Shown: piece after piece, positions 1 through 64,000 of the stretch
How positions within the stretch are numbered: the first letter of the stretch is position 1
How the letters are laid out: every line of letters starts with the position of its first letter
Assembly: GCA_947490145.1 (NCBI GenBank)
Contig: CANLGD010000001.1
Coordinates: forward strand, 1-64,000
Length of the DNA: 64,000 nucleotides
Direction: 5' to 3'
From: Flavobacteriia bacterium
GTDB taxonomy: Bacteria; Bacteroidota; Bacteroidia; Flavobacteriales_D; Crocinitomicaceae
The notes under the pieces: generated by a model
The model's input: the letters and a program-made list of their open reading frames with translations, nothing else
The model's database searches: none
Told to the model about the DNA's origin: nothing
Translations under genes and position numbers: made by a program

Positions 1-596
1 CCATAAGCAAATCCCATTCCTGCGGTTTTTCTGGTTTCTATAAAACTAAAAAAAGTATAGTTTTTCGGATTCCAATAAGAAACTTTCAGTCCAGCAGTTG
101 CTGCATACCTTAAATAATCTTTATTGACATTTGGTTTATTGTTTTTCATAAAATCGACACCCAAAACATTCAAGTAAGGAGCGAAATCCCAATTGTATCT
201 GTAAGGAATATGATAACTCACACCTTCTGGTAAAATCAGCAATAAAATCCCTCCAATTACACCAAGAGCACCTAAATCTGCATCACCATTTCCAGAACTT
301 ACTGTTTTCCCAATCGATGAAATAATTCCCAAACCAATTAATGGTGGGCCTGCTATTAAGCCTGCAGATGAGTGTAGTTGATAAATTTGATCATTGCGAT
401 GCACAAAATCAAAATTGTAGTTTAAACCAAAACGCTTTTTAATCATCCATTCTCCGCCAATGGAAAAATTTTGATAGCTCGCAGAATCAACTTTTCCTAG
501 ACTCATTTTAAAATGAAAACTATGGTTGCATTCCGAAAGCTGTGAAAAATTTATTCCAAGTATAAAAAGAAAAGTTAAAGTGAAAATGATTTTCAT
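1..596 (-). CDS. Secreted hypothetical protein, 3' end cut by window edge
   Basis: The reading frame is open from an ATG at 594-596 on the minus strand down to base 1, about 198 codons, with no stop before the edge. The start MKIIFTLTFLFILGINFSQ is a clear signal peptide, so the protein is exported. The rest has alternating beta-type segments and a hydrophobic glycine-rich stretch near residues 80-115 (GLIAGPPLIGLG, GALGVIGGILLLILP). The family is not recognised; an outer-membrane or periplasmic role is inferred only from the signal peptide and composition. It is transcribed divergently from the methyltransferase gene at 748. Confidence 0.75.
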   Translation of the reverse strand, partial: MKIIFTLTFLFILGINFSQLSECNHSFHFKMSLGKVDSASYQNFSIGGEWMIKKRFGLNYNFDFVHRNDQIYQLHSSAGLIAGPPLIGLGIISSIGKTVSSGNGDADLGALGVIGGILLLILPEGVSYHIPYRYNWDFAPYLNVLGVDFMKNNKPNVNKDYLRYAATAGLKVSYWNPKNYTFFSFIETRKTAGMGFAY

Positions 597-747
597 TGTA
601 GTTTAATTTGATTTTCAAAAATAAGTAAAAACTTGTTTAAATGTCATATTACGCTAATTTTTAAATCATTTTTTCTGAAAACGTCTCTAAAATCCTTATT
701 TTATCTTTACTTTTGTGTGAATTTAAAAGCCAAGTGCTAAAAAATAT

Positions 748-1476
748 ATGTCAGAAGAAATCATTACAAGGGGAAAACTTTTTTTAATTCCAAATACTTT
801 AGGTGGAGAAACAACACATGGAATTATTCCTGTTGGAGTTGCAGAAATTGTGAAAAATATTCGCTATTTCGCCGTTGAAGAAGTTAAATCTGCAAGAAGA
901 TTATTGAGGAAATTAGACAGAGAATTTCCAATCAATGACTCAACTTTTTATATTTTAAATAAAAAAACGCCATCAGAGGAATTATATTCTATGCTTAGAC
1001 CAATGAAGGAAGGGTTTGACATTGGAATAATTTCAGAGGCTGGTTGTCCTGGAATTGCTGATCCTGGCGCAAATTTAGTTTCCTTGGCTCATCAAAAAGG
1101 ATTTACAGTAGCCCCAACTGTTGGACCGTCTTCCATTTTATTGGCCTTAATAGGAAGTGGATTTAATGGACAAGAATTCTCTTTCAATGGATATTTGCCA
1201 AAAGAACGAAAGGATAGAATTAAAAAATTAAGAGATTTTGAGCATTATGTGCGTAGAACTGGCTCTACTCAAATTTTCATGGATACTCCTTTTAGAAACA
1301 TGCACGTTTTGGACGATATGCTAAACAGTCTGAGTGATGACGTTCAAGTGTGTATTGCTTCAAATTTAACGATGCCTGACGAATCTATCAAAACAATGAG
1401 TGTCGCAAAATGGAGAGATAATGCTTATGACTTAGGGAAAATCCCAACTTTGTTTTTGATTGGGAAGATGGCTTGA
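748..1476 (+). CDS. SAM-dependent methyltransferase, RsmI-like (tetrapyrrole methylase fold)
   Basis: This 242-residue protein has the tetrapyrrole methylase fold used by RsmI, which 2'-O-methylates C1402 of 16S rRNA. Visible signatures are the SEAGCPGIADPG loop near residues 95-106 and the VGPSSILLALIGSG segment near 124-137, matching the SDAGTP and PGPSA motifs of RsmI. It is shorter than typical RsmI (about 280 residues), with the C-terminal part trimmed. Bacteroidota often carry this shorter paralog beside a full RsmI, so the exact substrate is uncertain. A -7-like TACTTTTG lies at 708-715, without a clear -33 element. Confidence 0.8.
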   Translation: MSEEIITRGKLFLIPNTLGGETTHGIIPVGVAEIVKNIRYFAVEEVKSARRLLRKLDREFPINDSTFYILNKKTPSEELYSMLRPMKEGFDIGIISEAGCPGIADPGANLVSLAHQKGFTVAPTVGPSSILLALIGSGFNGQEFSFNGYLPKERKDRIKKLRDFEHYVRRTGSTQIFMDTPFRNMHVLDDMLNSLSDDVQVCIASNLTMPDESIKTMSVAKWRDNAYDLGKIPTLFLIGKMA

Positions 1477-1515
1477 AAGGATTACAAATTGACAAATTAC
1501 AAAATCTAAGTTTTT

Positions 1516-1606
1516 GAAGCTATTCCCGTTTTTATTGCAATCTCTTTCGATTAAATCTGCACTTGAAAGTTACGAAAGAAGATTTTCTCGACAACTGGGG
1601 CTAGGT
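1516..1606. repeat. Palindromic intergenic element
   Basis: The 214-bp gap between two plus-strand genes holds an imperfect hairpin. Its inner arms are AATCTCTTTCG (from about 1539) and CGAAAGAAGATT (about 1573-1584). The outer arms pair AGCTATTCCC with GGGGCTAG. The design (AGCTATTCCCG ... GGGGCTAGG) resembles dispersed intergenic palindromes I associate with flavobacterial genomes. That is recalled from memory and was not checked. No coding capacity was seen here. Confidence 0.5.
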
Positions 1607-1690
1607 ATTTACGCTTTAAAATAAAAATTTAATTTCCACTTTAAGTCATCACATTGTAAAATGATTATTTATTTTTGATAAAATTTATAT

Positions 1691-2908
1691 ATGCTTCATT
1701 CAAAAAATGCATTAATTTTTGTTCTTATTACCATTTGTATTGATTCAATTGGTTTGGGAATAATTATCCCAAGTTTTCCAGTTTTGGTATCAGAAACTGC
1801 TAATGTTTCAGTGAATGAATCATCTAAATATTTTGGTTTGGTTATGGGAACATATGCTTTCATGCAGTTCTTTTTTTCTCCCTTGATAGGAAATTTAAGT
1901 GATAGATTTGGAAGAAGACCAATCTTGTTAATTTCAGTTCTTGGAATGGGATTGGATTATGCTTTTATGTGTTTTGCTCCGACATTGGTTTGGCTGATAA
2001 TTGGTAGAGCAATTGCTGGGATCTTTGGTGCGAGTTTTACAACAGCTACGGCTTATATTGCAGATATTTCTACTAATGAAAACAGAGCAAAAAACTTCGG
2101 AATGGTTGGTGCAGCTTTCGGAATTGGATTTGTTATTGGTCCAGCAATAGGCGGACTTTTAACTGATTTTGGCTCCAGAGCGCCGTTCTTTGTCGCAGCA
2201 TGTTTTTCTATTTTAAATTTCGTTTATGGTTATTTCGTTTTAAAAGAATCTTTGCCTGAAAGTGATAGAAGAAAATTTGAATTAAAAAGGGCAAATCCAT
2301 TTGGAGCATTCAAACAAATTGTAAAATTTGAAAAAAACAAGTATTTATTTGTTGTAATATTTGTTGTAATGATTGCAAATATGGCACTTCATTCTTTGTG
2401 GAATTATTACACTATGGATAAATTTGCATGGACGGCAAAAGACGTTGGAATTTCTCTTGCTGTTGTTGGAGTTGCCTTTGCTATTGTTCAAGGAGGTCTT
2501 TCAGGGATTTTAGTCAGGAAATTTGGGGAAAAAGGTGCTGCAACAATGGGGTTATTGTTTTTGATTTCAACAACATTTTTGATGGGATTAATACCTTCAG
2601 GTTGGATGATGTATGTCTTAATCTTTCCTTATGCTTTTTGTGGAATCATTGAACCTTCAATTCGTTCGCTTGTTTCTGGAAAAGTTCAAGATAATGAACA
2701 AGGAGAATTGCAAGGGATTTTCACAAGCATTATGAGTTTAGCAGAAATTTTAAGTCCTTTATTTTTTATGTGGATTTATTATTCGGCAACTCGAATAAAA
2801 CCAACCCCTTCAGTAAATTTTGGTGTGCCATTTTTTGTGTGTAGCGGAATTGCTTTTTTAGCATTTTTACTACTAAGATGGATTTTAAAACGAAAAATTT
2901 TAAAATAA
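1691..2908 (+). CDS. MFS transporter, TetA/multidrug-like
   Basis: This 405-residue integral inner-membrane protein has about 12 hydrophobic segments. The loop after helix 2 carries the MFS motif A, GNLSDRFGRRPILL, near residues 67-80. The segment AGIFGASFTTATAYIADIS and the following GFVIGPAIGGLL (motif C-like) near residues 110-155 are typical of the drug:H+ antiporter-1/TetA group. It probably exports a small molecule using the proton gradient; the substrate cannot be read from sequence. It stands alone, preceded by a palindromic intergenic element and followed by a small membrane-protein gene on the same strand. Confidence 0.85.
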   Translation: MLHSKNALIFVLITICIDSIGLGIIIPSFPVLVSETANVSVNESSKYFGLVMGTYAFMQFFFSPLIGNLSDRFGRRPILLISVLGMGLDYAFMCFAPTLVWLIIGRAIAGIFGASFTTATAYIADISTNENRAKNFGMVGAAFGIGFVIGPAIGGLLTDFGSRAPFFVAACFSILNFVYGYFVLKESLPESDRRKFELKRANPFGAFKQIVKFEKNKYLFVVIFVVMIANMALHSLWNYYTMDKFAWTAKDVGISLAVVGVAFAIVQGGLSGILVRKFGEKGAATMGLLFLISTTFLMGLIPSGWMMYVLIFPYAFCGIIEPSIRSLVSGKVQDNEQGELQGIFTSIMSLAEILSPLFFMWIYYSATRIKPTPSVNFGVPFFVCSGIAFLAFLLLRWILKRKILK

Positions 2909-3032
2909 CTGGTATATTTTCAAAATGATTGAAACAGTATAAATATTTTTAACTTGGTTAACAACTGTTTTTGTTGGTAGTATAGTTTTAGTAATAAGTT
3001 TTATACTAATTCAATCTTTCTCAAGAGGAGGA

Positions 3033-3443
3033 ATGAATATGCTTAATTCTGATGTAAGTGAAATTTTTTCGGGGATTTTGAATTCACTTATTATTAGTGC
3101 ATTAATCTTACTTCCAACGGTGATTATTTTAATAATTTCAAATATTCGTTTGAACAATCAAAATCTTCCTCTTAGACTTCATTTTAGAAAACTAAACAAG
3201 ATTTATATTTATATGGCAGTTTTAACTTATGCAGTTATTGAAGGAATTATTATTTATAATGCAATCGATACTTATAATTATTGTGGGAGCGATCATATGA
3301 ATTATAATTTTTTTGATTCATCAGGTTTCGGTCAAATGTTGATTTTTCTAGCAATAATTTCATTATATGCTTTAGCGATAATTTTAAGGTGGTTTTATTC
3401 TTTAGAAAAGAAATCAGAGAAATGGGATCAAAAAAAAAATTGA
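3033..3443 (+). CDS. Small membrane protein of unknown function (possibly 5'-truncated by a stop codon)
   Basis: The protein has 136 residues with three or four hydrophobic segments (around residues 17-33, 54-72 and 105-124). The family is not recognised. An AGAGGAGG purine run at 3024-3031 would suit the second ATG at 3039 better than the first at 3033, unusual in a genome that seldom uses Shine-Dalgarno sites. The same frame stays open upstream to a TAA at 2940. Before that stop is ATG ATT GAA ACA GTA (2925-2939). After it come about 30 codons for a further hydrophobic helix (FVGSIVLVISFILI). The ancestral gene may therefore have begun at 2925 and acquired a nonsense codon. Confidence 0.6.
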   Translation: MNMLNSDVSEIFSGILNSLIISALILLPTVIILIISNIRLNNQNLPLRLHFRKLNKIYIYMAVLTYAVIEGIIIYNAIDTYNYCGSDHMNYNFFDSSGFGQMLIFLAIISLYALAIILRWFYSLEKKSEKWDQKKN

Positions 3444-3466
3444 AGCTACTTCAACTAAACTATAGT

Positions 3467-4660
3467 TTATTTCAAGGCATTTTTTAAATCTTGCCAAATA
3501 TCATCAACGTGTTCTAAACCAATAGAAAGTCGAACTAATCCGTCAGAAATTCCAACAGACAATCTTTCATCTGGTTTTAATTTTGAGTGAGTTGTTGAGG
3601 CTGGATGAGTGGCAATACTTTTTGCATCACCAAGGTTTGGAGTTAAGGAAAATAATTCCAATTTATTCAAAAATTTTCTTCCAGCTTCTAAACCACCTTT
3701 AATTTCGAAACTTACGATTGCACCTCCTCCAAACATTTGTTTTTTTGCAATTTTATAATTCGGATGACTTTCTAAAAATGGATATTTTACCCAAGAAATT
3801 GAATCAATTTTTTCTAATTTTTTAGCGATTTTTAGCGCGTTTTCTGTCATTCTTTCCACTCGAATGTGTAAAGTTTCGATGGATTTTGAAATTATCCAAG
3901 CATTAAATGGACTTAAAGCTGGACCAGTGTGCCGTGCAAAAGCTTCAATTTTTTTTATTAATTCTTTGCTTCCTAAAATCAATCCACCCAAAGTTCTACC
4001 TTGTCCATCCATAAATTTGGTGGTTGAATGAATTGAAATATGTGCACCTAAATCTAAGGGTCTTTGTAAAATTGGCGTTGCAAAACAATTATCAACTACA
4101 AATAAAATCTTTGCTTTTTTACAAATTTTTCCTACTTTTTCAATATCGATAATTTCTAAAGCAGGATTTGAAGGAGATTCTAAATATAAAATTTTGGTAT
4201 TTTCTTGAATAGCATTTTTGTATCCTTCATAATCCAATGCATCAACATAAGTTGTTGTAATTCCCCATTTTGGGAAAATTTCTGTAAATAATCTATGTGT
4301 TGATCCAAAAACTGAACGACTTGAAATAATGTGATTTCCCGCTTTAAGTAAAGCTCCAAAAGTCGTAAAAATGGCAGCCATTCCTGTAGAAGTTGCCCAA
4401 CCAGTTTCAGCATTTTCAAGCAGAGCAACTTTTTCAATCAATTCTTGTACATTCGGATTTGAATAACGAGAATAAATGTTTCCCTCTTGTTCGTCAGCAA
4501 AAACAGCAGCCATTTCTTCAGCAGAATCAAAGGTAAAACTACTTGTCAAAAACAAAGGATTTGAGTGTTCCTTTTGGCTCGTTTTTTCGATGTGTTTTCT
4601 GATTGCAAGGGTTTCAGCTTTTGCAGATTTCAGAAACTCGTTTTTTTTATTTTTAGACAT
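3467..4660 (-). CDS. metZ: O-succinyl/O-acetylhomoserine sulfhydrylase (trans-sulfuration PLP enzyme)
   Basis: A 397-residue PLP enzyme of the Cys/Met metabolism family. The expected residues are present: YSRYSNPN at 63-70, the PLP-binding Asp190, and the Schiff-base Lys215 in HSTTKFMDGQGR. The DGQGR after the lysine is typical of MetZ-type homoserine sulfhydrylases, which combine an acylated homoserine with sulfide to form homocysteine in the cytoplasm. The window also has metX and homoserine dehydrogenase but no MetB/MetC pair, which favours direct sulfhydrylation. The start overlaps the end of the OsmC gene by 8 nt, so the two are probably co-translated. Cystathionine gamma-synthase or methionine gamma-lyase activity cannot be excluded from sequence. 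Confidence 0.88.
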   Translation of the reverse strand: MSKNKKNEFLKSAKAETLAIRKHIEKTSQKEHSNPLFLTSSFTFDSAEEMAAVFADEQEGNIYSRYSNPNVQELIEKVALLENAETGWATSTGMAAIFTTFGALLKAGNHIISSRSVFGSTHRLFTEIFPKWGITTTYVDALDYEGYKNAIQENTKILYLESPSNPALEIIDIEKVGKICKKAKILFVVDNCFATPILQRPLDLGAHISIHSTTKFMDGQGRTLGGLILGSKELIKKIEAFARHTGPALSPFNAWIISKSIETLHIRVERMTENALKIAKKLEKIDSISWVKYPFLESHPNYKIAKKQMFGGGAIVSFEIKGGLEAGRKFLNKLELFSLTPNLGDAKSIATHPASTTHSKLKPDERLSVGISDGLVRLSIGLEHVDDIWQDLKNALK

Positions 4661-5069
4661 TTGCTTGAATAATTTGATGCGTTATTTTGATTTCTTTTGC
4701 TAAACTTGCTGAAACAGAACAATATTTTTCCAAACTAAGAATGACAGCTTTTTTAACTTGGTCAATAGGATCATTTTCCCCAATTTTAAAAAGTACATGA
4801 ATTTTTTCAAAAGGCGAAGGAACTCCGTCTTTACGATTTCCTTTAACAATCACTTCGTAGTTTGAAAGTTCGATTCTTTTTTTCTTTAGAATCAATAAAA
4901 TATCAATGCTTGCACAAGAAATCATACTTGAAAGCAATAACTCCATTGGACGCATTCCCAAATTTTCTCCTCCAATTGCTGGATTTGCATCTGAGTTCAC
5001 TACATTTCCTTCAGAATTTAAAGCTTGAAACGCAAGTTTGTCGTTTAATCTCCTAAGTGTAATTTTCAT
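4653..5069 (-). CDS. OsmC family protein
   Basis: A 138-residue OsmC/Ohr-fold protein. Typical features are GGENLGMRPMELLLSSMISCASIDILLILKKK in the middle of the protein and a conserved C-terminal part, SLEKYCSVSASLAKEIKI, holding the second cysteine. OsmC proteins reduce organic hydroperoxides through two cysteines; many members next to sulfur genes are uncharacterised. Here the gene lies between a YeeE/YedE sulfur-transport gene (2-nt gap) and metZ (8-nt overlap), so a link to thiol or persulfide handling is plausible but inferred. Confidence 0.85.
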   Translation of the reverse strand: MKITLRRLNDKLAFQALNSEGNVVNSDANPAIGGENLGMRPMELLLSSMISCASIDILLILKKKRIELSNYEVIVKGNRKDGVPSPFEKIHVLFKIGENDPIDQVKKAVILSLEKYCSVSASLAKEIKITHQIIQANV

Positions 5070-5071
5070 TT

Positions 5072-5497
5072 TTAATGAGGTAATTTATCTTTCAAAAGTG
5101 CATAAAAAAATGTTCCTGACAAGGCTCCAATCAATAAAAGTAAGCCTAATTTCCATGAAAGTCCGACTAAAATGAAGAGAGGGGCAGAGCAGGCTCCCGT
5201 TAGTCCCCAGCCTAAACCAAACAAAATTCCACCAAATAAATTAGCCTTCCAAATTAAAGGTTTATCTTTTAATTTTACAGGATTATTGTTCATACTTTTA
5301 ATTTTAAGTTTTTTGATAATAATTAAACTTAAAGCACCAGTGACAACTGCTGAACCTAAAAGTCCAAACATATGAAATGATTGAAAATGAAACATTTCTT
5401 GAATGCGATACCAAGAAATTGCTTGAGATTCTGTTAGGACAAATCCTAAAAATGCACCCAAACTAATACTTATGATGATGTTTGTAATTTTTTTCAT
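5072..5497 (-). CDS. YeeE/YedE (DUF6691) sulfur-transport membrane protein, half 2
   Basis: A 141-residue membrane protein with four hydrophobic segments. Its signature GLGWGLTGACSAPLFILVG matches the second half of YeeE/YedE thiosulfate transporters, whose conserved cysteine lines the conduction path. The ATG at 5497 (MKKITNIIISISLG) is preferred over the ATG at 5539: it begins one base after the stop of the partner gene and directly precedes the first membrane helix, while the longer version would add a polar overlapping extension. It probably pairs with the 5499-5990 product to import reduced sulfur. Confidence 0.82.
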   Translation of the reverse strand: MKKITNIIISISLGAFLGFVLTESQAISWYRIQEMFHFQSFHMFGLLGSAVVTGALSLIIIKKLKIKSMNNNPVKLKDKPLIWKANLFGGILFGLGWGLTGACSAPLFILVGLSWKLGLLLLIGALSGTFFYALLKDKLPH

Positions 5498-5498
5498 T

Positions 5499-5990
5499 TT
5501 AGTAAGAGAATAATATTGGATTAACAAAATATGCAACAATTAAACCGCCGACAAAAAAGCCAATTGTAGCAATGAATGAAGCAGGGGAGAGCTGTGACAT
5601 TCCCATGATACAATGTCCAGCAGTACAGCCATTTGAGTAACGTGCTCCAAATCCAACTAAAAATCCACCGCCAAGAAAAATAAACCAATTTTCAAGCGAA
5701 TAGAAATCAACTGGAAAATTATTTTTTAAATCTTCATTGAAAAAGAAATCAGAATCATTGGTAAAAAAATAATATAATCCAACTCCGATTAATCCCAAAG
5801 CAAATTGAATTTGCCAAGCATCAACTTTGTTATCGTATGAAAAATAATTTGGCTTCTTCGTAAATAATGAAATTAAATAGCGATAAGACGAAGAAACACC
5901 AAATTGTTTTTCCCTCAAAATTAGTAAAAGTGGTACAATCAATCCAATCATTGGACCAGCGATATACCAAGCTAAAGGTTCTTTGTTCAT
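5499..5990 (-). CDS. YeeE/YedE sulfur-transport membrane protein, half 1
   Basis: A 163-residue inner-membrane protein with the motif GFGARYSNGCTAGHCIMGMSQLSP near residues 114-137. This is the conserved cysteine-containing loop of YeeE/YedE (TsuA-like) permeases. The family imports thiosulfate or related reduced sulfur. Splitting the transporter into two adjacent half-size genes is common in Bacteroidota and Proteobacteria. The gap to the next gene is one base. It lies 126 bp downstream of homoserine dehydrogenase, so it may be read through from the SAM-controlled transcript or have its own promoter. Confidence 0.82.
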   Translation of the reverse strand: MNKEPLAWYIAGPMIGLIVPLLLILREKQFGVSSSYRYLISLFTKKPNYFSYDNKVDAWQIQFALGLIGVGLYYFFTNDSDFFFNEDLKNNFPVDFYSLENWFIFLGGGFLVGFGARYSNGCTAGHCIMGMSQLSPASFIATIGFFVGGLIVAYFVNPILFSY

Positions 5991-6116
5991 GTTTAGTAAT
6001 GTTAAGAATTAAGAATAAAAAGTTAAGAATAAAAAGTGAAAAAATAGAAGAAAAGAATAAAATTTGATTCTAATTAAATCAAAGTTTTATGTCTTTCGTC
6101 TTGAAAGTCTTTCATC

Positions 6117-7361
6117 TCAATTAAATACTTGCAAAAATAACTTCTCACCAGCGATATTTTCAAAATCAGATTCGTTTAAAAATGGTTCTGGTAAGACAGC
6201 AAAAAACAAGTTTGATAAATTATTGAAATTAAATTGTTTTAATTCTGAAAATTTTACCCAACCAGTTTGAAAATTGTATGCTTTACTTTGAAAAATTTCA
6301 TCAATGTTGTAAAATGGAATTTCTTGAATTGCTTCTATAAATTCAGATCCGATGTAAATTTTTAAGTAGAAATCATCCGTAAAATTTAAAACTTCATTTT
6401 CATTTGTTTTTTTGTATTCATAAGCATAATCATATTGAAGTGCCGAAACGTCTGATAAAACAGCACTTGCAGTCGGATAAGCTCCAGCTCCTTTTCCTAA
6501 AAATAATTGTTTGTCAGAAAATAAAGCTTCCACAGAAACAGAATTAAATTCATTATTTACATTATAGGCAACATTGTCTTCTTTAATGAAATGAGGAGCT
6601 ACAAATCCAGCTAAATGATTTCCAAATTTTTCTGTTCGTGAGAATAATTTGATTCTGAATCCTTTTTCCGCTGCGTATTTTACATCTTGCGTCTTGATAT
6701 TTCTAATTCCGTAATTGAAAATGTCGTCTGGTTTTAAAGTTAAGCCAAAAGCATGTTTTATCAAAATCAATAATTTGTATTTTGAATCAAAACCATCCAC
6801 ATCTAGGGTTGGATCAGATTCTGCAAATCCTAATTCTTGCGCTTCAGCTAAAGCAGTTTCATAATCTTTACCAGAATTTGTTTGAGTCAAAATATAATTT
6901 GTTGTACCGTTCACAATTCCTTGAATTCCTGATAAGGAATCGTTGTTGTAATATTCTTCTAAGTTTCTGATAATCGGAATACTACCACCAACTGAAGCTT
7001 CGTAAAGTAAAGATAAATTGTTCGCTTTTGCTAAGTTTAATAATTCTTCATAATTTTCTGCAATCATTTTTTTGTTTGCAGTAACAACGTGTTTTCCTCT
7101 TTTTAATGCCTCAGAAACAATCAAAAATGCTGCTCTTGAATCGTCTATTAATTCTACTACTAGATTGATTTCATTGTCTAAAAGTATGTCAGATTTAGCA
7201 TAAGAAAAATTTTCTTTTGCAATTGATCGAGCTTTGTTTGGGTTTTTTACGACAATTTTTTTAATTGTTGCATCTAATAAATTGGATTGGTTTAAAACTT
7301 CATATAAACCGTTTCCTACGCAACCAAAACCAAATAATCCTATGTTTAATTTATTTCTCAT
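6117..7361 (-). CDS. hom: Homoserine dehydrogenase
   Basis: A 414-residue monofunctional enzyme that reduces aspartate-semialdehyde to homoserine, the branch point to methionine and threonine. The N-terminal Rossmann fold starts NIGLFGFGCVGNGLYEVL. The catalytic core holds GGSIPIIRNLEEY and GIQGIVNGTTNYIL near residues 124-154, followed by LGFAESDPTLDVDGFDSKYKLLIL, all standard for the family. No aspartokinase domain is fused. It lies 74 bp downstream of metX on the same strand, so it belongs to the SAM-riboswitch methionine unit. Bacteroidota commonly have a second, aspartokinase-fused copy elsewhere, which would make this the methionine-dedicated copy (inferred). Confidence 0.92.
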   Translation of the reverse strand: MRNKLNIGLFGFGCVGNGLYEVLNQSNLLDATIKKIVVKNPNKARSIAKENFSYAKSDILLDNEINLVVELIDDSRAAFLIVSEALKRGKHVVTANKKMIAENYEELLNLAKANNLSLLYEASVGGSIPIIRNLEEYYNNDSLSGIQGIVNGTTNYILTQTNSGKDYETALAEAQELGFAESDPTLDVDGFDSKYKLLILIKHAFGLTLKPDDIFNYGIRNIKTQDVKYAAEKGFRIKLFSRTEKFGNHLAGFVAPHFIKEDNVAYNVNNEFNSVSVEALFSDKQLFLGKGAGAYPTASAVLSDVSALQYDYAYEYKKTNENEVLNFTDDFYLKIYIGSEFIEAIQEIPFYNIDEIFQSKAYNFQTGWVKFSELKQFNFNNLSNLFFAVLPEPFLNESDFENIAGEKLFLQVFN

Positions 7362-7435
7362 TTTTTTTAGAATTTAAGACTATAAGATTCAAAAGTAATG
7401 ACTGTATTGACTTTTGAATCTTTTTATCTTGACTT

Positions 7436-8446
7436 TTATTTTAAAAATTCATTTATTATTTCATCTAACTTTTCTGTTTCTACTAAAAAGCCATCATGAC
7501 CAAAAATTGAGTCGATGATTTTTAATGTTGCATTTGGAATTGTTTTTGCTAAAAATTCTTGTTCACTTAATGGAAAAAGTAGGTCACTTGAAATTCCAAT
7601 TACTAATGTTTTTGCTGATATTTCTTCTAAAGCATCTCTTATTGAAGTTCTATTTCTTCCAATATTGTGCGAATCCATAGCTTTGGTTAAAGTCCAATAT
7701 GAATATGCATTGAAACGGTTTACTAGTTTTTGTCCTTGGTAATTTTGATAAGATGAAGCTTTGAACTCATCAGTTTTATTCAAATCCTGCTCACTTTGAG
7801 TTTTGTTATAACTTTCATAAGATCGATAACTCAACATCGCAATGCTTCGAGCTGCTTTTAAACCCTTTTCGCCACCATTTTCTATATTTAGTTCAAAAGT
7901 TGAATCTGCGGATATAGCCAATCTTTGCGCTTCATTAAAAGCAATTCCAAAAGGAGAATGAAAAGCATTTGTTGCAATAAGAATTAAATTTTTTAATTTT
8001 TCTCTTAGAATAAATGAAAATTCTTGAGCTTGTTGGCCACCTAAAGATGAGCCAATTAACAAATTTATTTCAGAAATATTTAATTTTTCCCTTAATAATT
8101 CATGCGCATTTGCCATGTCTCTCGGAGTAATCAAGGGGAAATTTTGAAAAAACTTTTCTCCATTCGATTTTTCACTCAAAGGACCCGTTGAACCATAACA
8201 TGAACCGATAATATTTGCACATACGACAAAATATTCTTCTTTGTCAAAATAGTCGTTTGCACCAAAAAGTCCATTCCACCAATCACTGACATCCGAATTT
8301 GCTGTTAAAGCATGGCAAACCCATACAACTTCTGAATACTGATTTAATTCCCCAAAAGTATGGTAATTGATTTTTAAATTTTCTATTTTTTGCGATGATT
8401 CAAGAGTAAATTCCTTGAAAAATACGTGATTTTCTGATTTTTTCAT
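7436..8446 (-). CDS. metX: Homoserine O-acetyltransferase (alpha/beta hydrolase fold)
   Basis: A 336-residue enzyme that acylates homoserine, the first committed step to methionine. The nucleophile elbow IGSSLGGQQA places Ser134 as the catalytic serine. The upstream NIIGSCYGSTGP (79-90) is the family fingerprint, and the C-terminal SDLLFP and GHDGFLVE segments supply the catalytic Asp and His. Acyl-CoA preference (acetyl or succinyl) cannot be settled by eye. The 5' leader of about 340 nt carries a SAM-I riboswitch and a Cys-rich short ORF, so repression by SAM is expected. It is the first structural gene of the methionine unit. Confidence 0.92.
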   Translation of the reverse strand: MKKSENHVFFKEFTLESSQKIENLKINYHTFGELNQYSEVVWVCHALTANSDVSDWWNGLFGANDYFDKEEYFVVCANIIGSCYGSTGPLSEKSNGEKFFQNFPLITPRDMANAHELLREKLNISEINLLIGSSLGGQQAQEFSFILREKLKNLILIATNAFHSPFGIAFNEAQRLAISADSTFELNIENGGEKGLKAARSIAMLSYRSYESYNKTQSEQDLNKTDEFKASSYQNYQGQKLVNRFNAYSYWTLTKAMDSHNIGRNRTSIRDALEEISAKTLVIGISSDLLFPLSEQEFLAKTIPNATLKIIDSIFGHDGFLVETEKLDEIINEFLK

Positions 8447-8484
8447 TTTTGAAGTTTAAAATATGGATAATTAAGATTAACATC

Positions 8485-8601
8485 TTAGCAACACATACAG
8501 CAACAACAAATTTGAATTTTAGAAATAGAAATTTTTGAGTCAATTAGATTAAACTGTTGACTTTTTTTGTTATTCTTACGGAAATAAACTTGTTTTTTCA
8601 T
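8485..8601 (-). CDS. Cys-rich short leader ORF between SAM riboswitch and metX
   Basis: A 38-codon ORF begins ATG AAA AAA CAA and ends in codons for Ile-Cys-Cys-Cys-Cys-Met-Cys-Cys followed by TAA. Six of the last seven codons are cysteine (TGT TGT TGC TGT ATG TGT TGC; the arrangement is read directly from the minus strand). Its stop codon forms the 5' end of a perfect 6-bp hairpin (TAAGAT, loop GTTA, ATCTTA; 8472-8487). metX starts 38 nt after the stop. Position and composition are those of a regulatory leader peptide that could stall when Cys-tRNA is scarce. Translation has not been shown. Too short for usual gene callers. Confidence 0.6.
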   Translation of the reverse strand: MKKQVYFRKNNKKSQQFNLIDSKISISKIQICCCCMCC

Positions 8602-8634
8602 AACTTAATTTATATTCATCCTAAACAACATGTT

Positions 8635-8744
8635 TAAGAATCTGGATTTGGCACCGGTTTTCCAACTCTCGAAGTTATTTACTAACGAGAACTTTAAGTT
8701 GGTTGCCAGAGGGTCTTCGAGCCAGTCTCTCACCTCTTCTTTAT
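8635..8744 (-). promoter_or_regulatory. SAM-I (S-box) riboswitch
   Basis: Read on the minus strand, the conserved S-box blocks occur in order: AAGAAGAGGTGAGAGACTGG, then CCCTCTGGCAACC, then GGTGCCAAATCC, closed by a TTCTT that can pair with the initial AAGAA as P1. These are the hallmark SAM-I aptamer sequences. It lies about 190 nt upstream of metX and just before the Cys-rich short ORF. No intrinsic terminator with a T-run is visible between aptamer and metX, so control may act on translation or on the short ORF. Confidence 0.92.
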
Positions 8745-8789
8745 AAATCATATTCCGTAGAAAAAGAGTTTCTACTTTTTTTGATATTG

Positions 8790-8797
8790 CAAAATTA
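8790..8797 (-). promoter_or_regulatory. Putative -7 promoter element for the SAM-riboswitch/metX transcript
   Basis: TAATTTTG on the minus strand fits the Bacteroidota -7 consensus TAnnTTTG and lies about 45 nt before the aptamer. A good TTG -33 element at the usual spacing was not found. Between it and the aptamer is a small inverted repeat (GTAGAAA and TTTTCTAC, about 8756-8776). Confidence 0.45.
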
Positions 8798-8868
8798 AAT
8801 TAAATTTTTGAATAAAAAACGATTTAGGCAAAAAAAAATAAAATAATTTTTGAAATATAAAATTTAAT

Positions 8869-9309
8869 TTAGGATTCAATTAAAATTGTAACTGGTCCAT
8901 CATTTATCAGTTTTACTTTCATATCAGCACCAAAAACTCCTGCTTTTACAATTAAATTTGAGTGTTTTTTCAAGTTTTCTAAAAAATATTCATACAATGG
9001 AATTGCTTTTTCAGGTCTTGCTGCTTTTATAAAACTTGGACGATTTCCTTTTTTAGTATTTGCTAAAAGTGTAAATTGGCTGATTACTAAAAATTCGCCT
9101 TTAATATCTTTAATCGATAAATTCATTTTTTCATCTGAATCAGAAAATATGCGCATCGAACTGATTTTTTGAATCAAATAATCTGCCTCTTTTTCAAAAT
9201 CATCTTCCTCAATTCCCAATAAAATCAATAATCCTGACTTAATTTCATTGTGAATTAATTGATTTATAATAACTGAAGCTTCAGAAACACGTTGTAATAC
9301 TATTTTCAT
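8869..9309 (-). CDS. dtd: D-aminoacyl-tRNA deacylase
   Basis: A protein of 146 residues when begun at the ATG at 9309 (MKIVLQRVSEASVIIN), the canonical DTD N-terminus. An upstream in-frame ATG at 9333 would add eight residues lying in a palindromic element and is not preferred. Family motifs seen are FLVISQFTLLANTKKGNRPSF (the SQFTL active-site segment) and the C-terminal VKAGVFGADMKVKLINDGPVTILIES (the Gly-cisPro-type NxGPVT motif, here NDGPVT). The enzyme removes D-amino acids wrongly attached to tRNA and acts as a cytoplasmic dimer. A plausible promoter is at 9544-9574. Confidence 0.93.
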   Translation of the reverse strand: MKIVLQRVSEASVIINQLIHNEIKSGLLILLGIEEDDFEKEADYLIQKISSMRIFSDSDEKMNLSIKDIKGEFLVISQFTLLANTKKGNRPSFIKAARPEKAIPLYEYFLENLKKHSNLIVKAGVFGADMKVKLINDGPVTILIES

Positions 9310-9336
9310 TTTATTAAATTCATTTTTTGGCAATTA

Positions 9337-9412
9337 TTGCAGCTACTTACTTCGGGCGGCATTTCGCTATAGCTGAGCTGGATTCTGAAACGGAAGTACT
9401 TGCCAAAAAAAA
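9337..9412. repeat. GC-rich palindromic element upstream of dtd
   Basis: A short stretch much richer in GC than its surroundings is closed by TTTTTTGGCAA on the left and TTGCCAAAAAAAA on the right. A second pairing lies inside (ACTTACTTC with GGAAGTA). The centre includes GGCGGCATTTCGCTATAGC. It is not a tRNA: there is no acceptor/T-loop pattern. It lies in the 5' region of dtd, or is a dispersed palindromic repeat that landed there. The remainder of the 288-bp gap (9413-9597) is AT-rich and contains a promoter candidate. Confidence 0.5.
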
Positions 9413-9543
9413 GAATCTTCCTTTTTGATTAATTTTCCATCTAATTGCACATGAATCTACTATTGTAGAAAAAAAGTTAAAACAAATAAATATTGAAATA
9501 TTAAAAAGCATAAAAATTAGTCCTTAAAAATAAAATTCATTTC

Positions 9544-9574
9544 CAAAGATAACAAAAAACACCCTAAATCTCAA
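9544..9574 (-). promoter_or_regulatory. Promoter candidate for dtd
   Basis: On the minus strand, TTG at 9572-9574 and TATCTTTG at 9544-9551 are separated by 20 nt. This fits the Bacteroidota TTG / TAnnTTTG promoter layout. It lies just downstream of the rsgA stop. Confidence 0.5.
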
Positions 9575-9597
9575 AATTTTTTATGATTAGTTGGAAT

Positions 9598-10545
9598 TCA
9601 AATCTCTTTTCTTCGGTGCACTTCATTTTCATCTTCTGTCATTAATTGAATGTAAGTATTGAAGCGGCTCTCTGCTATTTCCCCATTTTCTACCGCATCT
9701 TTTACAGCACATTTAGGTTCATTTAGATGTTGGCAATTATGGTATTTGCATTTCCCAATTAATTGACGCATTTCAGGGAAATAATGAGAAATTACTTCTT
9801 TGTCTAAATCTACTATGCCAAAAGCCCTAATGCCAGGTGTATCTATTATATATGCATTAAAATCTAATTTGTGCATTTCTGCAAATGTTGTTGTATGCTG
9901 TCCTTGTTGATGGGCGGTCGAAATTGAATTCGTTTTAATATCAAAAGTTGGATCTAATGAATTAATTAAAGTACTTTTTCCAACTCCACTGTGTCCAGAA
10001 ATCATGACTTGTTTTCCTGCAATTTCCTTTCTTAAGAAATGAACATCTTCCGCTATTAAACCCGATATTTTAAAACATGGATAGCTAATTTGTTGGTATT
10101 TTTCAATAATTTCATCAATCTCTCTTAATTCTTTTCCAGAATATTGATCTATTTTATTAAAAAGTAGGGTAGTGGGAATTCTAAACGATTCAGCAGCAAC
10201 TAAAAAGCGATCTATAAACGCTAAATGTGTTTGTGGAGATTTTAAAGTTACAAGCAAATAAGCCTGGTCAATATTTGCAGCCAATATTTGCATTTGCTTG
10301 CTCAAATTAGTTGATTTACGAACAATGTAATTTTTTCGTTCCTGATAATCATTAATAACATATTTACCTTCTTCGTCAGGTTTTTCATTGATAAAAACTT
10401 CATCTCCAACGGCAATTGGATTGGTTGTTCTTAATTTTTCAAGGCGAATTTTTCCACGGATTCGGCATTCAATAATCGAATTGTCTGGCAATTCAACAAT
10501 ATACCATTTTCCTGTAGATTTAAGAACTTTACCTTGTAAATGCAT
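9598..10545 (-). CDS. rsgA: Ribosome small subunit-dependent GTPase A
   Basis: A 315-residue circularly permuted GTPase that checks late 30S subunit assembly. An N-terminal OB fold (about residues 1-70) is followed by the G4 motif FNKIDQYS, then G1 SGHSGVGKSTLIN, then G3 DTPGIRAFG. This order, with G4 before G1, is diagnostic. The C-terminal zinc-binding segment CKYHNCQHLNEPKCAV supplies the Cys/His ligands. The start is preferred because the OB fold begins immediately (MHLQGKVLKSTGKWY). A terminator-like hairpin ends only about 10 nt before this start codon, which raises the question of where the transcript begins. Confidence 0.95.
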   Translation of the reverse strand: MHLQGKVLKSTGKWYIVELPDNSIIECRIRGKIRLEKLRTTNPIAVGDEVFINEKPDEEGKYVINDYQERKNYIVRKSTNLSKQMQILAANIDQAYLLVTLKSPQTHLAFIDRFLVAAESFRIPTTLLFNKIDQYSGKELREIDEIIEKYQQISYPCFKISGLIAEDVHFLRKEIAGKQVMISGHSGVGKSTLINSLDPTFDIKTNSISTAHQQGQHTTTFAEMHKLDFNAYIIDTPGIRAFGIVDLDKEVISHYFPEMRQLIGKCKYHNCQHLNEPKCAVKDAVENGEIAESRFNTYIQLMTEDENEVHRRKEI

Positions 10546-10554
10546 TTGATTTTG

Positions 10555-10591
10555 AAAAAAAAATCCATCAGCAGATGTTGATGGATTTTAA
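10555..10591 (-). terminator. Terminator-like hairpin before rsgA
   Basis: Minus-strand hairpin with arms AAATCCATCA and TGATGGATTT around a loop of about 8 nt, followed on the minus strand by a run of nine T. It follows the TerB-like gene (stop at 10609) and would end that transcript. Its T-run is about 10 nt from the rsgA ATG. Confidence 0.8.
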
Positions 10592-10608
10592 AAATTATTT
10601 TATATTAA

Positions 10609-11031
10609 TTAAAGTATTGCTTCAAGGATTTCATCTTTAGATAATCCTGAATTAATTTTGTCAATGATTACTTTTGTCTTTGACTCAATTGTTTCATCTG
10701 AAAACCCTAAAGACATTCCAATATGTTTTACGAAAATTAATTCTTCATGACTCATAACACCATCAATCATAGCCATTTGTATTAATTGAATAAATCTTTC
10801 GTAACGATCTTCTCTTGAATAAGGAGGAATCGCAGGATAAGAATCAGAATTTTCAAGAATTTCTTTTACTTGTTCTTCAGTAATTGAAAGTCTTTGAGCA
10901 ATTTTGTTCAATAAATTGTTTTCTTTGTCTAAAATTATCCCGTCATATCTTGCAATTAATACAAGATTTCTAAAATGTCCTTTCTGGCTAGTTTGTTCGC
11001 CAGTTTCAAAAAATTCTGCTATCGATCCCAT
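10609..11031 (-). CDS. TerB-like helical protein
   Basis: A 140-residue cytoplasmic protein without signal peptide. It is entirely alpha-helical by composition, with two similar acidic motifs: LIARYDGIILDKENNLLNKIAQRLSI (residues 27-51) and MAMIDGVMSHEELIFVKHIGMSLGFS (87-113). Each resembles the DGxxxxxE metal-binding helix of TerB/DjlA-type domains. Function in this family is poorly known; envelope-stress or metal-related roles are proposed for relatives. A strong terminator follows. Confidence 0.65.
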   Translation of the reverse strand: MGSIAEFFETGEQTSQKGHFRNLVLIARYDGIILDKENNLLNKIAQRLSITEEQVKEILENSDSYPAIPPYSREDRYERFIQLIQMAMIDGVMSHEELIFVKHIGMSLGFSDETIESKTKVIIDKINSGLSKDEILEAIL

Positions 11032-11116
11032 TTAATATATAATTTTTACACAAATTTACAATTAAATTTAGGAATACAATTTTAAGTTTAAAAAAAATTT
11101 GATAATAGTTAATAAA

Positions 11117-11144
11117 TTGTTAATTTTGAATTATATTAAGTTTG
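11117..11144 (+). promoter_or_regulatory. Promoter candidate with start codon almost at the +1 site
   Basis: TTG at 11117-11119 and TAAGTTTG at 11137-11144 with 17 nt between fit the Bacteroidota promoter. The ATG of the next gene is at 11152, only 7 nt after the -7 box, so the mRNA would be nearly leaderless. Confidence 0.5.
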
Positions 11145-11151
11145 GACTTTT

Positions 11152-11484
11152 ATGAAATACGCATTTATTATACCTTTTTTATGTTTTTCTTTTCTTAGTT
11201 TTTCGCAAACTGACAATATTGTCGTGCGCAAAATTCAACGTTTTGAAAATACTCAAAGAGATTTATCAACAATAACTTCTAATCATATTGAAATAAAAGA
11301 CAGTGTTTTTCAATATGTTGAAACTAAAAGACAAGAGTTGGCTCCAAATTGTCCAGTTAGTATTTTAAATACTAGAAGTTTAGAAAATAGAACTAGTGTA
11401 ATAGAAAATTGGTATGCTCAATTTCCGCTAGAGTACAAGAATTATGTAGAATTTTTAGAACGATTTATCAGATCAAACCTTTAA
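11152..11484 (+). CDS. Small secreted hypothetical protein
   Basis: A 110-residue protein with a signal peptide, MKYAFIIPFLCFSFLSFSQ, ending in the typical Bacteroidota SFSQ cleavage context. The mature part is mostly helical and polar, ending ENWYAQFPLEYKNYVEFLERFI. No family recognised. The stop is 3 nt before the ATG of the large T9SS protein at 11490, so the two are almost certainly one operon and this may be a helper of that surface protein (inferred). Confidence 0.7.
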   Translation: MKYAFIIPFLCFSFLSFSQTDNIVVRKIQRFENTQRDLSTITSNHIEIKDSVFQYVETKRQELAPNCPVSILNTRSLENRTSVIENWYAQFPLEYKNYVEFLERFIRSNL

Positions 11485-11489
11485 TAAAT

Positions 11490-13976
11490 ATGAAAAATTA
11501 TTTTAACTTATTATTTATGATTTTTTTGATAAATAATTTAATTTTTTCACAAGGTTGTAATTCTGATGTTTCAATTTGTTCGGCAGGTGTTGCTGGCCCT
11601 TTTATTTTTGACCAAAATACTGTTGGTCCACCAACAGATTATGCAGATCCTGTGGAATGCTCAACTGGAAGTTTTGGAAATGACAGTGGTTTTGGATTTA
11701 TTCTGCTTCAAATTACAACCAGTGGACCCTTAAACCTTTTAATTGAGGGAAATTCTGGTCAAGGGTTTGTTGATGTTATTGTTTATAATATTCCTGCTGG
11801 CATAAGTCCTTGTGTGGCGGTTTTAAATGATGCGAATGAAATCGGTTGTAATTATGCTACTGATTTGGTTGGATGTACGCAATTTGGGAGCGATTTTCCT
11901 TGTTCTTCCTCTGTTTCGGCTCCAAACGTTGTTGCTGGTCAAACAATTATGGTAATTGCGCATGATTATTCAACTGAAAATTCAAGTTTTACATTAGAAC
12001 TTGGCCCCAGTGGAGCGCAATCGGGAATTCCAAATGGAACTGTTACGTCTGTTCCAGGAAATATTTGCAACGATGCTGCAAGTTTTCAATTAAATGCAGC
12101 TGATTTAGGAGGTAGTTGGACAGGAAATGGTGTCTCTAGCACTGGAATGTTTAATCCTGCAACTGCTGGAATTGGCGCGCAAACAATTAATTATGAAATT
12201 GGTGTGGCGCCCTGCAATGCTAGTGGTTCAACAACAATTAATGTGATTGATTGCTCAGTTCCTACTTGCACTGTTGCTGCAAGTAATTCTGGAAATATTT
12301 GCATTGGCGAAACGTTTGATTTAGTTGCTTCAAATGTTGCTAATTCTCTTTCTTACTCTTGGTCGGGAAATGGTTTTAATTCGGTCATTCAAAATCCAAC
12401 AAATATTCCGTCACCACTTGTTGCAGGAACCTATACATACACCGTTTTGGTCACAATCGCAGGTGCTACTTGTTCAGCAAATTCTATTATTACCGTTGCT
12501 GGAATAGCTGATGCAACAATAACTTCTGTTTTAGGTAATGTTTGCCAAGATGATCCAATTAATCAGCTCACTTCACTAAATTTGGGGGGAAGTTGGATTG
12601 GAACGGGTGTAAGTGCAAATGGTAGTTTTAATCCTCTAATTGCTGGGGTTGGTCTTCATCCAATTACTTATTCCATTGGCAGTGGTGGCTGCAACGATAC
12701 AGAAATCATTAACATTAACGTGGTAGATTGTAATATTCCAACATGCACCGTTGTAGCGTCTGTAAATTCTCCGATTTGCATTGGTGAAACCTTTGACTTA
12801 AATACTTCAAATGTTCCAAATGTTGTTTCTTACACCTGGAGTGGAAATGGAATAAATTCAAATTTACAATCTGTTTTGGGAAATAATTCTCCATTAGTTG
12901 CTGGAACGTATGATTATTTAGTTACAGTAGTTACTGATTTGGCAACGTGTATTTCCACTGCAAGTTTAGTTGTCAATCCTTTGCCAGCTATTTTTGCAGG
13001 AAACGATACCACAATTTGTGAAGGACAAAGTATCACTTTAAATGCAAGTGGTGGAACAACTTATTTATGGGATAATAATGTAATTGATGGTCAAGCTTTT
13101 GTACCAGCGCAATCTGGAACATATTCCGTTGTTGGAACAGATGTTAATGGTTGTATTTTTGGAGACCAAATCCAAGTTAATATTACTTCGCTTGAAATGG
13201 TAACTTTTGAGCAAGATACCACAGTTGGATGTTCACCTTTATTTGTTAATTTTATTAATACGACTCCAAATGCATCGAATTCAACATGGTTGTTTAACAA
13301 TGCTAATTTAATCCAAGGAGAAAATATAACAAAATCTTTTTCTGGTTCATCTGAATGCTTTAGCGTCACTTTAATTACTTCAATCAATGGTTGTCAAAAT
13401 ACTTTAACTAAATCTGATTTAATTTGCATCAATTTAGTGCCAACTGCATCATTCTATTTTAATGAAAGTGAAGTCAGTTCTGATGAGTCTAGTTTGTTTT
13501 TCCAAAATAGTTCATTAAATGCAACTTTTTATGAATGGAATTTTGGAGATAATTCAGCTTTTGCAACTTCAACAAATCCAATTCACGATTATTTCAGGAA
13601 TTTAGAGGACAATTATACGATCACTTTAGTAGCAAAATCAGAAATTGGCTGCACAGACACCACTAAATTAGAATTCAGATTTAAAGATGATTTAATTTAT
13701 TATGTTCCAAATACTTTTACTCCAGATGGAAATGAATTCAATAGATATTTTCAGCCTGTTTTTACCTCAGGATTTGAACTTATAAGTTATAAATTGAGAA
13801 TTTTTGACCGTTGGGGTGAATTAATTTTTGAATCTTTTGATTCAAAAATTGGTTGGGATGGAACCTATGGAGGATTTCTTGCGCAGGAAGGTGTTTACAC
13901 CTGGCAAATTGAATTTTTGTCCCTGGTTGATAAGCAAACGAAATTAATTTTAGGAAGTGTTTTATTGTTAAAATAG
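11490..13976 (+). CDS. T9SS type B-sorted surface protein with gliding-motility C-terminal domain
   Basis: An 828-residue exported protein. The ATG at 11490 (MKNYFNLLFMIFLINNLIFSQ) is the true start, because it opens a signal peptide; an upstream ATG at 11409 would overlap the preceding gene. Two tandem modules of about 155 residues (roughly 12049-12510 and 12522-12975) each contain LGGSW, CIGETFDL, YxWSGNG and SPLVAGTY. A PKD-like domain follows (FYEWNFGDNSAFATSTNP). The C-terminus (YVPNTFTPDGNEFNRYFQPVF to WDGTYGGFLAQEGVYTWQIEF) is the gliding-motility-associated/type B CTD recognised by the type IX system. Probably an adhesin-like surface protein. Confidence 0.88.
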   Translation: MKNYFNLLFMIFLINNLIFSQGCNSDVSICSAGVAGPFIFDQNTVGPPTDYADPVECSTGSFGNDSGFGFILLQITTSGPLNLLIEGNSGQGFVDVIVYNIPAGISPCVAVLNDANEIGCNYATDLVGCTQFGSDFPCSSSVSAPNVVAGQTIMVIAHDYSTENSSFTLELGPSGAQSGIPNGTVTSVPGNICNDAASFQLNAADLGGSWTGNGVSSTGMFNPATAGIGAQTINYEIGVAPCNASGSTTINVIDCSVPTCTVAASNSGNICIGETFDLVASNVANSLSYSWSGNGFNSVIQNPTNIPSPLVAGTYTYTVLVTIAGATCSANSIITVAGIADATITSVLGNVCQDDPINQLTSLNLGGSWIGTGVSANGSFNPLIAGVGLHPITYSIGSGGCNDTEIININVVDCNIPTCTVVASVNSPICIGETFDLNTSNVPNVVSYTWSGNGINSNLQSVLGNNSPLVAGTYDYLVTVVTDLATCISTASLVVNPLPAIFAGNDTTICEGQSITLNASGGTTYLWDNNVIDGQAFVPAQSGTYSVVGTDVNGCIFGDQIQVNITSLEMVTFEQDTTVGCSPLFVNFINTTPNASNSTWLFNNANLIQGENITKSFSGSSECFSVTLITSINGCQNTLTKSDLICINLVPTASFYFNESEVSSDESSLFFQNSSLNATFYEWNFGDNSAFATSTNPIHDYFRNLEDNYTITLVAKSEIGCTDTTKLEFRFKDDLIYYVPNTFTPDGNEFNRYFQPVFTSGFELISYKLRIFDRWGELIFESFDSKIGWDGTYGGFLAQEGVYTWQIEFLSLVDKQTKLILGSVLLLK

Positions 13977-13995
13977 ATTGATTATGTGCTGAAAT

Positions 13996-14568
13996 TTACT
14001 CAACATAACTTTCAATATAATCTATCAAACTGTGAATTACTTTTATATGAATTTCTTGGGCCCTATCAGCAAAATCTGAATATGGTGCCCTGATTTCGAC
14101 ATCACAAAGTGAAGCAATTTCTCCACCATCTTTTCCAGTCAATGCAATGACTTTAATTCCCGCTTTTTTTGCAGTATGAATCGCATTAATTACATTTTTT
14201 GAGTTGCCAGACGTAGAAATTGCCAACAAAACATCACCTTCTTGTCCCCAAGCTTCTAAAAAACGAGAAAAAATAAATTCATAGCCGTAATCGTTGGAAA
14301 CACAAGAAATATGGCTCACATCTGAGATTGAAATCGCTGGTAATGCTTTTCTATTTCCTCGGTACCTTCCTGTTAATTCTTCTGCAAAGTGCATCGCGTC
14401 ACACATCGAACCACCGTTGCCACAACTGTAAATTTTACCTTTGTTATTCAGTGAGTTAACGAATATTTTTCCAGCACTTTCTATTTTATTGAAATTCTCT
14501 AAAGTGTTAAATTTTTGCAAAATTTCTAAAGCTTGAGTAAAATGGTCTGATATTTGGTTTGAAGACAT
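13996..14568 (-). CDS. gmhA: D-sedoheptulose-7-phosphate isomerase (SIS domain)
   Basis: A 190-residue SIS-fold isomerase that starts synthesis of the heptose precursor for LPS core or surface sugars. The fold is marked by [24 protein letters not shown] (residues 41-64), [17 protein letters not shown] (115-131) and ALTGKDGG. The [18 protein letters not shown] tail carries the conserved Gln/His pair of GmhA active sites. Length matches the family. It sits alone on the minus strand, convergent with the T9SS protein gene. Confidence 0.9.
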
Positions 14569-14673
14569 TTGAATTAATTTTTATCAAAATTAATTTTTTT
14601 TATCAGAAGTAGCATAATATTTTAAACAAACTTAGTATATTTGAAACCGAGGAAGCTCATAAAACCATCAAAA

Positions 14674-15099
14674 ATGAAAAAATATTTACTCTTAAGTTTA
14701 ACAATCATCTCATTTCTAGGTGCTTTCGCTCAAGAAGAAGATTGTTTCAAAAAATTAGAAAATGCATTTACCAAAAGAGGATCCTACACAATTGCAGATG
14801 ACATGCACAGAAACGTTATTGTAAGTTACTTTGATGCAAGTGGTTCAAATTGTGTCTCAGGAAAAGCACGTGTTGAAAATGGATTAATCGTTTCTATTTT
14901 AATTAAATATGACGATGATACGTATGAGCCATTAGAATCAAAATTTTATAATATTAAAAAAGGACCACCATCAATTAGCAATGGAATATCAGAAATGATT
15001 ATGACTCCAGCTGGTGAAAAATTTAGAATCGTATTTATTGATAATTTAAAACCAAAAGCAAAAACTGCAAAAACAGTAAAATTACCTGACGATTTATAA
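14674..15099 (+). CDS. Secreted hypothetical protein
   Basis: Begun at 14674, this is a 141-residue protein with signal peptide MKKYLLLSLTIISFLGAFAQ; an upstream in-frame ATG at 14641 would put eleven charged residues before it and is rejected. The mature part contains two cysteines (EEDCFKK, SGSNCVSG), suggesting one disulfide, and ends in a lysine-rich tail. No family recognised. Periplasmic or surface location is inferred. Confidence 0.7.
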   Translation: MKKYLLLSLTIISFLGAFAQEEDCFKKLENAFTKRGSYTIADDMHRNVIVSYFDASGSNCVSGKARVENGLIVSILIKYDDDTYEPLESKFYNIKKGPPSISNGISEMIMTPAGEKFRIVFIDNLKPKAKTAKTVKLPDDL

Positions 15100-15258
15100 A
15101 AGTATTGTGATTATAAATAGTAAAGTTGCTCATTGATTTGGTCAGCTTTTTTTTATATTAAAAATTGATAAAATTGTGCATAACATTGTTGATTAATATT
15201 TGTAATGTAAAATTTCATTTAAACATTAATACTTAATTTTGTTCTTTCACTGAATAAA

Positions 15259-15708
15259 ATGGCTTTAGAAGATTTACAAGAAACAGTTAGAGATATTTTT
15301 TCAGCTTACATGGAACAAAATGGCCATCGTAAAACTCCTGAAAGATATGCTATTTTGCAGGAAATATATAATTTTCAAGAGCATTTTGATATAGAAGCTT
15401 TGTATGTTAGAATGAAAATTCAAAAATACCGCGTTTCTCGTGCGACACTTTACAATACAGTCGATTTATTATTGGCTTGTAATTTGGTTAGAAAACATCA
15501 ATTTGGAAAAAATATTGCACAGTTTGAAAAATCTCACGGTTCTAAGCAGCACGATCATGTTATTTGCACAGATACTGGTGAGGTAATTGAATTTTGCGAT
15601 CCGCGTATTCAAAATATAAAGGCAACAATAGAAGAAGTATTTGGAGTGACAATTCAACATCATTCGCTTTATTTTTATGGAGTGAAAAATAATACCGAAA
15701 CAAAATGA
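15259..15708 (+). CDS. Fur-family transcriptional regulator
   Basis: A 149-residue winged-helix repressor of the Fur superfamily. The DNA-binding region spans roughly residues 15-85, with [26 protein letters not shown] and the recognition helix [19 protein letters not shown]. The dimer region has [23 protein letters not shown], which holds the metal-binding histidines. The CxxC structural-zinc pairs of classical Fur are absent. A -7-like TAATTTTG is at about 15233-15240. The ORF overlaps the STAS gene by 4 nt (ATGA), so the two are co-translated. Metal specificity is unknown. Confidence 0.85.
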
Positions 15709-16058
15709 GTTTAACAATTAAAGTAGAACATCAATCAAGTTCTGTTATCTTTTCTTTCACTGGAAAAATAAATAATCCTGAAGAGACAACAGATATTTTA
15801 AACACACTTGACAGAGAAATTGAGTCAAAAAATAAATCTTTTTTGTATGACGTTTCCAAATTAGAATACATCACAAGCTCTGGACTAAATTTTTTCATTC
15901 GCTCATTAACTAGAATTAGAAATGTAGGCGGGGAAATCATTTTATGCGGTGTTCAAGGAAATGTTGAAAAATTGTTGAAAATTTCTAAATTAAACGAAAT
16001 TTTTACGCTATGTCCTAGTGTTTCTGAAGCTTTGATGAAAATTCAGCCAGCTATTTAA
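15705..16058 (+). CDS. STAS-domain protein (anti-sigma-factor antagonist-like)
   Basis: A 117-residue single STAS domain like SpoIIAA/RsbV. The loop [20 protein letters not shown] near residues 48-67 carries the serine (ITSSG) phosphorylated in this family by an HPK-like kinase. [26 protein letters not shown] follows, as expected. It would act by partner-switching. A SiaB-like kinase gene at 35137-35718 in this window is a conceivable partner, but that link is only inferred. The 245-bp gap to purA (16059-16303) shows no gene. Confidence 0.85.
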
Positions 16059-16303
16059 TGATTAAAATTAAATATGTACATACAAGCAGAGTTTATGTTT
16101 TAATTTTTGGGTATTTTTTAAGAATTGAATTTTGAGTTTGCCAAGATGTAAGATAAATTTAATTTAAAAAATAACCACACCTATAGAGTTTTCAATGAAG
16201 GTGAAATTTGATTTTAAAACTAAACTAAATAATAAATAAAGAGTATTGATAGTTATCAAGACTAATAACGAGATTTGCTTAGCAAATTTTAAACATTTTT
16301 TAA

Positions 16304-17575
16304 ATGAAAGTAGATGTATTGTTAGGTCTTCAATGGGGAGATGAAGGAAAAGGGAAAATTGTTGACGTTTTAACACCGGAATTTGATATTATTGCACGAT
16401 TTCAAGGTGGACCAAATGCAGGTCATACCCTAGAGTTTGAAGGGATTAAACACGTTCTTCATACTATTCCATCAGGGATTTTTAGAAAAAACGTTTTAAA
16501 CTTAATCGGAAACGGTGTTGTTATTGATCCTGTAATTTTTCAAAAAGAAATTGAAAAGTTAGCACCTTTCAACATTGATTTTGACAATAATTTGGTTATT
16601 TCAAAGAAAGCACATTTAATATTACCAACACATAGATTGTTAGATGCAGCATCTGAAACAGCTAAAGGTAAAAATAAAATTGGTTCAACTTTAAAAGGGA
16701 TTGGACCAACTTATATGGATAAAACAGGACGCAATGGATTACGAGTAGGTGATATTTTCTCTACTAAATTTAAAGAAAAATACCAAATTTTAGTTGACAA
16801 GCACATTGGAATTTTAGGACATTATGAAGGTTTTGAATATGATTTAAGGGAACTTGAACCAGCATTTTTTAGAGGGATTGAATTATTGAAATCCTTAAAA
16901 TGTATTGATACAGAGGTTTTTATTAATAAAGAATTAAAAGCTGGAAAAAAAGTTTTAGCTGAAGGTGCACAAGGTACCATGCTGGATATTGATTTTGGAT
17001 CTTATCCATTTGTAACTTCTTCCAATACAATTACAGCTGGAACTTGTACTGGTTTAGGTGTTCCACCAACGAAAATTGGAAAAGTAATTGGAATTTTCAA
17101 AGCATATTGCACCAGAGTTGGCAGTGGACCATTTCCAACTGAATTAATTGATGAGATAGGGGAGGAAATGCGTCAAGAAGGACGCGAGTTTGGTTCTACA
17201 ACTGGAAGACCAAGAAGGTGTGGTTGGATTGATTTACCTGCTTTGAAATATGCAATTATGATTAATGGTGTCACAGAATTATCCATGATGAAAGCGGATA
17301 TTTTAAGTATTTTTACAAAGATTCAAGTATGTACACATTATGAAATTGATGGCGAATTGTTTGATTATATGCCTTATGATATTGAAGGATTAGAAATTAA
17401 ACCAATTTACAAAGAATTAGATGGTTGGAATACAGATTTGACGCAATTACAAGATTTTAAAAATGCACCTCAAGCTTTAAAAGATTATGTGACTTATTTA
17501 GAAAAAGAACTTGAAGTTCCTATTACTGTTGTTTCTGTTGGACCTGATAGAAGTCAAACTTTAAGTAACAAGTAA
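16304..17575 (+). CDS. purA: Adenylosuccinate synthetase
   Basis: A 423-residue enzyme that joins IMP and aspartate with GTP to make adenylosuccinate in AMP synthesis. The N-terminal P-loop QWGDEGKGKIVDVL starts at residue 9. GGPNAGHT follows near residue 36, then the GIGPTYMDKTGRNGLRVGD segment, EGAQGTMLDIDFGSYPFVTSSNT and the C-terminal STTGRPRRCGWIDLPALKYA, all canonical. Length is normal. The Fur-STAS pair lies upstream on the same strand. Confidence 0.97.
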   Translation: MKVDVLLGLQWGDEGKGKIVDVLTPEFDIIARFQGGPNAGHTLEFEGIKHVLHTIPSGIFRKNVLNLIGNGVVIDPVIFQKEIEKLAPFNIDFDNNLVISKKAHLILPTHRLLDAASETAKGKNKIGSTLKGIGPTYMDKTGRNGLRVGDIFSTKFKEKYQILVDKHIGILGHYEGFEYDLRELEPAFFRGIELLKSLKCIDTEVFINKELKAGKKVLAEGAQGTMLDIDFGSYPFVTSSNTITAGTCTGLGVPPTKIGKVIGIFKAYCTRVGSGPFPTELIDEIGEEMRQEGREFGSTTGRPRRCGWIDLPALKYAIMINGVTELSMMKADILSIFTKIQVCTHYEIDGELFDYMPYDIEGLEIKPIYKELDGWNTDLTQLQDFKNAPQALKDYVTYLEKELEVPITVVSVGPDRSQTLSNK

Positions 17576-17645
17576 TAAGTCGATTCAAAAAACTTTCTTT
17601 TTGTTATTTTAGCGATTAATTAAAGTTTAAATTTCATTTTTCAAT

Positions 17646-18515
17646 TTGAAAGAAAATAACACGCTTTTAATTTCCATGATCATCTCTATGATTTTCTGGG
17701 GATTATCGTGGCCCTCAGCAAAAATATTGACAGCATATAGTAATCCTGTAAATTTAACGATTTACAGGTATGCTGTTGTGTTTATTACCTTGCTTCCAAT
17801 TTTGTTTTTGTTAAAGATTCGACTAAAAATAAAACGCAAAGGAATCCCTTTTGTAGTAATTTCTGCTTTGCTTTTGGCAGTTTATAGTTATTTCATGTTT
17901 CAAGGATTGTCAAAAGGTTTTGCTGGATCTGGTGGAGTTTTGGTGACAACTTTGAATCCGATTTTTGCTTATACCTTCAGTTTAATAATTCAAAGAAAAA
18001 GACCGTCTAAAAATGAAATAATAGGACTATTCTTGGGTTTATTGGCTGGTTGTGTACTTCTAAAAATTTGGGGAAATTTTGATTCCATATTTTTAAGTGG
18101 AAATCTTTATTTTTTAGCCTCAGCTTTGATATGGTCAATAATGAGTCGATTTACAGCAAAATCAAGTGACTATGGTTCCCCATTTAGTTTTAGTTTATGG
18201 ATGTATTTTTTGACTTTTTTAGTATTATTGCCATTTATAAATCTTATTGATTTGAACCAAAATTTACAAGAAATTGAATTTACTTTTTGGGGAAATGTTT
18301 TGTTCGGTGGAGCGATTGTTACAAGTATTGCAACAACAATTTATTTTTATGCTACTTCAAAATTAGGTTCTGAAAAAGCAAGTAGTTTTATTTTTTTAGT
18401 TCCTTTTTCTGCGGCCGTTTCTTCTTGGTTATTATTAGGTGAAAAATTAGAAATTCACACAATAATTGGAGGATTGCTTGGGATTGCTGCTGTTTATATG
18501 ATTCAGCGAAAGTGA
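17646..18515 (+). CDS. EamA/DMT-family transporter
   Basis: A 289-residue membrane protein with ten hydrophobic helices, formed by two EamA repeats. The first starts IISMIFWGLSWPSAKIL and the second at about residue 150 (GNLYFLASALIWSIMSRFTAKSS). The start is TTG at 17646, as no ATG lies ahead of the first helix. It probably exports a metabolite or amino acid; substrate unknown. Confidence 0.85.
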   Translation: MKENNTLLISMIISMIFWGLSWPSAKILTAYSNPVNLTIYRYAVVFITLLPILFLLKIRLKIKRKGIPFVVISALLLAVYSYFMFQGLSKGFAGSGGVLVTTLNPIFAYTFSLIIQRKRPSKNEIIGLFLGLLAGCVLLKIWGNFDSIFLSGNLYFLASALIWSIMSRFTAKSSDYGSPFSFSLWMYFLTFLVLLPFINLIDLNQNLQEIEFTFWGNVLFGGAIVTSIATTIYFYATSKLGSEKASSFIFLVPFSAAVSSWLLLGEKLEIHTIIGGLLGIAAVYMIQRK

Positions 18516-18595
18516 TGAATTAAGAATTAAGTTTTTATTTAAACACAAAATTTTCATGCTTCTCTTTCCACTTTTCATTCTTCTTTTTTCACTCT

Positions 18596-19131
18596 TCATT
18601 TTTCGCTTTCAACAAGTCTTTGCTGCATAGTTATTTGTATATTGCCTCCACTTTAGTGTTAACTTGAAGTTTAAAATAAATATTTTCGATACGTTTCCTA
18701 ACTGAAGCTGGAGAATTATTTAGAAAAAACAGCAAATTGTTTGCAGTCAAAGCTTAGGTAAAGTTGATTTAAAACATCTAATTCTCTTGAGGTTAAATTG
18801 ATTTTTTAGCTTCTACTTCATTCTCGCATTTCTCAATAAGCGACGCATTGTTTTAAAAATATGCTTTTAATAATCTATAGCAGAAATCATTATGAATTTA
18901 ATATGCGAAAAACGTTGAGTTAAAATTTCTGTAGCTTGAAGTCCATCCTTTTCAGACATTTGAAAATCCATTAAAATAGAATCAATATTCTAATCTTCTT
19001 CTAATTTTGAAATTATATCTTTTCCATTAATTCTGAGAAATTTAAAACGAAATTGTAATTGAAAAAAACAAATTTTTGTTCTATACTTTTTACTATTAAG
19101 GAATTATATTCTACCACGGTGATTTTATCAT
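18596..19131 (-). pseudogene. Decayed LuxR/NarL-type response regulator
   Basis: The 754-bp gap between the EamA gene and nadC holds the wreck of a response regulator read from 19131 leftward. Fragments in shifting frames read DKITVVEYNSLIVKSIEQ (receiver N-terminus, with a Tyr where the acidic Asp is expected), DSILMDFQMSEKDGLQATEIL (phospho-acceptor loop), FIMISAIDY and then a stop, LTSRELDVL (LuxR helix-turn-helix start), SPASVRKRIENIYFKLQVNTKVEAIYK (recognition helix) and MQQRLVESEK before the final stop. Several frameshifts and in-frame stops break it. No cognate kinase is nearby. Confidence 0.85.
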
Positions 19132-19269
19132 GGTATTTATGTGATGATCAGCCTAAAATGTACAAAGGTTTTCTTTGGAATCTTTTGATGCAAAAGTAAA
19201 TCAAACAAAGTTGGTGATAAATCTATGCATCAATTGCCTAATAAAGTTTATTTTTTGTAATTTTACATC

Positions 19270-20109
19270 ATGTATGTAGATTTAATAGTGCAAGCGTTTA
19301 AAGAAGATATTGGTGATGGAGATCATTCATCTTTATCCTGTGTACCTGAAAACGCTCAAGGAAAAGCAAAATTAATCGTAAAAGATAATGGAATTATTGC
19401 CGGAATTGAACTGGCAGAACAAATATTTGCTCATTACGATAAAAACTTGAGAATGAACATTTTTATCAAAGATGGAACTGCTGTAAAAATAGGCAATATT
19501 GCATTTGAAATTTCTGGTTCATCGAGATCAATTTTGGCAACGGAGCGTTTGGTTTTGAATATTATGCAAAGAATGAGTGGAATTGCTACTCAAACGAATA
19601 AAATTATTTCCCTGGTTTCGGAATATCCAACAAAAATTTTAGATACCAGAAAGACAACTCCTGGCTTGCGTTTAATTGAAAAGTGGGCAGTAAGAATTGG
19701 TGGAGGACATAATCATCGCATGGGTTTGTATGATATGATCATGTTGAAAGACAATCATGTGGATTACGCAGGAGGAATTAAAAATGCTATTTCTAAAACA
19801 CAAGAATATTTAAAAAATACAGGTAAAGATTTAAAAATCGAAATTGAAGTTCGAAATGAAAAAGAATTGGATGAGGTTTTAGAAATCGGTGGTGTGGATA
19901 GAATCATGCTTGATAATTTTTCTCCAGAAAGAATTGAAAAATCATTGAAAATTATTCCAAAAAAGTACGAAGTTGAAGCTTCCGGAGGAATTACAATTGA
20001 AAACATTGAAGATTATGCTAAAACTGGTGTAGACTTCATTTCAATTGGTGCTTTGACGCACAGTTTCAGAAGCTTGGATATGAGTTTGAAGGCAGTTTTT
20101 GATTTGTGA
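19270..20109 (+). CDS. nadC: Nicotinate-nucleotide pyrophosphorylase (carboxylating)
   Basis: A 279-residue quinolinate phosphoribosyltransferase. It turns quinolinate plus PRPP into nicotinate mononucleotide in de novo NAD synthesis. Motifs are FKEDIGDGDHSSLSCVP at the N-terminus, ERLVLNIMQRMSGIAT, the active-site block LDTRKTTPGLRLIEKWAVRIGGGHNHRMGLYDMIMLKDNH and the C-terminal EASGGITIENIEDYAKTGVDFISIGALTHS. Length is normal. A TTG / TAATTTTA promoter-like pair ends shortly before the ATG. Confidence 0.96.
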   Translation: MYVDLIVQAFKEDIGDGDHSSLSCVPENAQGKAKLIVKDNGIIAGIELAEQIFAHYDKNLRMNIFIKDGTAVKIGNIAFEISGSSRSILATERLVLNIMQRMSGIATQTNKIISLVSEYPTKILDTRKTTPGLRLIEKWAVRIGGGHNHRMGLYDMIMLKDNHVDYAGGIKNAISKTQEYLKNTGKDLKIEIEVRNEKELDEVLEIGGVDRIMLDNFSPERIEKSLKIIPKKYEVEASGGITIENIEDYAKTGVDFISIGALTHSFRSLDMSLKAVFDL

Positions 20110-20232
20110 TTATTTCAATCAAAAGAAAAGGAATTCTAGATTTTTTTACCACATAGGAAAATCGAAAACAGAGAAGTTGTTAATTAAATAGTCATTTATT
20201 TTTTATAATTCATGTTTGTTAAAAATCGTGAA

Positions 20233-21987
20233 TTACTTTCTTTCCAAATGCAAAAAACCGTGAATCTCTTTAGCACCAGCGATTGGTTCAGTATAATTCA
20301 TTTTATAGAAATAAACTCCATCATAAGCTTCTTTTCCATCTTGAGATTTTCCATCCCATTTGATGATTTGGTTTGTAGATTCATACATGATTACACCCCA
20401 ACGGTTTACGATTGTGAAATCGCTGTTTATTACCCCTTCAAATTTAATTGGAACAAAATAGTCATTTAAACTATCACCATTTGGAGTGAAGATATTTGGT
20501 AATTCAAGTGCGAAATTACAATAGTCAACATTTACAGCTATTGATTCATTTGCAATGCAACCATTTTGTGAGATATTTACGGTGAAGATTGTTGAAATTG
20601 CTGGACTTATTTTAATTGAATCTGTTATTTCAGTTGTTGACCAAACTAAATTTGCTGTTCCATTGACAAATAAAATTGCTGAATCACCAACGCAGATTGT
20701 CGTATCATTTGAAACTGTATAATTTAGAGCCGAAGTTGTATTAATGGTAATCGTTTGACTAAGCGTACAGTTATTAAAATCACGAACCTCAACATCATAA
20801 ATTCCAGCACAAAAATTGGTAGGAGTTGTAATTGGAGCATCATTTTGAGACCAAATCTCAATGTAAGGTAATTGCCCTCCAGAAATATTTAATTGCACAG
20901 TTCCATCACATAAATTTGAACACGTTTCATCGACAACTATTGGAGCCATTGCCAAAGTGCTGTTATTTAAAGTTACAACAGCAATATCAGTAAATGTGCA
21001 TAATGTTAGATTATCAGTAACTGTAACAGCGTAGTTTCCAGGTTGTAAATTAGAAATTGTATTAGTTGTATTTCCGTTATCCCAAAGTATTGCCACATTT
21101 GCAGCATTAGCGACGGTTAAGGTAACACTTCCATTTGAAGCTCCACAATCGACATTGGTAATTGCGAAATTTAAAGCAGGATTAACTCTGCAAGTTGGAT
21201 TCATTGTACCAATCCATAAATCATTTTCCAAAGAATTTGGCGCTCCAGGCGTTTCGTTAGTCGCAACATCCTCTGAAACCCAATTTGCTTGGATGTCAGG
21301 ATCATTGGAGATAATATTTTTAAAAGACATGACCATTCCTGAGGCTGAGCCTGTGAAATAAATGGTTTGATTTCCTTGCTGATCATTATTCCCCCAACTC
21401 ACCGAATGCAATGGAACACCATTATTAGAAAGATCTGGTATTTGAAATGAATCTCCAGGATTTGCTAAAATCATTGCTCCCCATCCGGTACTTGGCACCC
21501 AATCAATGTCTGCAATTGGATAGGTCTGATTTCCTGATGAGTTTGGGCTTATACTATTGGACTCTAAAAGAGGCGAATTCCCAGGTAATATTATTGTGCA
21601 ATTTCCATCTGTTATTGAATTATCATCTGCAGGAATTGAAGGATTTTTGTCGCCATTTGTATAAATCACAATAAAAGTACCTTGAGGAATGAACTGCCAA
21701 AAAGGATCGTTTGAAAAGCGCAATGCACCTGATGCAATCCCGACATTACTACCTGCAGCAAAATAACCACTATTATCATCGATAATAACTCTTCTTAAAT
21801 CTATTGTAGGAATTGGAACTCCTTCACAAATTGGATTTCCGACAACAACCATTTCAACATATTCCTTATTACCAGTTCCTTGTGAAACCTCATTTATTAT
21901 TAATTGTTGACTGAAAATTAAACTTGTAAAAAAATTAAAGACAAGAAGAAAATTAATTTTAAACATAAACTTCATACATTCTTTCAA
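20233..21987 (-). CDS. T9SS type B-sorted protein with lamin-tail domain
   Basis: A 584-residue exported protein. Signal peptide FKINFLLVFNFFTSLIFSQ; an alternative start 3-4 residues later (MFKINF) is equally possible. The N-terminal region LIINEVSQGTGNKEYVEMVVVGN opens a lamin-tail (LTD) domain with Asp-rich NDPFW and DDNSITDGN segments. Ig-like repeats follow in the middle (CSNLCDGTVQLNISGGQLPY, DTTICVGDSAILFVNG). The C-terminus, FALELPNIFTPNGDSLNDYFVPI to YDGVYFYKMNY, is the gliding-motility/type B sorting domain. LTD domains in bacteria often occur with extracellular nucleases or structural proteins; no nuclease domain is seen here. Confidence 0.88.
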   Translation of the reverse strand: MKECMKFMFKINFLLVFNFFTSLIFSQQLIINEVSQGTGNKEYVEMVVVGNPICEGVPIPTIDLRRVIIDDNSGYFAAGSNVGIASGALRFSNDPFWQFIPQGTFIVIYTNGDKNPSIPADDNSITDGNCTIILPGNSPLLESNSISPNSSGNQTYPIADIDWVPSTGWGAMILANPGDSFQIPDLSNNGVPLHSVSWGNNDQQGNQTIYFTGSASGMVMSFKNIISNDPDIQANWVSEDVATNETPGAPNSLENDLWIGTMNPTCRVNPALNFAITNVDCGASNGSVTLTVANAANVAILWDNGNTTNTISNLQPGNYAVTVTDNLTLCTFTDIAVVTLNNSTLAMAPIVVDETCSNLCDGTVQLNISGGQLPYIEIWSQNDAPITTPTNFCAGIYDVEVRDFNNCTLSQTITINTTSALNYTVSNDTTICVGDSAILFVNGTANLVWSTTEITDSIKISPAISTIFTVNISQNGCIANESIAVNVDYCNFALELPNIFTPNGDSLNDYFVPIKFEGVINSDFTIVNRWGVIMYESTNQIIKWDGKSQDGKEAYDGVYFYKMNYTEPIAGAKEIHGFLHLERK

Positions 21988-22136
21988 TAGAAGCTACTGA
22001 AATTACAATTAAAACTAAATGGTTTCAGCAAAACACTTTAAATAAATGAGCTTCAAGGATTTCATGTAGTTTTTCACAAAGGTAGTAAATGAGAAGGGTT
22101 TTAGCAAAAAAATCAAGATTAACTTTGGGTTAAATT

Positions 22137-24752
22137 TTAACCTCCAACCATTTTTTTTATCTCATTTAATTTGATTAATGCTTCCACTGGAGTTAAAGTA
22201 TTTATGTCAATTGAAACTAATTCTTCCCTAATATTCTCTAAAACAGGGTCGTTTAATTGGAAAAAACTCATTTGAAAATCTTTTTCATTCACAACTTCCT
22301 TTACTTTTTTTGTATCTGAAGAAACGTTATTCTGCTCCAATTTTGTTAATAATTTTGTTGCACGGTTGATAACTTGTTGTGGCATTCCAGCTAATTTTGC
22401 AACATGAATTCCAAATGAATGTTCACTTCCTCCTGGTATTAACTTCCTTAAAAACAGTATTTTATTTCCAGTTTCTTTTACTGAAACGTTATAGTTTTTA
22501 ATACGCTCAAATTGGGTACACATTTCATTTAATTCATGGTAATGTGTTGCGAAAAGTGTTTTTCCTCTAAACTTTGGATGTTCGTGCAAATATTCTGCAA
22601 TCGCCCAAGCAATTGAAATTCCATCGTAAGTGCTTGTTCCACGACCAATTTCATCTAATAAAATCAAACTTCTTTCAGATAAATTATTCAAAATACTGGA
22701 TGTTTCATTCATTTCAACCATAAAAGTCGATTCTCCAGAAGAAATATTATCGGATGCTCCAACTCGGGTGAAAACTTTGTCAACCAAGCCTAAACTTGCC
22801 GATTGTGCAGGAACAAAAGAACCCATTTGAGCCATCAAACAAATGAGTGCAGTTTGACGCAATAAAGCACTTTTTCCTGACATATTTGGCCCAGTAATCA
22901 TGATGATTTGTTGCGTATCATTGTCTAAATAAACATCATTTGCAACATATTCTTCGCCAATTTTTAATTGTTTTTCAATTACTGGATGGCGGCCATTTTT
23001 AATGTCAATTTCATAGCTAGAATTAACTTCTGGACGCACATATTTATTCTTTTTTGCAACTTCAGCGAATGAAAGTAAACAATCCAATTGTCCGATTAAA
23101 AAGGCATTTTGTTGAATAGTCTGAATGTATTCTGCCATTGAAAGTACAAATTCTTGGTACAATTTACTCTCAATTTGATGAATTTTATCTTCAGCTCCTA
23201 AGATTTTATGTTCGTAAATTTTTAGTTCTTCTGTAATATATCTTTCAGCATTTACCAATGTTTGCTTTCGAATCCAAGATTCTGGAACCTTATCTTTGTG
23301 CGTATTTGTAACTTCTAAATAATAGCCATAGACATTATTGAATGAAACTTTCAAACTTGGAATTCCTGTAATTTCTGATTCTCTGTTTTGAATTTTTTCC
23401 AAAAAATCTTTTCCTGAGTAGGAAATTTCTCTTAATTCGTCTAATTCAGGGTGAATTCCTTTGGAAATAACAGGACCTTTTCCAACTTGAATTGCTGGTT
23501 CCTCCACAAAATTAAGTTCAATTGCTTCAATTAATTTTTCACAAGGATTTAAGCGTTCACCAATTTTTTCTAAGGCTTTGACTTTTGTTTTGGATAAAAT
23601 TTCTTGAAGTGGTTTTATTTGTCTTAAAGTAAATTCTAATTGTTTGATTTCTTTTGGATTAACTCTTCCTACTGCAGCTTTTGAAATCAATCGTTCTAAG
23701 TCTCCAATTTCCTTTAATCGAAGTGTGGCTTCATAAGAAATATCATCTTCTTTGGTGAAATATTCAACTGAATCTAAACGTTCTTGAATAGGTGTTAAAT
23801 CCTTTAATGGCAATACAATCCAACGTTTAATCATTCTTCCTCCCATGGGAGTTTTTGTGAAATCAATAATGTCAATTAATGTAGTTGCGTTTTCATTTGG
23901 CGAGGAAATTAATTCTAAATTTCTGATTGTAAATCGGTCTAGCCAAACAAAGCGATCTTCCTCAATTCGTGAAATCGAAGTGATGTGTCCTAATCGGTCG
24001 TGCTGCGTTTCAGAAAGGTAATGTAAAATTGCCCCTGCGGCAGTAATTCCTTCTGTAATTCCTTCAATTCCAAATCCCTTCAGGTTTTTCGTCCCAAAAT
24101 GTTTGGTCAAGGTTTCTTGAGCGAAATCATTGCTAAAAGCCCAATCTTCGAGTTTAAACGTATAATATTTATCTCCAAAACTTTCTTTGAAAAACGCTCC
24201 ATTTTTTTTCTGAAAAACGATTTCACTTGGATCAAATCCTTGAATTAATTTTTCAATGTGTTCTAAATTTCCTTGTGCGACTAAAAATTCTCCGGTAGAA
24301 ATATCCAAAAACGAAACACCATGAATTTCTTTTCCAAAGTGAATGGCGCACAAAAAGTTATTTTTATTTGAATCTAAAACGTTGTCATTGAAAGCAATAC
24401 CTGGAGTTACAAGCTCTGTAACACCACGCTTCACAATATTTTTTGTCAATTTTGGATCTTCCAACTGATCGCAAACAGCAACTCTGTATCCAGCACGAAC
24501 AAGTTTTGGAAGGTAATTTTCCAATGAATGATGCGGAAAACCAGCTAATTCGATGTAAGAATCACCATTTCGTCTTTTAGTAAGCACAATTCCAACCGTT
24601 TTCGATGTTTTGATTGCATCTTCACCAAAGGTTTCATAAAAATCCCCCACACGAAAAAGCAACAAAGCTTGAGGATGCTTTGCTTTTATGGCTTTCCACT
24701 GCTTCATTAATGGAGTTTCTTCGGCTGATTTTTTCGATTTTTCGCTGGACAA
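22137..24752 (-). CDS. mutS: DNA mismatch repair protein MutS
   Basis: An 871-residue MutS that recognises mismatches and bulges as a dimer. The Phe-x-Glu mismatch wedge is present in [13 protein letters not shown] (about residues 34-46). The Walker A box [15 protein letters not shown] lies near residue 617, followed by [21 protein letters not shown], Walker [17 protein letters not shown] and the [10 protein letters not shown] loop. The C-terminus ends with a short helix for dimer/tetramer contacts. mutL lies about 31 kb away in the same window and on the same strand. Confidence 0.97.
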
Positions 24753-24844
24753 GTGATTAATTTTTAAATTTGCAGAGTAAAATTAGTTCCAAAAATTTTA
24801 TTTGAAGAAAAAAGATACAAAATATTATCAACAAAAATTCTAAA

Positions 24845-25384
24845 ATGGAAAACAAAAAACTCAAATTATGGGAATTAGAACGTGTCAATGAACAAGAATT
24901 CAAGGCACAGACAAAATTTTCTTTAATCATAATTTTAGATGATATCAGAAGTTTGAATAATATTGGAACTTTTTTTAGAACGGCAGATGCTTTTAATGTT
25001 GAAAAAATTTATTTGTGTGGAATTACCGCTACTCCTCCGAACAAAGACATTCATAAAACCGCTTTGGGAGCAACCGAAACAATCGCTTGGGAGCACAGAG
25101 AATCAATAGTTGATTTAATTGATGAATTAAAAAAAGAGGGAACATTAATCGCAAGTATTGAGCAAACAGAAGATACAACTTTACTGCAAAACATTAATTC
25201 AATTCCGAAACAAAAAATCGCCTTAATTTTTGGAAATGAAGTGAATGGCGTGAATCAAGAAGCGATAAACAAAAGTGATTATGTGATTGAAATTCCACAA
25301 TTTGGAACAAAACACAGTTTAAATGTTTCCGTTTGCGCTGGCGTTGTTTTGTGGGAATTTTTGAAAAGGGAAATTGTAAAATAG
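24845..25384 (+). CDS. SpoU/TrmH-family RNA 2'-O-methyltransferase
   Basis: A 179-residue SPOUT methyltransferase with all three knot motifs. These are NNIGTFFRTADAFNVEKIYLCG (motif 1, Asn-Arg catalytic block), IALIFGNEVNGV (motif 2) and IPQFGTKHSLNVSVCAGVVLWEF (motif 3). It lacks an extra RNA-binding N-terminal domain, so it is a minimal member. The target (tRNA or rRNA nucleotide) is not deducible. It is divergent from mutS, with about 90 bp between the start codons. Confidence 0.87.
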   Translation: MENKKLKLWELERVNEQEFKAQTKFSLIIILDDIRSLNNIGTFFRTADAFNVEKIYLCGITATPPNKDIHKTALGATETIAWEHRESIVDLIDELKKEGTLIASIEQTEDTTLLQNINSIPKQKIALIFGNEVNGVNQEAINKSDYVIEIPQFGTKHSLNVSVCAGVVLWEFLKREIVK

Positions 25385-25467
25385 GCTTTAGACATAAAGA
25401 CATAAGACGAAAGACTTTGATTGATTTAGAGATAAAATTCGATTTTATAGGTTTTATTGAAAATATC

Positions 25468-25533
25468 TTTGCGTCTTTGAGACGTGGCGAGAAAAAACTT
25501 TACGAACTTTGCGATATTCTTTGCAACTTTGCA
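25468..25533. repeat. TTTGCG-type degenerate repeat
   Basis: Between the SpoU gene and dapD the sequence repeats a short word in degenerate form: CTTTGCGTCTTTGAGACGTGG, then AACTTTGCGATATTC, then CTTTGCAACTTTGCA. An AAGACATAAGACGAAAGACT run precedes it (25390-25415). It does not look coding. Similar word repeats occur at other intergenic sites in the window. Confidence 0.55.
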
Positions 25534-25549
25534 TTTAAATAAGCAGTAA

Positions 25550-26359
25550 ATGAGATCTACAATTGAAAAAGCATGGGAAAACCGTGAATTATTAAAAGAA
25601 AAAAAAACAATTCAAGCCATAGAACACGTTATTGAAGAAATTGATAAAGGTATTATTCGTGTTGCAGAACCAACAGAAAACGGCCAATGGCAAGTAAACG
25701 AATGGGTGAAAAAAGCAGTTGTGATGTATTTTCCAATTCGACAAATGGAAACGATAGAGGTTGGTCCATTTGAATTTCATGATAAAATGGCTTTAAAAAC
25801 TAATTACAAAGAATTAGGTGTAAGGGTTGTCCCTCCAGCAGTTGCGAGATACGGAGCTTTTATCGCTTCAGGTGTAATTTTGATGCCATCTTATGTAAAT
25901 ATTGGCGCTTATGTTGACTCAGGAACAATGGTCGATACATGGTCAACTGTAGGCTCTTGTGCACAAATTGGAAAAAATGTTCACTTAAGCGGAGGAGTTG
26001 GAATTGGAGGAGTTTTAGAACCACTTCAAGCGGCACCAGTTATTATCGAAGATGGAGCTTTTATAGGTTCGAGATGCATAGTTGTTGAAGGAGTTAGAGT
26101 TGGAAAAGAGGCAGTTTTAGGAGCAAATGTTGTGTTGACAAAATCTACAAAAATCATTGATGTTACAGGAAATGAACCAGTTGAAATCCGCGGTTATGTT
26201 CCAGACAGAAGTGTTGTGATTCCTGGATCTTACACTAAAAAATTTCCAGCTGGAGAATTTCAAGTTCCTTGCGCTATAATTATCGGAAAAAGAAAAGAAA
26301 GTACTGATTTAAAAACTTCATTGAATGATGCATTGAGAGAACATAATATAGCAGTTTAA
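25550..26359 (+). CDS. dapD: 2,3,4,5-tetrahydropyridine-2,6-dicarboxylate N-succinyltransferase
   Basis: A 269-residue left-handed beta-helix acyltransferase of the lysine/diaminopimelate pathway. The N-terminal helical region is followed by hexapeptide repeats: RVVPPAVARYGAFIASGVILMPSYVNIGAYVDSGTMVDTWSTVGSCAQIGKNVHLSGGVGIGGVLEPLQA. GAFIGSRCIVVEGVRVG and GYVPDRSVVIPGSY come next. Length and motif order are canonical for the DapD trimer. It supplies meso-diaminopimelate for peptidoglycan as well as lysine. Confidence 0.96.
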   Translation: MRSTIEKAWENRELLKEKKTIQAIEHVIEEIDKGIIRVAEPTENGQWQVNEWVKKAVVMYFPIRQMETIEVGPFEFHDKMALKTNYKELGVRVVPPAVARYGAFIASGVILMPSYVNIGAYVDSGTMVDTWSTVGSCAQIGKNVHLSGGVGIGGVLEPLQAAPVIIEDGAFIGSRCIVVEGVRVGKEAVLGANVVLTKSTKIIDVTGNEPVEIRGYVPDRSVVIPGSYTKKFPAGEFQVPCAIIIGKRKESTDLKTSLNDALREHNIAV

Positions 26360-26389
26360 AACTGTTTTTAAATTCCAATTTTGTCGTTA

Positions 26390-26475
26390 TTTTTTTGTGA
26401 TAAATGTATCATTAGCAGGGGCTAACTCAAAATTTCTCACTTTAAAAAATGCCTAAAAATTGAAATTTAAAATTC
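26390..26475. repeat. Dispersed repeat, copy C (hairpin TTAGC-N4-GCTAA)
   Basis: This stretch reads CGTTATTTTT, then TCATTAGCAGGGGCTAACTC, then a TTTAAAAAA tract and GCCT. The same order of words is found at 63655-63762 (same orientation) and, inverted, at 60431-60535. The core pairs TTAGC with GCTAA across a 4-nt loop (AGGG here). It fills most of the 141-bp gap before mobA. Confidence 0.55.
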
Positions 26476-26500
26476 AGTTTTAAAGATATTAAAGTGAAAA

Positions 26501-27070
26501 ATGGAAAATCTAATAGGAATCGTATTAATGGGTGGAAAATCTTCTAGAATGCTGGAAGATAAATCACTCATTAATTACAACGGAAAAGCCCAATTTGAAT
26601 TTATTCATGAGTTGTTAAGTGAATTTTGTGCTGAAGTTTATCTTTCTGTAAAAAGTACTTTTAAAAGCGATTTATCGCTAATTTTTGATTCTAAGAAATA
26701 TCAAAATATAGGTCCTCTTTTAGGATTAATTTCTGCTTTTGAGTCTAAAAAGTCTGCTTTTCTGGTTCTTGCAATTGATTATCCTTTGATTGATAAATCG
26801 GAAATCGAAAATCTGATTTCTGAAAGAGATGTAAGTTCAGTTGCAAGCGTTTTTTACAATACTGAAAGTTCATTTTTTGAACCATTTTTAGGAATTTATG
26901 AAGAATCCTTTTTTGAGATTTTAGTCCCTGAAATTCAAAATGAAAATTATTCACTGCAAAATATTTTGTCAAAAAATAAAGTAAAAAAGGTTTTTCCTTT
27001 AAGAAATGAATCGCTGAAAAACATTAATTCACAAGCAGAAAAAAATGAATTTTTAACTAAATTAAGATGA
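26501..27070 (+). CDS. mobA: Molybdenum cofactor guanylyltransferase-like protein
   Basis: A 189-residue nucleotidyltransferase. The N-terminus GIVLMGGKSSRMLEDKSLINYNGK matches the LAGGxSxRMGxDK signature of MobA, which attaches GMP to molybdopterin. The normally glycine residue in RMG-D is Leu (RMLEDK). The acidic metal-binding segment FLVLAIDYPLI follows near residue 85. It overlaps fdhD by 4 nt and precedes an FdhF/YdeP oxidoreductase, which fits bis-MGD cofactor maturation. No other molybdopterin-synthesis genes are in this window. Confidence 0.85.
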   Translation: MENLIGIVLMGGKSSRMLEDKSLINYNGKAQFEFIHELLSEFCAEVYLSVKSTFKSDLSLIFDSKKYQNIGPLLGLISAFESKKSAFLVLAIDYPLIDKSEIENLISERDVSSVASVFYNTESSFFEPFLGIYEESFFEILVPEIQNENYSLQNILSKNKVKKVFPLRNESLKNINSQAEKNEFLTKLR

Positions 27071-27897
27071 AAAATAAAGCGATTTCAGATGTTGAAGTAA
27101 TTAGATTTAAAAATTCAGAATTTAAACAAGTTTTGGATTTTGTTTCTGTAGAAGAACCATTGGAAATTAGTTTAGCTTATTGGAAAAACGAAATTTTATA
27201 CACTAAGAACATTTCTATTACGATGCGAACTCCCGACGCTGACAAAGAATTAGCGCTTGGATTTTTAGTTACAGAAGGAATTTTAACAGATTTAAATTCG
27301 ATTAATAAAATTGAAGAACCAACTTTTGCCATTCAAAATAAAATCACAATTGAACTAAAAAAAGACATCGAAGTAGATTTATCTAAAATCGAAAGACATT
27401 TTTACACTTCAAGCAGTTGTGGAGTTTGCGGAAAATCTTCTATAGATTCGATCAGAACAGTAAAAAACAAAAAAAATGAACCTATTAATTTTAAAATTTC
27501 CAAAGAAGTAATTTTAGGCTTAAATGAAAAAATAAATTCGCAACAAGCTGTTTTTGAAAAGACTGGTGGACTTCACGCTTCATCACTTTTTACTATTGAT
27601 GGAGATTTTATCGAACTTTTTGAAGACGTTGGACGACACAATGCCTTGGATAAATTAATTGGTTCAAATTGTTTGAAAAAGAATTTTCCATTGGCAGAAA
27701 ACATTTTGCTTCTAAGCGGCAGAATTAGCTTTGAATTAATACAAAAAGCAGCAATGGCAAATATTTCAGTCGTTTGTGCTTTGGGAGCTCCATCCTCACT
27801 TGCAATAGAATTGGCAAAAGAATTTAATATGACTTTGATCGGTTTTTTGAAAAAAGATTCGTTCAATATTTATAATGGTTCAGAAAATATTTTGTAA
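27067..27897 (+). CDS. fdhD: Formate dehydrogenase accessory sulfurtransferase FdhD
   Basis: A 276-residue chaperone that passes sulfur from a cysteine desulfurase to the Mo-bis-MGD cofactor. Motifs are TMRTPDADKELALGFLVTEGIL, the catalytic loop SSSCGVCGKSS with the CxxC pair, GGLHASSLF, and EDVGRHNALDKLIG. Length fits. It overlaps mobA by 4 nt and is followed after 42 nt by the oxidoreductase it presumably activates. Confidence 0.95.
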   Translation: MKNKAISDVEVIRFKNSEFKQVLDFVSVEEPLEISLAYWKNEILYTKNISITMRTPDADKELALGFLVTEGILTDLNSINKIEEPTFAIQNKITIELKKDIEVDLSKIERHFYTSSSCGVCGKSSIDSIRTVKNKKNEPINFKISKEVILGLNEKINSQQAVFEKTGGLHASSLFTIDGDFIELFEDVGRHNALDKLIGSNCLKKNFPLAENILLLSGRISFELIQKAAMANISVVCALGAPSSLAIELAKEFNMTLIGFLKKDSFNIYNGSENIL

Positions 27898-27939
27898 TTT
27901 TCCAATCAGATTTAATCTTCAATATAAAAGTGCTTTTTA

Positions 27940-30252
27940 GTGGAAAATAATAAAAAATCCAAACAGCCAATTGCTGAACCTCCAGAAAAATTTACTGGAA
28001 TAAAATTGACTTCTCCAAAAGATATGGCGGCTGGATTTCCTGCTGTGGTTTCGAGTTTAAAACAAGTTTTTGGTGAAGCTGGTGTTGGACGTGGATTAAA
28101 AGCATTGTCAAAATTAAATCAAAAAGGTGGAACTGATTGTCCTTCCTGTGCTTGGCCAGATCCCGATGATGATAGAAGTACAATCGCTGAATATTGCGAA
28201 AACGGAGCAAAAGCAATTGCCGAAGAAGCGACAGCTAAAAAACTGTCAGCTGACTTTTTTAAAGAAAATTCCGTTTACGATTTATCGCTTTTAAGTGATT
28301 TTGAAATCGGGAGAAAGGGCAGAATCGCTCAACCAATGTATCTTCCTGAAGGTGCTTCACATTATCAAGAAATTTCTTGGGATAATGCTTTTGAAAAAAT
28401 CGCTTCAAGCCTAAATAACTTGGAAAATCCTGATCAGGCAATCTTTTATACCTCAGGAAGAACAAGTAACGAAGCTGCGTTTTTATATCAACTTTTTGTG
28501 CGTGAATTTGGGACAAATAATTTACCAGATTGTTCCAATATGTGTCATGAATCAAGTGGTGTGGCACTTTCTGAAACCGTTGGAATAGGAAAAGGAAGCG
28601 TGAAATTAGAAGATTTTTATCACACAGATGTCATATTAATTTTGGGTCAAAATCCTGGGACAAATCACCCTAGAATGTTGAGTGCTTTGAAAAAAGCCAA
28701 GAAAAATGGAGCAACAATTATTTCTGTTAATCCATTGATTGAAACAGGATTAGTTGGTTTTGCAAATCCGCAAGAATTTAAAGGAATGCTTGGAATTAAT
28801 ACCAAATTAACGGATATTTATTTGCAAGTAAAATTAAATGGCGACATGGCACTTTTAAAAGCCATCATGTTGCGTTTATTGGAATTGGAAGAAAAATCCG
28901 CTGGTTCTGTTTTTGATTTAGATTTTATTCGCGAAAAAACGGCTGGTTTTGAAGATTTTATAGTTAATTTAAAGAAACAAAATTATCTAGAATTACTTGA
29001 ATTAGCTGGAATTTCTGATGAAGAAGTTTCAAAAGTTGTTGAAGTTTTAGCGAGTAAAAAGAATATAATTGCCTGTTGGGCAATGGGTTTAACACAGCAT
29101 AAAAACGCTGTTGAAACAATTCAAGATATTGTGAACCTTTTACTTTTGAAAGGAAGTATTGGAAAACCTTTTGCTGGTACTTGCCCTGTTCGTGGACATA
29201 GTAATGTGCAAGGTGATCGCACAATGGGAATTTACGAAAAACCATCTCAAGCTTTTTTAGATTCTATTGAAAAAAACTTTAAATTTATTCCACCACAAAA
29301 GCATGGTTATGATGTTGTTGAAGCAATTCATGCTATGCACGAAAAAAAAGCAAAAGTTTTTGTCTGTATGGGAGGAAATTTTCTTTCTGCTTCGCCAGAC
29401 ACAAACTTCACTGCAAAAGCAATGCAAAACTGTGATTTGACCGTTCAAGTGTCCACAAAATTGAATAGAAGTCATTTAATTCACGGAAAAGAATCGATTA
29501 TTTTGCCATGCTTGGGAAGAACAGATATTGATTTAATTGACGGAGAAAGACAATTTGTTACAGTCGAAAATTCAATGGGAATTGTGCATTCAAGTAGGGG
29601 AAGTTTGACTCCAATTTCTGACAAATTATTAAGTGAAGCGAAGATTGTTTGCCATCTAGCAAAGGCAACTTTTGGAGAAAAATCTGAGGTTAATTGGGAT
29701 TCTTATTTAAAAGATTATTCAAAAATCCGCGATAGTATTGAAGCCACAATTCCTGGTTTTGACAATTTTAATGAAAAAATAAAAATCAAAGAAGGATTTT
29801 ATTTGCCAAATGCTGCGAGAGATAATGATTATAAAACACTTACTGGAAAGGCAAATTTCACTGTTTCATCTATTGAAACGATTCCATTGAAAGAAAATGA
29901 ATTTATGATGATGACGATTCGCACACACGATCAATTTAATACCACAATTTATGGTTTAAATGACAGATACCGTGGGATTTACAACGAACGACGCGTTATT
30001 TTAATGAATAAATTGGACATCGAAGAAGCAAATTTAGTGAAAGGGAATTTAGTTGATATTTATAATTACGATGATGGTATCGAGCGTGTTGCACACAAAT
30101 TTATCATAGTTGAATACAATATTCCAAGAAAATGTGTTGCGACTTATTTTCCAGAGACGAATGTTTTAGTTCCAATTAATTCAACTGCTAAAAAAAGCAA
30201 CACCCCAACTTCAAAATCAGTAATTGTTGAGTTGAAATCAACTTCAAAATGA
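27940..30252 (+). CDS. FdhF/YdeP-family molybdopterin oxidoreductase
   Basis: A 770-residue molybdopterin oxidoreductase, catalytic-subunit type. The start is GTG at 27940; the next in-frame codons upstream run into TAA with no ATG. The N-terminus has CPSCAWPDPDDDRS (about 67-80), characteristic of the YdeP subgroup, not the four-cysteine iron-sulfur box of classical FdhF. Downstream come FYTSGRTSNEAAFLYQLFVREFGTNNLPDCSNMCHESS, GQNPGTNHPRMLSALKKAKKNGATIISVNPL, and a C-terminal dinucleotide-binding domain. YdeP relatives link to acid resistance or formate-like oxidation, but the substrate is unproven. No electron-transfer subunit gene is adjacent. It overlaps pbpC by 4 nt. Confidence 0.88.
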   Translation: MENNKKSKQPIAEPPEKFTGIKLTSPKDMAAGFPAVVSSLKQVFGEAGVGRGLKALSKLNQKGGTDCPSCAWPDPDDDRSTIAEYCENGAKAIAEEATAKKLSADFFKENSVYDLSLLSDFEIGRKGRIAQPMYLPEGASHYQEISWDNAFEKIASSLNNLENPDQAIFYTSGRTSNEAAFLYQLFVREFGTNNLPDCSNMCHESSGVALSETVGIGKGSVKLEDFYHTDVILILGQNPGTNHPRMLSALKKAKKNGATIISVNPLIETGLVGFANPQEFKGMLGINTKLTDIYLQVKLNGDMALLKAIMLRLLELEEKSAGSVFDLDFIREKTAGFEDFIVNLKKQNYLELLELAGISDEEVSKVVEVLASKKNIIACWAMGLTQHKNAVETIQDIVNLLLLKGSIGKPFAGTCPVRGHSNVQGDRTMGIYEKPSQAFLDSIEKNFKFIPPQKHGYDVVEAIHAMHEKKAKVFVCMGGNFLSASPDTNFTAKAMQNCDLTVQVSTKLNRSHLIHGKESIILPCLGRTDIDLIDGERQFVTVENSMGIVHSSRGSLTPISDKLLSEAKIVCHLAKATFGEKSEVNWDSYLKDYSKIRDSIEATIPGFDNFNEKIKIKEGFYLPNAARDNDYKTLTGKANFTVSSIETIPLKENEFMMMTIRTHDQFNTTIYGLNDRYRGIYNERRVILMNKLDIEEANLVKGNLVDIYNYDDGIERVAHKFIIVEYNIPRKCVATYFPETNVLVPINSTAKKSNTPTSKSVIVELKSTSK

Positions 30253-32645
30253 AATTAATTTATGTTAAGATAATTGATTTGTTAGCAGAATTTCGTAGTT
30301 TCAACAAAAAGAAATTACGTATTATTCGCTATACTTTGTTTTTTGTTTTTGCAATTTGGTATTGTTTTGCATTACCGGAAAAAATTTTCAATGATAAAAC
30401 TTCTACTGTTTTATTTGATCGCAATGGAAATTTATTAGGAGCAAAAATTGCAGAAGATGGACAATGGCGATTTCCTGAGACAACGCTTCTTCCAAGTAAA
30501 TTTAAAAAATGTATCATTGAATTTGAGGACCGAAATTTCCGTTCGCATATTGGGATTAGCTTAAAAGGAATTTGTCGGGCTTTTTATCAAAATTTTAAGG
30601 AAAATCGGGTCGTAAGTGGCGGCAGTACAATCACTATGCAACTCGCAAGAATTATGCGGAAAAATCCAGAGAGAACTTATTTTGAAAAAACAATTGAAAT
30701 ACTTCTCGCTACTCGTTTGGAGATGCGCTTTTCAAAAGACGAAATTCTTGCTTTATATGCTTCAAATGCTCCCTTTGGAAATAATGTTGTGGGTATTGAA
30801 ACTGCTGCCTGGCGTTATTTTGGTCGAAAAGCTTCGCAATTAAGTTGGTCTGAATCAGCAACTTTGGCTGTGCTGCCGAATGCACCGGGTTTAATTTATC
30901 CTGGAAAAAATCATGACAGGTTGCTGAGAAAAAGAAATCGTTTATTGAAAAGAATGTTTGAACAGAAAATTTTTGATGAAACGACCTATCAATTAGCACT
31001 TTCAGAACCCCTTCCAGATAAGCCACTTAGATTGCCGCAACTTGCTCCTCATATTTTAGAAAATTTCAGTAAAAAAGGAAAAAGAGAAATGCAAATTAGT
31101 TCGACAATTGATTTTAATTTGCAAGAAAAAGTGATTCAACAATTGAGTATTCACCATAATTTGTTGAGCGAAAATGGAATTTTTAATGGAGCAGTAATAG
31201 TTACTTCCGTCAATACTGGAGAAATTTTAGCTTATGTTGGAAATACAAATTTGGAAGAAGATGAATACGCAAGTGATGTAGATTGCGCAAATGCTCCAAG
31301 AAGCACTGGCAGTATTTTAAAACCCTTATTGTATGCTAAATCTCTGGAAGATGGAATAATTACGCCGGAAATGCTCTTAAATGATATTCCTTCGCAATTT
31401 GGAACTTTTTCACCAAAGAATTTCACAGGTAATTTTAATGGCGCCCTGCCTGCTAACAAAGCCCTTTCGAGAAGTTTGAATGTTCCGATGGTTCATTTAT
31501 TGAATCAATATGGTTTGAGTAAATTTCACGCTGAGCTAAATGCTTATGGATTGACCACTTTGAAAAGGCCTGCTAAACATTATGGTTTATCTCTAATTTT
31601 AGGTGGGGCAGAAGCTAAATTAACGGATTTATCAAAAGCGTATACACAAATGGCGCAAGAATTAAAATTCGGTCAAAAAAAAGAAATTAGTTTAGTGAAA
31701 AAGCTTGAATGGAAAGGTGAAAACAATGTAAATAATGTAAAAAAAGTGCGGACACAGACTGACAGGGCTTGTATTTATTCTACTTTTGAGGCAATGACCG
31801 AAGTTAATCGACCTGATGAAGATGACAATTGGAGGTATTTTTCTTCATCTGAAAAAATTGCTTGGAAAACGGGAACAAGTTTTGGTTTTCGCGATGCTTG
31901 GGCGATTGGAATTACAACAGATTATGTTGTTGCCGTTTGGGTTGGAAATGCAGATGGAGAAGGAAGACCAGGACTAACAGGGATTAAAGCTGCTGCGCCT
32001 TTGATGTTTGATGTTTTCCGGCAAGTAAGAAAAGCAAAATCTTGGTTTGAAATGCCTAAAGAATTGATGTCTTTCGTGAAAATTTGCGATGAAAGTGGAC
32101 AAAGAGCATCAAATTTATGTCAGCCTCTTACAAGAAAATGGATTCCAAAAACGGCCTTAAATTCAAAAGCCTGCGGATATCATCAAATTATTCATTTGAA
32201 TAAAAAAACAAATGAAAGGGTAAATAGTGATTGTGAAGATATTGCAAATATGAAACATGAAGCTTGGTTTGTTTTGCCATCAATTGTAGAGAAATTTTAT
32301 AAAAATTCCCATCCAAATTACAGAACTTTGCCTGAATATAAGCCTGAATGTTGGGATAAAATTGCTGATAAATCACTTGGAATTATTTATCCAAAAAACA
32401 AAGCAAAAATCTATATTCCAATTGAAATTGATGGAAAATTAGGTGAAACAATTTTTGAAGCAACTCATAAAAATTCTGAAACAAAAATATTTTGGCACCT
32501 CGATGAAAAATACCTTGGATCAACTCAGGAAATTCATCATTTGGCCATAAAACCAAAAGTTGGAAAACATACTTTAAATCTAATTGATGCAAATGGAGTT
32601 TCAATTTCTGTTGATTTTGAAGTTGTCGGGAAAAATAAAAGATGA
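30249..32645 (+). CDS. pbpC: Penicillin-binding protein 1C
   Basis: A 798-residue bifunctional peptidoglycan synthase with one N-terminal membrane anchor (about residues 24-42). The GT51 glycosyltransferase domain shows EFEDRNFRSHIGIS and GGSTITMQLARIM. The transpeptidase domain carries the SxxK motif in STGSILKPLLYA, SLN in SRSLNVPMV and KTGTS in WKTGTSFGFRDAWAIG. A C-terminal BiPBP_C-like domain follows. PBP1C proteins are periplasmic. The overlap with the molybdo-oxidoreductase (ATG over TGA) is unexpected for a wall enzyme. It may simply reflect compact packing. Confidence 0.93.
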   Translation: MKLIYVKIIDLLAEFRSFNKKKLRIIRYTLFFVFAIWYCFALPEKIFNDKTSTVLFDRNGNLLGAKIAEDGQWRFPETTLLPSKFKKCIIEFEDRNFRSHIGISLKGICRAFYQNFKENRVVSGGSTITMQLARIMRKNPERTYFEKTIEILLATRLEMRFSKDEILALYASNAPFGNNVVGIETAAWRYFGRKASQLSWSESATLAVLPNAPGLIYPGKNHDRLLRKRNRLLKRMFEQKIFDETTYQLALSEPLPDKPLRLPQLAPHILENFSKKGKREMQISSTIDFNLQEKVIQQLSIHHNLLSENGIFNGAVIVTSVNTGEILAYVGNTNLEEDEYASDVDCANAPRSTGSILKPLLYAKSLEDGIITPEMLLNDIPSQFGTFSPKNFTGNFNGALPANKALSRSLNVPMVHLLNQYGLSKFHAELNAYGLTTLKRPAKHYGLSLILGGAEAKLTDLSKAYTQMAQELKFGQKKEISLVKKLEWKGENNVNNVKKVRTQTDRACIYSTFEAMTEVNRPDEDDNWRYFSSSEKIAWKTGTSFGFRDAWAIGITTDYVVAVWVGNADGEGRPGLTGIKAAAPLMFDVFRQVRKAKSWFEMPKELMSFVKICDESGQRASNLCQPLTRKWIPKTALNSKACGYHQIIHLNKKTNERVNSDCEDIANMKHEAWFVLPSIVEKFYKNSHPNYRTLPEYKPECWDKIADKSLGIIYPKNKAKIYIPIEIDGKLGETIFEATHKNSETKIFWHLDEKYLGSTQEIHHLAIKPKVGKHTLNLIDANGVSISVDFEVVGKNKR

Positions 32646-32702
32646 ATAAGAATTAAAAATGATTTTTTAACTATTGAAAATTTATTATTCATAACTGCTA
32701 AC

Positions 32703-33986
32703 TCAAAACTCATATTTCCCGCCCCACAGTTTTAGTATTTGCTCTCCAATTTCTTTTTCTTTTTTGCTGCTTCCAGGATGAAAAAAGTTCGTTTTTGAAA
32801 GTTGATCTGGCATAAATTCTTGATGGATAAAATTCCCAGGGAATTGATGCGAATAGTGATAATTATCCCCATAGCCGAGATCTTTCATAAGTTTAGTTGG
32901 AGCATTTCTAAGTTGAAGTGGAATTGGTAAATCTCCCGTTTTTCTCACTAATTCAAGTGCTTCATCAATTGCTAAGTAAGAAGCATTTCCTTTTGGAGAA
33001 GTAGCTAAATAAATGGCGCATTGAGATAAAATAATTCTTGATTCTGGCCAACCAATTGTTTGCACAGCTTGAAATGTGTTATTTGCTAAAATCAGTGCGG
33101 TAGGATTTGCCATTCCAATATCTTCGCTAGCTAAAATTAACATTCTTCGTGCAATGAATTTTGGTTCTTCGCCTCCTTCAATTAATCTTGCAAGCCAATA
33201 AATTGAGGCATTTGGATCACTTCCACGCATGGATTTAATAAATGCAGAAATAATGTCGTAGTGCATTTCTCCATTTTTGTCATACATTGCAACACTTTTT
33301 TGTGCAGAGTTTTTGACTAATTCATCTGTAATTATTAATTTATCTTTTGCATTGTGCATGGAAATAATAATCTCAAATAAATTTAATAATTTCCGAGCAT
33401 CACCTCCAGATAATGCGATTAATTGATTGCTTTCTTTTAAGGTTATTTTGTATTTTTTTAATTCAGAATCCTGCTCTAAAGCTCTTTTTAATAATTTCTC
33501 TAAATCTTCTTTTGTATGTGATTCTAAAGTAAATACTTGACAACGACTTAGTAAGGCGGAGATGACCTCGAAAGAAGGATTTTCGGTCGTTGCTCCAATC
33601 AAGGTAATTGTTCCTTTTTCAACCGCTCCAAGCAAAGAATCTTGCTGTGCTTTTGAGAATCTGTGAATTTCATCGATGAATAAAATTGTCCTTTTTGTAT
33701 TGAACATTCCTTGATTTTCGACAGATTGAATCACATCTCTTACATCCTTAACTCCAGATGATATTGCTGAAAGTACAGACATTTTAACATCTAATTCTAA
33801 TGCGATTAAATGCGCCAACGTTGTTTTTCCAACTCCTGGTGGTCCCCATAAGATCATTGAAGGAATCATTCCGTTTTCCATCGATTTTCTCAAAGGTTTA
33901 TTTTTACCTAAGATATGTGTCTGACCAATATAGTCATCCAATTTTAAAGGTCTCATGCGCTCTGCTAATGGTGCAAATGAATTCAT
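32703..33986 (-). CDS. rarA: Replication-associated recombination protein A (AAA ATPase)
   Basis: A 427-residue RarA/MgsA/WRNIP1 ATPase that acts at stalled replication forks. The N-terminus FAPLAERMRPLKLDDYIGQTHILG is the family signature. Walker A GPPGVGKTTLAH and Walker B LFIDEIHRFSKAQQDSLLG follow, then sensor 1 IGATTENPSFEV. The C-terminal tetramerisation part contains SDPNASIYWLARLIEGGEEPKFIARRMLILASEDIG. Complete and canonical. Convergent with pbpC. Confidence 0.95.
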   Translation of the reverse strand: MNSFAPLAERMRPLKLDDYIGQTHILGKNKPLRKSMENGMIPSMILWGPPGVGKTTLAHLIALELDVKMSVLSAISSGVKDVRDVIQSVENQGMFNTKRTILFIDEIHRFSKAQQDSLLGAVEKGTITLIGATTENPSFEVISALLSRCQVFTLESHTKEDLEKLLKRALEQDSELKKYKITLKESNQLIALSGGDARKLLNLFEIIISMHNAKDKLIITDELVKNSAQKSVAMYDKNGEMHYDIISAFIKSMRGSDPNASIYWLARLIEGGEEPKFIARRMLILASEDIGMANPTALILANNTFQAVQTIGWPESRIILSQCAIYLATSPKGNASYLAIDEALELVRKTGDLPIPLQLRNAPTKLMKDLGYGDNYHYSHQFPGNFIHQEFMPDQLSKTNFFHPGSSKKEKEIGEQILKLWGGKYEF

Positions 33987-34131
33987 TTTTTTGCTGTTTG
34001 GTTATTATGGTTATTTCGATTGACAGAGACGAAAAACTTTTTAAGTCTTATGTCTTCCGTATCCTTAGTCTTAAGTCTATTTTAGAGTCTTTCCAAAGAT
34101 GTTTTTAAACCATTTAAAAGTCAATAACAAT

Positions 34132-34502
34132 CTAATTTAAGAAAAACCCACTTTCAAGCACGAATGAAAATTGTGTATAAAAAGTTTCTATTTTAAGTAA
34201 TTTAGTATGACAAGCATATTGGAATTTACGTTCAAAAGTTTCTTCACTAATTGTCTTTTGAACCTGCTCCTAAGTTATTTCATAAGGTTCCCTCTCAGTT
34301 GAAATAATGGTGTCATTAACATAACTTATTTTTTGAGCAAGTTCCCAGTTTTTTTTGAGGATAAAGCACCATCAAACAACCCAGTTCCGACTAATTTAAT
34401 TTTTTCGATCAAACAAACTTTTTTTCCAAAATCAACTGTACGCATTGCTGAATTATATTCAGCAGGATGAGCATCAATTAGAATTAGATCATATTTTTCC
34501 AT
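34132..34502 (-). pseudogene. Remnant of a flavoprotein pyridine-nucleotide disulfide oxidoreductase
   Basis: The 575-bp gap before the YkgJ-type gene holds a degraded N-terminal fragment. From an ATG at 34500-34502 it reads EKYDLILIDAHPAEYNSAM then RTVDFGKKVCLIEK, matching the YDLIVIGAGPAGYxAAxRA FAD-binding start of lipoamide dehydrogenase/SthA-type enzymes, but with three glycines lost. After LFDGALSSKK the frame shifts and continues WELAQKISYVNDTIIS, a stop, then EQVQKTISEETFERKFQYACH. The rest of the enzyme (about 300 residues) is absent. The sequence at 34010-34100 is degenerate GTCTTATGTCTT-type repeat. Confidence 0.8.
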
Positions 34503-34561
34503 AAACTATTTGGGTTATTTACAATAATATGCTCTAAATTTACCAAAAATTTTGAATTTTT

Positions 34562-35056
34562 ATGAAATATCAAAAAGAAATAGAAATTGCAAAACAACAA
34601 TTTGAATTAACTAAGAAGAATTTAACGCGATTTGCAAAGCTAAATAAAAAAAAGGTTGATGATTTTTTTCATCCAGAACACATTCAAGTTTTTAAAAAAA
34701 TTGATTGTTTATCCTGCGCAAATTGCTGTAAAACAACTAGCCCAATTTTTCGAGATATCGATATTAAACGTATTTCAAAAAGATTGAAAACAAGTGAAAA
34801 AAGTTTCATTGCTTCAGCACTCAGAATTGATGAAGATAATGATTATGTTTTGAAAAAATCACCATGCTTATTTTTACAAGATGATAATACATGTCAAATT
34901 TATGAAGATAGGCCACTAGCATGTCGAGAATATCCGCACACAAATCGAAAAAATATGTATCAAATTTTGAATTTAACAATTCAAAATTCGATCATTTGTC
35001 CTGCCGTATCTTCGATTGTGCAAAAAATTAATAATATTAACGAAAAAAGTAGTTAA
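34562..35056 (+). CDS. YkgJ-type cysteine-cluster protein
   Basis: A 164-residue protein of the zinc- or iron-chelating CxxCxxCC family. It has CLSCANCCKT (about residues 51-60) and CLFLQDDNTCQIYEDRPLACREYPH with three further cysteines. A last cysteine sits in IICPAV. This spacing is the family signature, and the cysteines probably hold a metal cluster. Function in the family is unknown; it is cytoplasmic, having no signal peptide. Confidence 0.85.
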   Translation: MKYQKEIEIAKQQFELTKKNLTRFAKLNKKKVDDFFHPEHIQVFKKIDCLSCANCCKTTSPIFRDIDIKRISKRLKTSEKSFIASALRIDEDNDYVLKKSPCLFLQDDNTCQIYEDRPLACREYPHTNRKNMYQILNLTIQNSIICPAVSSIVQKINNINEKSS

Positions 35057-35136
35057 AAATTTTGTCATTTTAAAAAAAAGTTTAAATTTGTTTTATTACT
35101 TGTTCCAATTTTAAAAAAATATAGGCCTACAAATAA

Positions 35137-35718
35137 ATGATTGAATTTCAAAAAGTAACTATTTCTGATAAGTCAAAAGAAATTTTTGATTTACATAAGA
35201 GTTATTTGAAAAATGATTTAAAAATGTGTGTTTTTTTATCACATTTTGGATATTTCTCTCAAGATTTGGTGAATGGGTTTTCAGAAAATGTAGAAAAGAT
35301 ATTAATTTCTGCGGGAGAAAAAAAACAAATTAATAAAAGAATTTTTTCGATTTTAATAGAAGGACTTCAAAACATTAGAGTTCATGGAGAGCATGACAAA
35401 CTTGGTATGTATTGCGGGTCGTTTCTAATTGCCAAAAATAATACTGACTATAAAATAATTTTTGGGAGTTTGATGAAAACAGAGAAAAAAAATGTAATCG
35501 AAGAACACATTAAGAAATTAAATAATCTAAATGACGAAGATTTAAAAGAAAATTATGAGGTCCTTCTATCTAATGGAATTTTGTCTGCAAAAGGAAATGC
35601 TGGTTTAGGATTTATTACAATGAGGTTGAAGTCTGAAAATCTCCTGAAACCGACTTTTTTTGCTGTTTCAGAAGAACTTTATTATTTTTCAATTTTAATT
35701 ACTATTTCAAAAGGGTAA
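35137..35718 (+). CDS. SiaB-like protein kinase (DUF6272-type)
   Basis: A 193-residue GHKL-type ATPase resembling SiaB, which phosphorylates STAS-domain partners. The N-box-like helix ILIEGLQNIRVHGE lies near residues 72-85, and a glycine-rich ATP-lid segment GNAGLGFITMRLKS near 152-165. There are no membrane segments or sensor domain. The partner could be the STAS protein encoded at 15705, but this is inference from family behaviour only; no STAS gene is adjacent. Confidence 0.7.
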   Translation: MIEFQKVTISDKSKEIFDLHKSYLKNDLKMCVFLSHFGYFSQDLVNGFSENVEKILISAGEKKQINKRIFSILIEGLQNIRVHGEHDKLGMYCGSFLIAKNNTDYKIIFGSLMKTEKKNVIEEHIKKLNNLNDEDLKENYEVLLSNGILSAKGNAGLGFITMRLKSENLLKPTFFAVSEELYYFSILITISKG

Positions 35719-35845
35719 TTTAGGGTAATCATTTGTTAATCAATTTTTTAAAATAAATTGTTAAATAAATAACTACTTTTTTTTTATTTTATTTTGATAA
35801 TGTAAATATCTTATTTAATTTTGTTTAGAATTATTCTAAATAGTA

Positions 35846-35980
35846 ATGAGAAAACAACCTTTTCAAAGTCAAGAAACCGTTATTAAATCATGTGAAAATT
35901 GTTCATGTGCATCTAAGAAAGATTGTTGTAAAAAGTACAAAAAGAAGGGAATACATTGTAAAAAATGTCCAAAACTTTAA
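35846..35980 (+). CDS. 44-residue Cys-rich small protein
   Basis: An ORF too short for standard callers, beginning ATG AGA AAA at 35846. Seven of its 44 residues are cysteine (positions 16, 19, 21, 27, 28, 38, 41), in the pattern SCENCSC, DCCKKY and HCKKCP, with eleven lysines. Paired CxxC motifs suggest a metal- or nucleic-acid-binding zinc knuckle. A strong terminator follows 18 nt after the stop, consistent with a real transcript end. No family assigned; not part of the neighbouring SiaB-like gene. Confidence 0.55.
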   Translation: MRKQPFQSQETVIKSCENCSCASKKDCCKKYKKKGIHCKKCPKL

Positions 35981-35992
35981 AAAAATAAAAGA

Positions 35993-36032
35993 ATAAAAAA
36001 AGCAGATTTATCAATTTAAATCTGCTTTTTTT
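35993..36032. terminator. Bidirectional terminator
   Basis: Perfect 10-bp hairpin AGCAGATTTA / TAAATCTGCT with a 6-nt loop, flanked by an A-run on the left and a T-run on the right, between the convergent Cys-rich ORF and the DUF1573 gene. Confidence 0.9.
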
Positions 36033-36048
36033 AATTTTCTTCAGAATT

Positions 36049-36537
36049 TTACTTTACAAAAGCCCTAATCGAAATTTCCGATATTTTTGGATTTGTATTT
36101 GCTGTAACTGTTACAGTTTTGATTATTTCATTTTCTTGACCTGGTTTAGGATGAAAACCAACTTCAATAAAATCTGATTCCCCTGGTGCAATTGGTTTTT
36201 CAGGTTTACTTGGAGTTGTGCAACCACAACTAGCGGAAACACTTTCAATAATTAATGGATTTTGACCAGTATTTGTAACCTTAAATTTACATAAATTTTC
36301 TGAATCAGGCTTTACATTACCGTAATCATGTCTTATTTTATCAAATTTAAGCGTTGTAATAGATCCATTTAAAGCTTTTTCTTCTGCTTCTAATTCAGCG
36401 AGTGCTTTTTCTAAATCTTCATCACTTTGACCATCGGCTACGATTGTTGAAATTATTTCACTTTCTTTTTTGGATTCATTTTCAGAACAAGAAAAAATTG
36501 AAATAAAAAAAATTGAAAATAAAAATAAATTTTTCAT
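36049..36537 (-). CDS. DUF1573 lipoprotein
   Basis: A 162-residue lipoprotein with signal peptide MKNLFLFSIFFISIFSC and a lipobox at residue 17. An acidic stretch (residues 40-57) is followed by one DUF1573 Ig-like domain: LKFDKIRHDYGNVKPDSE, FKVTNTGQNPLIIESVSASCGCTTP and VTANTNPKISEISIRAFVK. The family is widespread in Bacteroidota; its function is unknown. It lies 40 nt downstream of the S41 protease gene on the same strand. Confidence 0.87.
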   Translation of the reverse strand: MKNLFLFSIFFISIFSCSENESKKESEIISTIVADGQSDEDLEKALAELEAEEKALNGSITTLKFDKIRHDYGNVKPDSENLCKFKVTNTGQNPLIIESVSASCGCTTPSKPEKPIAPGESDFIEVGFHPKPGQENEIIKTVTVTANTNPKISEISIRAFVK

Positions 36538-36577
36538 GCTGTTTAAATTGAAATTATATTACAAATTTAAAAAAAAA

Positions 36578-38176
36578 TTATTTAGCTAAACCTTTTAAAT
36601 CATAATTTGAAGATTCAATGGCTTTAATTGCTGCTTGTAAAATCTCATTGTCATCATTTGCGATTTGATAGTATTCACTTATTCCCCATAAATCTTGTGC
36701 TAGTATGGCTTTCATTCTTAATTTTATTGCGTTTTCACTAATTTTGTAATCTGTCTCAACAAAAAGTAATTTTTCATCTTCCTTTTTAACGTAGTCAAAA
36801 AAATCATCCATAAGTTTTTTATCAACTAAGAAATCAGACTTATATTTTTCAAAAGTAGGGTAAGTTTCATTTAGTTTATCTCTATTTTTTTCAACATAAG
36901 TTAACGCAAAAGAGTTAAAATAACCTGATCTTGCAAGTGTCTTGTAATAATCGGTTACTGAATTAGTATCTAAAGGAACAAAAATGTCTGGCATAATTCC
37001 TCCCCCACCATAAACAGTTCTTTTTGAAATTTTAGTTTGATGTCTCAGAGAATCATTAAATTTCACACTGTCTTGAGAAGATAATTCTCCCCTTAAATAA
37101 CGATCCATGTAATCATTTTTATATGCTTCCAAATCTTCGTATGGTTTTTGAATAAATCTTCCACTTGGTGTATAATAGCGTGCAATCGTTAGGCGAATTT
37201 GAGAACCATCAGTTAAGTCTATCGGTCTTTGCACCAATCCTTTTCCAAAACTTCTTCTACCGACAATCAAACCTCTATCCCAATCCTGAATTGCTCCTGA
37301 GACGATTTCACTAGCTGAGGCGGTATTTTCGTTTGTTAAAATAACTAATTTTCCTTGCTCCCAAAGTCCTTTTTGTCCCGCAAAAAGTTCTTGTTTTGGT
37401 TGAGCTCTTCCAATTGAATAAACAATTAATTTGTTTTCGGATAAAAATTCGTCTGAAATTGTTTTGGCTGTATATAATAATCCTCCGCCATTGTCTTGTA
37501 AATCAAAAATTAAATTTTTCATTCCTGTTTTTGTCAATTCTCTTATACTTGACTGAACTTCTTCAGCGGAAGATCTGGAAAACGTATTCAGCTTTATATA
37601 TCCAGTTTCAGCGTCAATCATATAAAAACAGTCAACAGAATTTACGGGAATTTTATCTCTAGAAATAATAAAATCTAGTAGTTTTTTAGTGTTTTTTCGT
37701 TTGATTTCAATTTTAACTTTTGTTCCTAATTCACCCATCAATTTTTCTCTAACTTGATTGTTTTTTAGACCATTTCCGGCAATAGATTTGCCTTCTATTG
37801 ACACTATTCTGTCTCCAGCTCTAATTCCAAGTTTTTCAGATGGCCCATTTGGAATGGTTTGAACAACAACTAATGTATCCTTTAAAATTTGAAATTTGAT
37901 TCCAATCCCAACGAAACTACCATTGATTTTTTCGTTTGCATCATCTACATCATCGCTTGATATATAAACTGAATGTGGGTCTAATTTTTCTAACATTCCC
38001 TCGATAGCTGCATTCGTTAATTGATTTTCATTAACTGTGTCAACATATACACTGTTTATATATGTTAGGATTTCTTCAATTTTTTGTACATTTTTATTTT
38101 TTTTGGTTTCAACCTGTGAAAAAGAATTGAAGTTTAAAAATAATGAAAAACTTAATAGAAAAATTACTTTAAACAT
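36578..38176 (-). CDS. C-terminal processing peptidase (S41 family)
   Basis: A 532-residue periplasmic protease. Signal peptide FKVIFLLSFSLFLNFNSFSQ. A PDZ domain lies at about residues 85-170 (GSFVGIGIKFQILKDTLVVVQTIPNGPSEKLGIRAGDRIVSIEGKSI). The S41 catalytic core has NGGGLLYTAKTISDEF, the nucleophile serine in ENTASASEIVSGAIQD and the general-base lysine in RRSFGKGLVQ. It probably cleaves C-terminal tails of envelope proteins, like CtpA/Prc. Divergent from the NlpC/P60 gene. Confidence 0.93.
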   Translation of the reverse strand: MFKVIFLLSFSLFLNFNSFSQVETKKNKNVQKIEEILTYINSVYVDTVNENQLTNAAIEGMLEKLDPHSVYISSDDVDDANEKINGSFVGIGIKFQILKDTLVVVQTIPNGPSEKLGIRAGDRIVSIEGKSIAGNGLKNNQVREKLMGELGTKVKIEIKRKNTKKLLDFIISRDKIPVNSVDCFYMIDAETGYIKLNTFSRSSAEEVQSSIRELTKTGMKNLIFDLQDNGGGLLYTAKTISDEFLSENKLIVYSIGRAQPKQELFAGQKGLWEQGKLVILTNENTASASEIVSGAIQDWDRGLIVGRRSFGKGLVQRPIDLTDGSQIRLTIARYYTPSGRFIQKPYEDLEAYKNDYMDRYLRGELSSQDSVKFNDSLRHQTKISKRTVYGGGGIMPDIFVPLDTNSVTDYYKTLARSGYFNSFALTYVEKNRDKLNETYPTFEKYKSDFLVDKKLMDDFFDYVKKEDEKLLFVETDYKISENAIKLRMKAILAQDLWGISEYYQIANDDNEILQAAIKAIESSNYDLKGLAK

Positions 38177-38352
38177 ACTTTGAGTTTTTAGATTTGTTTT
38201 AATCGAACACTAATTTACTAATTAAATGAAAGAAGTTTAGAAAAGTTACATGAATGCAGGATTTTTTGTGTTAAGTTAACAAATTTCGAGATGGTTGGAT
38301 ATTATTTTTGTAGTTTTACATTTATTATATATTCGCTAAACTCTAAAGTAAT

Positions 38353-39264
38353 ATGAAATTGAAGTTTTTTTTAGGAATATTTTTTACAATTTTATCTTTT
38401 CAGGTTTTTTCTCAAGTAAAACAATTTGATAAATTGGAAATGTATTACGATCAAAGTCATTATGCTTTGGTCTTGAAAAAAGCAAATAAATTACTTGATG
38501 ATCCAACTTATGATTATTCTTATGTTCCATCTCTATATAAAAGTATGGCCTTGTTTCAATTAAGTCAAAATGACTATTGGTACAAAAGAAACACAAATTC
38601 GTTGGATGAAGCAAAAGAATTATTTACAAAAATAAAATCTTCTAGCGATGGCATGCGGGTTTTTGAAGCTCATATTTTTGAAATTTCTGCTTTAAAACGT
38701 GATTTGATATCGTGGACAGAAGATTTAAAAAGGCTAGGGAAGAGGCAAGCTTTTGAAAATGTACAAGATATAATGTATGATCTTTTTGAAAATGTGCCTG
38801 ATATTGAATTTGAAGGCGGAAAAAAAGTCGAAGAAATTATTTCAGTAAGTAATGATGTTTCAGAAAGTTCAGCTAAAAGAAAATCTCGTGAAGGAATTGT
38901 TGATTTAGCTAAAAAACAAATTGGAGTTCCTTATTCTTGGGCTGGAAATGATCCGAAAGGATTCGATTGTAGTGGCTTTACTTCTTATGTTTTAAAAGAT
39001 GTAAAAAAAGATTTACCTAGAAGGGCTGTCGAGCAATATGATAATTCTACTAAAGTAAAAGCAGGAAATGCACAAAAAGGTGATTTAATATTTTTTGACA
39101 ATGGAGCAGGAATTTCCCACGTGGGAATTATTGTTTCAAATAAAAATGAGCCTTTGATGATGATTCATTCAAGTTCTTCAAAAGGAGTAATAATAACTGA
39201 AGTCGAAAAATCAAGCTACTGGTCAAAAAGAATTTCAGGATTTGGAACTTATATTGTTGATTAA
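38353..39264 (+). CDS. NlpC/P60 (C40) peptidoglycan peptidase
   Basis: A 303-residue exported cell-wall hydrolase. Signal peptide LKFFLGIFFTILSFQVFSQ, then a helical (TPR-like) N-terminal half of about 165 residues, and a C-terminal NlpC/P60 domain. Catalytic Cys in GNDPKGFDCSGFTSYVL, His in GAGISHVGIIV and a polar third residue in LMMIHSSSSKG. It would cut D-gamma-Glu-DAP bonds in peptidoglycan stem peptides. A large inverted repeat follows the stop. Confidence 0.92.
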   Translation: MKLKFFLGIFFTILSFQVFSQVKQFDKLEMYYDQSHYALVLKKANKLLDDPTYDYSYVPSLYKSMALFQLSQNDYWYKRNTNSLDEAKELFTKIKSSSDGMRVFEAHIFEISALKRDLISWTEDLKRLGKRQAFENVQDIMYDLFENVPDIEFEGGKKVEEIISVSNDVSESSAKRKSREGIVDLAKKQIGVPYSWAGNDPKGFDCSGFTSYVLKDVKKDLPRRAVEQYDNSTKVKAGNAQKGDLIFFDNGAGISHVGIIVSNKNEPLMMIHSSSSKGVIITEVEKSSYWSKRISGFGTYIVD

Positions 39265-39265
39265 C

Positions 39266-39343
39266 AGATTACAGATTTCTTCGTTTTCAAGAAAATTTAT
39301 TTTGAAAGCGAAGCAATCTGTAATTTGTAATCTGTTAATTTGT
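39266..39343. repeat. Long inverted repeat, probable bidirectional terminator
   Basis: The gap between convergent genes holds two complementary arms. CAGATTACAGATT and then CTTCGTTTTCAAGAAAAT on the left face TTTTGAAAGCGAAGCAATCTG and then AATTTGTAATCTGTTAAT on the right. The pairing is extensive with a few mismatches and covers nearly the whole 81-bp gap. AT-rich flanks fit transcription termination in both directions. Confidence 0.7.
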
Positions 39344-39345
39344 AA

Positions 39346-39855
39346 TTACTTTCTCGCGAAAAAGTAAGAAATTCCACTAAAAAGCGTGAATAAAACCAAA
39401 CTACTAATTAAAAGAATTGAGTTTTCAAAAAGTGATTGACTAGTAAAAAAGATTACGAATAAAAGCATCATAGCGCTAAATCCCGTAAAAAATTTCATCA
39501 TGACAGAACTTAATTTTGTTGTTTCAAAAAATAAGGTTAGAATAAAGCTAAAAATCATTAAGAGGAATGCTGTATTCCAAGTTTTTGGAAAATCAATGAC
39601 TTGAAATAATCCCAAATTCCATATTGAAAAACCAATTAAAATTGCAGGAATTGTGATAATTTTTTCAGTTTTATTTGTTGATTTTAATTGCATCATCAAA
39701 ACAAAAAATAGCAAAGTAAAACTATTTGAAATTAAACAATAAGTAATAACATTAATTATTCCAGAAAAACCAAAAAGAAAAGAAAGGCCTATTGATAAAG
39801 AAATTGTTAGGCTTAAGAAAAATAATATTTTTGAAATTCTTCTGAATAAATTCAT
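39346..39855 (-). CDS. Hypothetical membrane protein
   Basis: A 169-residue protein when begun at the ATG at 39855 (MNLFRRISKILFF). The earlier ATG at 39885 overlaps the preceding ORF and adds a Cys/Asn-rich tail. Five or six hydrophobic helices occur, including ISKILFFLSLTISLSIGLSFLFGF and MLLFVIFFTSQSLFENSILLISSLVLFTLF. The family is not recognised. It ends in the basic SYFFARK tail, typical of an inner-membrane protein. Confidence 0.65.
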   Translation of the reverse strand: MNLFRRISKILFFLSLTISLSIGLSFLFGFSGIINVITYCLISNSFTLLFFVLMMQLKSTNKTEKIITIPAILIGFSIWNLGLFQVIDFPKTWNTAFLLMIFSFILTLFFETTKLSSVMMKFFTGFSAMMLLFVIFFTSQSLFENSILLISSLVLFTLFSGISYFFARK

Positions 39856-39866
39856 TCTATTTAAAT

Positions 39867-40070
39867 TTAAATTGCAAGTACACAATGATCATCGATTTGA
39901 TCATAATTTTCAATCCATGAATCAAAAAAAATGGTTAATTTTTCTTCTTTGATTTTACGGGAAAAATTAAAAAAAATCTGCACTTCAATTCCAACATATC
40001 TATTTGTTTGTTGGGAAAATCCAAAACTAACAAATAATGTAGAAAATAGTATGATAAGGTTTTTTTTCAA
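39867..40070 (-). CDS. Small secreted ORF, possibly a truncated gene
   Basis: A 67-residue ORF with a good signal peptide (MKKNLIILFSTLFVSFGFSQ). The mature part is only about 47 residues and lacks any recognisable fold, so it may be the N-terminal stub of a lost larger gene. It ends 11 nt before the ATG of the downstream membrane protein, so it may also be a genuine small partner. Confidence 0.4.
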   Translation of the reverse strand: MKKNLIILFSTLFVSFGFSQQTNRYVGIEVQIFFNFSRKIKEEKLTIFFDSWIENYDQIDDHCVLAI

Positions 40071-40175
40071 ATTTTTTTAATCAAAATATAAATACGTTGC
40101 TAAGCTAAGCAAAATTTTCGTAACAATTGAGATACTAATTTGATTAATTTGCATTTCTCTCTTAAAAGCCTTCTT

Positions 40176-41429
40176 TTAATCTGTGTTACCTTTTCTTTCA
40201 ATGAGCTTATTAACGCGGTATGTTAGGAAAATATTGATTAAAATGGCGCACAATACGACATAACCCAATGTGTCAAATCTTTCTAAGGGACTAAATTTAC
40301 CTTTTTGAATAACAATCATTCCGCCTAATACGGCAGCAAAACCTCCAGCCATTTGTTGAAGAGAAGAATTTACACTCATAAATGCTCCTCGATCCTTCAT
40401 TTCTGGAACAGACGAGGTTAATGCTTGTGAAGGAACCATTCGAGCCATAATTCCAATCATCATTAACACGTTGACTATAACAACAATCCAGAATGGAACG
40501 GGAACTAAATTTGTGTAAATTATAACAGTTACAACCATCCAAAGTGATGCAATTGTGAATAATTTGAATTTATTTATTTTATCGCTAATTAGTCCTATCA
40601 CAGGCATTATTGCCAAAGTGCTAATTCCAGCAATCATGAATAAAAATGGAAGTTGCTCCTGCGAAACGTGCAAATTGTTTACACAATAGGAACTTCCCCA
40701 AGGCATCATTAAAAATCCACCCATTGATAGAAATGCAGTTGCCAAATAAGCAATTCGATAATCTTTATTAGAAATTGTTTTCCATAAATGTTTTATAGCA
40801 TTATCTTTTTGTAATTTTATGTGCGCTGTAACTGGCTTTAAAAATAACATGACGATAACGGCGATAATTCCTGCTAATCCAACAATCATAAAAAAGGGTG
40901 ATTGCCAACCCCATTTATTTGCAAAATATAAACTAATTGGAATTCCTAAAATTTGACTTATTCCAAAACCCATTTGCAAGAATCCCATAACCCTTCCTCT
41001 TTGATTGAATTCAAATAGATCTGCTACAATGGCCATTGATATTGAACTTATGACACCTCCAAAAATTCCTGTAATAATTCTTGCAAATACAAGTAGTGAA
41101 AATGAATTAACTAATCCACACAACAAAGTACCAACTATGAAGCCAATATAAAAGAAGAGTAATAATTTTTTTCTATCGAACTTATCGGCAAATCCAGCAG
41201 TTAGAAAACCTGAAATACCTGCACTAAAAGCATAACTTGACACAACAACTCCAAATTGTGCTGGAGTTATAGACATTGACTTCATTAATAAGTCACCCAA
41301 AGGTGACATCACCATGAAGTCTAAAACAACTGTGAATTGTGTTAAAGCTAAAACCAAAATTACTAATTTTTGGTAAGTCGTAAATTTTAATTTTGCAGCT
41401 TTGGTTTCGGGATTTTCGTTTTCGGACAT
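40176..41429 (-). CDS. MFS transporter
   Basis: A 417-residue membrane carrier with 12 predicted helices. The loop between helices 2 and 3 carries GFADKFDRKKLLLFFYIGF, a motif A variant, and helix 4 has ARIITGIFGGVISSISMAIVADLFEFNQRGRVMGFLQMGFGISQILGIPIS. That pattern fits the DHA1-type efflux or arabinose-efflux-like group. Substrate unknown. It stands alone, divergent from the tandem-repeat protein gene. Confidence 0.85.
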   Translation of the reverse strand: MSENENPETKAAKLKFTTYQKLVILVLALTQFTVVLDFMVMSPLGDLLMKSMSITPAQFGVVVSSYAFSAGISGFLTAGFADKFDRKKLLLFFYIGFIVGTLLCGLVNSFSLLVFARIITGIFGGVISSISMAIVADLFEFNQRGRVMGFLQMGFGISQILGIPISLYFANKWGWQSPFFMIVGLAGIIAVIVMLFLKPVTAHIKLQKDNAIKHLWKTISNKDYRIAYLATAFLSMGGFLMMPWGSSYCVNNLHVSQEQLPFLFMIAGISTLAIMPVIGLISDKINKFKLFTIASLWMVVTVIIYTNLVPVPFWIVVIVNVLMMIGIMARMVPSQALTSSVPEMKDRGAFMSVNSSLQQMAGGFAAVLGGMIVIQKGKFSPLERFDTLGYVVLCAILINIFLTYRVNKLIERKGNTD

Positions 41430-41537
41430 TTTTGTATTTTCTTTTGTAAAGTTAAGAAAATTTAATTTACCAAGGTAAATATTTTCTAAGTTATTTCTTT
41501 TTTTGTAAATTTATCAAAATTTAAAGAACCACAAATT

Positions 41538-41912
41538 ATGAAAAAGTTAAGTTTTATTACCTTCATATTTGGATTTGTACTAGCTATGAATTCCATTTAT
41601 GCACAAAATTTCCAAGTTGAATCCAACGGCGACATTCGAATTAATGGCAGTATCAAAGGAAAATTTGAAGACAATGGTGACATTCGTGTAAACGGGAGTA
41701 TCAAAGGAAAAATCGAATCGAACGGAGATATTCGTAAAAATGGTTCGATTGCTGGAAAAGTTGAATCTAACGGTGATGTTAGATTAAACGGTTCTATTGT
41801 TGGAAAAATCGAATCCAATGGTGACGTTCGTAAAAATGGAAGTATCGTTGGTTCTTCTCACGGAGCTAGTCCAAGAGAAGCAGCAGTGATGTATTTTTTC
41901 GAGTTTTTTTGA
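41538..41912 (+). CDS. Secreted tandem-repeat protein (ESNGDxRxNGSIxGK)
   Basis: A 124-residue protein with signal peptide KKLSFITFIFGFVLAMNSIYAQ, five 16-residue repeats (residues 28-107) and a short hydrophobic tail ending VMYFFEFF. Each repeat has the form ESNGDxRxNGSIxGK, with valine/isoleucine at fixed positions. That is the layout of a beta-solenoid, one strand turn per repeat, as in bactofilin-like polymers. The family is not recognised. A hairpin terminator follows. Confidence 0.75.
   Translation: MKKLSFITFIFGFVLAMNSIYAQNFQVESNGDIRINGSIKGKFEDNGDIRVNGSIKGKIESNGDIRKNGSIAGKVESNGDVRLNGSIVGKIESNGDVRKNGSIVGSSHGASPREAAVMYFFEFF
41619..41858 (+). repeat. Five tandem 48-bp coding repeats
   Basis: Five in-frame 48-nt units start at 41619, 41667, 41715, 41763 and 41811. 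They share the core GGnGAnnTTCGT or its variant (GDIR/GDVR) and AATGGnAGnATnnnTGGnAAA. Units 3 and 5 are most alike. The number could vary between strains by slippage. Confidence 0.9.
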
Positions 41913-41927
41913 TCTAAATTTTTATTT

Positions 41928-41967
41928 AAATCACGTTTTATTTTTGGGTTAAAGTAAAACGTGATTT
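41928..41967. terminator. Bidirectional terminator
   Basis: Perfect 13-bp hairpin AAATCACGTTTTA / TAAAACGTGATTT with a 14-nt loop. It sits between the convergent tandem-repeat gene and the M61 peptidase, abutting the peptidase stop codon. Confidence 0.85.
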
Positions 41968-43675
41968 ATCGTATCCATCTTTCAAATGCCTTTTTCTGAT
42001 GTTGATTTGGATTTTCATTTTTTTTGACTGAATAATCTAAATAAAAATTTCTGACAGCAGTTGGAAAACAAACTTCAATCAATTTTCCGCTACGCATAAC
42101 AGAAAGCAATTTGATTTCATCATCAAAATGATGCAGCCATTTGTCTAATTCTCCATTGCATAAATAAGAATTTACGGCAATAATTTCATCTTCAAGCATT
42201 AAATCGCCCATTTCAGCAGGACTTCCAGGATAAATTGCTTTCACAATAAAATTTTGACCTGCTGGAAGAGATTTAAAACCAAGTTTTGCGAAAGAATATT
42301 TTGGGGAAGGTTTGTGAACTAATTCCAAACCTAAATATTCAAAAGCATCTACAATGAGTGATTCAAAAGGATTTGTTCCATAAAAATAATCATCTAATAA
42401 ACCTTGAAAAGAAGCGTTTGCTAATTGCTCCACTTTTTCTTGATAATCTTTTTCAGAAACTCCTTTTCCATTTAAGTAAAAATCAAAATATAAGCGTTTC
42501 ATTAAATCATCTAAATTGTACTTCTCTTTGGAATTTTTCATAATGAAAACATCAGTAGCAAATGCCAAAAGACAACCCTCAGTGTAGATTGAAACTTTTC
42601 TATTCGGCGCTCCAGAAATGTAACCATCAAGCCAAGTGTCAAAAGATGAATCAGCAACAGAATAGTTAAATCGAGCAAAATTATCGAAGTGTTTTTGCAA
42701 TTGATTATTTAATTCTAAGAAATATTCTTTTTCACTGAAAACGCCGCTTTTTAAAAGAAATAAATCACCCATGTAAGTCGTTACACCTTCGCACAAATAA
42801 CCTAGTTTTGAATAATTTTCCTTTGTGAAATCATAGGGAAACATTTCAATTGGTCTTATGGATTTTACGTTCCAAGTGTGATATAATTCGTGTGAGCTGA
42901 CACCTAGCAGCTCTTTGTAAAAGCCTTGAAAAATATCATAACTTGGACCTAACAAAATAACTGTTGATGTTTGATGTTCAACACCATGATAAGCTTTTAC
43001 TGGAACAATTTGAAAGAAAAAATGGTACTCAGGAACAGGAAATTCACTAAATTTTTCAATTTGTTTCGCGGTGAATTTTAGGAAATCTGTTTTAATTTTC
43101 TCCCAATCAACAATTACTTGTCCTTGAAACCAAAGGTGAAAAATTGTTTCATTTGCTGTGTATGTATCATGCTGTAAACTTGCAGAACAAATAAAAGGAG
43201 AATCTGCCAATTGGTCAAAATTTTCAGCAAATAATATATTATTTGCTGATTTTAAGCCACAAGCAATTTCATAAGAATTAGGGATATCCAAGTTTATTTC
43301 ACATTTTTCGAGTTCTTTTCCAACAATGAAAACGCAACAATTAACAGGATTTACATAAAGCTGATTTTTATCTAAAAATGTAGATCCAGCATTCAAATCA
43401 ACTGCATAATAACTGTATGAAATATGAATTTTTTTATTTCCATCCGTTTCAATTTTCCAACAATCTTTTGTAATTTTATTAAAACATAATGGTTTACGGT
43501 CTTCGCCAAAAACTTTAAAATTCTTGACATTTTTTGCGAAATTTCCCAATTCATATCTTCCTGGTCTCCAACTTGGGAGCTGAATGTGTTCAATGTCCTG
43601 ATTTGATTCAAACGTCATTTCTATTTGAATGTATTGACTTGCGGGATTATTGATTGAGAATTTATATGATATCAT
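41966..43675 (-). CDS. M61-family metallopeptidase (glycyl aminopeptidase-like)
   Basis: A 569-residue protein with the zinc site HELYH in GVSSHELYHTWNVKSIRPIEMF (about residues 264-285) and the third zinc ligand Glu in LCEGVTTYMGDLF. A beta-rich N-terminal domain (residues 1-170) precedes the thermolysin-like core. A PDZ-like domain follows near 475-545 (GFKSLPAGQNFIVKAIYPGSPAEMGDLMLEDEIIAVN). Order and length match M61 glycyl aminopeptidases. No signal peptide, so it is probably cytoplasmic. Confidence 0.92.
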   Translation of the reverse strand: MISYKFSINNPASQYIQIEMTFESNQDIEHIQLPSWRPGRYELGNFAKNVKNFKVFGEDRKPLCFNKITKDCWKIETDGNKKIHISYSYYAVDLNAGSTFLDKNQLYVNPVNCCVFIVGKELEKCEINLDIPNSYEIACGLKSANNILFAENFDQLADSPFICSASLQHDTYTANETIFHLWFQGQVIVDWEKIKTDFLKFTAKQIEKFSEFPVPEYHFFFQIVPVKAYHGVEHQTSTVILLGPSYDIFQGFYKELLGVSSHELYHTWNVKSIRPIEMFPYDFTKENYSKLGYLCEGVTTYMGDLFLLKSGVFSEKEYFLELNNQLQKHFDNFARFNYSVADSSFDTWLDGYISGAPNRKVSIYTEGCLLAFATDVFIMKNSKEKYNLDDLMKRLYFDFYLNGKGVSEKDYQEKVEQLANASFQGLLDDYFYGTNPFESLIVDAFEYLGLELVHKPSPKYSFAKLGFKSLPAGQNFIVKAIYPGSPAEMGDLMLEDEIIAVNSYLCNGELDKWLHHFDDEIKLLSVMRSGKLIEVCFPTAVRNFYLDYSVKKNENPNQHQKKAFERWIR

Positions 43676-43753
43676 GACGCATAAATTTTGATTGAATTAT
43701 TTAAATTCAATAAATAGTATAAATAAGATTTAAATTAAAGGTGATTCTCTTTC

Positions 43754-44014
43754 CTAAACAAAAAAAGGTAAATTAATGGCTTCAACAGAAAATATTTCTG
43801 GGCAAACTTTTTTTACAGCATCTTCTACACCAGCTTTTAAAGTCATTAGACTCATGGAACAGTCACTACAAGCTCCTAATAATCTAACTTTTGCAATTCC
43901 TTCATCAGTAATTTCAACTAGTTCCATGTCACCTCCATCTGCAATTAAAAAAGGTCTTAATTGTTCTAAGGTTTCATTTATTTTAATTGAGAGTTCTACT
44001 TTATTGAGTATCAT
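43754..44014 (-). CDS. NifU C-terminal-domain protein (Fe-S scaffold)
   Basis: An 86-residue NifU/Nfu domain. The cluster-binding CxxC sits in LLGACSDCSMSLMTLKAGVEDAVKK, and the start INETLEQLRPFLIADGGDMELVEI is canonical. It carries or transfers [4Fe-4S] clusters to apo-targets. The gap to the Mrp gene is 2 nt, so the two are one unit. Confidence 0.93.
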   Translation of the reverse strand: MILNKVELSIKINETLEQLRPFLIADGGDMELVEITDEGIAKVRLLGACSDCSMSLMTLKAGVEDAVKKVCPEIFSVEAINLPFFV

Positions 44015-44016
44015 AA

Positions 44017-45114
44017 TTAATGTTCTTTTATAAGTGATTTAGCCGCTTTTTTAACACTTAAAGCATGCACTTCTTCAACAAATTTATGAGTCAGTTCGAT
44101 AAAAGCATCAGACGTTATTGTATTATCTTGAAAAACAGCAGGACGTCCCACATCACCAGACTCTCTTAAACTTTGCACCAATGGAATGTGACCTAAAAAT
44201 GTTTCTCCCATTCCTTCAGCTAGATTTTTTGCCCCATCTCGACCAAAAATATAGTATTTGTTGTTTGGTAATTCCTCAGGTGTAAACCACGCCATGTTTT
44301 CAATTAATCCAACAATCGGAACATTAATATTCTCTAATTTGAACATGTTTACTCCTTTACGAGCATCCGCTAACGCAACTTCTTGCGGTGTGCTAACAAT
44401 CACAGCTCCATCTAAAGGAACAGTTTGAACTAGGGAAAGATGAATATCGCCAGTTCCAGGAGGAAGATCGATTAATAAATAATCCAATTCTCCCCAATGG
44501 GCATCGGTGAAAAGTTGCGTCATGGCTTTTGCAGCCATTGGACCGCGCCAAACAACAGCATTATCTTGTTCAGTAAAAAATCCAATCGACAAAAGTTTAA
44601 TTCCGTAACTCATCACAGGATTAATTTTTGCTGTGCCATCAACGTCAATCATAGTAGGTCTTTCACCAACTACATCAAACATTGTAGGCATTGATGGACC
44701 ATAAATGTCAGCATCCACAACACCAACTTTATAACCTAATTTCGCCAATCCACCAGCTAAATTTGCTGTAACTGTTGATTTACCTACACCGCCTTTACCT
44801 GATGCAATTGCGATAATGTGCTTAACTTCTGGAAGAATTTTTCTTTTTGCTTGAATTGCTTCTGTCGGAAGAGCTTTAACAATTGTAGTTAATTCAATGT
44901 CTTTTCCAAAAACAGATTTTAACTGAAATTCAACCAATTCTTGCATACGTTTGCGCGCATGTAAAGCAGGATTTGTAATTAAAATTGTAGTTGAAATATG
45001 CGTGCTGGAAAATTCAATGTTTTCAACTAAATTTTGTGAAACAATGTCTTTTTTTAATTCCGGTTCTTGAATATTTCCTAAAACGGATAAAATTTCTTCT
45101 CTTGAGATAATCAT
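44017..45114 (-). CDS. Mrp/ApbC iron-sulfur cluster carrier ATPase
   Basis: A 365-residue P-loop protein of the Mrp/NBP35 group. It begins with a DUF59/MIP18-like domain (about residues 1-85). The deviant Walker A GKGGVGKSTVTANLAGGLAKLG follows near residue 109, then VDADIYGPSMPTMF and LPPGTGDIHLSLVQ. A CxxC motif seen in many Mrp proteins was not found in its usual C-terminal place. It moves Fe-S clusters and is encoded directly before the NifU-domain gene on the same strand. Confidence 0.93.
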   Translation of the reverse strand: MIISREEILSVLGNIQEPELKKDIVSQNLVENIEFSSTHISTTILITNPALHARKRMQELVEFQLKSVFGKDIELTTIVKALPTEAIQAKRKILPEVKHIIAIASGKGGVGKSTVTANLAGGLAKLGYKVGVVDADIYGPSMPTMFDVVGERPTMIDVDGTAKINPVMSYGIKLLSIGFFTEQDNAVVWRGPMAAKAMTQLFTDAHWGELDYLLIDLPPGTGDIHLSLVQTVPLDGAVIVSTPQEVALADARKGVNMFKLENINVPIVGLIENMAWFTPEELPNNKYYIFGRDGAKNLAEGMGETFLGHIPLVQSLRESGDVGRPAVFQDNTITSDAFIELTHKFVEEVHALSVKKAAKSLIKEH

Positions 45115-45181
45115 TTTATATTGTATAAATTAATTTATAGAACAAATAAAATTAAGTAATGTTAATTTTTAGAAAAGAAAT

Positions 45182-45778
45182 TTAAGCGTTTTCTTTTTTA
45201 ATAGACTTTACAGATTTAATAGATTTGGCCATTAAATCAATAATTACTTTTTCAAAACCTTCGTCTCTACTTTTAAAAACATATGTAATTCCGTCAATCA
45301 CTTTTTGTCCATAAACATGGAATGATTTATGTTCTAATCCAACTGTTTTTGGAGCTGATTTATCGCCATCAACTTTTAAAATACGCTCGTATAAAATAAA
45401 GTCTGGTTCATTTATAACGTATTTTATCTGATAGAAATTCAGTCCCGAAAGTCTTTTTTTCTCAGAAGAAACCATTTCTCTATCGTCACCCCAATCGTCA
45501 ATTATCATGTGGAAATTTGGTCCAACTATTAATTCCCACTTGAAATCATCTTCGGGATGAATAATTTCAGGTTCTGTTGAAGCACCAATATTTGCAGTTT
45601 CATCAGGTAACATGATAGTTGCTGGAATATCGTATTTTTTCAAAGAAAACCCCTTAAATTCATATAATTCTTCATCTTCTAAATCGATTGAATCTGATTC
45701 TTTTTTTCCATTACAACTAGAAACACTGCAAAGAATAAAAGAAAAAATAATAATTGACGTCAAAAAAATATTTTTCAT
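45182..45778 (-). CDS. Lipoprotein of unknown function
   Basis: Begun at 45778, this is a 198-residue lipoprotein: MKNIFLTSIIIFSFILCSVSSC with a lipobox ending in the last Cys. A 30-residue extension from 45868 would put a hydrophobic stretch before the signal peptide and is rejected. The mature protein is rich in charged residues, with SSEKKRLSGLNFYQIKYVINEPDFILYERIL in the middle. No family recognised. Confidence 0.65.
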   Translation of the reverse strand: MKNIFLTSIIIFSFILCSVSSCNGKKESDSIDLEDEELYEFKGFSLKKYDIPATIMLPDETANIGASTEPEIIHPEDDFKWELIVGPNFHMIIDDWGDDREMVSSEKKRLSGLNFYQIKYVINEPDFILYERILKVDGDKSAPKTVGLEHKSFHVYGQKVIDGITYVFKSRDEGFEKVIIDLMAKSIKSVKSIKKENA

Positions 45779-45938
45779 TTTGAAATGTTTAGTAATATTA
45801 TTTTTAAAACTATTTATTTTTAAAATTTTAAGGATGATAATAGCTAAATTACGAGACAAAAGTAACATTTAATATTCAATAATTATTTACTTCGATAACA
45901 TTCTGTAAACAAATTAGCGCATTTTTTGTTTAGTTTGT

Positions 45939-46805
45939 ATGATGAAAGCTTATAAAATTAAGGATTTAGAAGTTTTAACGGGTATAAAGGCGCATACTAT
46001 CCGAACTTGGGAAAAAAGGTATGGTATTTTAAAGCCAGAAAGAACTTACACTCAAATTAGAAAATACGATGATGTCGAATTAACATTATTGTTAAATATT
46101 TCTCTATTAAACAAAAACGGGATAAAAATTTCGCACATTGCTGAGATGAGTATTAAAGAAATTTCATCTTTGGTAAAGTCTGAAAATAATAAAATAGCAA
46201 ATCCATTCCATGGAAATTTATTATTATCTCTTATTCAATTAGATGAGGCATTGTTTTGTAGCACAATAAATAAATTAGTAGAAGAAATTTCCTTTGAATT
46301 AACTTTTATTGATCATTTAATCCCATTTCTTGAAAAAATTGGTATCATGTGGCTTTGTGGAACAATTAATCCGGCGCAAGAACATTTTATTTCCAATTTG
46401 ATTCGTCAAAAAATAATCACAGAAATTGATAAGTTACCGCTTGAAAACAACGGAAAAAAAGTGATTTTATTTCTTCCTGAGCATGAAAATCATGAAGTAA
46501 GTTTACTTTTTTATACATATGTTTTAAGAAAAAATAAAATGCAGACCTTTTATTTAGGAAATCATTTACCTTACGATGCTTTAATTGAATCAATTAAGCA
46601 AATAAAACCTCATTACATTGTGAGTTCTTGGATTTCAAATGTTGATGCTATTTTCTTGAAATCCTATTTTAAAAATTTGATTAATGATAAATCATTTAAA
46701 ATATTTGCAGGTGGTTACCAATTTAATGCCTTAGAGGATGAGATAAAAAAATCAATACACATTATTTCTTCCCTTGAAGATTTGAAATTGATTTATATGG
46801 AATAA
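45939..46805 (+). CDS. MerR-family regulator with CarH-like cobalamin-binding module
   Basis: A 288-residue protein with a MerR helix-turn-helix (LTGIKAHTIRTWEKRYGILKPERT, residues 13-36). A four-helix-bundle and Rossmann-type B12 module of the CarH/LitR kind follows. The W-x9-EH motif is complete: Trp138 and Glu148-His149 in IMWLCGTINPAQEHF. The lower-ligand motif DxHxxG is degenerate: EHENHEVS keeps His184 but has Glu for Asp and Ser for Gly. It might bind adenosylcobalamin or have lost it. A cobalamin operon lies at 57.5-64 kb; a direct link is speculative. It ends two bases from the convergent outer-membrane gene. Confidence 0.88.
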   Translation: MMKAYKIKDLEVLTGIKAHTIRTWEKRYGILKPERTYTQIRKYDDVELTLLLNISLLNKNGIKISHIAEMSIKEISSLVKSENNKIANPFHGNLLLSLIQLDEALFCSTINKLVEEISFELTFIDHLIPFLEKIGIMWLCGTINPAQEHFISNLIRQKIITEIDKLPLENNGKKVILFLPEHENHEVSLLFYTYVLRKNKMQTFYLGNHLPYDALIESIKQIKPHYIVSSWISNVDAIFLKSYFKNLINDKSFKIFAGGYQFNALEDEIKKSIHIISSLEDLKLIYME

Positions 46806-46806
46806 A

Positions 46807-47565
46807 TTATTCTATTGGACCAACATTATATTGCTGTCCTTTTGACTTGACATTATTGAAAAAATAACGCAAGTCAATGGAAAGATAGGAGCCATTTACA
46901 TTTCCAATCGCTAACTTTTGTACTGCGTTAGAATATTCATAACTTGCAGCCACTTTAAAAATAGGAGTAAAGGGTATTTTTGCCGATGCTCCAATATAGA
47001 AATAGCCACTTTTTTCTGTGCGAAGCTCAAATCCTAAGTTCGCATTTAGTTCGAAATCAAAGCGTCTATTCCGTCTACCTTCGCTAATGAATAAATGCTT
47101 TTGTTCAACGATGACAGATGATCCAACATTTGAAGGATAGTTAATGAAGGAAGTTCCAAGTGATGCATTTGTGAATATTTTTTTTGAAAGCTGAATGTAT
47201 ATCATTGCGTTTATTGGAATGTCATAACTTAAGATACCAAATGAAGACCTTGCAGAAAGCGAAGAATCTTGTAAATTAAAATCAATTTGATAATTCCTTT
47301 TTACTTGATTTATTCCAGTTTCTAAACTGATTAATTTTGTCAGCCCAACCCTAACTGTGGCACCAAATGAATACCCTTGTTTTTGTGTAAATGTTCCTGT
47401 AAATCCTGAATCCAAAACAGTAATTACAGATTTACTCAAAAAATCACCAGGTATAAGCGGTTTAAATTGAATACCGAAATAGGAGGGAGGATTTACTTTT
47501 TTTTGGGCATAAATTTCCACTCGAATAAAAGATAAAATAGAAATTAATACAAAAAATCGAATCAT
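46807..47565 (-). CDS. Outer-membrane beta-barrel-like protein
   Basis: A 252-residue exported protein with signal peptide FFVLISILSFIRVEIYAQ. The mature part has alternating hydrophobic strands separated by turns, such as FGATVRVGLTKLISLETGINQVK, NASLGTSFINYPSN and ELNANLGFELRTEKSGYFYIGASAKIPF, ending in a strand with aromatic residues. This is the look of an 8-stranded OMP/porin-family barrel. Ligand unknown. The gene converges on the MerR gene. Confidence 0.65.
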   Translation of the reverse strand: MIRFFVLISILSFIRVEIYAQKKVNPPSYFGIQFKPLIPGDFLSKSVITVLDSGFTGTFTQKQGYSFGATVRVGLTKLISLETGINQVKRNYQIDFNLQDSSLSARSSFGILSYDIPINAMIYIQLSKKIFTNASLGTSFINYPSNVGSSVIVEQKHLFISEGRRNRRFDFELNANLGFELRTEKSGYFYIGASAKIPFTPIFKVAASYEYSNAVQKLAIGNVNGSYLSIDLRYFFNNVKSKGQQYNVGPIE

Positions 47566-47690
47566 TGAACTTATATCAGTTACACAAATTAAGTGTTTAT
47601 TTTTAAAAAGATTGAAATTAAAATCTAAAACGCTAATTTTATTTATTTATTGGTTGAAAAATAGTTTCTATTTTAAAAATTCAATTTTTA

Positions 47691-48272
47691 TTATTTCCAG
47701 GTAGTTAAATATTCAATTGGTTTTCTGTGACTTTTTGGCCATTCAATCGCCGGATAGCCCAAGTAAAATAATCCCAAACAAGAATCCTTTTCACTTAAAT
47801 GCAAAAATTCCTTCATTTCATTGGAGTAAATTAAAGCTGGAGTTGACCAAAATCCTCCAATTCCGAATGCGGTTGAAACTAAATACATATTTTGAACGCC
47901 ACAAGCAACAGCTTCAATTTCTTCAATTTCCTTGATTTTTTCGTTTTCGTCTCTGCTCATGCAAATTGCAATGACCACTGAAGCTAATTTCGGACGATTG
48001 CGCATTTTTGCCAATTTCATGTCATTTTGCTTTTCCTTTGGCGTTAATTTTAAATATGTTTCAGCCAAGAAATCGGATAAATTATTTTTGGCATCATCCA
48101 TGAAAACAGTAAATCTCCATGGTTGCGTATTTCCATGAGTAGGAGCCCAAATTGCAGCGTTTAAAATTGTTTCAACCTGTTCTTTTTGTACTTTTCGAGA
48201 TGAATATTGCTCAGGATAAATCGTTCGTCTATCTTTAATTAAATCTAGGATTTCTGATAAGTTGTATTTCAC
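47691..48272 (-). CDS. Nitroreductase-family oxidoreductase
   Basis: A 193-residue FMN-binding reductase. The start LIKDRRTIYPEQYSSRKVQKEQVETILNAAIWAPTHGNTQPWRFTVF is the standard nitroreductase N-terminus, with RR at the FMN site and the APTHGNTQPWRF phosphate loop. The middle VACGVQNMYLVSTAFGIGGFWSTPALIY and CLGLFYLGYP complete the fold. Substrate unknown; NAD(P)H-dependent in most relatives. Confidence 0.92.
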   Translation of the reverse strand: MKYNLSEILDLIKDRRTIYPEQYSSRKVQKEQVETILNAAIWAPTHGNTQPWRFTVFMDDAKNNLSDFLAETYLKLTPKEKQNDMKLAKMRNRPKLASVVIAICMSRDENEKIKEIEEIEAVACGVQNMYLVSTAFGIGGFWSTPALIYSNEMKEFLHLSEKDSCLGLFYLGYPAIEWPKSHRKPIEYLTTWK

Positions 48273-48366
48273 TTTATGGAGTTATGAATTTTGAATGTTG
48301 AGTTGTGAATTTTGAATCTTGATGTATTTCATCTGTTATCTTTCGCCTTGTAGCCTCATTTCTAAT

Positions 48367-48846
48367 TTAGTTTCTTCCAAAAGAATGAATATCATTGTGA
48401 GTTTCTTCTATTTTGTCTTTGACTTTTTTTATTGATTGCGTTAAAATAAAAATATCTTGGGTTGAATTGATATTTAACCATTTCCAAGAATCTTGGTCGT
48501 CTTCGACAGCCATGGCGATGTGATAAAGTAATTCAAAATTGTTTAAAAGCAACCATTTTTGCGCCTTTCCATCACCTTCAGCTGCATTTATAAACGCCAT
48601 TAATTGAGGAAAACCATTTTCCATCAACCATTTTCGAGCCTCATTTTTTAAAAAAATTGCGGAACTGGCATACAATAATTCTTCGTAGCCATTTTCTTTG
48701 AGCCAGTTTCCTATTTCAAGATTTCCATCAATTGCTTTTGCCCAAGCCAATATTATCTTTGGAGGATAATTTAACGGCTTCATTGCAACTTTTTTAATGT
48801 CAGCAACTTTTATTTGATTTGGTTTTTTTTTGAATAAGTTAAACAT
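48367..48846 (-). CDS. Hypothetical protein with repeated WLxxN helical units
   Basis: A 159-residue protein without signal peptide. After a basic N-terminus, helical units of about 33 residues each carry a WL-x2-N motif: NWLKENGYEELL, KWLMENGFPQLM, KWLLLNNFELLYHIA and KWLNINSTQDIF. This suggests an ankyrin- or HEAT-like solenoid of three or four repeats. Family not recognised. The adjacent start of the SpmA/B-like gene is on the same strand. Confidence 0.65.
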   Translation of the reverse strand: MFNLFKKKPNQIKVADIKKVAMKPLNYPPKIILAWAKAIDGNLEIGNWLKENGYEELLYASSAIFLKNEARKWLMENGFPQLMAFINAAEGDGKAQKWLLLNNFELLYHIAMAVEDDQDSWKWLNINSTQDIFILTQSIKKVKDKIEETHNDIHSFGRN

Positions 48847-48857
48847 ACACTTTTTTA

Positions 48858-50090
48858 TTAGGAGAAAAAGAGATAAGCAACCAATACAGCTACTGTGCCA
48901 CCAATTAAATCACATAATATTCCTGCACCTGCTGCATAACGCGAATTTGTAATTTTTACAGAACCAAAATAAACGGCTAAAACATAAAATGTTGTTTCGG
49001 TACTGCCTTGAAAAGTTGCGGAAAGATTACTTACAAAAGAATCAGCTCCAAAAACCTGCATGTTTTCGACCATTAAAGCTCTGGCTCCACTGCCAGAAAA
49101 GGGCTTCATAAATATGACTGGAAGTGCATCAATAAATTCTAGTGATTTTAGTCCTAGGAACATTAGTGCATCTTTTAAACCATTCATTATGTCTGTAAAT
49201 GCTCCTGAAGAACGAAATAATGCAACCGCAGCGAGCATGGCGACCAGATATGGAATAATATTTATCGAAACTTGAAACCCTTCCTTTGCTCCTTCAATAA
49301 ATGAATCGAAAAGTTGAATTTTTGATCGAATGGCGAGAATAAAAAAGAAAGCAATAAAACCAAACATGATTGAATTACTAACAATTGAAGAAATTGTTTT
49401 AATTTGTTCAGGGTGAGATTGTAAATACCAAATAAATCCTAAAATTACTGCTGTCATTCCACCAACATAAGTGAGAATTACTTTATTAAATAAATTTATT
49501 TTTTGTCGGATTGAAACATAAATTAATCCACCTAATGTTGCAAAATAAGTTGTAATTAAAATAGGTAAAAATACTGAAGAAGGATCGGTAGAATCATTTG
49601 CTGCCCTTGTAGCTAAAATTGAAACAGGAATAATTGTTAAACCAGAAGCATTCAAAACCAAGAACATGATTTGAGCATTTGTGGCAACTTTTGGATTTGG
49701 GTTTAATTCTTGTAATTCTTTCATTGCTTTTAATCCAGCGGGGGTTGCAGCATTATCTAATCCCAACATATTTGCTGAAAAATTCATCATGATTGAACCA
49801 ACCGCAGGGTGATTTTTAGGTATTTCTGGAAATAATTTTGAAAATAGGGGTGAAATAATTTTGGTCATAATACGAATAGCTCCGCCATCCTCACCGATTT
49901 TCATAAATCCCATCCAAAGTGCTATTGTTCCTGTCATAAATATCGCTAATTCAAAACCTACTTTCGCTGCTTCGAACAATGCATCCATCATTGTTTGAAG
50001 GATGTTTACATCTTGCCAGAAAATCAATTTAGAAAAACCCATTATTAGGGAAATGACAAACATTCCCATCCAAACTCTATTTAAAACCAT
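48858..50090 (-). CDS. SpmA/SpmB fused membrane protein (nucleoside recognition domain)
   Basis: A 410-residue protein joining the spore-maturation membrane proteins SpmA and SpmB in one chain. The first half has FELAIFMTGTIALWMGFMKIGEDGG and NMLGLDNAATPAGLKAMKEL (nucleoside-recognition domain). The second half has GAKEGFQVSINIIPYLVAMLAAVALFRSSG and FSGSGARALMVENMQVFG. The N-terminal signature is the known Gate/YjiH-like region. Bacteroidota do not sporulate, so the role is elsewhere, perhaps a transporter. It is 11 nt upstream of the WLxxN gene. Confidence 0.85.
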   Translation of the reverse strand: MVLNRVWMGMFVISLIMGFSKLIFWQDVNILQTMMDALFEAAKVGFELAIFMTGTIALWMGFMKIGEDGGAIRIMTKIISPLFSKLFPEIPKNHPAVGSIMMNFSANMLGLDNAATPAGLKAMKELQELNPNPKVATNAQIMFLVLNASGLTIIPVSILATRAANDSTDPSSVFLPILITTYFATLGGLIYVSIRQKINLFNKVILTYVGGMTAVILGFIWYLQSHPEQIKTISSIVSNSIMFGFIAFFFILAIRSKIQLFDSFIEGAKEGFQVSINIIPYLVAMLAAVALFRSSGAFTDIMNGLKDALMFLGLKSLEFIDALPVIFMKPFSGSGARALMVENMQVFGADSFVSNLSATFQGSTETTFYVLAVYFGSVKITNSRYAAGAGILCDLIGGTVAVLVAYLFFS

Positions 50091-50131
50091 AAAACAAAAA
50101 TCGGTATAATTTTAGAATATTTGAAAAAAGA

Positions 50132-50710
50132 TTACTTATTTTCTAAAGAAAAATTATTCAAACATAAGTTTGCAAAGTTTTCGATTAAGATAAATCCATG
50201 ATTTCCTGATACCTCAGGGTGAAATTGCACTCCGAAAATAGATTTCGTTTTGTGCTGCATTCCTTCGTTTACACAAGAATCTGAGCTAGCAATTAAATTA
50301 AAACCACGCGGTATGGAAATACATTCGCAATGATCTTCCATCATTTGAAATTCGTTCGCCAGTTTCTTAAACAAAATTGATTCATTACATTGTTCAATTG
50401 TTTGCCAATCGCGATCTTCTTTTTGTCTTGAAGCAAAAGCTCCGTTTATCATCCCAATTATTTGATGACCGAAGCAAATTCCAAGTAAAGGTTTTTCGTA
50501 TGTTTTTATCCAAGAGAAAATTTCTAAATATTTATCAGGATTTATATCTGCAATCAATATTGGCGCTCCAGAAATAATAATTCCATCAAAAGTATTTAAA
50601 TCGATTGAATTTAATTCTAACATTCCAATTGTTTGAAAATTACATACTAAATCAACAGCTTGTTCGATATAGACTGTCTTTTGACTCCCGCAATTAATAA
50701 TTAATATCAT
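50132..50710 (-). CDS. Class I glutamine amidotransferase (GuaA-like, standalone)
   Basis: A 192-residue class I glutaminase domain. The catalytic Cys is in GICFGHQIIGMINGAF, and His/Glu are in FGVQFHPEVSGNHGF. It resembles the glutaminase part of GMP synthetase, yet the ATP-pyrophosphatase domain is missing; a partner subunit should be elsewhere. It overlaps the TsaC/Sua5 gene by 4 nt on the same strand. Ammonia acceptor unknown. Confidence 0.85.
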   Translation of the reverse strand: MILIINCGSQKTVYIEQAVDLVCNFQTIGMLELNSIDLNTFDGIIISGAPILIADINPDKYLEIFSWIKTYEKPLLGICFGHQIIGMINGAFASRQKEDRDWQTIEQCNESILFKKLANEFQMMEDHCECISIPRGFNLIASSDSCVNEGMQHKTKSIFGVQFHPEVSGNHGFILIENFANLCLNNFSLENK

Positions 50711-51324
50711 AAATCTAGATTTCCAGCTCCTTGACGAATTATTTTAGCATCACCTTCAGTGCAATCTACAACTGTTGAAGGGTTTAGATTTCCAAATCCG
50801 CCATCAACTACAATCGCTACTTGATTTTCATAACGCTGGTACATTTCATTTGGGTCTGTGAAATAATCTAAAATTTCATCCTCTTCGTCATGCAGCGAGG
50901 TTGTTGCTAATGGATTACCTAATTCTAGGGTGATTATTTTCAGTATCTCATTATCTGGAATTCGAATACCTATTTCCTTTCTATTTGAATCAAAAATTTT
51001 TTGAACCTCAGTTGTTGCATTTAATATAAATGTAAAAGCCCCAGGTAAATTATGTTTTAATAATTTAAAAGTTGGTCTATCAATAGGTTTTACATAATTT
51101 GCGATATCGCTCAAATTTGAACAAATAATAGAGAAACGAGCTTTGTTTAATTTAACATTTTTAAATTTTGCTAAATCCTGCAGGGCTTTTTTATTGTACA
51201 AATCGCACCCTACATTGTACACTGAATCTGTTGGGAAAATAATAATATTTCCTTTTTTTAATGAATGAACAATTTGTTCAATTTTACGAAAATCTATGTT
51301 TTCTGGATTTATTTCTACTAACAT
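50707..51324 (-). CDS. L-threonylcarbamoyladenylate synthase (TsaC/Sua5/YrdC family)
   Basis: A 205-residue enzyme that makes threonylcarbamoyl-AMP for the t6A37 tRNA modification. The KxR-T-S nucleotide site is visible: IIFPTDSVYNVGCDLYNKKAL, KARFSIICSNLS and FKLLKHNLPGAFTFILNAT. The end has NPSTVVDCTEGDAKIIRQGAG. It is the short (TsaC-like) form, lacking the Sua5 C-terminal domain. The 4-nt overlap with the downstream GATase gene means joint translation. Confidence 0.88.
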   Translation of the reverse strand: MLVEINPENIDFRKIEQIVHSLKKGNIIIFPTDSVYNVGCDLYNKKALQDLAKFKNVKLNKARFSIICSNLSDIANYVKPIDRPTFKLLKHNLPGAFTFILNATTEVQKIFDSNRKEIGIRIPDNEILKIITLELGNPLATTSLHDEEDEILDYFTDPNEMYQRYENQVAIVVDGGFGNLNPSTVVDCTEGDAKIIRQGAGNLDL

Positions 51325-51365
51325 TTTTTATTTTAACTTAATTATTAGTTTTATGTTAAAAGTTA

Positions 51366-51842
51366 CTAGTAACCTTCGTAAGTTTTGTATATGTTAGATT
51401 TTTTGTTCTTTCCTCTAGTAACAAGTGTATTTTTGTTCAACATAGTCACATCCATTTCTTCTATTCTTGTTGAATCGTCTGAATTGTGATGTAGAATTAA
51501 TTTTTTATTATCAATAAATTCCCACTGTCCTTTACTTGTTTCAGAAATTCTATTAAATCCTTTCTGACTAAATCTGGGATCTAGAAAAGTATCGTAAATT
51601 ATAAAATAGCCGCCGTCCATCAAAGATAAGATCGCTTCAGTTGGCTGATTTTTAAGATTTATTTCAGAATCTTTTAAATCTTTATTTTGTAAACCTTGTA
51701 ATTTCCATTTACCAACAATTGGGTTGTCGTTTTCCTGCTCTTCTTTAATTATTTCGTTTTCTTTATTATTTCCAGAACATGAATTAAGCGATGAAGATAT
51801 TATTGCGGAAGCAAAAATTAAGAATATAAATAAACTTTTCAT
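51366..51842 (-). CDS. Lipocalin-like lipoprotein
   Basis: A 158-residue lipoprotein: signal peptide FIFLIFASAIISSSLNSC with a lipobox. The mature part has IVGKWKLQGLQNKDLKDSE, the GxW-type start of lipocalin-like domains, then GQWEFIDNKKLILHHNSDDST. Ligand unknown. Location in the outer membrane or periplasm is inferred from the lipobox. Confidence 0.72.
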   Translation of the reverse strand: MKSLFIFLIFASAIISSSLNSCSGNNKENEIIKEEQENDNPIVGKWKLQGLQNKDLKDSEINLKNQPTEAILSLMDGGYFIIYDTFLDPRFSQKGFNRISETSKGQWEFIDNKKLILHHNSDDSTRIEEMDVTMLNKNTLVTRGKNKKSNIYKTYEGY

Positions 51843-51891
51843 TTTGAATGTATATGTTGGAAATTAACTATATTATTTACAAATATACAAA

Positions 51892-53013
51892 CTATTTTTT
51901 CCAAAATTCGCAGCTTATTGCCTTGTGGTCAGAAAAAATTTGTTTTTGTATTGTAAAATTTGTTGATTTAAGTTTTTTTGAGTGAAAAATATAATCAATT
52001 CTCCCTGCCGGAACTTTTCCTGCGTATGTAATTCCTAAACCGCTGGCAGAATTCCTAAAAGCATCTATGTATTTGCTGTAGAAAGAGTTGTAGGTATATG
52101 AAAGAGGAGTATCGTTAAAATCACCACAAATAATCACCTCGTATGGCGATTGTTCCATGTGTACAATTACTTTTTGGACTTGGTGCGCTCTTTTTTGATA
52201 TGCAATGTGTAATTTTTTCAACATTTGCCTTACATTTGATTTTGTTTCACCTGTAAGTGCTGAATCACCAAAAATAGCATAATCATCTCCTTGAAATTTA
52301 ATTGACTGAAAATGAGTTGTATAAACTCTAAAAGTGTCTTTGTCTTTAACAATATCGGCAAAAATGCAAAAGTTATTGGAATTTTTAATCGAGTCGTCAA
52401 AGTCAATATGACCGCGAGTTAGCATGGGGAATTTTGAGTACATTGCAACTCCAAAATAGTTTTTAAAGCGTCTATTAAAGCTCATTCTATAATGAATATA
52501 TTTAGCTCTTAAAATTTTATGTAGTGTATCTTTCGTTGGGAATTTAGAATTCTCATCTTGAGAATAAAATTCTTGAAAGCAAATAATATCGGCATTTTCC
52601 CTTTTAAGATATGCAAAAATAGAATCTCGATTTTTAAAATCCTTATTTGCATTGGCATTATAAACGTCAAAATTTTTGACATTGTAACTTAATAATTTAA
52701 TGCTTTTTAATGATGTTTCTTTTTCTCCGTTGAAAGGCAGGCTGTATAATCTAAAGTGCAATTTCCCGCCAATCAAAACAAAAAATAAAACAACAAAAAA
52801 CCATTTTGATTTTGCGAAAGCCCAAATAACGAGCAATAAAAGTGTAAGCAAAATAATTATTGGATAGGCTAATCCAAAAAATGGAATTATCCAAAAAGTA
52901 TTCGGATGCACGTAGGGTGAAAAATATGACAATAAAAGTCCAAGCAAGCAAAAGCAAGTTAGTATTTTAAATATTACTGATATTCTAAAAATATTTTTTA
53001 GAAATTTAACCAT
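51892..53013 (-). CDS. Endonuclease/exonuclease/phosphatase (EEP) family membrane protein
   Basis: A 373-residue protein, taking the ATG at 53013 (MVKFLKNIFRISVIF); the earlier 53079 ATG lies inside the upstream rhomboid gene. Three hydrophobic helices in the first 95 residues anchor a metal-dependent EEP domain with SYNVKNFDVYN, ADIICFQEFYSQDEN, TTHFQSIKF, ICGDFNDTPLSYTY and the final DYIFHSKKLK and SDHKAISCEF. The substrate may be lipid or nucleic acid. It overlaps the rhomboid gene by 8 nt; this pair is common in Bacteroidota. Confidence 0.88.
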   Translation of the reverse strand: MVKFLKNIFRISVIFKILTCFCLLGLLLSYFSPYVHPNTFWIIPFFGLAYPIIILLTLLLLVIWAFAKSKWFFVVLFFVLIGGKLHFRLYSLPFNGEKETSLKSIKLLSYNVKNFDVYNANANKDFKNRDSIFAYLKRENADIICFQEFYSQDENSKFPTKDTLHKILRAKYIHYRMSFNRRFKNYFGVAMYSKFPMLTRGHIDFDDSIKNSNNFCIFADIVKDKDTFRVYTTHFQSIKFQGDDYAIFGDSALTGETKSNVRQMLKKLHIAYQKRAHQVQKVIVHMEQSPYEVIICGDFNDTPLSYTYNSFYSKYIDAFRNSASGLGITYAGKVPAGRIDYIFHSKKLKSTNFTIQKQIFSDHKAISCEFWKK

Positions 53014-53911
53014 TACTACTTTGTTTGAATAAAAATTCTTTTTCAGATTTCGAAAGTGATTCGTAGCCTGATTTAGCAATTTTATCTAATATCTTATTAA
53101 TTTGTTCCTGTCTATTTTTTTTCTCAACATTAAATTCCTCATCTGTTTTGGGCCTTTTATTCTGAAAAGTTGTTTTCTTTTTTGCTTTGAAGTTAAAAGT
53201 ACTAAATAAGTTAAAAAGTTTGTATAAAAATTGTTCAAAACGAAAAACAAAATTTGCAGAACTATTTGCCTGTTGTGAAGCGATAACGCCAATAATTGCT
53301 CCGCCAAGGTGAGCAAAATGGGCTGTTCCATCGTTTATACCTAAACTAAAGATATCAAAAACTAAATAAATTAACCCTAAATATATTATTTTAAATTCAA
53401 AAAGACCAAATACTGAAACGGGTAAATTTGGTTTGTAAAAGGCTAAGCCGATAAAGATTGCCATAATTGAACCAGAAGCGCCAACAATTACAGCTGATTC
53501 GTTTGCCATACTTGGAACAAGAGAATGTGCCAAAATTTCAAATAAGCCTCCAACAATTCCGCCTAAGATGTATATTGCGAGTAATCGTTTAGCTCCAAAA
53601 AAATGTTCAAAAAGTTTTCCCGCGAAATACAACATCAACATATTAAATAAAATATGCATGATTTCGAAATGAGCAAAAATACTTGTAACTAAACCCCATG
53701 GTTTTTGCAGAAAAGGCAGAAAATCTGTCTGAAGTGTGAAAATTTCATCCATCAAAAAGTTTAGAGAGTCATTTGATGAAAGTCTAGCAAGTACCGTGAA
53801 TAGTCCAATAAACAAAAAAGTAAGCACATTTATAAAAATCAATTTTATGTGCATTCCACCGAATTTGTATTGGTGTTTTATTTCATCTATAAAATTTCTA
53901 TCTGTTTGCAT
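53006..53911 (-). CDS. Rhomboid intramembrane serine protease 1
   Basis: A 301-residue membrane protease with six or seven helices. The catalytic serine is in IVGASGSIMAIFIGL and the histidine in TAHFAHLGGAIIGVIASQQ. The conserved FEIMHILFNMLMLYFAGKLFEHFFGAKRLLAIYILGG comes before. A C-terminal basic, soluble tail of about 70 residues follows. It cuts membrane-embedded substrates. It is downstream of a second rhomboid gene, with the GxxExxY cassette between them. Confidence 0.9.
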   Translation of the reverse strand: MQTDRNFIDEIKHQYKFGGMHIKLIFINVLTFLFIGLFTVLARLSSNDSLNFLMDEIFTLQTDFLPFLQKPWGLVTSIFAHFEIMHILFNMLMLYFAGKLFEHFFGAKRLLAIYILGGIVGGLFEILAHSLVPSMANESAVIVGASGSIMAIFIGLAFYKPNLPVSVFGLFEFKIIYLGLIYLVFDIFSLGINDGTAHFAHLGGAIIGVIASQQANSSANFVFRFEQFLYKLFNLFSTFNFKAKKKTTFQNKRPKTDEEFNVEKKNRQEQINKILDKIAKSGYESLSKSEKEFLFKQSSNG

Positions 53912-53930
53912 TTATTTTTGTTTTAGTTTT

Positions 53931-54505
53931 TACCACGGAGAAACGGAGAAAAAGAGATATTGCATAAAAAATCACCTTGTCCTGGCTTCGTGGTTTATGG
54001 CAAGTCGTTGAAATATTCATTTACTTTACTCTTTTGACCATCTTGCATAAGGTTATAACAATTAAAATTAATAAGCATTCCTTTTGGAGCTTTTAGTAAT
54101 TTCATATAAGTCATTAATTGAGCGTCATAAACTGGGGCTAAATCTTTAACTGATTTCAATTCTAAGACTAATACATTTTCGATTAGTAAATCACATCTTA
54201 AAATTGATTCAATTACAATTTCTTTATATTTAATAGGAATAATTAATTCTGAGACAAAATTGATATTTCTTAATGTTAATTCATGAATAAGACAAGAATG
54301 ATAAACACTTTCTAATAATCCAGGACCTAACGATTTATGCACTTCTATACAAGCACCTAAAACATTGTATGATAAATCAGTTATTTCTTGTTTTGTCATA
54401 ATTTTATTTTTACTACGCAGAAAAAGTGATAAAGTATTTAAATTTCTTTCTTTATTATCTCCTTATTCTTTGTTCGTTCTCCTAATCTCCGTTTCTCCGT
54501 GGTTA
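53931..54505. mobile_element. GxxExxY cassette bounded by palindromic terminal repeats
   Basis: The 18-base motif ACCACGGAGAAACGGAGA occurs at 53932-53949 and, inverted, at 54486-54503. Each end also has an inner complementary copy: CTTCGTGGT at about 53986-53994 and ACTACGCAG at about 54411-54419. Each end can thus fold back on itself. The only gene inside is the GxxExxY ORF, and outside it both rhomboid genes begin or end within 30 bp. This has the look of a small insertion, though no transposase is present. Confidence 0.5.
53995..54399 (-). CDS. GxxExxY protein, PD-(D/E)XK nuclease-like
   Basis: A 134-residue protein of the GxxExxY family (PDDEXK_3-type). The family motif is GLLESVY, with Gly27, Glu30 and Tyr33. 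A PD-(D/E)XK-type active site can be aligned: Asp70 in RCDLLIENV, then Glu80-x-Lys82 in VLELKSV, followed by Gln94 and Tyr98 in AQLMTYMKLL. The family is abundant and its function is not established; a nuclease is predicted. It lies within a repeat-bounded interval between two rhomboid genes and is out of place in that operon. Confidence 0.85.
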   Translation of the reverse strand: MTKQEITDLSYNVLGACIEVHKSLGPGLLESVYHSCLIHELTLRNINFVSELIIPIKYKEIVIESILRCDLLIENVLVLELKSVKDLAPVYDAQLMTYMKLLKAPKGMLINFNCYNLMQDGQKSKVNEYFNDLP

Positions 54506-54533
54506 ATTTTCCATAATTAATTCTCTCCTTTTC

Positions 54534-55289
54534 TCAATAAAAAGTCTTTTTGTTCCTATTCCAAATGAAAACTAAAATAAATCCAACAATTGCTCCACCA
54601 ACATGTGCTAAATGCGCAATGTTATCTCCTGCTGTTTCTTTTAAACTTAAAAATACTTCCAAAGCAAAATATCCACCAATTAAAAACTTTGCCTTAATCG
54701 GAATGGGAGGGAAGAGCAACATCAATTCTGTATTTGGAAATAAATAAGCAAAAGCTGCCATAATTCCAAAAATTGCACCAGATGCACCAAGCATTGGTAC
54801 TCTAATTTTTACATAATAATCTGAAATTAGTTGATTACTATCCGCTGTTAAAAGCGTTATATTTGACAATCTATTATTCATTAAATTATCGTTTAATTCA
54901 GCAATATTATATCCATTTTGAATTAATTTTGACTTTAATTCCATTATTTGAAATACACCAATTCCATTGTACAAAGCAAAAGCTCCAATCGCACTTGCAA
55001 TGTAAAAAACGAAGAAACGTTTTGCTCCCCAAATTCTTTCCAAATGAGAGCCAAACATCACTAACATCAACATGTTGAATAAAATATGAAAAAAGTCTGG
55101 TGCGTGCATGAAAAAATGGGTTATAATTTGGTAGGGTTCGAAAAGTGGCGTACCAATATAATGCGCTCCCAAGGTATTGAACAAATCAATTTCTCCTTTT
55201 GATAGCAAAATACTCGCAAAATAAAAGAGAATATTTACAATCAACAGATTTTTTGTTACCGCTGGAATATTGTTGAACATTTGAAACAT
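54534..55289 (-). CDS. Rhomboid intramembrane serine protease 2
   Basis: A 251-residue rhomboid. The helix HFFMHAPDFFHILFNMLMLVMFGSHLERIWGAKRFFVFYIASAIGAFALY precedes the catalytic region. The serine sits in LGASGAIFGIMAAFAYLFP and the histidine in NIAHLAHVGGAIVGFILVF. An insertion of about 45 residues between helices (residues 110-155) separates it from the first rhomboid. It starts 22 nt after the mutL stop, so they share a transcript. Confidence 0.92.
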   Translation of the reverse strand: MFQMFNNIPAVTKNLLIVNILFYFASILLSKGEIDLFNTLGAHYIGTPLFEPYQIITHFFMHAPDFFHILFNMLMLVMFGSHLERIWGAKRFFVFYIASAIGAFALYNGIGVFQIMELKSKLIQNGYNIAELNDNLMNNRLSNITLLTADSNQLISDYYVKIRVPMLGASGAIFGIMAAFAYLFPNTELMLLFPPIPIKAKFLIGGYFALEVFLSLKETAGDNIAHLAHVGGAIVGFILVFIWNRNKKTFY

Positions 55290-55311
55290 AATTTTTTTAT
55301 ATGGGGTTTAA

Positions 55312-57138
55312 TTAAAATTGTTGAAATAATTCTTCACTTGAAATTGTTTTTAAAATCAACTGTCCCGCAGGAGAATATTGATGCTCTTGACATGAAAATA
55401 GTTGTTCAATCAAATGATTTGCACTTTCTTGATTCCATTTTGAACTGCCTTTTGAAGAAGATTTTGCAATTGAGAGTATAAATTCATGCGCTAATTCCCC
55501 TTTATCTATCTGTTCTAATTCAAGTTTTGTACTGATTGATTCTATGCACTCCAATGTTTGATCTGTATTTAAATAAGATGGAATTCCATCAAAAGTTAAT
55601 CCATTTTCAGTTTTTTGATAGGAGAACCCTAATCTTTCAATTGTTTTTGAATTTTGTTCCCAATGGGCTATAATTGAATGTTTTAATTCTACTTCAATTG
55701 GAAATAATTGCTGCTGTGAACTAATTGGAGTTACAATAAATGAAGCCATAATTTCATCATAGAGGATGCGTTCTTTTGCTCGCTTTGAATGAATTAGCAT
55801 CAATCCACTTTTTACCGTAGATATGAAAAAATTTCCTGAAAAAATATATTGTTTTGATTGAGAATAATCTTCCTCAAAATTAATTTCAATTACTTCATTT
55901 TTATCTTCTTCGATGTTTTCAATACTGTAAAATGAATCCCAATCAGCTTTTGTACTTTCTATTTTTCCAAAACCTCCATTTGAAAGTGCGGACGAATTTC
56001 CATTGGAATAAGATTTGGAACTTGAACTTGATTGAAATGGATTAAAACTTGGGTTGACTTGAATGATTGGTTGAATAGCGGGTTTATTATTCATTTCCCA
56101 AGGCAAATCGAAACTCTTTTCTTGCTCAAAATCTAAGCTTGGAGAAATATTAAATTTCCCTAAACTTTGTCTGATGGAACTTTTTAAAAAGGCATATATT
56201 TCTTTGTCTGCTTCAAATTTTATTTCAGTTTTGGTTGGATGCACGTTTACGTCAATTGCACTTGGATTTATTTTAAAAAAAACAAAAAATGTCGGAAAAG
56301 TTTTAGGAGCAAGTAAATTATCGTACGCTTGCGTCAAAGAATGGTTAAAATAAGAATCTCTAAAAAAACGATCATTCACAAAAAAATATTGTTCGCCTCT
56401 TGATTTTTTTGCAAATTCCGGTTTTCCAATAAATCCTTCAATAGTAACTAAATCGGTTGTTTCACTTATTGGAACAAGTCTATCATTGTATGCTCTTCCG
56501 AAAATATCAACAATACGTTTTCTTAAATTGGCCTCTTCCAAATGGTAAACAACTTGATCGTTGTGAATTAAGCTAAATTTAATCTTTGGATGTGCTAAAA
56601 CTATTCTCAAAAAGTCATCTTCAATGTGCTTAAATTCAACAGCATCCGATTTCAAAAAATTCCTTCTTGCGGGAACATTGTAAAATAAATTTTTAACAGA
56701 AAAAGAGGAGCCTAATTTGCACATCTCCGGATTTTGAGCTACAACTTGACTTCCTTCAATTGTTAAGGAGCTTCCAAATTCCTTGTTTTCTTGTCGAGTA
56801 TTTAAAGTTACATGGGCAATTGCAGCTATCGACGCTAATGCTTCGCCTCGAAATCCTTTTGTTTTTAAGGCAAATAAATCGTCAGCGGAAGCGAGTTTAC
56901 TAGTTGCATGTCTTTCAAAAGCCATTCGCGCATCAATTTCAGACATTCCACAACCATTATCTAAAACTTGGATAAGTGATTTTCCAGCTTCCTTAATATA
57001 CACATCAATTTGTGTAGCTCCAGAATCAATTGCATTTTCAACTAATTCTTTGACAACTGATGCAGGTCGTTGTATAACTTCTCCAGCTGCAATTTGATTT
57101 GCTATATGATCCGGTAAAAGTCGAATTACTTCACTCAT
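55312..57138 (-). CDS. mutL: DNA mismatch repair protein MutL
   Basis: A 608-residue MutL. GHKL ATPase motifs are intact: VVKELVENAIDSGATQIDV, DNGCGMSEIDARMAFERHATSKL, TKGFRGEALASIAAI and the ELKHSI-region C-terminal domain. The central linker (about 345-420) is Ser/Asn-rich. In the C-terminal domain the usual metal-binding block DQHAxxExxxxE reads IHSKRAKERILYDE, with the Asp, Gln, His and Ala positions changed, and no CPHGRP is seen near the end. A latent endonuclease activity is therefore doubtful. A -7-like TACATTTG is at 57173-57180. Confidence 0.95.
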   Translation of the reverse strand: MSEVIRLLPDHIANQIAAGEVIQRPASVVKELVENAIDSGATQIDVYIKEAGKSLIQVLDNGCGMSEIDARMAFERHATSKLASADDLFALKTKGFRGEALASIAAIAHVTLNTRQENKEFGSSLTIEGSQVVAQNPEMCKLGSSFSVKNLFYNVPARRNFLKSDAVEFKHIEDDFLRIVLAHPKIKFSLIHNDQVVYHLEEANLRKRIVDIFGRAYNDRLVPISETTDLVTIEGFIGKPEFAKKSRGEQYFFVNDRFFRDSYFNHSLTQAYDNLLAPKTFPTFFVFFKINPSAIDVNVHPTKTEIKFEADKEIYAFLKSSIRQSLGKFNISPSLDFEQEKSFDLPWEMNNKPAIQPIIQVNPSFNPFQSSSSSKSYSNGNSSALSNGGFGKIESTKADWDSFYSIENIEEDKNEVIEINFEEDYSQSKQYIFSGNFFISTVKSGLMLIHSKRAKERILYDEIMASFIVTPISSQQQLFPIEVELKHSIIAHWEQNSKTIERLGFSYQKTENGLTFDGIPSYLNTDQTLECIESISTKLELEQIDKGELAHEFILSIAKSSSKGSSKWNQESANHLIEQLFSCQEHQYSPAGQLILKTISSEELFQQF

Positions 57139-57240
57139 TGTTATTTTTGGCTTTGATTTATTTTTCTAATCACAAATGTACAAATTTTGTTCCGTATCAT
57201 CGATACATGACAAATTAGCAGGATTTTATTTTTTGAACCC

Positions 57241-57475
57241 ACGAAAAAGAGGCTGTCTCAAAATTATGAGCAGTCTCCTTTTTAAGTTTGTATTTTTGTT
57301 GTTCTGAAATTTATTAACCCATAATATTTAAATTTGTAACATGGCAAAAGTTTGTAAAGTATAATTTAAAGTTATTATAGTCGAACTATTATTTTCAAGT
57401 TTAGATTATAAAACTCCACTTGAAAAAGAAATGGAAGTTAGAAAAATTAATAAAAAAGTGGCTTTAGAAAAATAG
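57241..57475 (+). mobile_element. Insertion-sequence remnant (IS3-type transposase tail)
   Basis: The 423-bp gap between mutL and the T9SS gene holds IS debris. On the plus strand, an open stretch of about 36 codons ending at 57475 reads SSLDYKTPLEKEMEVRKIN, which resembles the C-terminus of IS3-family transposases (the LGYKTPLE motif). Before it, 57250-57281 carries GAGGCTGTCTCA and GAGCAGTCTCC, an imperfect inverted repeat like IS termini in this phylum. No complete transposase or clear target duplication remains. Confidence 0.5.
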
Positions 57476-57561
57476 TCACAAAGTTTTCATGAATTCCAGT
57501 CAAAAGTGTAGTTAAAATAACAATTAAATACAAAAAACCATCAAGATTTCTAGGTGTTTTT

Positions 57562-58536
57562 TTATTTCTTAAAAAATCGGATAAGATTTTCTTGATTCTG
57601 AAATTCAATTTTTAAAAAATAGATTCCGCTGTTTAATCTTTGGATATTAATTTGATTTTCAATTGATTCTAATGTAATTTTTCCAGTTAAGTCATAAATT
57701 TTAATAACAAATTTATTGTCTGTTAAATTAAAAATTAAATTTTCTTCAATTTTAATTAAATTAGAAAAAGGGTTCTTTTTTTCTTCAAAACCAACAACAT
57801 GATTTAAAACCCCAATTCCATCTAAATCAAATCCGCCAGAGTCAAATTCTGAGGGCCAAGGTTCATTAATGATATTTCCTTGAGAATCAAAAGTTCCGAA
57901 TTGCGCATTAATACTTCCTATTACGTCAATAATTTTAATATGCGTAATGTTATCCAAATCGATGTTTTGTGGATTTAGTGCAACTAATTCTTCCAGATCA
58001 AATGGTGTTCCAAATCCTTGACGGTATTTTCCTGCCAAATTATTCACATTTCTACAATCTGAAAGTCCTAGTCCATCGATTTGAGTAGAAGTTTGTGTTT
58101 CAGAAATAGGAGGGAAGCGAACAAAATTAATTCCATCGGAACTTACTTCCACAAAAGCATATTCTAAGTAGTCGTCAGCAAAACTATTTTCAAAAACAGC
58201 AAAGTCAAATCCATTTCCATTTTTGATTGGATTAGGAAAAGTTAAAATAGCAACTCCACTATCACCCAAAGAAACCACGTCAAAAGAATTTCCTTCTGCC
58301 TGGTTCAAAGCATTTTCAGCGTGTCCAAAATTGGCGAATCCTAAAGATTTATTTGAAATATTCAAATAGCCTCTATGCAATTCAATTCCATTAGCCCACG
58401 AAACAAGAGTTGAACTATCTTTGTGAATTGCTGTTGTACCAATATCTCCTGCTGCTGGAGCAAATGATTGAGCGAAATTTATGAAAGGAAACCAAATTCC
58501 TATAAAAACAATTAGTTTAAAATTTTTAACTTTCAT
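57562..58536 (-). CDS. T9SS type A-sorted surface protein in the cobalamin operon
   Basis: A 324-residue secreted protein: signal peptide FKLIVFIGIWFPFINFAQ. The mature domain has EGNSFDVVSLGDSGVAILTF, FDFAVFENSFADDYLEYAFVEVSSDGINFVRF and GFDLDGIGVLNHVV, an arrangement I know from Bacteroidota surface proteins near cobalamin receptors. The last 80 residues (IFNLTDNKFVIKIYDLTGKI to GIYFLKIEFQ) match the type A sorting tail. It starts one base after the SDR gene stop (TAAATG), so translation is coupled. A cobalamin-binding or capture role is inferred. Confidence 0.82.
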   Translation of the reverse strand: MKVKNFKLIVFIGIWFPFINFAQSFAPAAGDIGTTAIHKDSSTLVSWANGIELHRGYLNISNKSLGFANFGHAENALNQAEGNSFDVVSLGDSGVAILTFPNPIKNGNGFDFAVFENSFADDYLEYAFVEVSSDGINFVRFPPISETQTSTQIDGLGLSDCRNVNNLAGKYRQGFGTPFDLEELVALNPQNIDLDNITHIKIIDVIGSINAQFGTFDSQGNIINEPWPSEFDSGGFDLDGIGVLNHVVGFEEKKNPFSNLIKIEENLIFNLTDNKFVIKIYDLTGKITLESIENQINIQRLNSGIYFLKIEFQNQENLIRFFKK

Positions 58537-59256
58537 TTAATATTCTTGAGAAATCGGGTGAATCATAAGTTCGTCAATTACAACATTTTTTGGTTGGTTC
58601 ATCACAAAAATAATACTTTTAGCCATATCTTCCGTTTTTAGCCAATATTGATGTTCTTTAGAACCTTGTCTTGTAGCATGAAAATCCGAATCAACCAAGC
58701 CAGAATAGATATTGGAAACTTTGATATTAAATGGTCTAACTTCCATTCTCATTGCTGAAGTAAAAGCTTCTTGCGCATACTTTGTGGCGCAATAAAGCGC
58801 CCCAGTATCAAAAACGCGTTTCCCAACATCCGAAATTATAGTTACTATCTGCCCACTTTTTGATTTTTTCATGAAAGGCAAAACTTTTTGAGAAAGAAAA
58901 AATGAAGCTTTAACATTTGTTTCAAAAAGTGAATAAAATTCTTCTTCGGTGTATTTTTGTATTGATCCAAAACAACCAATTCCGACATTGTTAATCAAAA
59001 AATCAATTTGCTTGAATTCTTCAATCGTTTTTGAAACTACCAAATCTAAAAAGGATAAATTAGAAATGTCGCCAACAAAAATAGAGCAATTAGATTTTTT
59101 TGATTTTAAAATAGTCGCTTGGATTTCTAATAGTTCATTTTCTGAACGAGCAATTAAAATTAAATTGCAAGAATATTCAGCTAATTCTAAGGCTAAAGTT
59201 TTTCCAATTCCCTTGGAAGCACCTGTAATTATTATTGTTTTGTTTTTTATGTACAT
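58537..59256 (-). CDS. Short-chain dehydrogenase/reductase in the cobalamin operon
   Basis: A 239-residue classical SDR. The ATG at 59256 (MYIKNKTIIITGASKGIGKTLA) sits directly before the nucleotide-binding fold; an ATG 14 codons earlier adds only a polar tail. Motifs are TGASKGIG, NNVGIGC, the catalytic Ser in TIISDVG and YCATKYA. Its specific substrate is unknown. It is unexpected in a B12-uptake operon. A GC-rich hairpin at 59323-59343 lies just upstream. Confidence 0.9.
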   Translation of the reverse strand: MYIKNKTIIITGASKGIGKTLALELAEYSCNLILIARSENELLEIQATILKSKKSNCSIFVGDISNLSFLDLVVSKTIEEFKQIDFLINNVGIGCFGSIQKYTEEEFYSLFETNVKASFFLSQKVLPFMKKSKSGQIVTIISDVGKRVFDTGALYCATKYAQEAFTSAMRMEVRPFNIKVSNIYSGLVDSDFHATRQGSKEHQYWLKTEDMAKSIIFVMNQPKNVVIDELMIHPISQEY

Positions 59257-59322
59257 CAAATTTATTTTGTGGTTTGAGCTTTCACTTTGCAACCTCAATT
59301 ATTATTTATTTCGAATAAGTTC

Positions 59323-59343
59323 GAGGTCGAAAATCGCGACCTT
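59323..59343. other. Small GC-rich hairpin before the SDR gene
   Basis: AGGTCG and CGACCT are separated by 7-8 nt, a perfect 6-bp stem in an AT-rich gap. No T-run follows, so it is not an obvious terminator; it could be a protein-binding palindrome or mRNA stabiliser. Confidence 0.4.
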
Positions 59344-59375
59344 AGACATTTAATTTCTATTTACAAAATTCTAGT

Positions 59376-60440
59376 TCAAAAAAACAACAAAGAATTTGGA
59401 TTCAAACCTACTGCAAATTCGCGGATAAAATTTCCTTCTACAGAATATTCTAAAATTTTTCCTGTTGTAGTATAACTTTTTGCATCAGTTAAATAAATTC
59501 GATTTGTAGAACTTTCATAATGGATTCCATAAAGCGTTTTTATAGAAGATAAGTCAATTAAATTTGAGTTTGTAAATGAATTTGTAGCAACATCGAAAAG
59601 ACCAATTTTAACTTCTTGATTTGCCTCGTAAGCGAGTAATAATTTATCATTCATTTTTTCTAAAATAAGCGGTTTGAAAGCATACGTTTCTTCAATTTGC
59701 AAAGTTGAAAGATTGATTCTTTTTAATTTTGCAGGAACAGTGGTGAAATTTCCTCTCACAGAAACGAATAAATTATTTCCAATTATTTCTAGTGCTCCAG
59801 GGTTTTTTCCAACAACTATTCTTGATGTTTCTATAGAATTTTGAGGATTTATTACTGAAATAGTTGAATCATAAACTGGATTGTTTAAACCGCCAGAATT
59901 CGAAACAAAAATTGAATTACTGGAAGAAATAAGTTGATCTGGATTTAATCCAACTGGAATTCGGCTTTGGATTTCAAGGGAATTTGTATCAATCACATCA
60001 ACAAAACCATCAAAACAAGTCACAAAAGCTTTGCTTCCCCAAAAAGCAATTGATCTTGGCTGTTTGGATTGATTTCCATTTAAAAAACTGATTTGTTTGA
60101 TCGATTTTCCTGTTTTTGCGTCCAAAACTTCAACGGTGCTTGAAACATTTACAACAATATAAATTTTTCCACCATAACGTTTCATATCATTTCCAGTGTC
60201 GCCCAAATTTCGTCCTGCTTTTTGCTCAAAAAAATCAGTTGAAATACTTAAATCAGCTAAATTTATCCAAGCTAAATTTGAATTGTTCAATTGAAATAAT
60301 CCTTCATTTAGAACTAAAATTCCGTTTTTCAATTCCTCAGAAATGATTATTGGTTCCTCAATTTTATCTTTTTTGCAGGAGGAAAAACCTAACAGTAAAA
60401 TAAAATTTAAGGAAAAACAAAGCAAATTAAATTTTTTCAA
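59376..60440 (-). CDS. BtuG-like surface beta-propeller lipoprotein (YncE/DUF5074-type)
   Basis: Starting at TTG 60440, this is a 354-residue lipoprotein: signal sequence KKFNLLCFSLNFILLLGFSSC with a lipobox. Seven-bladed propeller repeats follow (GKSIKQISFLNGNQSKQPRSIAFWGSKAFVTCF, VVGKNPGALEIIGNNLFVSV, IYLTDAKSYTTTGKILEYSVEG). The ATG at 60551 is rejected: its extra 37 residues are encoded by a dispersed repeat and would spoil the lipoprotein signal. BtuG binds cobalamin on the cell surface and hands it to BtuB. The gene follows btuB-like, as expected. The fold fits, but ligand binding is inferred. Confidence 0.85.
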   Translation of the reverse strand: MKKFNLLCFSLNFILLLGFSSCKKDKIEEPIIISEELKNGILVLNEGLFQLNNSNLAWINLADLSISTDFFEQKAGRNLGDTGNDMKRYGGKIYIVVNVSSTVEVLDAKTGKSIKQISFLNGNQSKQPRSIAFWGSKAFVTCFDGFVDVIDTNSLEIQSRIPVGLNPDQLISSSNSIFVSNSGGLNNPVYDSTISVINPQNSIETSRIVVGKNPGALEIIGNNLFVSVRGNFTTVPAKLKRINLSTLQIEETYAFKPLILEKMNDKLLLAYEANQEVKIGLFDVATNSFTNSNLIDLSSIKTLYGIHYESSTNRIYLTDAKSYTTTGKILEYSVEGNFIREFAVGLNPNSLLFF

Positions 60441-60535
60441 ATCGAGGCTTTTTAAAAATTTAATTTTTGAGTTAGCTATGGCTAAAGATAAAAATAAATT
60501 TTTAAAATAACGATGAGTTAAGAAATTTGAATTTG
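60431..60535. repeat. Dispersed repeat, copy B (inverted relative to copy A)
   Basis: It reads CGAGGCTTTTTAAAAA, TTTTTGAGTTAGCTATGGCTAA and TTTTTAAAATAACGATGAG. On the opposite strand this matches copy A (63655-63762) over about 95 bp with roughly 80 percent identity by eye. The hairpin core is TTAGC-CATA-GCTAA when read as in copy A. It fills the gap between the btuB-like stop and the BtuG-like TTG. Confidence 0.75.
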
Positions 60536-60537
60536 TT

Positions 60538-62499
60538 TTAATTAAATCCATAGCTTATTGAGATTAAATAGTTAATTCCGGGCATTGCATAATTTCGGAT
60601 GTAAGAATATGATTGATTTAAACAGTTTTTGACTGAAAAAGAATAACGCAAATTTGATTTCTGAATTTTTTGTTTGAAAAATAATGAGAAATCAAATGTG
60701 TAAAACTGTTGAACTTCATTACTTTTGATATTCTCATTCAATGCATAACGCAAAGAATTGTAATATCCGTTCACATTTAAACCACAATTTTTATATTGAA
60801 AAGAGAAATTTGCATTTAAAATATGTTTGGGCAAATAGGCTAATTGATGTCTGTAAGTTGCTGATTTTTTGTCAGAAACATCAGTAATATCTTGAAAAGT
60901 GTAAGATAAACTTGTAAGAAAATTAATTTTATTATTAAAATCTCTTTCGTGAGAAAGTTGTAAGTCAAAACCCAAAACGCGAGCTTTTCCAACATTTTGA
61001 ATTGACCAAATGAATAAATTTTTAGTAGGAATAGCCACGATTTTGTTTTCAACTAAATTGGAATAGCCATCAAAAACAATGTTTAAAATATTATTTTTAA
61101 TATTGAACATATAATTTGTTCCAATATTAAATTGATTGGCAATTTCAGGTTTTAAATGTGAATTACCAATTTGATTGTAATACATTTCATTAAAATTTGG
61201 CATTCTAAATGTTCTTTTTAGAGAAAATTTTAATGTACCTAAAAAAGAAATTGGGCTCGAAGAAAAAATCAATAATGTAGGATTGAAATTGAATTTTTGA
61301 TACGTATTTGTATCATTTATTTGTTGATTGTAAACATGTTGCAATCCCAAAGAGAAAGCATAATTCCATTTGTAATTTAAATCTTTTGTTAAATCAACAA
61401 AAACTTTTGAATGAAATCGTTGAATTCCAGTGCCGAAATTTTCTGAATTTTTCAACAATGAATAATTTTCTTCTAAACCAAAATTGAATTTTAATCTATT
61501 CAGAACAATTTTTCTAAAAACTGTTCCAAGAGAAATGTTAGAATTAAAATACGTTGATTTCAGATAACCTTGTGGATTCAAATATCCAGAATCAAGGTAA
61601 ATTAATTCATCGTAGCGAGCTGACAAATAAGTTCTTGAAAGGGTCTTTTTTATATTAAAAATATAATCTCCGTTTAATGTGACATTTTTATTTTTCAAAT
61701 ATTGATTTGCTGTTGGATTGTATAAAATCACAGCTCCTGGCAAACCTTTGTCAGAAAAATTAGATAAAAGTTGAAATTTTAAGCGACTTTTTGCATTAAT
61801 CTGATATCCATAACTCAATCCGGAATAAAATTCTTGTAGCTCATTATTTGTTCTAGTTAAATCGTCTGTTTCAGAATAATTTGCAACTTTAAAAGGGAAA
61901 TTTCCATTTGCTTCTCTATATTTTCCAAAAAGTGATAGATACATTTTTTTTCGATTCCATTTTGTGCTCAAATATGAATCTGTTTGACCAAAAGAACCAA
62001 TTTTGAAATTTGATTTTAGTTGAAAGGTGTCAAGAGAAAATTGATTCTCAAAAGTTGTAAGTTTTAAATTATTTGCAGTAAAAAAAGCTGAAACGACTTC
62101 CAAATTTTCACTTGAATTTTGAAAAGTAAATGTTAATTCTTTTAAATTTTCTATTTGAATCGTACTCAAATCTAATTGAGAAGTTTGTGCATTTTGAATC
62201 AAAAAACCATCAACAATGATTCCGGAATGAGTTCCATTTATTCCCCTTGCAGAAATGGTTTTCATTCCACCTAAACCGCCATAATTTTTCAATGAAATCC
62301 CTGGGACATTTCGTAATAAATCACCTAAATCTTCTGGTTGACGTTTTAGAATATCATCTCTGTATAATTTGAAATCAATTTTTGGTTTTAAGCGCAATGA
62401 TAAATCAAAGACTTGAATTTCTTCCAATTCTTGTTCCTTAACCTGCGAAAAAGTCAGGTTTGAAAGGAATAAAATGGATATGAGAATTACTTTTTTCAC
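60538..62499 (-). CDS. BtuB-like TonB-dependent cobalamin receptor
   Basis: A 653-residue outer-membrane receptor. The start is taken as GTG 62499, which yields a normal signal peptide KKVILISILFLSNLTFSQ; the longer TTG reading (62529) would begin inside a hairpin. The plug domain has QPEDLGDLLRNVPGISLKNYGGLGGMKTISARGINGTHSGIIVDGF. A 22-stranded barrel follows, ending with a C-terminal aromatic strand (NYLISISYGFN). A SAM- or iron-type receptor is possible by fold, but the cobalamin riboswitch and BtuG/BtuH-like neighbours point to B12. Confidence 0.9.
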   Translation of the reverse strand: MKKVILISILFLSNLTFSQVKEQELEEIQVFDLSLRLKPKIDFKLYRDDILKRQPEDLGDLLRNVPGISLKNYGGLGGMKTISARGINGTHSGIIVDGFLIQNAQTSQLDLSTIQIENLKELTFTFQNSSENLEVVSAFFTANNLKLTTFENQFSLDTFQLKSNFKIGSFGQTDSYLSTKWNRKKMYLSLFGKYREANGNFPFKVANYSETDDLTRTNNELQEFYSGLSYGYQINAKSRLKFQLLSNFSDKGLPGAVILYNPTANQYLKNKNVTLNGDYIFNIKKTLSRTYLSARYDELIYLDSGYLNPQGYLKSTYFNSNISLGTVFRKIVLNRLKFNFGLEENYSLLKNSENFGTGIQRFHSKVFVDLTKDLNYKWNYAFSLGLQHVYNQQINDTNTYQKFNFNPTLLIFSSSPISFLGTLKFSLKRTFRMPNFNEMYYNQIGNSHLKPEIANQFNIGTNYMFNIKNNILNIVFDGYSNLVENKIVAIPTKNLFIWSIQNVGKARVLGFDLQLSHERDFNNKINFLTSLSYTFQDITDVSDKKSATYRHQLAYLPKHILNANFSFQYKNCGLNVNGYYNSLRYALNENIKSNEVQQFYTFDFSLFFKQKIQKSNLRYSFSVKNCLNQSYSYIRNYAMPGINYLISISYGFN

Positions 62500-62538
62500 A
62501 AAAATAAACTGTCGCTTGAATTGTTTCAAGCGACAGTT
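62500..62538 (-). terminator. Strong intra-operon hairpin between btuH-like and btuB-like genes
   Basis: A perfect 14-bp stem, AACTGTCGCTTGAA / TTCAAGCGACAGTT, with a 4-nt loop (62507-62538), is followed on the minus strand by TTATTTTTG, immediately before the GTG start. It looks like an intrinsic terminator placed inside the operon. Confidence 0.8.
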
Positions 62539-62546
62539 AGATTTAA

Positions 62547-63524
62547 TTACTTTATGATTTTTTGCGTTGAAACAAGACCTTTGTTTTCAATGTTTATGAA
62601 ATAAATTCCTGCTTCAAAAGCTGAAAAATCAATTTGTGTAAATTCAGAATGATTTGAACTAAACAATATTTTTCCTTCCAAATTTGAAAGCGTTAATTTA
62701 CCTTCAGAACCTTTGACAGTTAATACAGAATTAACAGGATTTGGATAAATTTCAAATGCAGTTTTTGATAATTCATTCGTTGCTAGAGTTTCTGAATAAT
62801 TCAAATTATCTAACGCTAAGTAAGTTGGTGTATTGATGTAACCAAAAGACATATCCGTAGATTCAAAACGGAAAGTAAGGTGTTTTACGACTCCCAAAGG
62901 ACTTAAGTCAACATTTGTAAAAGAATCTAAAATGTAAGCATTTGTGCCTTGAAAATCAGCTAAATAAAATAAAACTGAATCCGTGTGAGTCATCGAAGTA
63001 TTCATTCCGATAATCCAAACACGCAAAAAATCTTCTCCATTTGTTCCATCATCAACACCTGCTGCATTTAATGGTGAGCCAAAAACTTTAGCGTAAGCAT
63101 CACCTGAAATCATTGATTTTGCAGCATAAGTTGTATTGTTGATTTTAACAGAATCCATTTGAACGATGTTTGAAAAGGTAATCAAAGCTTCAGGATAAAG
63201 TACAGCGTATTTTTGACTTGAATTTGCGCCAGATCCAGAAAAGGAGGAATATTGATTCGCGTAACCTGGAGTTAAAGCATCGGTCATATTAGAAACAGAA
63301 AAACCATTCCATCCGAAAAATCCACCACCAAAATCAGTATAAACATTAGAGAAATTTGCAGCACTTGCGCCACCATTTATTGTAAATGTTCCAACATTAT
63401 CAGAACCATTGTAAAAAGTGTCCGCTTGAGAAAGCGCGAAATTTTCGAAATCAACAGTGTTTTGTTGTGAGAAACTAAGTGCAGTTGAGCCTGCGACAAA
63501 AATTGAAAATAATAATTTTTTCAT
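62547..63524 (-). CDS. BtuH-like DUF4465 surface protein with T9SS sorting tail
   Basis: A 325-residue secreted protein. Signal peptide KKLLFSIFVAGSTALSFSQ. The DUF4465 core is visible in VDFENFALSQADTFYNGSDNVG, GGFFGWNGFSVSNMTDALTPGYANQYSSFSGSG and VLFYLADFQG, with FGYINTPTYLALDNLNYSE. BtuH proteins of this family bind cobalamin in Bacteroides. The last ~75 residues (FEIYPNPVNSVLTVKGSEGKLTLSNLEGKILF to GIYFINIE) are a type A sorting domain, so it is anchored by the T9SS and not a lipoprotein. It is the first gene after the cobalamin riboswitch. Confidence 0.88.
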   Translation of the reverse strand: MKKLLFSIFVAGSTALSFSQQNTVDFENFALSQADTFYNGSDNVGTFTINGGASAANFSNVYTDFGGGFFGWNGFSVSNMTDALTPGYANQYSSFSGSGANSSQKYAVLYPEALITFSNIVQMDSVKINNTTYAAKSMISGDAYAKVFGSPLNAAGVDDGTNGEDFLRVWIIGMNTSMTHTDSVLFYLADFQGTNAYILDSFTNVDLSPLGVVKHLTFRFESTDMSFGYINTPTYLALDNLNYSETLATNELSKTAFEIYPNPVNSVLTVKGSEGKLTLSNLEGKILFSSNHSEFTQIDFSAFEAGIYFINIENKGLVSTQKIIK

Positions 63525-63654
63525 AACTTAAATAAAATAAAAAAGTTGAAAAAATCAGAAAAATTGATTTAACGCAAACGCCGTGCACTGCGAATGAACT
63601 AAGTCGGACTTTAATCTGAAGTCTTCATTAATAAAAATAGACCTTTATAAAAAT

Positions 63655-63762
63655 CTCAACTCTTCGTTATTTTAAAAATTCAATTTTTTCATTAGCCTTA
63701 GCTAACTCAAAAATAGATTATTTAAAAAGCCTCAATTTGAGAATTTTAAAAATGTCTAAAAC
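63655..63762. repeat. Dispersed repeat, copy A
   Basis: On the plus strand it reads AACTCTTCGTTATTTTAAAA, then TCATTAGCCTTAGCTAACTC and TTTAAAAAGCCTCAATTTGAG. It lies immediately 3' of the cobalamin aptamer in transcript direction, in the 240-bp leader of the btuH-like gene. The core is TTAGC-CTTA-GCTAA. Copy B (60431-60535) is inverted and copy C (26390-26475) is direct. Confidence 0.75.
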
Positions 63763-63764
63763 TA

Positions 63765-63945
63765 TTTTTAGCAGGTATTCTGACTTGTTCCAATACTTTT
63801 TCGTCTTCCCATCTGTTTAGGACAGTGATTTTTCGGTTTTGACACCGAGAAAAAGTTTTTGAGAACTTACAGCTGCAGATACAGTTCCTGATTTACACAG
63901 GATTCCCTTTTAACTATCCACCGAGGCGGATTACTAAAAACCGTT
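63765..63945 (-). promoter_or_regulatory. Cobalamin (AdoCbl) riboswitch
   Basis: On the minus strand the aptamer hallmarks occur in order: GGTGGATAGTTAAAAGGGAA, then TCCTGTGTAAATCAGGAACTG, then GCAGCTGTAA (B12-box core), then CACTG, GGGAAGAC and finally the AAGTCAGAATACCTGC block. These match the canonical cobalamin riboswitch. It lies upstream of the btuH/btuB/btuG-like genes and would shut them when cobalamin is plentiful. Confidence 0.9.
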
Positions 63946-63946
63946 G

Positions 63947-63954
63947 CAAAGATA
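63947..63954 (-). promoter_or_regulatory. -7 promoter element for the cobalamin operon
   Basis: TATCTTTG on the minus strand fits the TAnnTTTG consensus and lies 1-5 nt before the riboswitch start. No clear TTG -33 box is present at the expected distance, and the sequence ends near there. Confidence 0.5.
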
Positions 63955-64000
63955 GTATTTTTTTGTTTAATTGAGAATTTACTTTTAGAAGATTCTTTTT

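Follow-up and report, generated by a model that had tools for sequence, protein, structure and literature searches.

A SAM-I riboswitch and a short leader ORF ending in cysteine and methionine codons stand in series ahead of metX, and the arrangement is best explained as RNA-level control of the methionine operon by two inputs, a reading that we consider likely in the absence of expression, ribosome-profiling or binding data. Metabolite riboswitches and amino-acid leader peptides are usually described separately; here both lie on one RNA and the first apparently controls translation of the second, which offers a directly testable logic gate in Bacteroidota.

Aptamer, leader and operon in the window

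The elements concerned were located in the window, i.e. the whole 64,000-nucleotide stretch of DNA that was analysed, as follows.

8743-8749, minus strand: 5′ strand of the P1 stem, GAUUUAU, without the C seen in metH-type P1 (from the sequence)
8607-8749, minus strand: SAM-I riboswitch aptamer (Rfam RF00162, 63.4 bits, E 2.1e-12, full model 1-108; RNA model R1, 123.4 bits)
8607-8613, minus strand: 3′ strand of P1, AUAAAUU, ending 5 nt before the leader AUG; putative site at which SAM blocks leader initiation, the occlusion being inferred
8485-8601, minus strand: leader ORF, MKKQVYFRKNNKKSQQFNLIDSKISISKIQICCCCMCC, 38 codons (ORF call and comparison of loci)
8488-8508, minus strand: putative sensor codons Cys-Cys-Cys-Cys-Met-Cys-Cys, the last seven of the leader (sequence and enrichment across leaders)
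8493-8517, minus strand: 5′ side of a predicted helix hiding the metX start (RNAduplex -10.8 kcal/mol)
8472-8487, minus strand: perfect 6-bp hairpin, TAAGAT-loop-ATCTTA, including the leader stop codon (-4.2 kcal/mol; at chance level alone)
8441-8466, minus strand: 3′ side of the predicted helix, the metX translation start region (opening cost 6.9 kcal/mol)
7436-8446, minus strand: metX, homoserine O-acetyltransferase, first gene of the apparent operon (NCBIfam TIGR01392, E 1.8e-97, below the equivalog cutoff; Pfam Abhydrolase_1)
6117-7361, minus strand: homoserine dehydrogenase (NF004976, 326 bits, cutoff 205; Pfam PF00742)
5499-5990, minus strand: sulphur-transport membrane protein of the YeeE/YedE type (Pfam PF04143)
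5072-5539, minus strand: second sulphur-transport/DUF6691 membrane protein (Pfam PF04143 and PF20398 on the translation of 5072-5500)
4653-5069, minus strand: OsmC-like protein (Pfam PF02566)
3467-4660, minus strand: Cys/Met PLP enzyme of the O-acetyl/O-succinylhomoserine sulfhydrylase type (NF006003, 520.7 bits, cutoff 522; Pfam PF01053)

The aptamer matches the whole RF00162 model above its curated cutoff of 44.4 bits, and the leader, ending ICCCCMCC-stop, starts directly after it, with 38 nt between its stop codon and the metX ATG. The sequence-only reading had placed a 38-codon ORF ending CCCCMCC between a SAM aptamer and metX, and this held both on the sequence and on the RF00162 match. 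Exact runs of four TGY codons occur at 29 sites in the genome, and only that of the leader sits in an intergenic short ATG-started ORF. A profile search of the leader peptide gave no Pfam or NCBIfam match, and leaders of this type are overlooked by protein-family annotation. The six same-strand genes from metX to the sulfhydrylase-type enzyme form an apparent methionine/sulfur operon, as judged from sequence alone.

Conservation of the aptamer-plus-leader arrangement

The RNA model R1, which covers the aptamer only and was built from 17 metX-type sequences, was run on 240 genomes of the family and returned about 100 matches at or above 85.9 bits, set apart from the metH-type matches at 77 bits or below. 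In total, 103 metX-type SAM aptamer loci, nearly all from Crocinitomicaceae (Flavobacteriales), were analysed, with 48 metH-type loci as controls, and leader ORFs were picked by their position after P1, ignoring Cys content. An ORF of 14-51 codons begins 3-14 nt after P1 in 85 of the 103 loci, and the ATG lies 7-8 nt past P1 in 53 of these 85 leaders. Another 15 loci lack a leader, and their long first ORF (metX in most) has its start 7-11 nt past P1; three loci have neither.

The composition of these leaders is strongly skewed at the end. Across all 85, Cys accounts for 38% of the last 12 codons as against 0.9% of those before (43-fold), and Met for 13.2% as against 0.9% (14-fold). At least three Cys codons are present among the last 12 in 68 of the 85 leaders and in none of the 48 metH-type loci (Fisher p 4e-22), and when Cys and Met are counted together the figures are 78 of 85 and again 0 of 48. 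The leader ATG and the longest TGY run share a reading frame at 59 of 63 loci (p 9e-24); these frame and Fisher p values are indicative only, since related genomes are not independent. As TGT and TGC are both used among leader Cys codons, and about equally (211:188), selection acts on the amino acid. The first 12 nt after the leader ATG (+4 to +15) are 59% A, and an A-rich sequence after the ATG is a typical strong-start context.

The N-terminal sequences of the leaders are unrelated between genera, and only the Cys/Met-rich end is common across 18 or more genera. Between the window genome (G000) and a near relative (G003), the 143-nt aptamer and the last 12 leader codons are identical, all seven substitutions in the leader are confined to its central part, and the two spacers are distinguished by a single A. 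The test set beforehand, that the Cys run be kept while the remainder drifts, was therefore passed, both in this pair and across the genera. Conserved spacing to metX, which had also been named as a sign of support, was not seen: the distance from leader to first gene is not conserved, being about 34-129 nt in most loci.

These data clearly show that the leader ORF and its Cys/Met end are real, under selection and overwhelmingly beyond chance, and they likewise establish the arrangement, its conservation, the Cys/Met composition, the frame constraint and the absence of such leaders at metH riboswitches. That the leader is an amino-acid sensor is very likely, its translation being inferred and not observed. 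The earlier interpretation as an attenuation leader sensing cysteine is supported in the main by the comparison, with the correction that Met is probably read too; no experiment bears on the response to Cys. Four leaders of genus g18 (L119, L121, L133 and L141) have 0-1 Cys in the last 12 codons and keep the start position. They may be decaying or Met-reading sensors, and from sequence alone they suggest that a Cys/Met sensor can be lost.

The P1 stem differs between the two classes of aptamer. That of the metX type is A/U-rich, mostly GAUUUAU paired with AUAAAUU (5′ strand GATTTAT in 66 of 103 aptamers), and that of the metH type mostly begins AACUUAU (AACTTAT in 24 of 48). At the metH-type loci metH starts mostly 35-92 nt downstream of P1; the window genome itself has a second SAM riboswitch, upstream of metH, with no Cys leader ORF there. 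Because the distance from P1 to the next start is near-fixed at metX-type loci, whether a leader or the first gene follows, we take SAM to control initiation at the codon after P1, and since the long first ORF begins at the same spot in 15 loci, the AUG after P1 is the probable riboswitch target. Start sites in Bacteroidota are largely without Shine-Dalgarno sequences. Gating of leader translation by SAM via P1 is put forward as a likely inference; occlusion of the AUG is itself inferred, and there are no SAM-binding data. The sequence-only reading had the leader merely stacked on the riboswitch, and this needs correction: the P1 3′ strand ends 3-14 nt short of the leader start, so that the riboswitch probably decides whether the sensor is translated.

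Two further observations concern particular loci. The leaderless long-ORF loci are L061, L066, L085, L089, L095, L096, L097, L108-L111, L113, L114, L162 and L163, and genus g2 has the leaderless form at metX plus a short-leader form (MKKRMCCCCYEK) at another SAM locus. The same leader as in G003 is found at L217 and L170 (CAMBRH010000048.1 and CAMBRH010000198.1) in a public MAG titled Chitinophaga pinensis, a title that looks wrong.

Proposed mechanism and its rivals

In the mechanism we propose, plentiful SAM would fold the aptamer and close the weak, A/U-only P1 beside the leader AUG, leaving the leader untranslated; at low SAM, ribosomes would translate the leader and reach its terminal Cys/Met codons. 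With Cys-tRNA and Met-tRNA sufficient, the ribosome would run off and the RNA of the Cys/Met codons would re-pair with the metX start, closing it. With Cys-tRNA or Met-tRNA short, it would stall on these codons, cover the strand and free the metX start, i.e. translational attenuation, and metX would be most strongly on at low SAM combined with a shortage of Cys or Met. Leader translation, P1 occlusion, stalling and the direction of control are all inferred; stalling is read as the ON signal because Met and Cys codons precede methionine genes and a shortage of Met should raise Met synthesis. Of the whole model, the precise output step is least secure.

For this output step, the window offers a predicted helix that pairs the Cys/Met codons with the start region of metX and ranks 0.025 against shuffles, yet 0.23 against the start regions of other genera. 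Opening the metX start is predicted to cost 6.9 kcal/mol in the free RNA and 3.0 kcal/mol with a ribosome at the first Cys codon, a stalling gain of 3.9 kcal/mol, where shuffled sequences gain 0.0 (p 0.024). The prediction for a ribosome at the stop codon is that metX opens equally well (1.8 kcal/mol, compared with 3.0 at the Cys codons). Over the metX-first loci, a ribosome at the first Cys cuts the predicted opening cost by 2.35 kcal/mol, compared with 0.53 kcal/mol with shuffled spacers. In the shuffled-spacer test, this gain reaches p≤0.05 in 23 of 57 loci, whereas how tightly the start is closed in absolute terms is unremarkable (6 of 57 at p≤0.05); only the stalling effect stands out. 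The Met-Cys-Cys codons of genus g11, AAAUGUGUUGU, pair with a stretch immediately before metX, ACAACACAUUU; at L142 a different pair, CAAUGAU/AUCAUUG, occupies the same place. These pairings and the predicted stalling effect favour translational attenuation at metX-first loci.

Elsewhere the predicted effect is missing. Loci with the O-acetylhomoserine sulfhydrylase gene first (OAHS-first) showed no stalling gain (0.06) and no pairing of leader tail and start, leader-tail pairing with the metX start is absent in genera g12 and g17, and a second locus in the window genus (L070) gave no stalling gain. As only metX-first loci, and not OAHS-first loci, are predicted to have their start exposed by stalling, the downstream step is the less certain one. 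OAHS-first spacers are about 75-129 nt long and structured, with a recurrent hairpin around GGGCCC and a U-tract in a few (L062, L128 and L116), and these loci might use another downstream device. The GGGCCC motif, usually in a predicted hairpin, was seen in the 75-129-nt leader-OAHS spacers of L062, L067, L081, L084, L107, L116, L117, L128, L134 and L138.

Two candidates for the device were rejected. Leader-tail/start pairing as a universal device is only modestly enriched in a swap test over all loci and fails at OAHS-first loci. The perfect 6-bp hairpin holding the leader stop, with metX 38 nt on, is present just as the sequence-only reading had it, but its role as the attenuator is not demonstrated: when the 160 nt of the region are shuffled with dinucleotides preserved, a mean of 1.05 perfect 6-bp hairpins arises, and the excess of stop-proximal structure over genera is weak (z -0.7) and not decisive. 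A stronger candidate is the helix that the Cys/Met codons would form with the start region of metX.

Of the rival explanations, the one that survives best, and which we still regard as unlikely, retains the two-input sensor and makes its output transcriptional, with the translating or stalled ribosome keeping a terminator, intrinsic or Rho-dependent, from acting in the spacer ahead of the first gene; the poly-Cys leaders of actinobacteria have been proposed to work this way. In its favour, the OAHS-first loci lack start pairing but have structured spacers with the GGGCCC hairpin and, in a few, a U-tract, and Rho has been suggested for actinobacterial cys leaders without terminators (PMC1262725). 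Against it, the 38-nt spacer in the window has no strong hairpin followed by a U-tract, and the classical criterion of a transcription attenuator is not met there; this absence is informative because genuine intrinsic terminators are plain at other Flavobacteriales SAM riboswitches (L004 and L033).

A second rival is translational coupling without amino-acid sensing, in which the riboswitch controls the uORF, the uORF drives the first gene as in the ppe2 system (PMC11260477), and the Cys/Met end has some other role. The ATG position is fixed relative to P1 while the leader sequence is variable, and a ribosome near the leader end is predicted to open the metX start of the window, both of which would suit this reading. 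However, it leaves unexplained why Cys is enriched 43-fold and Met 14-fold at the ends of unrelated peptides, and the gap to the gene is usually 34-129 nt with no stop/start overlap; we judge it very unlikely. The same holds for the proposal that the peptide is itself the product, e.g. a metal-binding or secreted small Cys/Met peptide. Cys and Met (and His weakly) are metal ligands, and Cys-rich leader peptides of the Bordetella type sense copper. Nevertheless, there is no conserved N-terminal sequence and no family match, and the ORF lies ahead of Met/Cys genes and is missing in 15 loci, with a long ORF in its stead. A chance ORF within a U/G-repeat RNA element, whose UGY repeats could pair with the downstream region, is all but excluded by the frame bias (59 of 63), the 0 of 48 metH controls, the mixed TGT/TGC usage and the A-rich start.

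Relation to known systems and occurrence beyond the family

The two-input regulator shares features with several known systems. Poly-Cys short ORFs are known from mycobacteria and other actinobacteria (Canestrari et al. 2020, via PMC9094748 and PMC13236596; predicted in PMC1262725), as the sequence-only reading had stated for Cys-run leader ORFs of actinobacteria. Like the present leaders, these are short upstream ORFs with a Cys run near the stop, ahead of sulfur genes, and a cysteine response has been proposed. Unlike here, the mycobacterial ORFs are leaderless and act alone, whereas a 143-nt SAM aptamer directly precedes the window ORF, so that the leaderless-start criterion is not met (the transcription start is unmapped); Met codons are mixed in, the targets are metX/OAHS and the phylum is different. 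The B12 riboswitch of M. tuberculosis ppe2 (PMC11260477) hides the start of a short ORF, uPPE2, whose translation governs the next gene, much as the occlusion inferred here would. That system relies on stop/start overlap and reinitiation, its uORF is not described as an amino-acid sensor, and the overlap is not met here, with a gap of 38 nt in the window and mostly 34-129 nt elsewhere. The uORFC-8-2 cysS attenuator motif (PMC8632094) likewise has a uORF with tandem Cys codons before a Cys-related gene, but with an intrinsic terminator and no riboswitch.

Like other S-box/SAM-I riboswitches (RF00162), which control methionine genes, the present RNA has this aptamer and would act on such genes; here the apparent expression platform is the leader start codon and not a terminator or the gene's own start. 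In translational attenuation of the ermC type (PMC5118997), the ribosome stalled on the leader is thought to destabilise a helix inhibiting the next gene, as we propose, although the cue there is a macrolide and here would be a shortage of charged Cys or Met tRNA. Tandem riboswitch logic gates (Sherlock et al. 2018, cited in PMC8632094) also combine two signals in one RNA leader, but both inputs there are aptamers, where here one is an aptamer and the other a translated leader. In a Flavobacterium paper of 2021 (PMC9723704) there is mention of leader-peptide attenuation before amino-acid operons, with no details in the main text. The sequence-only reading knew of no such combination, and in the open-access literature searched none was found in which a SAM riboswitch gates a Cys/Met leader.

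In addition, 395 Bacteroidota genomes were scanned for five Cys codons plus a stop, and only part of the matches were followed. Short ATG ORFs ending in at least five Cys codons and a stop lie ahead of cysS (L225 and L296), cysE (L287), cobA/cysG (L244), a sulfate-binding protein gene (L285) and, with a SAM aptamer upstream, cysH (L226, genome G581; family f18). Five of these gene names are directly supported by NCBIfam, and that at L296 rests on close similarity to L225. The expectation that leaders precede genes for the same amino acid is met by all of these (cysS twice, cysE, cysH, cobA/cysG and the sulfate-binding protein gene), an indication that, in Bacteroidota, sulfur genes (cysS, cysE, cysH and metX) are served by leader peptides with Cys runs. 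Among 40 further SAM loci, L306, L315 and L329 of family f14 combine a P1 of GATTTAT with a Cys/Met leader that begins with an ATG at +7 or +9 and precedes OAHS. As it is present in f14 (and f18), the pairing of SAM aptamer and Cys/Met leader is not confined to one family. At the metX loci of Mucilaginibacter and Psychroflexus, found by protein similarity, there was no SAM-Cys leader directly ahead. TGY-x5 plus stop was rejected as a clean phylum-wide marker, many matches being out of frame or within other ORFs.

In this context, we lean, with limited confidence, towards a bolder reading, in which the output of the riboswitch is translation of an amino-acid sensor. The two would form a sequential AND gate, low SAM and then low charged Cys-tRNA/Met-tRNA, that is family-wide despite the varying peptide and downstream device and extends to at least two other Bacteroidota families.

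Several other arrangements were observed. At L299 and L305 (f14), the serial order is another: a SAM aptamer precedes a separate short ORF with Cys/Met codons (e.g. MKKPDEQKLKISTVPNCKTIRMCMELCCSS), which is followed by a TonB/SusC-like gene; L305 has a clear intrinsic terminator between aptamer and short ORF. At L235, L237, L240 and L242, short ORFs ending RMCCCCCC precede a gene resembling a phytanoyl-CoA-dioxygenase-type protein; the downstream gene of L235, the only one of the four tested, had no NCBIfam match, and a sulfur-related role for this target is no more than possible. Finally, the window carries a cobalamin riboswitch (RF00174, 87.6 bits; 63753-63953, minus strand), downstream of which lie a secreted-looking ORF of 325 amino acids (62547-63524) and a TonB-dependent-receptor-like ORF (60538-62529).
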